A DNA stretch of 24,056 bases, from positions 1 through 24,056 of IMG/VR virus record IMGVR_UViG_3300031715_000024, one strand, 5' to 3'. Position 1 is the stretch's first letter, and every line of letters starts with the position of its first letter. The notes beneath the pieces were generated by a model. That model was not told where the DNA came from and did no database searches. It worked only from the letters and a program-made list of their open reading frames with translations. The translations under genes were made by a program, and so were the position numbers. Shown here in pieces: positions 1-24,056 of this stretch. The DNA comes from a virus.

Positions 1-162
1 TGTAGCGCCTGCTTCTTCGAGAATCCGTACGGTGTCGTCTGTCGAGCCGGTATCCGCCACGAAGATCAAATCGGCATCCCGAGCGGACTCGCAGAAACGT
101 TGTGCGAATTTCGCCTCGTTCACAGAGATCGCATAGACGACGATTTTTAGTCTATTGCTCAT
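1..162 (-). CDS. Family 2 glycosyltransferase, N-terminal fragment (runs off window)
   Basis: Only the first 54 codons are in the window. They read as the start of a GT-A fold family 2 glycosyltransferase, which transfers a sugar from a nucleotide-sugar to an acceptor. A first beta strand (KIVVYAISVNE, residues 6-16) is followed by a helix and the strand LIFVADTGSTDDTVRIL. The D-x-G-S-x-D-D-T stretch is the classic nucleotide-binding segment of this family. The ATG overlaps the stop of the upstream gene as ATGA, so translation is probably coupled. Together with the methyltransferase and the second glycosyltransferase-like gene upstream, it suggests a glycan-modification function within the fibre operon. 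The acceptor and sugar cannot be told. The family call is fairly safe; the catalytic half lies outside the window. Confidence 0.8.
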   Translation of the reverse strand, partial: MSNRLKIVVYAISVNEAKFAQRFCESARDADLIFVADTGSTDDTVRILEEAGAT

Positions 163-386
163 GAGGCTGCTTCTGGAGACGCACGGTGGTATCCCAAGTC
201 ATTCGCCGCTTGATTCTTCGGATCATCTACCTCTGGCTTCAGTTGAGAGTTGATATAATTCACGACTGGGGCAGCTCTGCCGTAAGGGACGTGCATCAAT
301 CCCTCATGCACGACACTCAAATATTCATCCGTGAACTCGATAAGATAGACACGCTTCCCATTCACTATTTTCATGCCGTGTTTCAT
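159..386 (-). CDS. Small conserved phage protein of unknown function
   Basis: A 75-residue protein. The central stretch (YLIEFTDEYLSVVHEGL, then PYGRAAPVVNYINSQL) looks like a recurrent small phage protein pattern in which a predicted helix is followed by a P-Y-x-x-A-A-P-(V/L)-(I/V) segment and a second helix ending in Q. I know of no assigned function. A longer reading from a TTG at 395 is possible. I chose the ATG at 386 because an AGGGG ribosome binding site lies nine bases upstream and overlaps the stop codon of the collagen-like fibre gene. The C-terminus is polar and probably disordered. It overlaps the following glycosyltransferase by ATGA. Confidence 0.7.
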   Translation of the reverse strand: MKHGMKIVNGKRVYLIEFTDEYLSVVHEGLMHVPYGRAAPVVNYINSQLKPEVDDPKNQAANDLGYHRASPEAAS

Positions 387-398
387 TCGAAACAACCC

Positions 399-1790
399 CT
401 ACGCCAAAAGACCATGCAAGCGCATAGCTTTCACTATCTGTGGAACAGTGTAGCCGTCAAAAGTGCTTGCGGTATTTACGGCTGTACCCGAGTTAACTGC
501 GAAGGATGCAGAGGAAACAGACGTTGACTGCTGTGGCCCTATGATCTGTGTCATGACACCAGCGGTGTTAATACCTATGCCTCCATTGGTTCCGTTGTAA
601 ATAAGCCTCACCTGCGCCACATTCGACACCTGATAGTCGATGCCTACATTTGCGCCATTGCATATGAGCTTGTTTACCCCGTTGATGTCATATAAGTGCG
701 ATTGCCCATACCCCATTCTGACTGCGCCTTGACTTACGGCCGATGTGGCGCAGTCGAACGCGAAATTCACATTGGTATTCCAACAAGAAAATCCGAATGT
801 TGTTACAGAATCGGAGCCATCTCCATTGTTCTGTAATCTGTATCCAAATGCCGTTACCGTAGCAGGTCCAGATGGAACTCCTCCGGCTAATTTTCTACTA
901 TTAACAACGTCAATTCCTATCCTGGAATTATTTGTGTCTGTCCCGTTAGAATTGTTATCTACTTCAAGCCCAATCAATCCAGTTGACGGGTTGTTGACGT
1001 TATTTACTTCGATAGCCTGGATCGTCGCCCCCCAAGTAGGTCCGGTCGAATATTTGTTTCCTTGGAAATAGGCCCCAACGTTCTCACCCGCAGTAGCGTG
1101 GTTGTTCATGATTCCGAGAATATTCCACTCGAAATTAGTCACGCCAGATGCTACGTTGGTGGTCACATTTAGCGCTGAAAGAGTATTCCCGACAGGCCCA
1201 GAAGTTTGATCCGCGTTCCGGAAGAAAAATTGAGATGCGTACTCAGATGTTGCGGTATGGGGCTCTATAAACTGACTATATGAAACATTCGAACCCGTAA
1301 TGAAGCCAGCCGCAGCCGCTCCCGCGCCTGTGAATGTCGCTCCGGGGAGTGCCTCAAGAATAACTCCGGCTGGAATCGCAGCGGTACTTGATACAACCCA
1401 AGCCCCTGAAACAAATAGAACACTTGAGTTGCAGGAAGCGGCCGTAGTTAGAATTGATGTGCAATCAACAGTTGGGGTGGCTCCGTATCGTCGAATATCT
1501 CCAGCCGGATAAGCGTAGTTCGTCGGTGTAACGCCCGCAGATTGCTCTGAAGATGTTTGATCATATTTGATATTTAGACTATCCACCGTCGTGACGGCTG
1601 GACCGGTCGGCCCCGTTGCTCCATTGTTTCCAGCGGTGCCAGTCGGGCCAGTCGGTCCTCCAAACGGACCCTGAGATCCGGTCGGACCCGGATTACCTTG
1701 CGGACCAGTCGGCCCCTGAGGCCCCGGCGTGGCCACTTGGACGACATTGCTCCCGATCTCCTGCACCACTACCGTCGCTGGAGTGCTCAT
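399..1790 (-). CDS. Collagen-like tail fibre protein
   Basis: A 463-residue fibre-type protein. Residues about 23-69 are Gly-x-y triplets rich in GPT and GPQ with one or two register breaks, which is a collagen-like trimerising shaft. The rest is beta-rich, Asn/Thr/Ser-rich and low in charge, as in phage fibre heads. The C-terminus (YTVPQIVKAMRLHGLLA) matches a short ending common to many phage fibre and virion proteins, in which a hydrophobic helix carries the V-x-A-L-x-x-x-G-L-L-A pattern. Role: probably receptor contact or virion-surface decoration. No peptidase or lyase motif was seen. Its ATG overlaps the stop of the upstream 123-residue gene (ATGA). The Thr of GPT triplets are known O-glycosylation sites in bacterial collagen-like proteins such as BclA, which is notable beside glycosyltransferase and methyltransferase genes. 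Confidence 0.85.
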   Translation of the reverse strand: MSTPATVVVQEIGSNVVQVATPGPQGPTGPQGNPGPTGSQGPFGGPTGPTGTAGNNGATGPTGPAVTTVDSLNIKYDQTSSEQSAGVTPTNYAYPAGDIRRYGATPTVDCTSILTTAASCNSSVLFVSGAWVVSSTAAIPAGVILEALPGATFTGAGAAAAGFITGSNVSYSQFIEPHTATSEYASQFFFRNADQTSGPVGNTLSALNVTTNVASGVTNFEWNILGIMNNHATAGENVGAYFQGNKYSTGPTWGATIQAIEVNNVNNPSTGLIGLEVDNNSNGTDTNNSRIGIDVVNSRKLAGGVPSGPATVTAFGYRLQNNGDGSDSVTTFGFSCWNTNVNFAFDCATSAVSQGAVRMGYGQSHLYDINGVNKLICNGANVGIDYQVSNVAQVRLIYNGTNGGIGINTAGVMTQIIGPQQSTSVSSASFAVNSGTAVNTASTFDGYTVPQIVKAMRLHGLLA

Positions 1791-2158
1791 GGAGTCACCC
1801 CGGCAGACACCGACACCGTCCCTTGCAACAGTCTCGTGATTACCGCAGACGAACTCGTCAGAATCAGGTCATACACGCCATTCCACCACGTGAAGCTTTC
1901 AGTATTCGCCGCTGGAATGGTCAGTGTGATCGTGCCGGCAGTACCTCCGAGCACCAGATTAGAGCTCGCGTCATATAGAACCGGCGTCGCCAGTGGATAT
2001 GCCCTAATCTGCATCCCCGCGGAATATCCCGTGAGATCAACAGGCGATGGCTGCGCACCCACAGCCGAGCACGTCCCGGCTAACCAGGTGAAGTCCTTGG
2101 TGTAGGTCGCCCCCTGTTTGATACAGTGGTTGTAAGTGCCAGTTCCGCAGCAGGTCAT
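1787..2158 (-). CDS. Small baseplate- or fibre-associated phage protein
   Basis: A 123-residue protein with the look of small tail-associated phage proteins: an N-terminal Cys-rich segment (CCGTGTYNHC), then KQGATYTKDFTW, VDLTGYSAGMQIRAYP, and a C-terminal WWNGVYDLILTSSSAV followed by TRLLQGTVSVS. The D-L-T-G-Y-x-x-x-M-Q-I-R and G-V-Y-D-L-x-L-T elements recur in beta-sandwich proteins encoded just upstream of phage fibres, where they may link the fibre to the virion. Four Cys lie within about the first dozen residues, which is unusual for a virion protein. Start is ATG three bases after the methyltransferase stop, with no strong ribosome binding site, so it may depend on read-through translation. 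The family resemblance is from memory and the function is inferred from position. Confidence 0.7.
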   Translation of the reverse strand: MTCCGTGTYNHCIKQGATYTKDFTWLAGTCSAVGAQPSPVDLTGYSAGMQIRAYPLATPVLYDASSNLVLGGTAGTITLTIPAANTESFTWWNGVYDLILTSSSAVITRLLQGTVSVSAGVTP

Positions 2159-2161
2159 GGG

Positions 2162-2725
2162 TCATTTCTTGTTCGATGTGAGCGTCATATGGGTGTCTAA
2201 GCACGCCTCCTTGAACCACTGCTGAGCATATTGCTGCCGCTCAACATTCCAGGCCAATATCCCCGGATGCAGTCCATAGCCGCCTCCGAAACTGAAGTCG
2301 CAGTCGTACCCGTTCGGATTGAACTGGATATCGTTGTGAGGCGCGTTTTGCATGCGCCATTCCTTCCATAGGTAGTTGTATAGGAACTCACAAACAGGCG
2401 GCCATTTATGGGTGAAGTCTCCATAGGCCCTCTGTGAAGACCAGTGTGGAGTGATGATGTAGGCCTTTCCGCCAGGAATCAGGACACGATACATCTCGTT
2501 GAAGATGTGCACACGCTCATCTCCCGTGAAATGCTCCAATGCGTGCGACATATGGATGTCAGACACCGTATTGTCTTCCCAGGGCCACCGCTCTCGGAGG
2601 TCTGTCACGACGTCGAGACCGTCGAAGGGGATCGAATCCACCGACAGATAGCCATCCATGCGAGATTTGCCCGCACCTAGATTAAGCTTCAGAAGAGACA
2701 TTTCAGAGTTGACTACTGCGTTCAT
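2162..2725 (-). CDS. SAM-dependent methyltransferase (class I fold)
   Basis: A 187-residue class I methyltransferase. Residues about 12-30 (LKLNLGAGKSRMDGYLSVD) contain the Gly-rich SAM loop N-L-G-A-G and the acidic end of strand 2. Around residue 58 is the segment DIHMSHALEHF, and after it come FNEMYRVLIPGGKAYIITP. That is the usual order for Methyltransf_11-type small-molecule or sugar methyltransferases (motif I, acidic residue, D/E-H-F, L-x-P-G-G). It has no DNA-methyltransferase catalytic motif (DPPY or PCQ), so DNA is an unlikely substrate. The C-terminal 60 residues are Trp-, Tyr- and His-rich and may shape the acceptor pocket. It starts four bases after the glycosyltransferase-like gene, with GGTGAG as ribosome binding site. 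Neighbours suggest methylation of a sugar on a fibre or cell-surface glycan. Substrate unknown. Confidence 0.85.
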   Translation of the reverse strand: MNAVVNSEMSLLKLNLGAGKSRMDGYLSVDSIPFDGLDVVTDLRERWPWEDNTVSDIHMSHALEHFTGDERVHIFNEMYRVLIPGGKAYIITPHWSSQRAYGDFTHKWPPVCEFLYNYLWKEWRMQNAPHNDIQFNPNGYDCDFSFGGGYGLHPGILAWNVERQQYAQQWFKEACLDTHMTLTSNKK

Positions 2726-2729
2726 GAGC

Positions 2730-3461
2730 TCACCACATTATGTCGGTGGAGGGTTCATAATGTCCTACCCGTATATCGCACGCAATCGCGCAGCGATAGC
2801 CGTATTTTCGAGCATCCCCCCAGAAAACAAGATCCTGCGTGCCAATGCCTTCACCGTTCTTGCCGTTTTTGGTTCTGAACCATGGACGTTGTAAACGCTC
2901 ATCCTTGAACATACTCAAGCGAAACAAGTTGAAGCCCATTCCGGTACCGCAGCACTCAACGAGTCCACCATTCGGGTCTGGCAACTGAGGCCTGTAATTC
3001 GGAGTGGGGTCCTTTGGATCGCCCCAGATTTGCGCGCATCCCCCTTCGCCCTTCGTGAAGTAAAGTCCTCCGATACAGGCGAACTCCGGATGGTTCTCCA
3101 TGTGCTCAATCAACTTGATCACGCCGTCAGGAGGAGGGGCGTTATCGTGCTCAATCGTCAGTAGATATTCCCACTGACTCAATTCTGGGTTAGCCAATAT
3201 CTGTTCGAGAGCACTTGAGTATGCGTCTCCAACCTCTAACCCCTGCGCCAGATATCGAAAAATTCCATTGTTGGGTGGAAATGCCAAATTCCTCCAAGCC
3301 AGTACGCACTTCGCAGGAACCATATCGGCAGCGGGCATGATTTCCACGATCCGCTGTTTCTTCCAAGAGCCACCTTTCAGCAATCTAGCGCGAGTCTTGG
3401 CGAGATCCTTGTTGTGCTCGCCACCAAAGTCTTGAACGACCAACTGAGGTTTGTTACCCAT
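2730..3461 (-). CDS. GT-A-fold glycosyltransferase-like protein
   Basis: A 243-residue protein with the layout of a GT-A glycosyltransferase. Near the middle is YLLTIEHDNAPPPDGVIKL, with a DxD-like E-H-D-N followed by P-P-x-G. Then come GGLYFTKGEGG, a GTGMGFNLFRLSMF segment like the acceptor-side strand of GT2 enzymes, and near the end GTQDLVFWGDARKYGYRCAI plus VGHYEP. The order resembles GT2-like phage proteins in which the DxD is replaced by E-x-D. No membrane segment is present, so it should be cytoplasmic. A GTG at 3473 would add four residues. I prefer the ATG at 3461, which forms TAATG with the stop of the Gly-rich gene. Confidence is good for the fold and modest for activity; sugar and acceptor are unknown. 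Confidence 0.7.
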   Translation of the reverse strand: MGNKPQLVVQDFGGEHNKDLAKTRARLLKGGSWKKQRIVEIMPAADMVPAKCVLAWRNLAFPPNNGIFRYLAQGLEVGDAYSSALEQILANPELSQWEYLLTIEHDNAPPPDGVIKLIEHMENHPEFACIGGLYFTKGEGGCAQIWGDPKDPTPNYRPQLPDPNGGLVECCGTGMGFNLFRLSMFKDERLQRPWFRTKNGKNGEGIGTQDLVFWGDARKYGYRCAIACDIRVGHYEPSTDIMW

Positions 3462-4375
3462 TACACTACCCACGCAATCGTAGCCGAGTTGCTCGTTCCC
3501 GGTGTGTAGGTGAGCACGATGATGCCCTGTGCGCCGGAGCCGAAATTTGTATTACCAGTGTTGCCAGATCCGGCGCCACCACCGCCATATAAGCCACCGT
3601 TTCCAGGTGTAGTCGTATTGGTGTTATCTCCGCCGCCGCCGCCTCCTCCTGATCCATGCGATGAATCCCAATCGGTTCCGGGACCCCCGTTGCCGCCATT
3701 ACCGACGTTTGCTCCACCACCTCCGCCGCCTGCGGTACCTGCGGTACCAGCGCCTGCTCCCCCCGCGCCCCCACCGCTACCGAGATAGTTATTTCCTCCC
3801 GCACCTCCCACAAACTGGCTCGGTGGAGAATTTCCAGCAGAACCGCCGCCACCGCCGCCACCCCCGGCACCCGCCCATCCATTTTCAGCGGCCTGCTGGA
3901 TACCGCCCGCTGCTCCAGCTCCATTGGGACCTCCAGCGCCGCCACCACCGCAGCCTCCACCGCCTGCTGCAGGCGTGCCACCGTTGCCTCCATTGGCTCC
4001 GCTGGTGTTATTCGGAGAGCCGCCTGAGGCCAATCCGCCCACCCCGCCGATACCTCCTCCATTATTGGCAGCGCTGGCGCCTTTGGCGCCGCAGGAGCTT
4101 GCCGCGAGGGTTGAGCCGTTGAACCAGGTATCGCCGCCGGCCGCCGCAGCCGTAGCACCTCCGACACCGACCGAGAGATTGGCGCCTGTCGTCGCCGTGA
4201 CAGAGGTCGTGATGGCATACGCGCCACCCCCACCACCGGGCCCGTTATCCGGCGCTGCGGCCGAAGTGCAGCCAGCTCCGCCACCACCGATGCACTCGGC
4301 CTGCCCTGAGCCGGGCCAATTGCCGGGTGGACTGAATGTGCCTGCACCCGTGGCGACAATGTAGAAAAGCGCCAT
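3461..4375 (-). CDS. Glycine-rich fibre-tip / adhesin protein
   Basis: A 304-residue protein, mostly Gly with Ala, Asn, Ser and Thr. After a short beta start (ALFYIVATGAGTFSPPGNW) it has many GGGG and GGxGG runs, and it ends with AQGIIVLTYTP and a short hydrophobic tail. This is the Gly-rich phage tail-tip type, in which Gly-rich loops form a sandwich of polyglycine helices that bind receptors, as in T-even distal fibre adhesins. The final (G)-I-I-V-L-T-Y-T-P is typical of the family. Coding-strand G/C richness produces long shadow frames on both strands. It begins directly after the stop of the 80-residue gene (TGAATG) and ends in a TAATG overlap with the glycosyltransferase-like gene. Receptor unknown. 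Confidence 0.8.
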   Translation of the reverse strand: MALFYIVATGAGTFSPPGNWPGSGQAECIGGGGAGCTSAAAPDNGPGGGGGAYAITTSVTATTGANLSVGVGGATAAAAGGDTWFNGSTLAASSCGAKGASAANNGGGIGGVGGLASGGSPNNTSGANGGNGGTPAAGGGGCGGGGAGGPNGAGAAGGIQQAAENGWAGAGGGGGGGGSAGNSPPSQFVGGAGGNNYLGSGGGAGGAGAGTAGTAGGGGGGANVGNGGNGGPGTDWDSSHGSGGGGGGGDNTNTTTPGNGGLYGGGGAGSGNTGNTNFGSGAQGIIVLTYTPGTSNSATIAWVV

Positions 4376-4618
4376 TCAGGCTTTTCCTAGATGTTTATCG
4401 ACCACGAACTGCCAGTCATAAAACTCGTGCCAGGTGTCGCCGAGCTTGATGCGCTTCGCTTGCTCGCGAACTTTTTCGTAGAGCAATATTCCATGACCCG
4501 GGTGAGGGTTGACGAGGCGTTGCAGCGCCACGGGGTCTTCTGGTAATTCAAACTCGCCCATCGGGTCTAACACCGAGTGCACCTTTCCTTCGGGTGTGTA
4601 AATGAGGGCTTGCTTCAT
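4376..4618 (-). CDS. Small protein of unknown function
   Basis: An 80-residue, mixed-charge, soluble protein (MKQALIYTPEGKVHSVLDP at the start, TWHEFYDWQFVVDKHLGKA at the end). I do not recognise a family. It is rich in Trp, His and Lys, unlike the low-charge fibre proteins on either side, so it is more likely a chaperone, an enzyme cofactor or a regulatory protein than a virion fibre. A GTG at 4633 would add five residues. I chose the ATG at 4618, which lies eight bases after the stop of the lectin-like gene with a weak GAAG ahead of it. Its position between two adhesins may mean it assists folding or assembly of one of them, as small phage fibre chaperones do. That is inference only. Confidence 0.55.
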   Translation of the reverse strand: MKQALIYTPEGKVHSVLDPMGEFELPEDPVALQRLVNPHPGHGILLYEKVREQAKRIKLGDTWHEFYDWQFVVDKHLGKA

Positions 4619-4626
4619 GACTTCGA

Positions 4627-6384
4627 TCACCACGTCCAGTTATTCACGATGAAGTTACCGAATTCACCCCCCGTGCCAGCGGTGAAGCCCGCATACGCGG
4701 AGTTGCTGCCAATGGTTCCGGGAATATTGATCGAAAAGCTCGTCGAAAAATTGTTGCTGTTGACAGTGTCCGTAATGGACATTGAGAGTGTTTGAGTACC
4801 GGCGTTATACGACAGCGAAACATTCAAAGGATGGCCAGACGCCAAACTGACTGGAGACACGCTAGAGCCGCTTGAGCCTCCAGGAGTAGCTCCGTCTGTG
4901 TACAGACCCGTTAGATTTTGGGTGCTACCATTTCCGAATACATCAAATTTGACTGCAACGCTCGCAGGAATCCCTGGGCTACCCGTGCCAGTGCCTTGTA
5001 GGCCTCCATATCCCATTCCCTGGCTACCGCCTCCAAAAGCAGTAGGCCCATTCGTGCTAGAAGCTTGAGTCGTAGGCTGAGAAAATGTCGAAGCCGATTG
5101 AAAGTTCTGTAGTACAAAACACATGCCCTGCGCTTGAGCACTCGTCAACTGTATTTGAAAGTTTGTGGTGAAATTTACATTGATCGGCAGAGGCGCTCCC
5201 CACCACATCGCCCCCACTTCGTTCCCATTCGTTGCATTGTTGGTGTCTGTCAACTGAATTGCAGAGCCGCTATAGACCGATCGACCCACCGGGATAACGC
5301 CATCCCCGCTGGTAAAACCGCTCCCGCAATTGACGATTAGCGACGTGCCGATTTGATACACATTCGAGGCGACCAAGCTGTCCGTGAAACCAGACTGGAT
5401 AGAGACCGCCTGAACGATCGTGTTGGAGCTGACTGTGAAACCACCCGTATACAGGGTACTGGCGGCTGTCGGGAGCAATCCGTTGGTCGTGTAGTAGATC
5501 GTACCAGGACCAGAGATTGTGACGGTCTGCGAAGATCCATACTGGCCAGAGGCTGGCGATATCGTCGGAGTCGATAGTCTCGTGTTATAGCCGTTATAGA
5601 AACTCCAAGATTGAATCGCCATGCCGACATTTGAAGAGACCGCTCCACCCGTAAATCCAACATAACCCTGAGTCAGAACATCAGATAAATTTAATGGCCA
5701 TTGGTATCTCGCTTGCGCAGCAGTGATTGTGTCCTCCAACACCATGGTAAGAAGAGAGCCGTCATAGACAATGGTGCAAGACAATACATTCCCATTGTAG
5801 AAATTGATTCCGTATGGGGTGATGTCCTGAGCGGGTGTTAGACCTGCATAGGGACCACTGTTTAAATATAGACCAGTGGAATTAGATCCGCCACCACTTG
5901 GATAGGTGACGGCATTTCCTGTGGAAGTATTTAAATCGAATTTGACTCCAATGCTAGGAGTCATGTTATTGAACTGGCCACCTAACTGATACAGGCCATA
6001 TCCCGCTACGTTTGCGTCACCTACGCCATGTATTCCTGTAAATCCAGAAGCCCCTGGTGGTGACGTGCTGTTCTGTATGACAAACAATCCACCGAATACA
6101 GTGGGCACCGTAACGCCGCTCGCGCCAACGAATTGGAAAGTAAATTGAGTCGTGAACGTACTGATCGTAAGGAGGGAGTTGTACCAAGCCCCACCACTCT
6201 TGTGGCCAGCATTCTGAAGCACCGTCCACAATTCGTTGCTGCTGATCGATGCTCCGGCCAGGGAAATATTCGGACTTCCCGAGAAGTCTGGAAAGTCGAA
6301 TACCAAGGTAGCCTGAGTTCCCGTCGAGTAGACAGAACCTCCAGACCCCAGGATTTTCCCTCCGGATAGAATGACTGCGCTCAC
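4627..6384 (-). CDS. Lectin-like adhesin: L-type lectin / chitobiase C-terminal-like / L-type lectin
   Basis: A 585-residue protein with three apparent modules. Residues 1 to about 265 and about 346-585 each read as an L-type (legume) lectin-like beta sandwich. Both carry a (S/A)-(V/I)-x-V-K-F-D strand (SIGVKFDL, SVAVKFDVFG), a T-G-L-Y segment, a (Y/A)-x-G-F-T strand (YVGFTGG, YAGFTAGTGG) and an end-strand W-(S/T)-(F/W). Residues about 270-345 resemble the chitobiase/hexosaminidase C-terminal domain: TPTISPASGQYGSSQTVTIS, then GTIYYTTNGLLPT and FTVSSNTIVQAVS. No catalytic acid pair is evident, so binding rather than cleavage is likely. Start is GTG at 6384, with no nearby in-frame ATG. Such combinations occur in soil bacterial surface proteins, so acquisition from a host is possible. 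Probable role: receptor recognition. Confidence 0.75.
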   Translation of the reverse strand: MSAVILSGGKILGSGGSVYSTGTQATLVFDFPDFSGSPNISLAGASISSNELWTVLQNAGHKSGGAWYNSLLTISTFTTQFTFQFVGASGVTVPTVFGGLFVIQNSTSPPGASGFTGIHGVGDANVAGYGLYQLGGQFNNMTPSIGVKFDLNTSTGNAVTYPSGGGSNSTGLYLNSGPYAGLTPAQDITPYGINFYNGNVLSCTIVYDGSLLTMVLEDTITAAQARYQWPLNLSDVLTQGYVGFTGGAVSSNVGMAIQSWSFYNGYNTRLSTPTISPASGQYGSSQTVTISGPGTIYYTTNGLLPTAASTLYTGGFTVSSNTIVQAVSIQSGFTDSLVASNVYQIGTSLIVNCGSGFTSGDGVIPVGRSVYSGSAIQLTDTNNATNGNEVGAMWWGAPLPINVNFTTNFQIQLTSAQAQGMCFVLQNFQSASTFSQPTTQASSTNGPTAFGGGSQGMGYGGLQGTGTGSPGIPASVAVKFDVFGNGSTQNLTGLYTDGATPGGSSGSSVSPVSLASGHPLNVSLSYNAGTQTLSMSITDTVNSNNFSTSFSINIPGTIGSNSAYAGFTAGTGGEFGNFIVNNWTW

Positions 6385-6387
6385 AAA

Positions 6388-9033
6388 CTACGCGCTCACG
6401 TTATAGAGATTCACAAACGGATAAATATTCCCTATGGAGCCGCTGATCTGTGATAGGCCGATCGATGCCGGAAGATTCGCGGACGTGGTGCTCCAGATTC
6501 CCGCGCCAAGGACCGCCTGGTTGGTTCCAGCAGTGCTTGATCCCAACAGGCCGTTGTATGTCAACGCGCCCTCTGCGGCGACGACGTTGTTGAACGTCGC
6601 AAAGTTGAATCCAGAGGATGCGGTATTGGACCACAGACCGATCCAGTAGTTTCCGGGAGTCATGCTGGCGGCTAGGGGAATCGTGAGCCCCTTGATTCCG
6701 GTGTAAAGACTCGCCGAGTTGTTCGATGTGTTGGTGAGTCCGTAGCTCGCAGAGCCTGAGGTAGCCAAAGACAGTGTCGAGCCGGTCAGCGTATAGATTC
6801 CCGCCTGCACCGAAATGGTATTTCCATAGCTCGAATTCGTTACCGAGAAACTACCCGAGATGTATTCCCGCAATGCCGAGATAGACAAATTCGCCTGGAC
6901 CGGCAGGTTCTGGAGAATGACACTCCCCGCACCGAGGGCCGTCGTGGACGCGGAGCCATTCAGCAATCCATTGTCCAGGTAAGAGAGTGTTCCGTAATTC
7001 GGGGCGCCGATGCTGATCGTGCTGGCGTTGACCGAGATGGAAATTGCGCCTGTGCCGCTGATCGAGGAGGTGGCTGGCGCGGAGACGAGTAGTGCGCTCC
7101 CGCTGAATCCTGCCGAGAGTGCGCCCGCAGCCGAAACGCTGATCGTGCGCGCATCCAGGGTTGTTGAGGATGACTGCCCGGTCGTGTTGCCAATCGCGTA
7201 GAAGCCTTCGGTCTGATTCGATTGCGTGGCCGACAAGACGATAGAGCTATTACTCCATCCGGCAGAGATCATTCCGGCAGCAGAGATCGAGAGCGTTTGA
7301 TCGCCCCCCGTGCTGATCGAGGACTGTCCAGTCGTATTGCCCTGAAAGTAATAGGCTGCTGTCGTAGCGACGGTAGGAACTGTGTAGGATGCACTAATCC
7401 CATTCGCGCCTGAGGAACCGAATGAAATACCGTTGGCGTTCTGAAGTGTTACGGTCCCTGACGTGTAGGTCGTGTTGGAGACCACAAGCCCACTGATGCC
7501 CGTCTGCGCCCCCCCCGCATTGGCGCCGGAAATGGTGATCGTCTGCGCGCCGCCTGCGGCAGTTCCGACACTGAGGGTGATATTGTTGCCGCCGGCGAAG
7601 ACAATCTGACCCGAATACGTCCCGGTATTGCCTGATGTGTTTCCGCCGGTGGAAACACCCGCCGAGAGCGCACCTCCCGCTCCACCGGAGATCGTCACCG
7701 TCATGCTGCCCGCATTGGTCGAGCCCGACAGGGTGATATTGTTTCCCCCCGCCAATATGAACTGCGCGGACGCCAATCCGGTATTTCCGGACGTGTTTCC
7801 GAGTGTGGAGATTCCCGCTGAGAGCTGCGTAAGCCCGGTCGTCCCCGGGGAGGAAATGATCAGGGTATTGCTCGACCAGCCAGCTGAGACCACTCCGGCC
7901 GCCGATAGATTCAATGAGCCAACCGTGTAGGTACTTTGGCTCGATTGACCCGTCGTATTGCCCGCGATGTAGATCGCTTCCGTCTGGCTGCTCCCGGCAG
8001 CGCCAGAGAGCGCGAGATTCAGTCCTCCGCTGTTCAGCGTCATCGACCCAGAGATATTCGTCCCGCTGAACGTCGTCCCAGTGCCTGCAAACTGCGTGCT
8101 GTTGTAGCTCGCCGAAATGCCATTCGCGCCGCTCGAGCCGAATGAGATGCCGTTGGCGTTCTGAAAGGTCACCGTCCCACTGGTATAGGTCGTATTGCTG
8201 ACCTGAAGTCCAGAAATCCCGGTCTGAGCTCCGCCCGCGTTGGCCCCTGAAATCGTGATCGAGTTGCCATTCTGGCTGAGCGTGACGTTATTACCGCCGG
8301 CCAGGATCAGGGTCCCTGTCGAAACGAGTGCCAAGGTGCCGGTCGTATTGCCTGCCGCGGAAACCTCGATCCCTCCCGTACCCCCCGTGGTCACGTACGC
8401 CGGAACACCCAGTGATAGACCCGCTGTATTCAGGGTTCCGACAACGGCTGTCCCCGCCGTGGTCGTAGAAGTAAACCCCGTTCCGGCGATGGCCCCCGAT
8501 GCCTGAGTCTGGACGCTCTGAGTCGTGATATAGGGGGGTACGCCGAGGGTGAAACCCGTCGTATTGTGCGTGCCGACGATTGCCGTCCCGGCCGTCGAGG
8601 TCGTATTGAACCCCGTAGCGCCGAGATTCGAGGCGTTGATCTGCAATCCCGCCGATCCCATCGTGATCGACAGATTTCCAGAGACGGAGGTTCCCAGACC
8701 GGCCCCGGAAGTCGAATTGATCGAAGCCGTGATCGTGCCGTTGTTGAGTCCGAACGAAACTCCATTCGAGTTCGGAAAAGTCACTCCACCGAAGGCACCT
8801 GAAGTACTTCCGGCAGAAACCGATAGCGTCGCAGCGGCGGCCGTATTCGCCGAGATCGTGATGTTGTTGCCCTGCTGGCTCAGGGTGACGTTGTTTCCAC
8901 CCGCCAGAATCAAGGTCCCGGCGCTGACTAGGGCGAGCGTGCCCGTGGTGTTGCCCCCGGCTGAAATATTGATGCCGCCCACTGCGCCGCCTCCGGGGAT
9001 ATAGGCGAGACCGCCTGTTGATGCAATTGCCAT
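6388..9033 (-). CDS. Repeat-rich tail fibre / adhesin
   Basis: An 881-residue, nearly uncharged protein rich in Gly, Ser, Thr, Asn and Ala, built of repeating beta segments, as expected for an elongated trimeric phage fibre. Repeats include AGNTTGTLALVS followed by TLILAGGNNVTLSQ at residues 27-61 and 227-262, GF-x-S/T-T-x-TAGTA at 141-171 and 186-215, and ISFGSSGANGISASY ending two 45-residue near-identical units. The last 150 residues are less repetitive and probably form the receptor-binding head. No enzyme motif was seen. It starts one base after the stop of the 214-residue virion protein, so it is translated as part of the same message. An eight-base G run lies in the coding strand near 7509-7516. 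Confidence 0.8.
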   Translation of the reverse strand: MAIASTGGLAYIPGGGAVGGINISAGGNTTGTLALVSAGTLILAGGNNVTLSQQGNNITISANTAAAATLSVSAGSTSGAFGGVTFPNSNGVSFGLNNGTITASINSTSGAGLGTSVSGNLSITMGSAGLQINASNLGATGFNTTSTAGTAIVGTHNTTGFTLGVPPYITTQSVQTQASGAIAGTGFTSTTTAGTAVVGTLNTAGLSLGVPAYVTTGGTGGIEVSAAGNTTGTLALVSTGTLILAGGNNVTLSQNGNSITISGANAGGAQTGISGLQVSNTTYTSGTVTFQNANGISFGSSGANGISASYNSTQFAGTGTTFSGTNISGSMTLNSGGLNLALSGAAGSSQTEAIYIAGNTTGQSSQSTYTVGSLNLSAAGVVSAGWSSNTLIISSPGTTGLTQLSAGISTLGNTSGNTGLASAQFILAGGNNITLSGSTNAGSMTVTISGGAGGALSAGVSTGGNTSGNTGTYSGQIVFAGGNNITLSVGTAAGGAQTITISGANAGGAQTGISGLVVSNTTYTSGTVTLQNANGISFGSSGANGISASYTVPTVATTAAYYFQGNTTGQSSISTGGDQTLSISAAGMISAGWSNSSIVLSATQSNQTEGFYAIGNTTGQSSSTTLDARTISVSAAGALSAGFSGSALLVSAPATSSISGTGAISISVNASTISIGAPNYGTLSYLDNGLLNGSASTTALGAGSVILQNLPVQANLSISALREYISGSFSVTNSSYGNTISVQAGIYTLTGSTLSLATSGSASYGLTNTSNNSASLYTGIKGLTIPLAASMTPGNYWIGLWSNTASSGFNFATFNNVVAAEGALTYNGLLGSSTAGTNQAVLGAGIWSTTSANLPASIGLSQISGSIGNIYPFVNLYNVSA
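7384..7518 (-). repeat. Fibre repeat unit, copy B (45 codons)
   Basis: This encodes a 45-residue unit that begins AGGAQTGISGLVVSNTTY and ends SSGANGISASY. It matches copy A (8104-8238) at 43 of 45 residues; the two differences are Q/V and F/L. By hand count the DNA differs at about 37 of 135 positions, mostly in synonymous positions including Ser codons switching between the TCN and AGY classes. The unit contains the G8 tract. Confidence 0.85.
8104..8238 (-). repeat. Fibre repeat unit, copy A (45 codons)
   Basis: Partner of the unit at 7384-7518, at residues 266-310 of the fibre. Same length with no indel; protein nearly identical and DNA only about 73 percent identical by hand count. The pairing shows an internal duplication kept at protein level. 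Confidence 0.85.
8248..8355 (-). repeat. Fibre beta-repeat, copy 2 (AGNTTGTLALVS unit)
   Basis: Encodes residues 227-262 of the fibre, which match residues 27-61 (8851-8955) except for a few substitutions such as S-T-G versus S-A-G and QNGNS versus QQGNN. It lies directly before repeat copy A, so the two units together form a composite block. Confidence 0.75.
8851..8955 (-). repeat. Fibre beta-repeat, copy 1 (AGNTTGTLALVS unit)
   Basis: Encodes residues 27-61 near the N-terminus of the fibre. It is the first occurrence of the AGNTTGTLALVS plus TLILAGGNNVTLSQ unit, later repeated at 8248-8355. Shorter partial echoes (ILAGGNN, FAGGNN, GNTTGQSS) continue through the fibre. Confidence 0.75.
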
Positions 9034-9034
9034 G

Positions 9035-9679
9035 TTATGCGTTCGCTACGTTGGCTTGCGCAAAGGTCGTCGTGACAGTGCCCGTGCCACTATTCAAGAG
9101 CACTCGCGCAAAGGTCGGTGAGAACAGGAAATTCGTCTGCACTACTCCCGTGGCGTTGACCGCATTCGTATCGTTCGTATTCACCCAGTCCACCGCAGAG
9201 GGTGTAACCGGCGCAAAAGCGCTGTTCGGATCGTCCATCGTCGATTGCACGGTATAGTTCGCGGTGCCTGTTCCGTTGCATTGAATGGCTACTTGCGTGT
9301 TGGCCCACTCGTCGAGGCGTACCCAAGGCGTGCTCGCGATGGAATTCGTACCCACCGTGACAGCACCCGTAGCCGCACCCGAAATCGTGATCGAAGTCAC
9401 CGTCGCGTAGTCCAACGCGGAATAGGTCGACCCTCCCGACACGAGAAAGGATTCCGTCAGGAGCGTCCCTGTTGGGGTCGTCCCCGTGATCGTGAATGTC
9501 TCGGTCGTATCCGATGTCGTGATCAGAATTCGACGGGGGGTGTCCAGGATGGCGACACCGCCAGTGACCAAGCTACTGTTCAGCGTCAGCGCGCCGGCGC
9601 CTGCAGGAGTTTGCGACGTCGCGATATTGTTCGCGCTGGCGGCAGCGAGCGGGCCTACAGTCACGATAATCGGTCGCAT
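9035..9679 (-). CDS. Beta-rich virion structural protein (function unknown)
   Basis: A 214-residue Thr/Ser/Ala/Asn-rich beta protein. The N-terminus (MRPIIVTVGPLAAASANNIA) and the TFTITGTTPTGTLLTESF and WANTQVAIQCNGTGTANY segments are typical of small phage virion proteins encoded between capsid and tail-fibre genes. Charge is low and there are no enzyme motifs. I cannot assign it to a precise structure; a head-tail joining, head fibre or fibre-base protein is possible. It starts at ATG 9679 with a strong ribosome binding site (TGGAGA seven bases upstream), immediately after an intrinsic terminator. It is therefore the first gene of the fibre module and may be read from terminator read-through or its own promoter. 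The repeat fibre follows after one base. Confidence 0.7.
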   Translation of the reverse strand: MRPIIVTVGPLAAASANNIATSQTPAGAGALTLNSSLVTGGVAILDTPRRILITTSDTTETFTITGTTPTGTLLTESFLVSGGSTYSALDYATVTSITISGAATGAVTVGTNSIASTPWVRLDEWANTQVAIQCNGTGTANYTVQSTMDDPNSAFAPVTPSAVDWVNTNDTNAVNATGVVQTNFLFSPTFARVLLNSGTGTVTTTFAQANVANA

Positions 9680-9690
9680 CTAGATCTCCA

Positions 9691-9721
9691 GAAAATGAAA
9701 CGGGGGCCTGTGTGGCCCCCG
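9691..9721 (-). terminator. Intrinsic terminator between head and fibre modules
   Basis: Read on the minus strand, an eight-pair perfect GC stem (CGGGGGCC with GGCCCCCG) closes a five-base loop and is followed by TTTCATTTTC. The stem lies at 9701-9721 and the U-rich tail at 9691-9700. This is a textbook Rho-independent terminator for transcription coming from the capsid side. It sits only about a dozen bases before the strong ribosome binding site of the next gene, so partial read-through is probably needed to express the fibres. Confidence 0.85.
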
Positions 9722-9760
9722 CTGTATTCCGTGAGGGCCCGTATGCCCCGCGGCAGGCGG

Positions 9761-10087
9761 TCAGTCCTCGCCGAAGCCCAACTCGCCCTTCATCACTTCG
9801 CGCCCCGGCGCGTCTTTGCCCTTGCGCGCGCTGGTGAAGGGATTCGCATCCGATCCGGCGCGACCGCCCGACTTCCTCGGCTTGCGACCGGCATGCATGT
9901 GTGACTTGGCGCCGTCGATGTGGCCGACCATCTTTCCGCCGCGCGCTTTCTTGGCGCGACCGCCCTTCTTCATCTCCTCGGCTTCCGAGTCGATCTCCTT
10001 CGCGTTGATACGCGGCTCGGGCTTGTCCTTCACATCCTCTTCGGCTTCGTTGGCGCCGCCGGTCCCGCGAGATTTGCGACCTTTCAT
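9761..10087 (-). CDS. Basic Gly/Lys/Arg-rich phage protein
   Basis: A 108-residue, very polar protein. An acidic N-terminal third (EAEEDVKDKPEP, EIDSEAEEM) is followed by a basic Gly-rich region (KKGGRAKKARGGKMVGH, then RKPRKSGGRAG) and a short C-terminal tail ending ELGFGED. There are almost no hydrophobic residues, so it is probably disordered. It shares the KKGGR / RGGK style and the RKPR-x-SGG motif with the 269-residue protein at 17322-18131, suggesting a common role. Possibilities are nucleic-acid binding inside the capsid, or a capsid-associated peptide. Start is ATG 10087 with GGAG eight bases upstream. It is the last gene before the terminator. Function unknown. Confidence 0.65.
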   Translation of the reverse strand: MKGRKSRGTGGANEAEEDVKDKPEPRINAKEIDSEAEEMKKGGRAKKARGGKMVGHIDGAKSHMHAGRKPRKSGGRAGSDANPFTSARKGKDAPGREVMKGELGFGED

Positions 10088-10102
10088 GATTCAGTCTCCG
10101 GC

Positions 10103-10687
10103 CTACGAGGCCAAATTGATGCCCTGCAAATATTCCACGGTCAGTGTCCCCACGCCCGACCCCGTGTTGGTCGACAGCACCACAATCTGCACATCCTGCG
10201 TCCCGACGTTGTCCCAGTTGCCGATCTGTGTCGCGCCCGTGCCGGGAGTGATGGATACTTGACCCAACGCACCGGAGGTCACTACCGCATTGGCCGCCGT
10301 GAAAGCCGTCGCCGAAGCGCCTGAGCCAATGCCGAGGGTCGTTGCACCGCCCGTCCAAGCGGTCGTCACCATCAGCTTGATCGCTGTGATCTGGCTCTGC
10401 GCGGGGATCACGATCGGACAGGCAAACTGGCCCGTAGTGCCGTCATTGGTTGCCTGAGTGATTACGCATGATTGCGCCATACGGGCATAGCCCACATTCG
10501 CGGTGCCCGACGTCTCACCAACACCCGCGAGATTTCCAGTCCCGTCGCTTTGAAACACGTTGCCGGACAACACGGGACCGGTGAACAAGGTCCCCGGAAA
10601 AACCGGATTGCCATTCGTCTGCGTGATCTGACCGCCGGTGATATCCGGCCATGTCTGCCCGCTCGTCGGAGAAATGTAGGTCGTCAT
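10103..10687 (-). CDS. Virion structural protein downstream of the capsid gene (function unknown)
   Basis: A 194-residue, low-charge, Thr/Gly/Ala-rich beta protein. The N-terminus (TTYISPTSGQTWPDITGG) is followed by repeated short strands and ends VGTLTVEYLQGINLAS. Composition resembles the decoration or fibre-base proteins of this cluster, with two Cys in the middle. I recognise no precise family. Start is ATG 10687 in a TAATG overlap with the homing endonuclease stop, and GAGGA nine bases upstream serves as ribosome binding site. Before the endonuclease arrived, the gene probably followed the major capsid gene directly. Possible roles are a head-decoration or head-completion protein. Confidence 0.65.
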   Translation of the reverse strand: MTTYISPTSGQTWPDITGGQITQTNGNPVFPGTLFTGPVLSGNVFQSDGTGNLAGVGETSGTANVGYARMAQSCVITQATNDGTTGQFACPIVIPAQSQITAIKLMVTTAWTGGATTLGIGSGASATAFTAANAVVTSGALGQVSITPGTGATQIGNWDNVGTQDVQIVVLSTNTGSGVGTLTVEYLQGINLAS

Positions 10688-11373
10688 TACTTCGATTCCT
10701 CATTCGTCACGAGGGTCAGGGTCGGGACAGCGGATTCGCGGCCGACGTGTTTATCTAGGTATTTCACGGCGGACAACAAGATGTTTCTATCATCCTTCGC
10801 TTTTCCGATCATCGTGTTGCATTGGGCGCAAAGAAGTCCACGGATGTTTCCAGTATCATGGCAATGATCGACAGCAAGCGTCTTTATCTTGCCATTTCTG
10901 GTCGCGGTCTCGACCTGTTTGCAAATGGCACATTTGCCATCCTGGGCCAACAACATGTCGCAGTATTGCTTCATGGTTATGCCGAACTTGCGCTGACGCT
11001 CCTTCGCAACGAATTCTTCACGCTTTGAAGCACGATATTCCAACTGATACGCAGCACGCCCTTCTTTCGTTCCGTGATCGTACTTCGTATCGATATAAAA
11101 ACCTTCTCGCAGGTTATCTATCCTGCAATCGTCGTGATCACAATTCTGAAAGCGGATCAATCGAGGCCATGTGCCATGAACCCAGAACCATGCTAGACGT
11201 TGAGAGAAATACTGAATCCCATCAATAATGATGGTGCGATATCCGTGTTCTCCCACAGAGCCCGCACGCGTTCCATAGCGACGACCCCGACCACGTGCGA
11301 TACAGGTAAAGACGCCAGTCTCCGGGTTGTAGGAGAGCAGCTCTTTTAGTCTTTCGATTGTCAGTCTTTCCAT
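10687..11373 (-). CDS. Homing endonuclease: degenerate HNH_3-like domain fused to endonuclease VII-like domain
   Basis: A 228-residue free-standing nuclease. Residues about 8-95 resemble the HNH_3/NUMOD-type module of phage homing enzymes (LLSYNPETGVFTCI, the RLAWFWVHGTWP strand, then DDCRIDNLREG), but the usual D-H before x-N reads R-F-Q-N, so the first catalytic His is lost. Residues about 140-210 match recombination endonuclease VII: C148-x2-C151, D169-H170-C171-H172, TGNIRGLLC182-x2-C185-N186, then MIGKAKDD. Zinc cysteines, catalytic D-H and Asn are all present, so this half is predicted active. The ATG at 11373 has GAGGAA upstream, buried in a hairpin. It sits between the capsid gene and the next virion gene and looks AT-richer than its neighbours, as expected for an inserted mobile gene. 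Confidence 0.85.
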   Translation of the reverse strand: MERLTIERLKELLSYNPETGVFTCIARGRGRRYGTRAGSVGEHGYRTIIIDGIQYFSQRLAWFWVHGTWPRLIRFQNCDHDDCRIDNLREGFYIDTKYDHGTKEGRAAYQLEYRASKREEFVAKERQRKFGITMKQYCDMLLAQDGKCAICKQVETATRNGKIKTLAVDHCHDTGNIRGLLCAQCNTMIGKAKDDRNILLSAVKYLDKHVGRESAVPTLTLVTNEESK

Positions 11374-11382
11374 CTTTTATTT

Positions 11383-11402
11383 CCTCGGAGTTGTTTCCGA
11401 GG
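11383..11402 (-). promoter_or_regulatory. RNA hairpin hiding the ribosome binding site of the endonuclease VII-type gene
   Basis: On the minus-strand RNA, CCTCGGA pairs perfectly with TCCGAGG across a six-base loop (AACAAC). The 3' arm holds the GAGG of the ribosome binding site, so translation of the 228-residue nuclease should be low while the stem is formed. It begins six bases after the capsid stop codon, so ribosomes finishing the capsid gene could open it. No U-run follows (AAATAAAAG), so it is not a terminator. Similar RNA hairpins control T4 homing endonucleases such as I-TevI. Confidence 0.6.
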
Positions 11403-11408
11403 CATATC

Positions 11409-12323
11409 TTACGATGTCGGGAAGCTCCCGAAAATGGATCTCCAGTTGAAATAGTTGAAAGAGTATCTTTGATAACCTTTGACAAGCAAATTGTCGGTCA
11501 CGAAGTCAACTTGCATGTCCGTTTCGAACGGAATGCGGTTCATGTATGCCAATCCTGCAATGTTGGTCAACAAAAACCACGCATATGACGAGGTGAGGTA
11601 ATCCATCACCATGTAGCCTTCGGGGATACCTCCGGCTGTCGAGAGGATCGCGTTGACGTCGTTATCAGCCGTCCCTGGGCGGAGTTCAGTCTTGGTGAGC
11701 CGTATACCGACTGGCTCAAGTTGCGGCGGTATGATCAGCTTGCGGCCGCGAGCGAACATCTTCAGGCCAGCCTGATCACGGAAGTTTGTTCGGACAGAGA
11801 TCATGCCATTGAGCAGTGTTGCCTCGTTCAGGTCGACCTGGGTCGTCGGCGTGTTGGCGATCGTCTGTCCGTCAATTGGATGCGCCGTCGAGCACATCGC
11901 CACACCGTCGCCGCCCACCGAAGCGTTATAGGTGGTTGCGGTGTTGAGGATATTCGCACCGTAGATTTCCATCGTTTGATGGAATGCTTCCATGAGGCCC
12001 AGATTGGACGGATGGAATTGGGTCTTGTAGAGGTTGTCGTCGATCGCCTTGCGGGTGATCGCGTATCCCAGGCCAATCTCGACATGCTCCTGGTTGTAGA
12101 CGTAGCGCTCACCGGCGTTGTTGTCGAATGCGGTCTGACCGCCTTCTGTCTTGAGCTGCGCGAGCCCCAAGTAACGCATCTCGGCGGTTCTTTCCAACGC
12201 TAACTTGCTGTTAAACGTGGTAAAAACTTTATCGTACTGGGATGGTATCTGCTCATATTTTCCTGTGATTCCGCGCAACCCAGGAAGCAAAAGGTCTTTG
12301 ATAGCTGACAGATTAACGGCCAT
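11409..12323 (-). CDS. Major capsid protein (Mu gpT-like)
   Basis: A 304-residue protein that fits the HK97-fold capsid class. The start (AVNLSAIKDLLLPGLRGITG, then YEQIPSQYDKVF) and the middle (VEIGLGYAITRKAIDDN, the AMCSTAHPIDGQ strand) parallel Mu gpT-type major head subunits. The C-terminus carries QVDFVTDNLLVKGYQRYSF and NYFNWRSIFGS, a pattern common to phage capsid ends. Length is typical. No N-terminal prohead-protease region is obvious. It forms the virion shell, probably helped by the GroES-like protein and scaffold encoded upstream. Start is ATG 12323, with GGAGAG five bases upstream. That ribosome binding site lies inside the last codons of the preceding HNH gene, and the two genes overlap by 11 bases. 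Confidence 0.85.
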   Translation of the reverse strand: MAVNLSAIKDLLLPGLRGITGKYEQIPSQYDKVFTTFNSKLALERTAEMRYLGLAQLKTEGGQTAFDNNAGERYVYNQEHVEIGLGYAITRKAIDDNLYKTQFHPSNLGLMEAFHQTMEIYGANILNTATTYNASVGGDGVAMCSTAHPIDGQTIANTPTTQVDLNEATLLNGMISVRTNFRDQAGLKMFARGRKLIIPPQLEPVGIRLTKTELRPGTADNDVNAILSTAGGIPEGYMVMDYLTSSYAWFLLTNIAGLAYMNRIPFETDMQVDFVTDNLLVKGYQRYSFNYFNWRSIFGSFPTS

Positions 12324-12852
12324 TTACGCTCTCCAGACCGGTTGCTCCAAACAGATGTTTCCAGCGTTTTCCCGCACGTATTTGCCAAACGCTGTGGTAC
12401 GAAATCCCGTATTTCTTTGCGAGTTCGCCCGGTTTAAGACTCGAAGTTAGGATGTCCACAACTTGCGCAGTGACGAGCTTTGAAGTGCCGATCTGTTCGC
12501 CCATCACGGCGCGCCTACGGCGCGCTTCGCGGTCGGCCATGTTTTCCTTGACAGTGCCAGCGCGCAGATGCGCCGGATTCACACACGCCGGCATGTCGCA
12601 TCTATGAAGAATGTGCAGCCCAACCGGGATCGGGCCTTTGAACAGTTCATAGCTGACACGATGTGCTCGACGGTCCTTCGACCGAAAGGACACCATCCCA
12701 TATCCTCTGCCGTCAGTCGTCCCAGTCCATATCCAGCAACCCGTCTCGGACATACGGCATTTGTTGAATAGCTTTGCTTTCTGCAAATCCTCATCCGTGA
12801 CGCGCTCAAACGGCACGTACTCGGATAAGTCGATGTCGTAAGACTTACCCAT
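12313..12852 (-). CDS. HNH homing endonuclease with C-terminal helix-turn-helix
   Basis: A 179-residue HNH_3-type endonuclease. It has CWIWTGTTDGRGYGMV at residues 39-54, RAHRVSYELFKGPIPVGLHI, and the catalytic HRCDMPACVNPAHLRAGT with H83, N92 and H95 intact, followed by NMADREARRR. Residues about 122-167 form a predicted DNA-binding helix-turn-helix (LKPGELAKKYGISYHSVWQI, then GKRWKHL), as in many phage HNH homing enzymes. It should cut DNA near alleles lacking the insertion and spread by repair. The ATG at 12852, four bases beyond the upstream TAA, is preferred; an upstream ATG at 12891 would overlap the preceding gene by nearly 40 bases and add a non-conserved leader. The ribosome binding site is weak. 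It is inserted directly ahead of the capsid gene without breaking it. Confidence 0.85.
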   Translation of the reverse strand: MGKSYDIDLSEYVPFERVTDEDLQKAKLFNKCRMSETGCWIWTGTTDGRGYGMVSFRSKDRRAHRVSYELFKGPIPVGLHILHRCDMPACVNPAHLRAGTVKENMADREARRRRAVMGEQIGTSKLVTAQVVDILTSSLKPGELAKKYGISYHSVWQIRAGKRWKHLFGATGLESVNGR

Positions 12853-12853
12853 G

Positions 12854-13474
12854 TTATGTATTGGTCGCCGTTGCGTTGCGCGTTTCCACATTGTTGAACG
12901 CCACGACCGCCAGGTTGTAGGCCCCCGAGGCCGTACCGGGTGCGCCCGGTGGCGTGGTCACGAGACTGACGAGTCGCCATGGATAGGCAGCGGTCGTTAC
13001 ACCGGTGTGCAATAGGAAGGCTCCCGAGAGCCCGTTGGCGGTCGTACCGGTGCCGATCGAGAAATCAAAGTTGGATCCAACGCCCGCTTGGGTGACGCCG
13101 GTGGAGTCGCTTTGAACAAGAAACTGGGCGTTCGGATCGTTGATCACGTACGCTTCGATGGTCGATTGGCTGCCACTGGCAACCGGGCTACCGCCGGGCC
13201 AGTAGTTGGACCAGAGCGTTCGGGAGAGGACCGTCGAGAGGAATTTGCAGCCCTGGAAGATGCCGGCCATCGTGACCGTGCCACTTCCTGCGGAACCCGC
13301 TGCTTGAGTTAGGGTGCCGTCGCCGGATCCGACTCGGACGACTGGGTCACCGTAAAAAATCGCCCCGGCGTTATAGTCGATACCGCCTGGGCCGAAGGTA
13401 ACCTGCTCGTAGGTTGGGGCGCTTCCCGTTCCGGAATATTGCCTGAACCCAAAAGGCGCCGAGACATTGGCCAT
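12854..13474 (-). CDS. Capsid decoration-type protein upstream of capsid gene
   Basis: A 206-residue protein beginning MANVSAPFGFRQYSGTG, then APTYEQVTFGPGG and AGAIFYGDPVVRVGSG. Further on are AGIFQGCKFLST and LWSNYWPGG. The order (N-V-x-x-P-x-G-F-R, G-D-P-V, A-G-I-F-x-G-C-x-(Y/F)-L-S, W-P-G) matches conserved phage proteins usually encoded next to the major capsid gene, which I take to be capsid decoration proteins. The assignment is by position and pattern. A TTG at 13489 would add five residues. I chose the ATG at 13474, where GGAG lies nine bases upstream. A promoter candidate and hairpin lie in the 135 bases ahead of it. The HNH gene follows after one base. Confidence 0.7.
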   Translation of the reverse strand: MANVSAPFGFRQYSGTGSAPTYEQVTFGPGGIDYNAGAIFYGDPVVRVGSGDGTLTQAAGSAGSGTVTMAGIFQGCKFLSTVLSRTLWSNYWPGGSPVASGSQSTIEAYVINDPNAQFLVQSDSTGVTQAGVGSNFDFSIGTGTTANGLSGAFLLHTGVTTAAYPWRLVSLVTTPPGAPGTASGAYNLAVVAFNNVETRNATATNT

Positions 13475-13542
13475 AGCGAAGCACTCCAATCGGAGGTCGC
13501 ATGGCTACCGGAGACATGGGGGACCTAGGAAAATCGGTCGAG

Positions 13543-13561
13543 AAGCTACGCCGGGTAGCTT
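13543..13561 (-). promoter_or_regulatory. Hairpin in the leader of the decoration gene
   Basis: AAGCTAC pairs with GTAGCTT across a five-base loop, a perfect seven-pair stem. No U-run follows on either strand, so a terminator is unlikely. It would lie about 70 bases before the ATG of the decoration gene and just downstream of the promoter candidate, in the 5' leader. It may protect the mRNA 5' end or mark a processing site. Confidence 0.4.
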
Positions 13562-13570
13562 GAGATTAAG

Positions 13571-13599
13571 ATTAATCCACAGTTCATTGCGTAAGTCAA
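13571..13599 (-). promoter_or_regulatory. Sigma-70-type promoter candidate for capsid genes
   Basis: On the minus strand, TTGACT (5 of 6 to the -35 consensus, 13599-13594) lies 17 bases from ATTAAT (4 of 6, 13576-13571). The latter is preceded by TGG, an extended -10 TGn. Optimal spacing and the extended -10 make this the best promoter candidate I found. It would drive the decoration protein, HNH gene and capsid protein, placing transcription start about 13564, with a 90-base leader. The 120 bases between the two genes hold no ORF. Confidence 0.45.
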
Positions 13600-13609
13600 A
13601 TTGAGATGC

Positions 13610-14251
13610 TCAGTTTTTTGGTTCTGTCAGCATTTTTTCTACTGACCATCTTCTCTCACGACGCCCCCTCAACATGCTGTAACTGATGCCCAGATGTTCG
13701 GCCCATTCGGGCAATGTCATTGTCAATCCGTCGAAGGTTATTTTCACACTGTTGCGTCTGTTTCTTGCCTGATCTATGGGCGTTCGCCACGCGCAATTAT
13801 CCTTGAAGTACCCTAGGTTATTATCCAATCGATCTATTGTCAGCCCACGAGGGGGTTCCCCCATATCTTCAAGGAAATTCTCGAATTTAAGCCACCGCTC
13901 GCAAATGGTGATACCTCGTGCGCCATAGTCTTCATAACTAGACACATTAGGATTTTTGCATCTGCTAATTATGTTTCGCCAAATTCCATAGATCTTCCCT
14001 CGGCGCCCACGCTTGGAATGACCATGTTTTAGGTTTCTTGCGATGGTAACTTCAGCTTGAAGGCATCCACAGCTTCGACTATGCCCTATGCGAAGCTTGT
14101 AACTACCCACAAATTGCACAGTACCGCAATCGCAGCGGCACTCATGAAAATGAGTCGTGGTTCCAGATGGATAAGTGCGACTTTCTGTGGCTTCTAGTAC
14201 AGTCCAGCGCCCAAAGCGGTCCCCGGCCATGATAGCCTTTGCGGCAGACAT
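13610..14251 (-). CDS. Homing endonuclease-like protein with N-terminal zinc-binding motif
   Basis: A 213-residue protein of a widespread free-standing phage nuclease type. N-terminal residues 11-63 carry GDRFGRWTVLEATE and a Cys cluster (C38, C40, C42, then SCGC at 60-63), a likely zinc ribbon. The core (residues about 90-170) has SRCKNPN, YEDYGARGITICERW, FLEDMGEPPRGLTIDRLDNN, then GYFKDNCAWRTPIDQARNRR, a conserved phage pattern thought to be nucleolytic. The C-terminus (TLPEWAEHLGISYSML, then RWSVEKML) resembles a NUMOD-type DNA-binding helix. Start is ATG 14251, chosen over an upstream ATG-extended reading because AAGGAG lies six bases upstream. That site sits within a hairpin. Base composition by eye is AT-richer than the flanking genes. 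It separates two structural genes, as an intronless mobile insertion would. Confidence 0.75.
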   Translation of the reverse strand: MSAAKAIMAGDRFGRWTVLEATESRTYPSGTTTHFHECRCDCGTVQFVGSYKLRIGHSRSCGCLQAEVTIARNLKHGHSKRGRRGKIYGIWRNIISRCKNPNVSSYEDYGARGITICERWLKFENFLEDMGEPPRGLTIDRLDNNLGYFKDNCAWRTPIDQARNRRNSVKITFDGLTMTLPEWAEHLGISYSMLRGRRERRWSVEKMLTEPKN

Positions 14252-14252
14252 G

Positions 14253-14274
14253 ACGATCTCCTTTTTCAGATCGT
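14253..14274 (-). promoter_or_regulatory. RNA hairpin over the ribosome binding site of the zinc-ribbon endonuclease gene
   Basis: ACGATCT pairs perfectly with AGATCGT across an eight-base loop (GAAAAAGG) and ends one base before the ATG. The AAGGAG ribosome binding site spans the loop and the start of the 3' arm, so it should be partly blocked. Together with the stem at 11383-11402, two of the three endonuclease genes have such a structure. Confidence 0.55.
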
Positions 14275-14285
14275 TGTGTTTAGGG

Positions 14286-14312
14286 TGACGCGATGCTGAT
14301 AACACCGCGTCA
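14286..14312. other. Inverted repeat between conserved phage gene and endonuclease
   Basis: TGACGCG and CGCGTCA form a seven-pair stem with a 13-base loop. Neither strand has a U-run after it, so it is not an intrinsic terminator. It lies in the 81-base gap ahead of the zinc-ribbon endonuclease and could be an mRNA processing or regulatory stem. It could also be a remnant of the insertion junction. Role unknown. Confidence 0.35.
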
Positions 14313-14332
14313 TCCGCATTATAACTCGTCCT

Positions 14333-14908
14333 TTACTTCTCTGGAATCTGCATTTGCTCGAATGTCTTGTTGATCTTCGGCTGCGTGTTGGGATGCGTGC
14401 CGCGCTCAAACTGCCCCGGGGGCGCCGCACCCAACTGCACCTCCTTGTCCCGCACCTGCGTGCGCGCCTTGCGCAACTCAAGGGATTTCACCTCGTCCGT
14501 GATCTCCTTGGGCCGTTCCATCAGGATCATGCCGTCGCGTTCGATCGTTTCGCCGCGATAGTTGTCGGGCATCAATTCGGGGTGACGTGTGCGTGGAACA
14601 GCTTCCCATCCTCGATGGGCGAGTGAAACCTGATAGGACGGGTTTTCCTTGCCGAGGACGGTGAAGGTCTTCCACTCATAGGACCAGCCGTCCGGGATGA
14701 TGGCCGGGTCGATGTAGTATTTGTCAGTACCATCGTCCATGGAGCCGCCCATATGCTCGCGGAGTTCCTGGGCGCGGCGCGCGGCACGGGTGCGCGGATC
14801 TTCCTCGCGGGGGGCGTCGGTGGGAATGGGAGTGGCGGCAGCCAGAGTCTGTGAGACGGCACTTGCGACCCCTGGGGAAGGCCGATTCTGGGGATTGGGA
14901 TTGTTCAC
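14333..14908 (-). CDS. Conserved phage protein between scaffold and decoration genes
   Basis: A 191-residue hydrophilic protein. After a Pro-rich start comes a charged helix (RTRAARRAQELREHMGG), then the best-conserved region: IIPDGWSYEWKTFTVLGKEN, GWEAVPRTRHPELMPDNY and ETIERDGMILMERPKEITDE. I recognise this as a protein found beside scaffold genes in several phages, without an assigned function. Its place in the head-assembly block suggests a capsid-assembly role. The start is GTG 14908, overlapping the scaffold-like stop as GTGA, with AGAGG about ten bases upstream. A second coiled helix (LELRKARTQVRDKEVQL) lies near residue 150. Confidence 0.7.
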   Translation of the reverse strand: MNNPNPQNRPSPGVASAVSQTLAAATPIPTDAPREEDPRTRAARRAQELREHMGGSMDDGTDKYYIDPAIIPDGWSYEWKTFTVLGKENPSYQVSLAHRGWEAVPRTRHPELMPDNYRGETIERDGMILMERPKEITDEVKSLELRKARTQVRDKEVQLGAAPPGQFERGTHPNTQPKINKTFEQMQIPEK

Positions 14909-15891
14909 GACAGCTTGCCCTCTTTCTTTAGAGCGATTTTGTTGCGCGCGTACTCGATTTCGGCCTTTTTCGGATCCAGCTCGGGAAATGTTGCATGCGC
15001 CATTTCGACTTCGGATGCCGTGAGCTTCACGACGTTCGGGCGGCTGCCGGTGCCATTGCCGCTGCGACTCACGGGGGCGGCTGCGGGAGCTCGACTGCCA
15101 TTGACCGGTTTTGCCGCAGCGGATGCCATGGGATCATCGTCATCACCTGCAGGAGTCGGCTCTTTGGGCGGTGTGACCACGATGGGGCCGATCTTGAGGG
15201 TTTCTTCAATCGACTTGAAATAAGCCGGCGTGTCGGCCTGATTGCCATCGGCCAGCGCGATGGAGTGTGCGGCGAGCATCTTTCGATTCTTGGCGGGATC
15301 TCGCACATAGTCAGGGTGAGCGCGGACCCATGCCGCCGATTGAGGGGTCAGCGTTGAGCAAAACTGCTCGACCATGTCCGGGGGGGTACGCGGGACGGGT
15401 TTGGGCGCACTTTCAAGCGCTTTCTTGCCCGATTCGAGCTGAGCGAGCTTCGCGGAGTTGTCCGCCATCTGTCGTTGGACTTTCGCGGCGGCTTTGAAGT
15501 CCTGCGCGGTGAGTGCATCGGCGTATTGGGACTCGAGCGAGTCGTTTAACTGGGTAACCTGCTCGATTGCGCCCTTGATCAGGTCGAGTTGGGTGGTTTG
15601 AACGTCACCGCGGGCCTTTGCTTCACCTGCAGCGGCTTCACTGGCGCGATTTTCCGCAGCTAGTCGGGCTGCGCGTTCTTCCTCGAGTTGCTTTTGGAGC
15701 TTTTGGAGTCCCTCTTCCGGGGTGACGACCGTTTTTGCGGCTGCGGGAGGCGTTGGATCGGTCTTTTCGACCGTCACCGTCTCCAAATCCGGACCTTTTC
15801 CGGTCGGATCGGCCCCATTCGTGGCTTTTTTCGCCGCTTCCGCGTCGAGTGCGGCGATATCGATCTCGACTTCGTCGGCTATTGTTGACAT
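14905..15891 (-). CDS. Scaffold-like head assembly protein
   Basis: A 328-residue acidic, Ala/Glu/Lys-rich protein with a coiled-coil core. LQKLQKQLEEERAARLAAEN, then LDLIKGAIEQVTQLNDSLES and KAAAKVQRQMADNSAKLAQL occupy about residues 60-165. Pro/Ala-rich linkers follow (VVTPPKEPTPAGDDDDPM and APAAAPVSRSG), and the C-terminal helix (LDPKKAEIEYARNKIALKKE) is basic, as in scaffolds whose C-terminus contacts the capsid protein. Position between portal and capsid supports this. No protease motif was seen, so it is not an obvious capsid protease-scaffold fusion. A GTG at 15903 would add four residues. I chose the ATG at 15891, five bases after the upstream TAA. Confidence 0.65.
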   Translation of the reverse strand: MSTIADEVEIDIAALDAEAAKKATNGADPTGKGPDLETVTVEKTDPTPPAAAKTVVTPEEGLQKLQKQLEEERAARLAAENRASEAAAGEAKARGDVQTTQLDLIKGAIEQVTQLNDSLESQYADALTAQDFKAAAKVQRQMADNSAKLAQLESGKKALESAPKPVPRTPPDMVEQFCSTLTPQSAAWVRAHPDYVRDPAKNRKMLAAHSIALADGNQADTPAYFKSIEETLKIGPIVVTPPKEPTPAGDDDDPMASAAAKPVNGSRAPAAAPVSRSGNGTGSRPNVVKLTASEVEMAHATFPELDPKKAEIEYARNKIALKKEGKLS

Positions 15892-15896
15892 GTTGG

Positions 15897-16340
15897 TTAC
15901 CACACCATCGCGGGATTGGCGATTTTGGCGCGAATTTGATTGTCTTTGACGAGTCGGCAGGGAACAAAGTCATCGCGTTTCAGGGTATCGGGGCGCATGT
16001 TGAGATCGAGTGCCCATGTGTCCGAGGGGCGTACCACAACCCAGTCATGGAGCGAGACTGGAATGCCAGTGATGATGCCGGTATACGGATCTGCTCTGTC
16101 AAACTGGCAGTGCTCGCCGATTTTGACGACCAGCCCCACCTTGCCCTGATAGATGTCTTCCTTGAGCGTCTGGGGCACTTGAATAATGCCGCCCGGGGTG
16201 AATTCCGGACGCACATAAATGGCCAAAAGCAGCTCATTTTGTGCGATTTCGAAGCCTGACACGTCGCCAAGCTTCTTCAGGATTTCATCCTTGGCGTTGT
16301 AAGTCGGGATTTCTATCTTTCGTGCAGCAGCGGAAGACAT
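15897..16340 (-). CDS. GroES-like co-chaperonin (phage-encoded Cpn10 homologue)
   Basis: A 147-residue protein with a Cpn10-like core. LLLAIYVRPEFTPGGIIQVP (about residues 38-57) matches the GroES order of barrel strand, mobile loop and G-G-I hydrophobic tripeptide. Then KVGLVVKIGEH parallels G-x-V-x-x-V-G, VSLHDWVVVRPS parallels the V-G-D-x-V strand, and CRLVKDNQIRAKIA parallels the final strand. It is about 50 residues longer than bacterial GroES, with extra N-terminal sequence and an insertion near residue 85. It would cap host GroEL to help fold phage proteins, as T4 gp31 does for the capsid protein; the scaffold gene next to it fits. It starts directly after the 76-residue gene (TGAATG) with GGAG ten bases upstream. 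Confidence 0.7.
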   Translation of the reverse strand: MSSAAARKIEIPTYNAKDEILKKLGDVSGFEIAQNELLLAIYVRPEFTPGGIIQVPQTLKEDIYQGKVGLVVKIGEHCQFDRADPYTGIITGIPVSLHDWVVVRPSDTWALDLNMRPDTLKRDDFVPCRLVKDNQIRAKIANPAMVW

Positions 16341-16571
16341 TCAACGAGACTCCATGACAATGGAAGTTTCTGCTATCGGATCGCGGGGATCACGCGGCTC
16401 AGTTTTGAGGGCGGCACGCAGTGAATCGCTCACGCGGCGCTCTCCAGCCAGTTTTCCTTCAAGTCGTTTGATTTCCGCAAATAGGATGCCGACGCCTTCG
16501 TGATCCAAGTCGTAGTAGAAGGGTTTGGCTTCTTGCCATTTCTCTCGAAGTTCGGATACGGATCTCGACAT
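16341..16571 (-). CDS. Small charged helical protein of unknown function
   Basis: A 76-residue, highly charged protein. Its first 55 residues are predicted helical (SVSELREKWQEAKPFYYDLD, then ILFAEIKRLEGKLAGE), and its tail is disordered. No family recognised. The ATG at 16571 has GGTGAG six bases upstream, overlapping the stop of the preceding gene. It lies between small genes and the GroES-like gene and probably belongs to the same message. A coiled-coil or adaptor role is possible but unproven. Confidence 0.6.
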   Translation of the reverse strand: MSRSVSELREKWQEAKPFYYDLDHEGVGILFAEIKRLEGKLAGERRVSDSLRAALKTEPRDPRDPIAETSIVMESR

Positions 16572-16577
16572 TAGATC

Positions 16578-16796
16578 TCACCGTTTGTTGATTATCGTGT
16601 TGACTTCGCCAAAGAAAGTGTCTGCTACCTGACTCAGCGCATGAAACCTTCCGACGTAATATCGGTAGTCGGCGTAGTCCTTCACGGCCTGTCCGCCACT
16701 GAGAACTTCAGCAATGCGCAACTGCTCTTGCTCGATGAGCTTTTTCAGTTCGGCTTCGAAGTGGGTGCTGATGGTTTGCATAGATTTGGAAAACAT
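16578..16796 (-). CDS. Small conserved phage protein (helical)
   Basis: A 72-residue protein. FEAELKKLIEQEQLRIAEVL, then GGQAVKDYADYRYYVGRFHA follow the pattern of a short phage protein with two helices and a D-Y-A-x-Y-R-x-x-x-G-R centre, known from many phage genomes without assigned role. The start overlaps the 3' end of the upstream gene by 52 bases; an internal ATG at 16781 is a weaker alternative with no ribosome binding site. Confidence 0.6.
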   Translation of the reverse strand: MFSKSMQTISTHFEAELKKLIEQEQLRIAEVLSGGQAVKDYADYRYYVGRFHALSQVADTFFGEVNTIINKR

Positions 16797-16978
16797 TGTT
16801 CGACCACAGTGTCTACAATTGGATCGAACATCCGCCGGGCCTTTTCCTGAGCTTCAAAAAAACGCGGATGGATCTTACCGGGAGTCCCATCGCATGCGGA
16901 CAGAGTTTCCTCGATCTCCAGCCGCGACCGACCGAACCATTGGCACCAATCAATATACGTATCGATGCCGTGTTTCAT
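16745..16978 (-). CDS. Small protein of unknown function, overlapping next gene
   Basis: A 77-residue protein (start MKHGIDTYIDWCQWFGRSRL, later FFEAQEKARRMFDPIVDTVV). The ATG overlaps the stop of the upstream gene as ATGA, which supports a real gene. Its last 52 bases overlap the next gene in another frame. Two Trp, three Cys and a mixed helix are present; no family recognised. Confidence 0.5.
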   Translation of the reverse strand: MKHGIDTYIDWCQWFGRSRLEIEETLSACDGTPGKIHPRFFEAQEKARRMFDPIVDTVVEQCFPNLCKPSAPTSKPN

Positions 16979-17325
16979 CTGCGCGCCGTTCTCTCATATT
17001 CGAGTGCCGCAACGTAACAGTTGCTCAGCAACTGAAGATGCCGCGCAAATGTCAGTTCGCCGTTTGGATCTTCGTCGCCTTGGAAATTGTTGAGATACCG
17101 CACGCGATCGGCTGAGAATGGAAGGCTCGTCAATTCACGAAGGGCATCGCGGAAACCTTCCGCGGTATACGACGTGCCGCAATACAGGCGAATTTTCAGT
17201 CCCCGAGAGTCGCGAGCTTCCCGCAATCCGATGAGTGCATGCTCGAAATTTCGCGCTGCGTCAGGGGATTCCGGAAAAACCTGCGGAAGGGTACTGCGCA
17301 GGATCTTGGACGGATCGTCGCTCAT
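16975..17325 (-). CDS. Small protein of unknown function in the portal-scaffold block
   Basis: A 116-residue soluble protein. DAARNFEHALIGLREARDSR and ILRSTLPQVFPESPD suggest helices, and GTSYTAEGFRDALREL is a further helix near the middle. No known family or motif is evident. The ATG at 17325 overlaps the stop of the upstream basic protein (ATGA), and its own stop overlaps the next start in the same way. It is therefore translated in a coupled chain. It may be a head-completion or accessory gene. Confidence 0.6.
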   Translation of the reverse strand: MSDDPSKILRSTLPQVFPESPDAARNFEHALIGLREARDSRGLKIRLYCGTSYTAEGFRDALRELTSLPFSADRVRYLNNFQGDEDPNGELTFARHLQLLSNCYVAALEYERTARR

Positions 17326-18131
17326 CCCCGCGCCGCCTTCTGTGCCTTCTCCAGCCGTCCGAGTCCACCACCAGCGCCGGACTCAATCGGATACTTTCCC
17401 GGCTTGGCAAGCTTGCCTTCGAAGCCTTCGCCCACTCGACCGCCGGCCTTTCGGCCCATCATGGGCGGAACGCCAGCCGGAGGGGGTGCGCCAGCCATCG
17501 CGGGGGGCGGGACGCCCTGACGCAGTCCAATCGGACCACCCGGAGGGGCCATCGGAGGGGCCATCGGAGGGGCTACCGGTGGCCGCGCCATACCGCCCGG
17601 CTGCGTGATGATGATGTTGACGTTGGTCTTTCCCTTGGTCCGACCGCCACCCTTGCGGGCCATGCGGCCAGACACGGGGCGTGTGCCGTCATTGATCGCC
17701 GGACCGCCGCGCGCATGCCCTACCCGACCGCCAGAGCACTTCGAGCACGAGCAGCCCATCTTGTGGATCAGCTCGCGGTCCTGTGACTCATCGGCGTGGA
17801 TCTTGCCGCCGCGCTTCATGCCGCCGTCGTGGGTAATTCCCCCACGATCCTTGTTCGCGTCCTTCACATTTCGGTTGATCAGGGCGTTGACCAAACCACC
17901 GCTTGCACGCGGCTTGCGGTCTGCCCTCGGCGCCGAGGCCTCGCCGGCTACTTTGCCACCGCGTTTGAACTGGCGGCGCGAGACGGGGCGCATGCCTGTC
18001 ACGACATCGGCGTCCATCGCACCATCCGGCGTGTATCCGGATGCATCGACGCGCGCCTTCGGGTCTGCGCGGACCAAACGCTCGGCCTTGGATTTCGCCG
18101 CTGAGCGGGCATCTTCGGACATGGTGCTCAT
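17322..18131 (-). CDS. Lys/Arg/Gly- and Pro-rich phage protein with Cys cluster
   Basis: A 269-residue, mostly disordered basic protein. N-terminal part: KSKAERLVRADPKARVDASG, then MRPVSRRQFKRGGKV. Next come RKPRASGGLVN, KRGGKIHADESQD, a Cys cluster (MGCSCSKCSGGRVGH, C-x-C-x2-C) and RKGGGRTKGKTNVNIIIT. A Pro/Met-rich block with VAPPMAPPMAPPGG follows, then AGGRVGEGFEGKLAKPGKYP. The K-R-G-G-K and K-G-K-T-N-(V/I)-N-I elements recur in phage proteins encoded near portals; function is unknown. The RKPR-x-SGG element is shared with the 108-residue protein at 9761-10087. The ATG at 18131 has GAGG five bases upstream. DNA or RNA condensation in the head, or a zinc-linked assembly role, are possible ideas only. 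Confidence 0.65.
   Translation of the reverse strand: MSTMSEDARSAAKSKAERLVRADPKARVDASGYTPDGAMDADVVTGMRPVSRRQFKRGGKVAGEASAPRADRKPRASGGLVNALINRNVKDANKDRGGITHDGGMKRGGKIHADESQDRELIHKMGCSCSKCSGGRVGHARGGPAINDGTRPVSGRMARKGGGRTKGKTNVNIIITQPGGMARPPVAPPMAPPMAPPGGPIGLRQGVPPPAMAGAPPPAGVPPMMGRKAGGRVGEGFEGKLAKPGKYPIESGAGGGLGRLEKAQKAARG
17541..17576 (-). repeat. Three tandem 12-base repeats in the Pro-rich segment
   Basis: CGGAGGGGCCAT occurs twice in a row on the plus strand, followed by a third imperfect copy (CGGAGGGGCTAC). Each is four codons of the M-A-P-P type in the basic protein. Slippage could vary the number of Pro-rich units without shifting the frame. Confidence 0.85.
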
Positions 18132-18138
18132 GGGTGCC

Positions 18139-18432
18139 TCATTGAGTTTGAACGGAATCTACGCTTGTGTCTGACATACCACCGCCAACACCTGCCTCGA
18201 AAATCGCGCCATCCTCGAAGACAGCTACTTCGGTCACCGTGCGTTTGGCCATGCTGAGGTCCATGGCGTAGGCGCATGCTATGTCGTACTCATTCAACTC
18301 AAAGTCCTTGACGGACTCCCAGTGTGTCAGGAGTTTTTCGTCATTGACTCGTTGACATTCGCCCCACTTTTGCACGACTAGAACAACCCTGTTATTCTCC
18401 TGACAAAACATCCGAACGATGCGAATTCTCAT
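18139..18432 (-). CDS. Small protein of unknown function downstream of portal
   Basis: A 97-residue protein beginning MRIRIVRMFCQENNRVVLVV, with a likely beta hairpin, then helix-like DEKLLTHWESVKDFELNEYD. No family recognised. The ATG overlaps the portal stop as ATGA, so it is translationally coupled to the portal. The C-terminal 20 residues (GAGVGGGMSDTSVDSVQTQ-like) are disordered. It ends seven bases before the basic protein. Confidence 0.6.
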   Translation of the reverse strand: MRIRIVRMFCQENNRVVLVVQKWGECQRVNDEKLLTHWESVKDFELNEYDIACAYAMDLSMAKRTVTEVAVFEDGAIFEAGVGGGMSDTSVDSVQTQ

Positions 18433-20816
18433 TGAATCCCCCGATCCACATCGTTGATGATCTTGTGCGCCTTTCGGCCTGCGGCATCGACACTGACCTG
18501 TTTTCCTGACTCGCCGGCAGTCGGTGCGCGGATGACATCGCCGGCCAACTGAATGGCGGCTTCCCGCTCCCGCGCGACGCGATCCTGATCTCGATTCTGG
18601 TTTTCGGTCGCGGCTTCGTGCTCGCGGACTGCGACTTCACGCTGACGCGTCTCGGCGTCCATCAACTTCGCCTTGGCTCCGATCATGTCGACCGGCGATA
18701 TCGGCTCCGGTCCCGCGACCCCACCGCCCGTATCCGGTTGCTTCGGAGCGAAGTGCCCGAGGTCGATCTTCGCTTTCGCCTCGGCAGCCTTGGCTTGCGC
18801 TTCGGTCGTACGCGCCTGGGCTTCGGCCATCTTGGCGTCCGCTTCCTTGCCCTTGTTGGCCATCTCGGCCTGCATCTGCAGGACCTGCGGGGGCGGCGCG
18901 GCGCGCGCCTGCGGGGGCACGAAAAACTCTTCCGGATTCGGCCAGCCGATTGCTCCAAGCGCCGCCGTATCGACCTTAATCGGATCATATAGGGTCGGAC
19001 TGGCGCCCTGAAGTTGCTTTAGCGCCATGACCTTCATCAGACGTTGGCCGGTCGAGGATGTGTTCGGATCCGCCTGCGGCACGAGGTTGCAGTTGTTCAG
19101 CGCTGCGAGGAATTTCTCCTTGTTCCACGGAGTCTTCGACTTGCAACCGCGCTGATAGAATGTCTCCGGATTCTCCTTGAAGCACTGCTTCAGGAGTTGG
19201 AACTCCTCGGCTTGGGCCGCGTGCATGCGCTTGTGCACGGCGTTCATGACTTTGATGGCTTGGTCGATCATCGCCATTACGGTTCCGACTGGAACGTCTG
19301 CCCGGCCCTCGCCCACTTGGACTTCCGCCGTACCGCCGATTCTCCGACCTGTTTCCGCCATGTTCTCGACCAACTGCATGGTCGCCGGCATGTGCTGCGT
19401 GCTGTAGGGCAGCGCCATGACGGCTTCCTTGATCGGAACGCCGTTGGTCTTGACGGGTGCGCCACCCCCCGGAGGTACCCGGAAAATGTTCGTGTTCTGC
19501 CGTCCGCCGACATCCTGCATCAGAAAGCCTGGGAAGTTGGCGTACATCCCACAGTCGAGCATTTCGCGCCACGCCGCTGTGACTGCGTTCGTTGTGTTGC
19601 CGAGGATGTGCAGCAACCCGATATCGTAGAATCCAAATCCGGGCACGAACGGGAATTTCACGAACCGCTTTCGGGCGGTCGGTAACGCCTGATCGTCCTC
19701 GTTGTAATTGCGGACCACCGACAGCGCGACGCGATCCGACACGTCGATAGTCACGATGTAGGGGATCTGGAGACCGGTCTCCTTGCCCTTCTTCTGATGC
19801 TCGAATCCCTTGATGTCGAGTTCGCAGTAGCACTCGTAAATTTCGCGCTCGCGATCCGCAGGGCGCCGCATCGAGTCTTCGGTAATACCTTGCTGTGCCT
19901 TCTCCTCCTGCTGAAGCGCATCCGCCTGGGGCATTTTCGCATCGCCCAACGGGATATCGCGGTACACCCCGAGGATCTGCATCCGTTTAACGACGGACGG
20001 CTTCATCATCACTCGGTGGGTGACCCGTTGGGCATTCGCCAAGTCCGTCGCGGACTGATTCACGATCAGGTCGTCCGCATCGACGGATTCCGAGACCGGG
20101 CGGTTTCGGAGGGGACACTTGTAGACCTTCTTGAAACCGGTACCCCCGAACCCCGTCAGAAGCAGCATCCGGTCCGTGTCAGGGTAATACTCGGTGGCGA
20201 CCGCAGTCAGATAATGATTGAAGTCCTGCTCGAGCGCCGTCGCCATCTGATCTTCAGGTGGATTCGGATCCGTGTCGTCGTTGCGGATCTTCACTGGGCC
20301 ATCGGTCGGGAGCAGTTCACTGCGGGCGTTGGCTTGGAATCGCAGGACCGCCTCGAGCAGCAGGGGGTGCCGGACCTTCGACATTCCTTCGACCGGAGCT
20401 CCATCGCTGGCGCCCTGGACGTTCGGCAATTCGATCTTCAGGCCGAGGAGCTTGATCCCGTGAGCTCGGTCCTCGATCCATTCCTGTCGGGATTGGAGGT
20501 CATCGGCGATCCCCTGAAGTAACTCCTCGGTGATACGGGAGAGTTCGTCGTGGTCGATCTGTTCAGCGAGATTGCCGAACCACTCCATGGGCTCATTGGC
20601 GGGATTGACGCTGCCTAATGGTTTGCCATCGAGTGAAACGCTGATCGAGCCGTCTCCATGGTCGATGCGCAAGATATTCCCTTGCTCGTCGATGTCGGGA
20701 ACGTCATTGCCGGCAGTGTCGATGGAAACGATGACATCAGCAGGATCGGGCGCAGTGGGGTCCGGCGGCCCGGGGAGCCGCAGGTTGGCGTTGTGGGTAC
20801 CGGCGAGGCCGCTCAT
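18429..20816 (-). CDS. Portal protein
   Basis: A 795-residue portal-type protein. The conserved core has EGMSKVRHPLLLEAVLRFQA, then NARSELLPTDGPVKIRNDD and FNHYLTAVATEYYPDTDRML, followed by TGFGGTGFKKVYKCPLRNRP, which is the portal pattern of large phage connectors. Further on, HILGNTTNAVTAAWREMLDC and DVPVGTVMAMIDQAIKVMNA are typical of the wing/stem region. The last 150 residues form a coiled coil (ANKGKEADAKMAEAQARTTE, then AAEAKAKIDL), the tail helices of long portals. The first 80 residues are disordered and acidic. It forms the dodecameric ring through which DNA is packaged. Its stop overlaps the next gene, and its start overlaps the preceding gene as ATGA. Size and style suggest a short-tailed phage type, not proven here. 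Confidence 0.85.
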   Translation of the reverse strand: MSGLAGTHNANLRLPGPPDPTAPDPADVIVSIDTAGNDVPDIDEQGNILRIDHGDGSISVSLDGKPLGSVNPANEPMEWFGNLAEQIDHDELSRITEELLQGIADDLQSRQEWIEDRAHGIKLLGLKIELPNVQGASDGAPVEGMSKVRHPLLLEAVLRFQANARSELLPTDGPVKIRNDDTDPNPPEDQMATALEQDFNHYLTAVATEYYPDTDRMLLLTGFGGTGFKKVYKCPLRNRPVSESVDADDLIVNQSATDLANAQRVTHRVMMKPSVVKRMQILGVYRDIPLGDAKMPQADALQQEEKAQQGITEDSMRRPADREREIYECYCELDIKGFEHQKKGKETGLQIPYIVTIDVSDRVALSVVRNYNEDDQALPTARKRFVKFPFVPGFGFYDIGLLHILGNTTNAVTAAWREMLDCGMYANFPGFLMQDVGGRQNTNIFRVPPGGGAPVKTNGVPIKEAVMALPYSTQHMPATMQLVENMAETGRRIGGTAEVQVGEGRADVPVGTVMAMIDQAIKVMNAVHKRMHAAQAEEFQLLKQCFKENPETFYQRGCKSKTPWNKEKFLAALNNCNLVPQADPNTSSTGQRLMKVMALKQLQGASPTLYDPIKVDTAALGAIGWPNPEEFFVPPQARAAPPPQVLQMQAEMANKGKEADAKMAEAQARTTEAQAKAAEAKAKIDLGHFAPKQPDTGGGVAGPEPISPVDMIGAKAKLMDAETRQREVAVREHEAATENQNRDQDRVAREREAAIQLAGDVIRAPTAGESGKQVSVDAAGRKAHKIINDVDRGIQ

Positions 20817-21127
20817 GGCTTGCCGAGATCCAAATAGGGCCAGTTTCCGCCGTCGCCGGATAGAGTGCCTAGTTCATCGGCTTCGTGAGTCCGCGATGGC
20901 AGCACGCGGAGCATTCCGAGCGGTGGATAAACGGGGACCCAATGAGTAACGGCATTAGAAATCGACCATTTCTCGCCGTTCCACAAAGACAGGGTGAGCG
21001 GTATGGAGCTAAAGGAGAGCTGATGTAACACCTCCTTGAAACAAACGATGCACCAGCCCACCTTGGAAGGATTTCCATCGCTCGCGATCTCGCGCCAATT
21101 ACCTGCGGCGGCGATGCGTGGACTCAT
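20813..21127 (-). CDS. Small protein of unknown function upstream of portal
   Basis: A 104-residue protein with few charges and several Trp (VLHQLSFSSIPLTLSLWNGE, then WSISNAVTHWVPVYPPLGML). ATGA overlaps at both ends tie it to the portal and to the preceding gene, so it is genuine. It may be beta-rich. No family recognised; a head-portal accessory or unrelated early gene are both possible. Confidence 0.55.
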   Translation of the reverse strand: MSPRIAAAGNWREIASDGNPSKVGWCIVCFKEVLHQLSFSSIPLTLSLWNGEKWSISNAVTHWVPVYPPLGMLRVLPSRTHEADELGTLSGDGGNWPYLDLGKP

Positions 21128-21405
21128 GCCAGCCTCGCCTTCGGAACAATCGTCCCGACTCCGGGCAGCGGACGACTGAATTCCTGCACAAACAGCTCAA
21201 GCCCTTTCAGGGCGCAGGAATCCGCAGCATCCTCGCAACTGGCTCCGGCGGGTCCCACGATCGTGTACACGCGCCGATACGCATGCGGATACTCCCCCAC
21301 CACCGTCACCTGAAATAGGTACGGTCGCCTCACGCGCGAGAGGAGATCCACGGTCGCGGTGCATCGGGGAGTAGCGGATTCGGGATGTAGAATCACACAC
21401 CGCAC
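21124..21405 (-). CDS. Small conserved-looking phage protein
   Basis: A 93-residue protein (RVRRPYLFQVTVVGEYPHAY, then RRVYTIVGPAGASCEDAADS, and GLELFVQEF near the end). The P-H-A/C-x-R-x-Y-x-I and A-x-x-x-G-L-x-L-F-V-x-E-F pattern appears in small phage proteins near portals, function unknown. The start is GTG at 21405; only a weak GAAG precedes it. It is the first minus-strand gene after the inverted terminase, so its promoter would have to lie in the 74-base gap. Confidence 0.55.
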   Translation of the reverse strand: MRCVILHPESATPRCTATVDLLSRVRRPYLFQVTVVGEYPHAYRRVYTIVGPAGASCEDAADSCALKGLELFVQEFSRPLPGVGTIVPKARLA

Positions 21406-21479
21406 TCTACTTCAACGCATTTGTCACAAACAGATAATAACTCGCGGGTCCCTGTCTACATGCGGGCTTCATCCATACA
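21406..21479. other. Divergent intergenic region between terL and the minus-strand head operon
   Basis: This 74-base gap is the only divergent junction here and must hold start signals for both directions unless read-through is used. On the plus strand GATAAT (21434-21439, 5 of 6 to a -10) has only TTCAAC (3 of 6) at 17 bases upstream. On the minus strand I found no good pair. A short direct repeat GCGGG occurs twice. Promoters are therefore likely but unproven. Confidence 0.35.
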
Positions 21480-23114
21480 ATGGGACCGATGCCTGATCTC
21501 GTGCTCCCTTCCAACATCGACCGCGACGCGCAGCTGCTCGACCTCGACCGGGTTGATTGCGAGGAATCGCTCTACGAATTCCTAAAAGCAGCGTGGAAAT
21601 ATATTGACCCCGCGCCGTGGAAGGATGGCTGGCACATCGGGGCGATTGCGGAGCATTTGCAGGCTGTGGTGGATGGACAGATCCGAAGGCTCATCGTGAA
21701 TCTGCCCCCTCGTCACTGCAAGTCTCTGCTGTTATCTGTTGCCTTTCCCGCCTGGGTATGGGCGCAATCGATCAATAGCCCAACATCAGGGCCTGGAGTT
21801 CCCTTTCTTTACGCCTCATACGCTGACAAGTTAAGTCTGCGCGACTCAGTGAAGTGTCGGCGGTTGATTGAGTCTATGTGGTACCAGAAATTCTGGGGCG
21901 AACGATTCAGATTAGTGAGCGATCAGAATACCAAGTCACGGTTCCAAAACGACAAAGGTGGTGAGCGTCTTATAACGAGTATCGGGGCCGGGGTAACTGG
22001 TGAAGGCGGAAACATCATTTGCATAGACGATCCAAACGCCGCAAATGAAATAGCTAGCGACGCCAGCATCGAAACAACAATCGACTGGTGGACAACTGCC
22101 ATGCCGTCGCGGCCAAATGATCCAGAAACCTGCGCTTGGATCGTCATCCAGCAGCGGCTCGCAGAGAACGACCTAACAGGCCACATCCTCGAGCACGAAG
22201 CTGACGGATGGACGCACCTGTGCTTGCCCGGAAGATACGAACCAGAGCGCTCTTTCCATACTGCGATAGGATGGAAAGACCCGCGCACGGAACCTGGGGA
22301 GTTGTTATGGCCAGAGCGCTTCAGCGAATCAACATTGAAACGCCTCGAAGTCACCATGGGCCCATACACTTTCGCGGGGCAAATTCAACAACGCCCTGAG
22401 CCGAAAGGCGGTGGAATCATCAAGTCGGACTGGTGGTTGAAATGGGATCGCGATGAGTATCCCAAAAACATCGATTTCATTCTTGGCGTTGTGGATACCG
22501 CCTTCACCACCGATGAGCTCAACGATCCCTCCGGCATGATGGTCTGGATGATCTATTCAGAAGACAGACCTTACGGCCCTACTCGAATCGTGGACTCCAG
22601 CGGCAACGCTTTGCGAATGGATAACACGTATTCTGAATTCGCGCCCAAGGTATTGCTAGGTTACGCCTGGGATGAGCGGTTGGAATTGCACGACCTGGTC
22701 AACAAAGTTGCCGTCACGTGCATCAAATACAGAGTGGACTTGTTGGTGATTGAAAACAAGGCCTCTGGCATCTCGGTCGCGCAGGAAATCCGCAGACTCT
22801 ATAGCCGCGAGCGATTCGGCGTTGAACTATTCGACCCTAAGAGCCAAGACAAAGCGGCTCGTCTTTACTCAGTGCAACACCTATTTGCCGAGGGAATCGT
22901 TTCTGCTCCGGATAAGGTTTGGGCTGACAGAGTTATCAAGCAGGTGGGGCAGTTCCCCAAGGGCAAGCACGACGAGTATGTCGATCTGACCTCCATGGGG
23001 CTGCGGAAACTACGCGACATGGGATTACTGGTCCGTCAGCCTGAACGGGAAGCCGAACTGGAAGCCCAGAAGGTCTATCCCCGTGGACAGGATCAGCCGT
23101 TGTATCCGGCATGA
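21480..23114 (+). CDS. terL: Terminase large subunit (DNA packaging ATPase/nuclease)
   Basis: A 544-residue terminase. ATPase: the deviant Walker A segment NLPPRHCKSLLLSV (residues 74-87) and Walker B NIICIDDPN (178-186), with the coupling motif region GERLITSIGAGVTGEGG. Nuclease: FILGVVDTAFT (first Asp D339), LLVIENKASG (the acidic second strand) and KHDEYVDLTSMGLRKL (third acidic segment), an RNase H-like site. Length is typical. It cleaves concatemeric DNA and drives it through the portal. It is the only plus-strand gene, flanked by minus-strand genes, and ends five bases from a convergent gene. The start could be ATG 21480 or 21489; neither has a strong ribosome binding site. Confidence 0.93.
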   Translation: MGPMPDLVLPSNIDRDAQLLDLDRVDCEESLYEFLKAAWKYIDPAPWKDGWHIGAIAEHLQAVVDGQIRRLIVNLPPRHCKSLLLSVAFPAWVWAQSINSPTSGPGVPFLYASYADKLSLRDSVKCRRLIESMWYQKFWGERFRLVSDQNTKSRFQNDKGGERLITSIGAGVTGEGGNIICIDDPNAANEIASDASIETTIDWWTTAMPSRPNDPETCAWIVIQQRLAENDLTGHILEHEADGWTHLCLPGRYEPERSFHTAIGWKDPRTEPGELLWPERFSESTLKRLEVTMGPYTFAGQIQQRPEPKGGGIIKSDWWLKWDRDEYPKNIDFILGVVDTAFTTDELNDPSGMMVWMIYSEDRPYGPTRIVDSSGNALRMDNTYSEFAPKVLLGYAWDERLELHDLVNKVAVTCIKYRVDLLVIENKASGISVAQEIRRLYSRERFGVELFDPKSQDKAARLYSVQHLFAEGIVSAPDKVWADRVIKQVGQFPKGKHDEYVDLTSMGLRKLRDMGLLVRQPEREAELEAQKVYPRGQDQPLYPA

Positions 23115-23119
23115 CTTAT

Positions 23120-23407
23120 CTATCGACCCCATTGGATCGTGCCCTCGTCGAAGTACTTATCGAGTTCGCGTTCCAAAATATAGATAACTGAATCGAGTTC
23201 TCCAGGCTCCAGCACGTTCAAAATCTTTCGCGCCAACTGCTCTGCGATATCGCGCGTGGTGCGAGTCATATCCTCATATTTGGGAACCGTTGGCAATTCA
23301 GGGTGTTTCGCGCATGTCAGCGAAACTCCATCTCCAGCCGTTACGGAATTTGGCGGAAAGGACGAATTCAATATATCGGCGCAGCGTTTCTCGTTTTCTT
23401 CATTCAT
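23120..23407 (-). CDS. Small protein of unknown function, convergent with terminase
   Basis: A 95-residue acidic protein. DILNSSFPPNSVTAGDGVSL precedes a helical C-terminal half (TTRDIAEQLARKILNVLEP, then DSVIYILERELDKYFDEG). No family recognised. The ATG has only an A-rich AAAAGAAAA upstream. Only five bases separate its stop from the terminase stop on the other strand, so the two messages meet. Confidence 0.6.
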   Translation of the reverse strand: MNEENEKRCADILNSSFPPNSVTAGDGVSLTCAKHPELPTVPKYEDMTRTTRDIAEQLARKILNVLEPGELDSVIYILERELDKYFDEGTIQWGR

Positions 23408-23426
23408 TGACGTTTTCTTTTAATGG

Positions 23427-23648
23427 TCACTCGGGGACGCCCTCACCAAGATTGCCCGGTCCATAGGACGGTTCCAATCTCACATCAACGCCAGCAGCTC
23501 GCAATTCCTTGTAGGTCGAGAGCAGTTTGTCACGCGGAACGACAATGAACCGCCGCTCTTTCGCGGGCCGATTGAGTTCAAATGCCTGATCACCCAAATC
23601 ATGCCCATATAGATCCACGCGAACAGGAGGTGGCAAATTGCGCTCCAT
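23427..23648 (-). CDS. Small protein of unknown function
   Basis: A 73-residue basic protein (start MERNLPPPVRVDLYGHDLGD; then RRFIVVPRDKLLSTYKELRA). Mixed alpha-beta, no motif recognised. ATG follows the preceding stop directly as TAAATG, so coupling is likely. It ends 19 bases before the convergent gene's start codon region. Confidence 0.55.
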   Translation of the reverse strand: MERNLPPPVRVDLYGHDLGDQAFELNRPAKERRFIVVPRDKLLSTYKELRAAGVDVRLEPSYGPGNLGEGVPE

Positions 23649-23888
23649 TTAGCGCATCAATTCAATCAGCTTTTCAGCCGTCAACTCCGGTTCAGGAGCC
23701 GTTGCATTAGTGCAAGTATTTCCATCCCATTCTCGAGAACCTTCGAGCAGAATCATTTTTGTCTGCGTGTCGATGCGATCGGAAAAACATTTCTCGAACC
23801 ATTTTTGCATCCGCTGACGCACCGATTCATCTATTTCGCCTTGGAAGGGATCGTCGAGAATCAGATATTTCTTCTCATACTCAATCAT
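23649..23888 (-). CDS. Small protein of unknown function
   Basis: A 79-residue acidic protein (MIEYEKKYLILDDPFQGEID, later RQRMQKWFEKCFSDRIDTQ). The ATG overlaps the stop of the partial upstream gene as ATGA, with a strong ribosome binding site (GGAGGAGAC) upstream. Its last part (PEPELTAEKLIELMR) is helical. No family recognised. Confidence 0.6.
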   Translation of the reverse strand: MIEYEKKYLILDDPFQGEIDESVRQRMQKWFEKCFSDRIDTQTKMILLEGSREWDGNTCTNATAPEPELTAEKLIELMR

Positions 23889-24056
23889 TCAGTCTCCTCC
23901 TCGCCTGGCTGCAGCGGCTCTGCCTCCCCACCCTCCTGCCTTTCAATGGCCCCCTCGATAATCAGCCGCAACTGCTGTCGCTCTTCTGGCGTCAACTTCG
24001 AGGAGTCGATCACGTTCTTCGGTTGCTCCCGATCATCCTCAAACTTGACCTTCTGC
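23885..24056 (-). CDS. C-terminal fragment, possibly small terminase subunit (runs off window)
   Basis: The open minus frame gives 56 residues up to the stop (VKFEDDREQPKNVIDSSKLT, then PEERQQLRLIIEGAIERQEG and an acidic tail ending GEEETE). The V-I-D-S-S-K-L-T-P-E-E-R-Q-Q-L-R stretch looks like small-terminase C-termini I know, and the large terminase is nearby. This is a weak resemblance. The N-terminal DNA-binding part is outside the window. The tail overlaps the next gene as ATGA. Confidence 0.4.
   Translation of the reverse strand, partial: QKVKFEDDREQPKNVIDSSKLTPEERQQLRLIIEGAIERQEGGEAEPLQPGEEETE

Follow-up and report, generated by a model that had tools for sequence, protein, structure and literature searches.

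The window, by which we mean the whole 24,056-nucleotide stretch of viral DNA that was analysed (positions 1 to 24,056 of IMG/VR record IMGVR_UViG_3300031715_000024), encodes on its minus strand a protein of 585 amino acids in which two L-type lectin domains flank a chitobiase C-terminal-like (CHB) domain. The gene begins with a GTG codon 7 nt past the stop of a long fibre gene, which lies directly upstream in the transcript. The features at the locus are as follows.

4627..6384, minus strand: lectin/CHB/lectin protein, 585 amino acids, with the same domain order in five other viral contigs
6319..6384, minus strand: N-terminal tag, residues 1 to 22, MSAVILSGGKILGSGGSVYSTG, a proposed virion-docking peptide common to otherwise differing post-fibre proteins of sister phages
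5584..6312, minus strand: N-terminal L-type lectin domain, residues 25 to 267
6010..6018, minus strand: D123-A124-N125 motif in loop B of the N-terminal lectin
5350..5577, minus strand: CHB_HEX_C_1 spacer domain, residues 270 to 345
4630..5349, minus strand: C-terminal L-type lectin domain, residues 346 to 585
6388..9033, minus strand: long repetitive fibre of 881 amino acids with repeated GGNNITLSQ motifs, the proposed docking partner
2730..3473, minus strand: downstream glycosyltransferase-like gene (weak Pfam Glycos_transf_2), used as a marker for collecting the phage family

Elsewhere in the window, two open reading frames for endonucleases of the Endonuclease VII/HNH_3 type (10687-11373 and 12313-12891) stand between structural genes on either side of the capsid gene, and a third, endonuclease-like by eye and with no Pfam match, lies at 13610-14305.

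Domain layout and lectin sites

The first-pass annotation of this DNA had read the protein as two lectins around a chitobiase-like module, and profile searches for both families support that layout at scores above the curated cut-offs. Pfam Lectin_legB (PF00139) matches with an E value of 1.3e-22 and 81 bits against a cut-off of 26.3, in two stretches of which the best spans residues 367 to 584, and CHB_HEX_C_1 (PF13290) matches residues 277 to 339 with an E value of 3.9e-14 and 52.8 bits against a cut-off of 22. The protein belongs to no PHROGs family, and no signal peptide is evident in it. A full-length AlphaFold2 model from a nine-row alignment has a pLDDT of 69 with confident beta cores, and comparison by VIA-align matches its residues 25 to 267 to legume lectins at Z 25.2 and its residues 347 to 585 to legume lectins at Z 25.3 (rmsd 2.6 over 208 residues). 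A separate prediction of the N-terminal half, based on a 54-row alignment, gave pLDDT 81 and pTM 0.85, and the top solved structures for this model are likewise legume lectins, with 5t50 giving Z 25.8 and rmsd 2.9 over 215 residues. A Foldseek search of viral predicted structures returned poor superpositions only. In these models, both halves have the jelly-roll L-type lectin fold, as had been anticipated. The first lectin had been placed at residues 1 to 265; a lectin is indeed there, at 25 to 267, but residues 1 to 22 form a separate tag that also occurs on unrelated proteins of sister phages.

The predicted halves share their fold with the legume lectins of PF00139 at Z about 25, but the window protein carries them in tandem on a single chain, with a spacer between, and both its sugar-binding Asp and its metal-site pattern are altered. 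The Asp of loop A (the ADG motif), the residue that holds the sugar in legume lectins, is replaced in its alignment column by F97 in the N-terminal half and Q419 in the C-terminal half. Of 96 bacterial domains, collected with scan patterns that partly selected for the loop-A motif, 88 have this Asp, whereas the first eight viral halves all lack it; when the residue counts were repeated on bacterial domains outside the retrieval pattern, the Asp was present in 19 of 27. A by-eye reading of two further viral proteins (L138 and L156) found it absent from all four halves, giving 0 of 12 viral halves overall. The Glu of the GEG motif, presumably a Ca-site residue, follows the same course (82 of 96 bacterial domains versus 0 of the first 8 viral halves). 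Since the viral lectins have neither residue, what they bind may be something other than a sugar. The glycan receptor suggested earlier is still plausible, although the canonical sugar-binding Asp is lacking in every viral lectin half, and glycan binding by the window lectins is inferred. All six viral N-terminal halves carry a DAN motif at loop B (residues 123 to 125 in the window protein), immediately followed by G[YF]G, and the DAN motif was found in none of the bacterial open reading frames retrieved. In legume lectins, loop B takes part in forming the sugar site, and D123 or N125 may therefore stand in for the missing loop-A Asp.

Viral and bacterial relatives of the cassette

The nearest relatives of the window protein are five other viral proteins, each from a further IMG/VR contig with lectin-CHB-lectin, and the cassettes are pairwise 38 to 49% identical. 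The L002 protein (619 amino acids) comes from the same phage family, with a TerL 61% identical to that of the window, and the L018 protein (616 amino acids) from a different backbone with a phrog_267 capsid. The proteins of L156 (601 amino acids) and L138 (951 amino acids) were both reached through the glycosyltransferase-like neighbour gene. In L005, an unrelated phage, the cassette makes up the C-terminal portion of a 1267-amino-acid protein in which Pfam finds DUF2460 (E 6.5e-31), a GH71 glycosyl hydrolase (E 1e-35), and then lectin-CHB-lectin, at 45% identity to the window cassette. Unlike the window gene, this cassette is fused to a tail domain and an enzyme within a GTA-like tail operon, next to a long tape-measure-like reading frame, a hub protein, NlpC/P60, and an Rcc01698-like tail protein. 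The fusion physically ties the cassette to a tail, and no other evidence points as strongly to its being a tail component. L005 carries tandem DUF2460 genes (5218-5853 and 5856-9659), the second of which is fused to GH71 and lectin-CHB-lectin, apparently a duplicated tail protein that now carries an enzyme and an adhesin. No window-type TerL was detected in the L005 or L018 genomes. A search of 50,697 phage records (INPHARED) turned up no protein with lectin-CHB-lectin, its matches being mainly to CHB stretches, and degenerate-pattern tblastn scans of viral contigs (A6) and genomes (A2) gave no match. Roughly ten CHB_HEX_C domains make up a Phocaeicola phage BV57P2 protein (L004, 4464-7568).

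A phylogeny of 104 lectin domains places the viral N-terminal halves in one clade (SH-aLRT 99) and the viral C-terminal halves in another (95), which indicates that the halves are old, distinct paralogues passed on together. Lectin-CHB-lectin would, on these sequences, have arisen once in viruses or been captured long ago. The whole-cassette tree likewise places the viral cassettes in one clade (100/100), within which L156 pairs with L018 of the unrelated backbone (89/92). A single clade for the four window-family cassettes was rejected (p-AU 0.009), the group having been defined by the neighbour gene and the pairwise identities having been seen beforehand. Since the cassette tree conflicts with the TerL backbone, cassettes have passed from one phage to another.

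A genome scan yielded 77 bacterial loci, mostly from Acidobacteriota with some from Planctomycetota and others, whose proteins alternate CHB and lectin domains. The first-pass annotation had pointed to Acidobacteriota from the module types, and this holds: the order lectin-CHB-lectin occurs verbatim in multi-domain proteins at four bacterial loci (L026, L028, L038, and L055). These and related proteins, such as WP_338026817 of Acidisarcina polymorpha, have the same domain families at 34 to 38% identity; however, they are typically 1000 to 2100 amino acids long with a large N-terminal part, whereas the window protein has 585 amino acids and a 22-residue tag. They also mostly keep the ADG Asp and the GEG Glu that the viral lectins have both lost. 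In 396 Acidobacteriota genomes no match extended over more than about two thirds of the profile, and those found lay within bacterial multi-domain proteins; the nearest TerL in the same genomes is only 40% identical. The suggested host origin thus stands at the level of the modules but not as a simple descent from a host gene, because the viral halves form clades apart from the bacterial lectins and any capture must be old. The phage probably belongs to a soil setting, as judged from these bacterial relatives and not from the window itself.

We consider it exceedingly improbable that the gene is a recently captured host fragment without selected function or the product of a chimeric assembly. 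The module order does occur verbatim in Acidobacteriota, but the frame is open within a syntenic tail cluster and has six viral members, and each half belongs to a viral clade of its own (support 95 to 99) with a DAN motif confined to viruses. Recent host gene capture was rejected on the viral-only clades and the lack of any full-length match at E 1e-20 in the 396 Acidobacteriota genomes, and chimeric assembly or a chance reading frame on the six viral members and the tail synteny.

A proposed docking tag and an exchangeable slot

A search of IMG/VR with the glycosyltransferase-like gene gave 117 confirmed relatives; with the best 80 of these taken, 82 marked genes were counted, the window's included, and 63 contigs had more than 4 kb upstream. 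In these sister phages the pair of fibre and following gene recurs with gaps of 0 to 7 nt, and the second gene usually starts with a tag of about 20 residues, of consensus MS-x-V-x-x-x-G-G-x-I-x-G-x-x-G-x-V-F, followed by a Gly/Ser linker. After non-slot genes and two untagged ones were set aside, the tag was present on 17 of 18 different post-fibre reading frames picked by adjacency alone. Leave-one-out profiles recovered 19 of 21 tags and failed on the other two, with the window tag found at an E value of 2e-9 (HMM). The sole further reading frame to score high in nearly all of these tests was the second tagged gene of L165. That contig has two consecutive tagged proteins (4707-6161 and 6158-8947) behind one fibre, and the second has a GDSH motif, noted by eye, that is suggestive of an SGNH hydrolase.

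The cargos in this position are mostly unrelated to one another by BLAST. Lectin-CHB-lectin occupies it in the window and in L156, and three CHB domains followed by lectin-CHB-lectin occupy it in L138. GH5, of the cellulase family, is found in L144 (7679-9118), L191 (2364-3728), and L193 (2212-4650), all three behind a recovered tag, and three CHB domains with GH5 in L002 (1951-4044), where the tag is weak and was not recovered by leave-one-out. Other cargos combine CHB with an unknown fold, many have no family, and a PDB sequence search of four unknown cargos gave no match. Many contigs of the family are without a slot gene, two slot genes are untagged (L194, 8019-9974, and L154, 9343-10014), and the lectin-CHB-lectin gene of L002 lies several genes from the fibre and is also untagged. 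As read from the contig sequences, the post-fibre gene position is an exchangeable slot with the layout of a second receptor-binding protein. The L194 gene, with a signal-peptide-like start, a PKD domain, and no tag, is a counterexample to the docking model. Past the slot, the window (3461-4375) and its sister loci encode a variable protein, glycine-rich or other, that overlaps the start of the glycosyltransferase-like gene; its C terminus in sister phages is often (T/S)IAWV-x.

It is quite improbable that the window protein acts off the virion, released at lysis or secreted, for instance in polysaccharide binding or degradation as the product of an auxiliary metabolic gene. Reports commonly class the glycoside hydrolases of soil viruses as auxiliary genes (PMC6172770), and the L194 slot neighbour with its signal-peptide-like start would suit such a role; against this stand the lack of an evident signal peptide in the window protein, the conserved N-terminal tag beside the fibre, and the DUF2460 fusion in L005.

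Second receptor-binding proteins of KP32-, KP34-, and K1-5-like phages, the anchor-branch systems, attach by a conserved N-terminal peptide (PMC6872550). The window family resembles them in having a short conserved N-terminal peptide, variable glycan-active C-terminal domains, a place near the first fibre, and horizontal exchange. It differs in the sequence of the peptide, in a partner fibre without a T4gp10-like docking domain by Pfam, which finds no family at all in the 881 residues, and in its cargo, which is L-type lectins with CHB spacers and GH5 where the known systems carry beta-helix depolymerases. A literature search on L-type lectin phage adhesins and on phages infecting Acidobacteria found no matching description. 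Two identical fibres from Acinetobacter phages are known to contain Concanavalin A-like domains (PMC11058221), and acidobacterial phage isolates exist, the Tunturi viruses, in a text without lectin, chitobiase, or receptor (PMC11924767). A peptide-docked, exchangeable receptor-binding protein is of a known kind; the literature searched contains no description of the lectin-CHB-lectin cargo, of the tag, or of the phage family.

Proposed role and meaning for the phage family

We judge that the 585-amino-acid protein is probably a virion-attached accessory receptor-binding protein, an adhesin, docked by its tag in an exchangeable slot. The receptor-binding role, already put forward in the initial reading, is favoured by the post-fibre place in the tail cluster, the shared docking tag, the DUF2460-GH71 tail fusion in L005, and the lack of an evident signal peptide. 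Counted against it are the fibre without a T4gp10-like domain by Pfam, the two untagged slot genes, the two tags failing recovery, the lost sugar residues, and the L002 gene that is untagged and off the slot. We infer the presence of the protein in the virion, its docking partner, its glycan ligand, and the host. The short N-terminal tag would anchor the protein to the tail, probably at or next to the upstream long fibre, through the Gly/Ser linker. The CHB module would act as a spacer between two non-equivalent lectin domains, each with its own altered binding site, and these multivalent heads would grip polysaccharide of the host surface or of an exopolysaccharide matrix. The slot would serve as an exchange site in which the same tag carries different cargo (GH5 glycanases, CHB arrays, other domains), such that a cassette swap would give the phage a different glycan coat to hold or cut.

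Virion-displayed lectins might instead attach to polysaccharide of soil or plants, or to exopolysaccharide in general, keeping the phage near its hosts with no host receptor involved. The altered sugar sites, the broad exchange of modules, and the CHB and lectin modules typical of large bacterial multi-domain proteins would all be compatible with such environmental adhesion, which we nevertheless regard as rather unlikely, as the GH5 enzymes in the same tail slot and the baseplate-type fusion in L005 fit contact with a host surface better.

The adhesin reading may extend to the family, a tentative generalization to which we give somewhat less than an even chance. In a large phage family, one tag would plug exchangeable glycan modules of host origin (lectin-CHB-lectin, GH5, CHB arrays, and others) onto the tail, with cassettes crossing between unrelated phages and the viral lectin site rebuilt around DAN; the family's GH5 genes, counted as carbon-cycling auxiliary genes of soil viruses, would be tail parts for passing the host coat. 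In this family, GH5 slot proteins behind the proposed docking tag are more simply read as depolymerases than as products of auxiliary metabolic genes, and such genes may be miscounted as the latter in soil viromes. The remodelled L-type lectin pair offers a concrete target for learning how a lectin site gets rebuilt. Little is known of host recognition by phages of uncultivated soil bacteria, and a tag that marks the slot would allow the modules used for recognition across an entire phage family to be listed from contigs alone, and host prediction to be tested.
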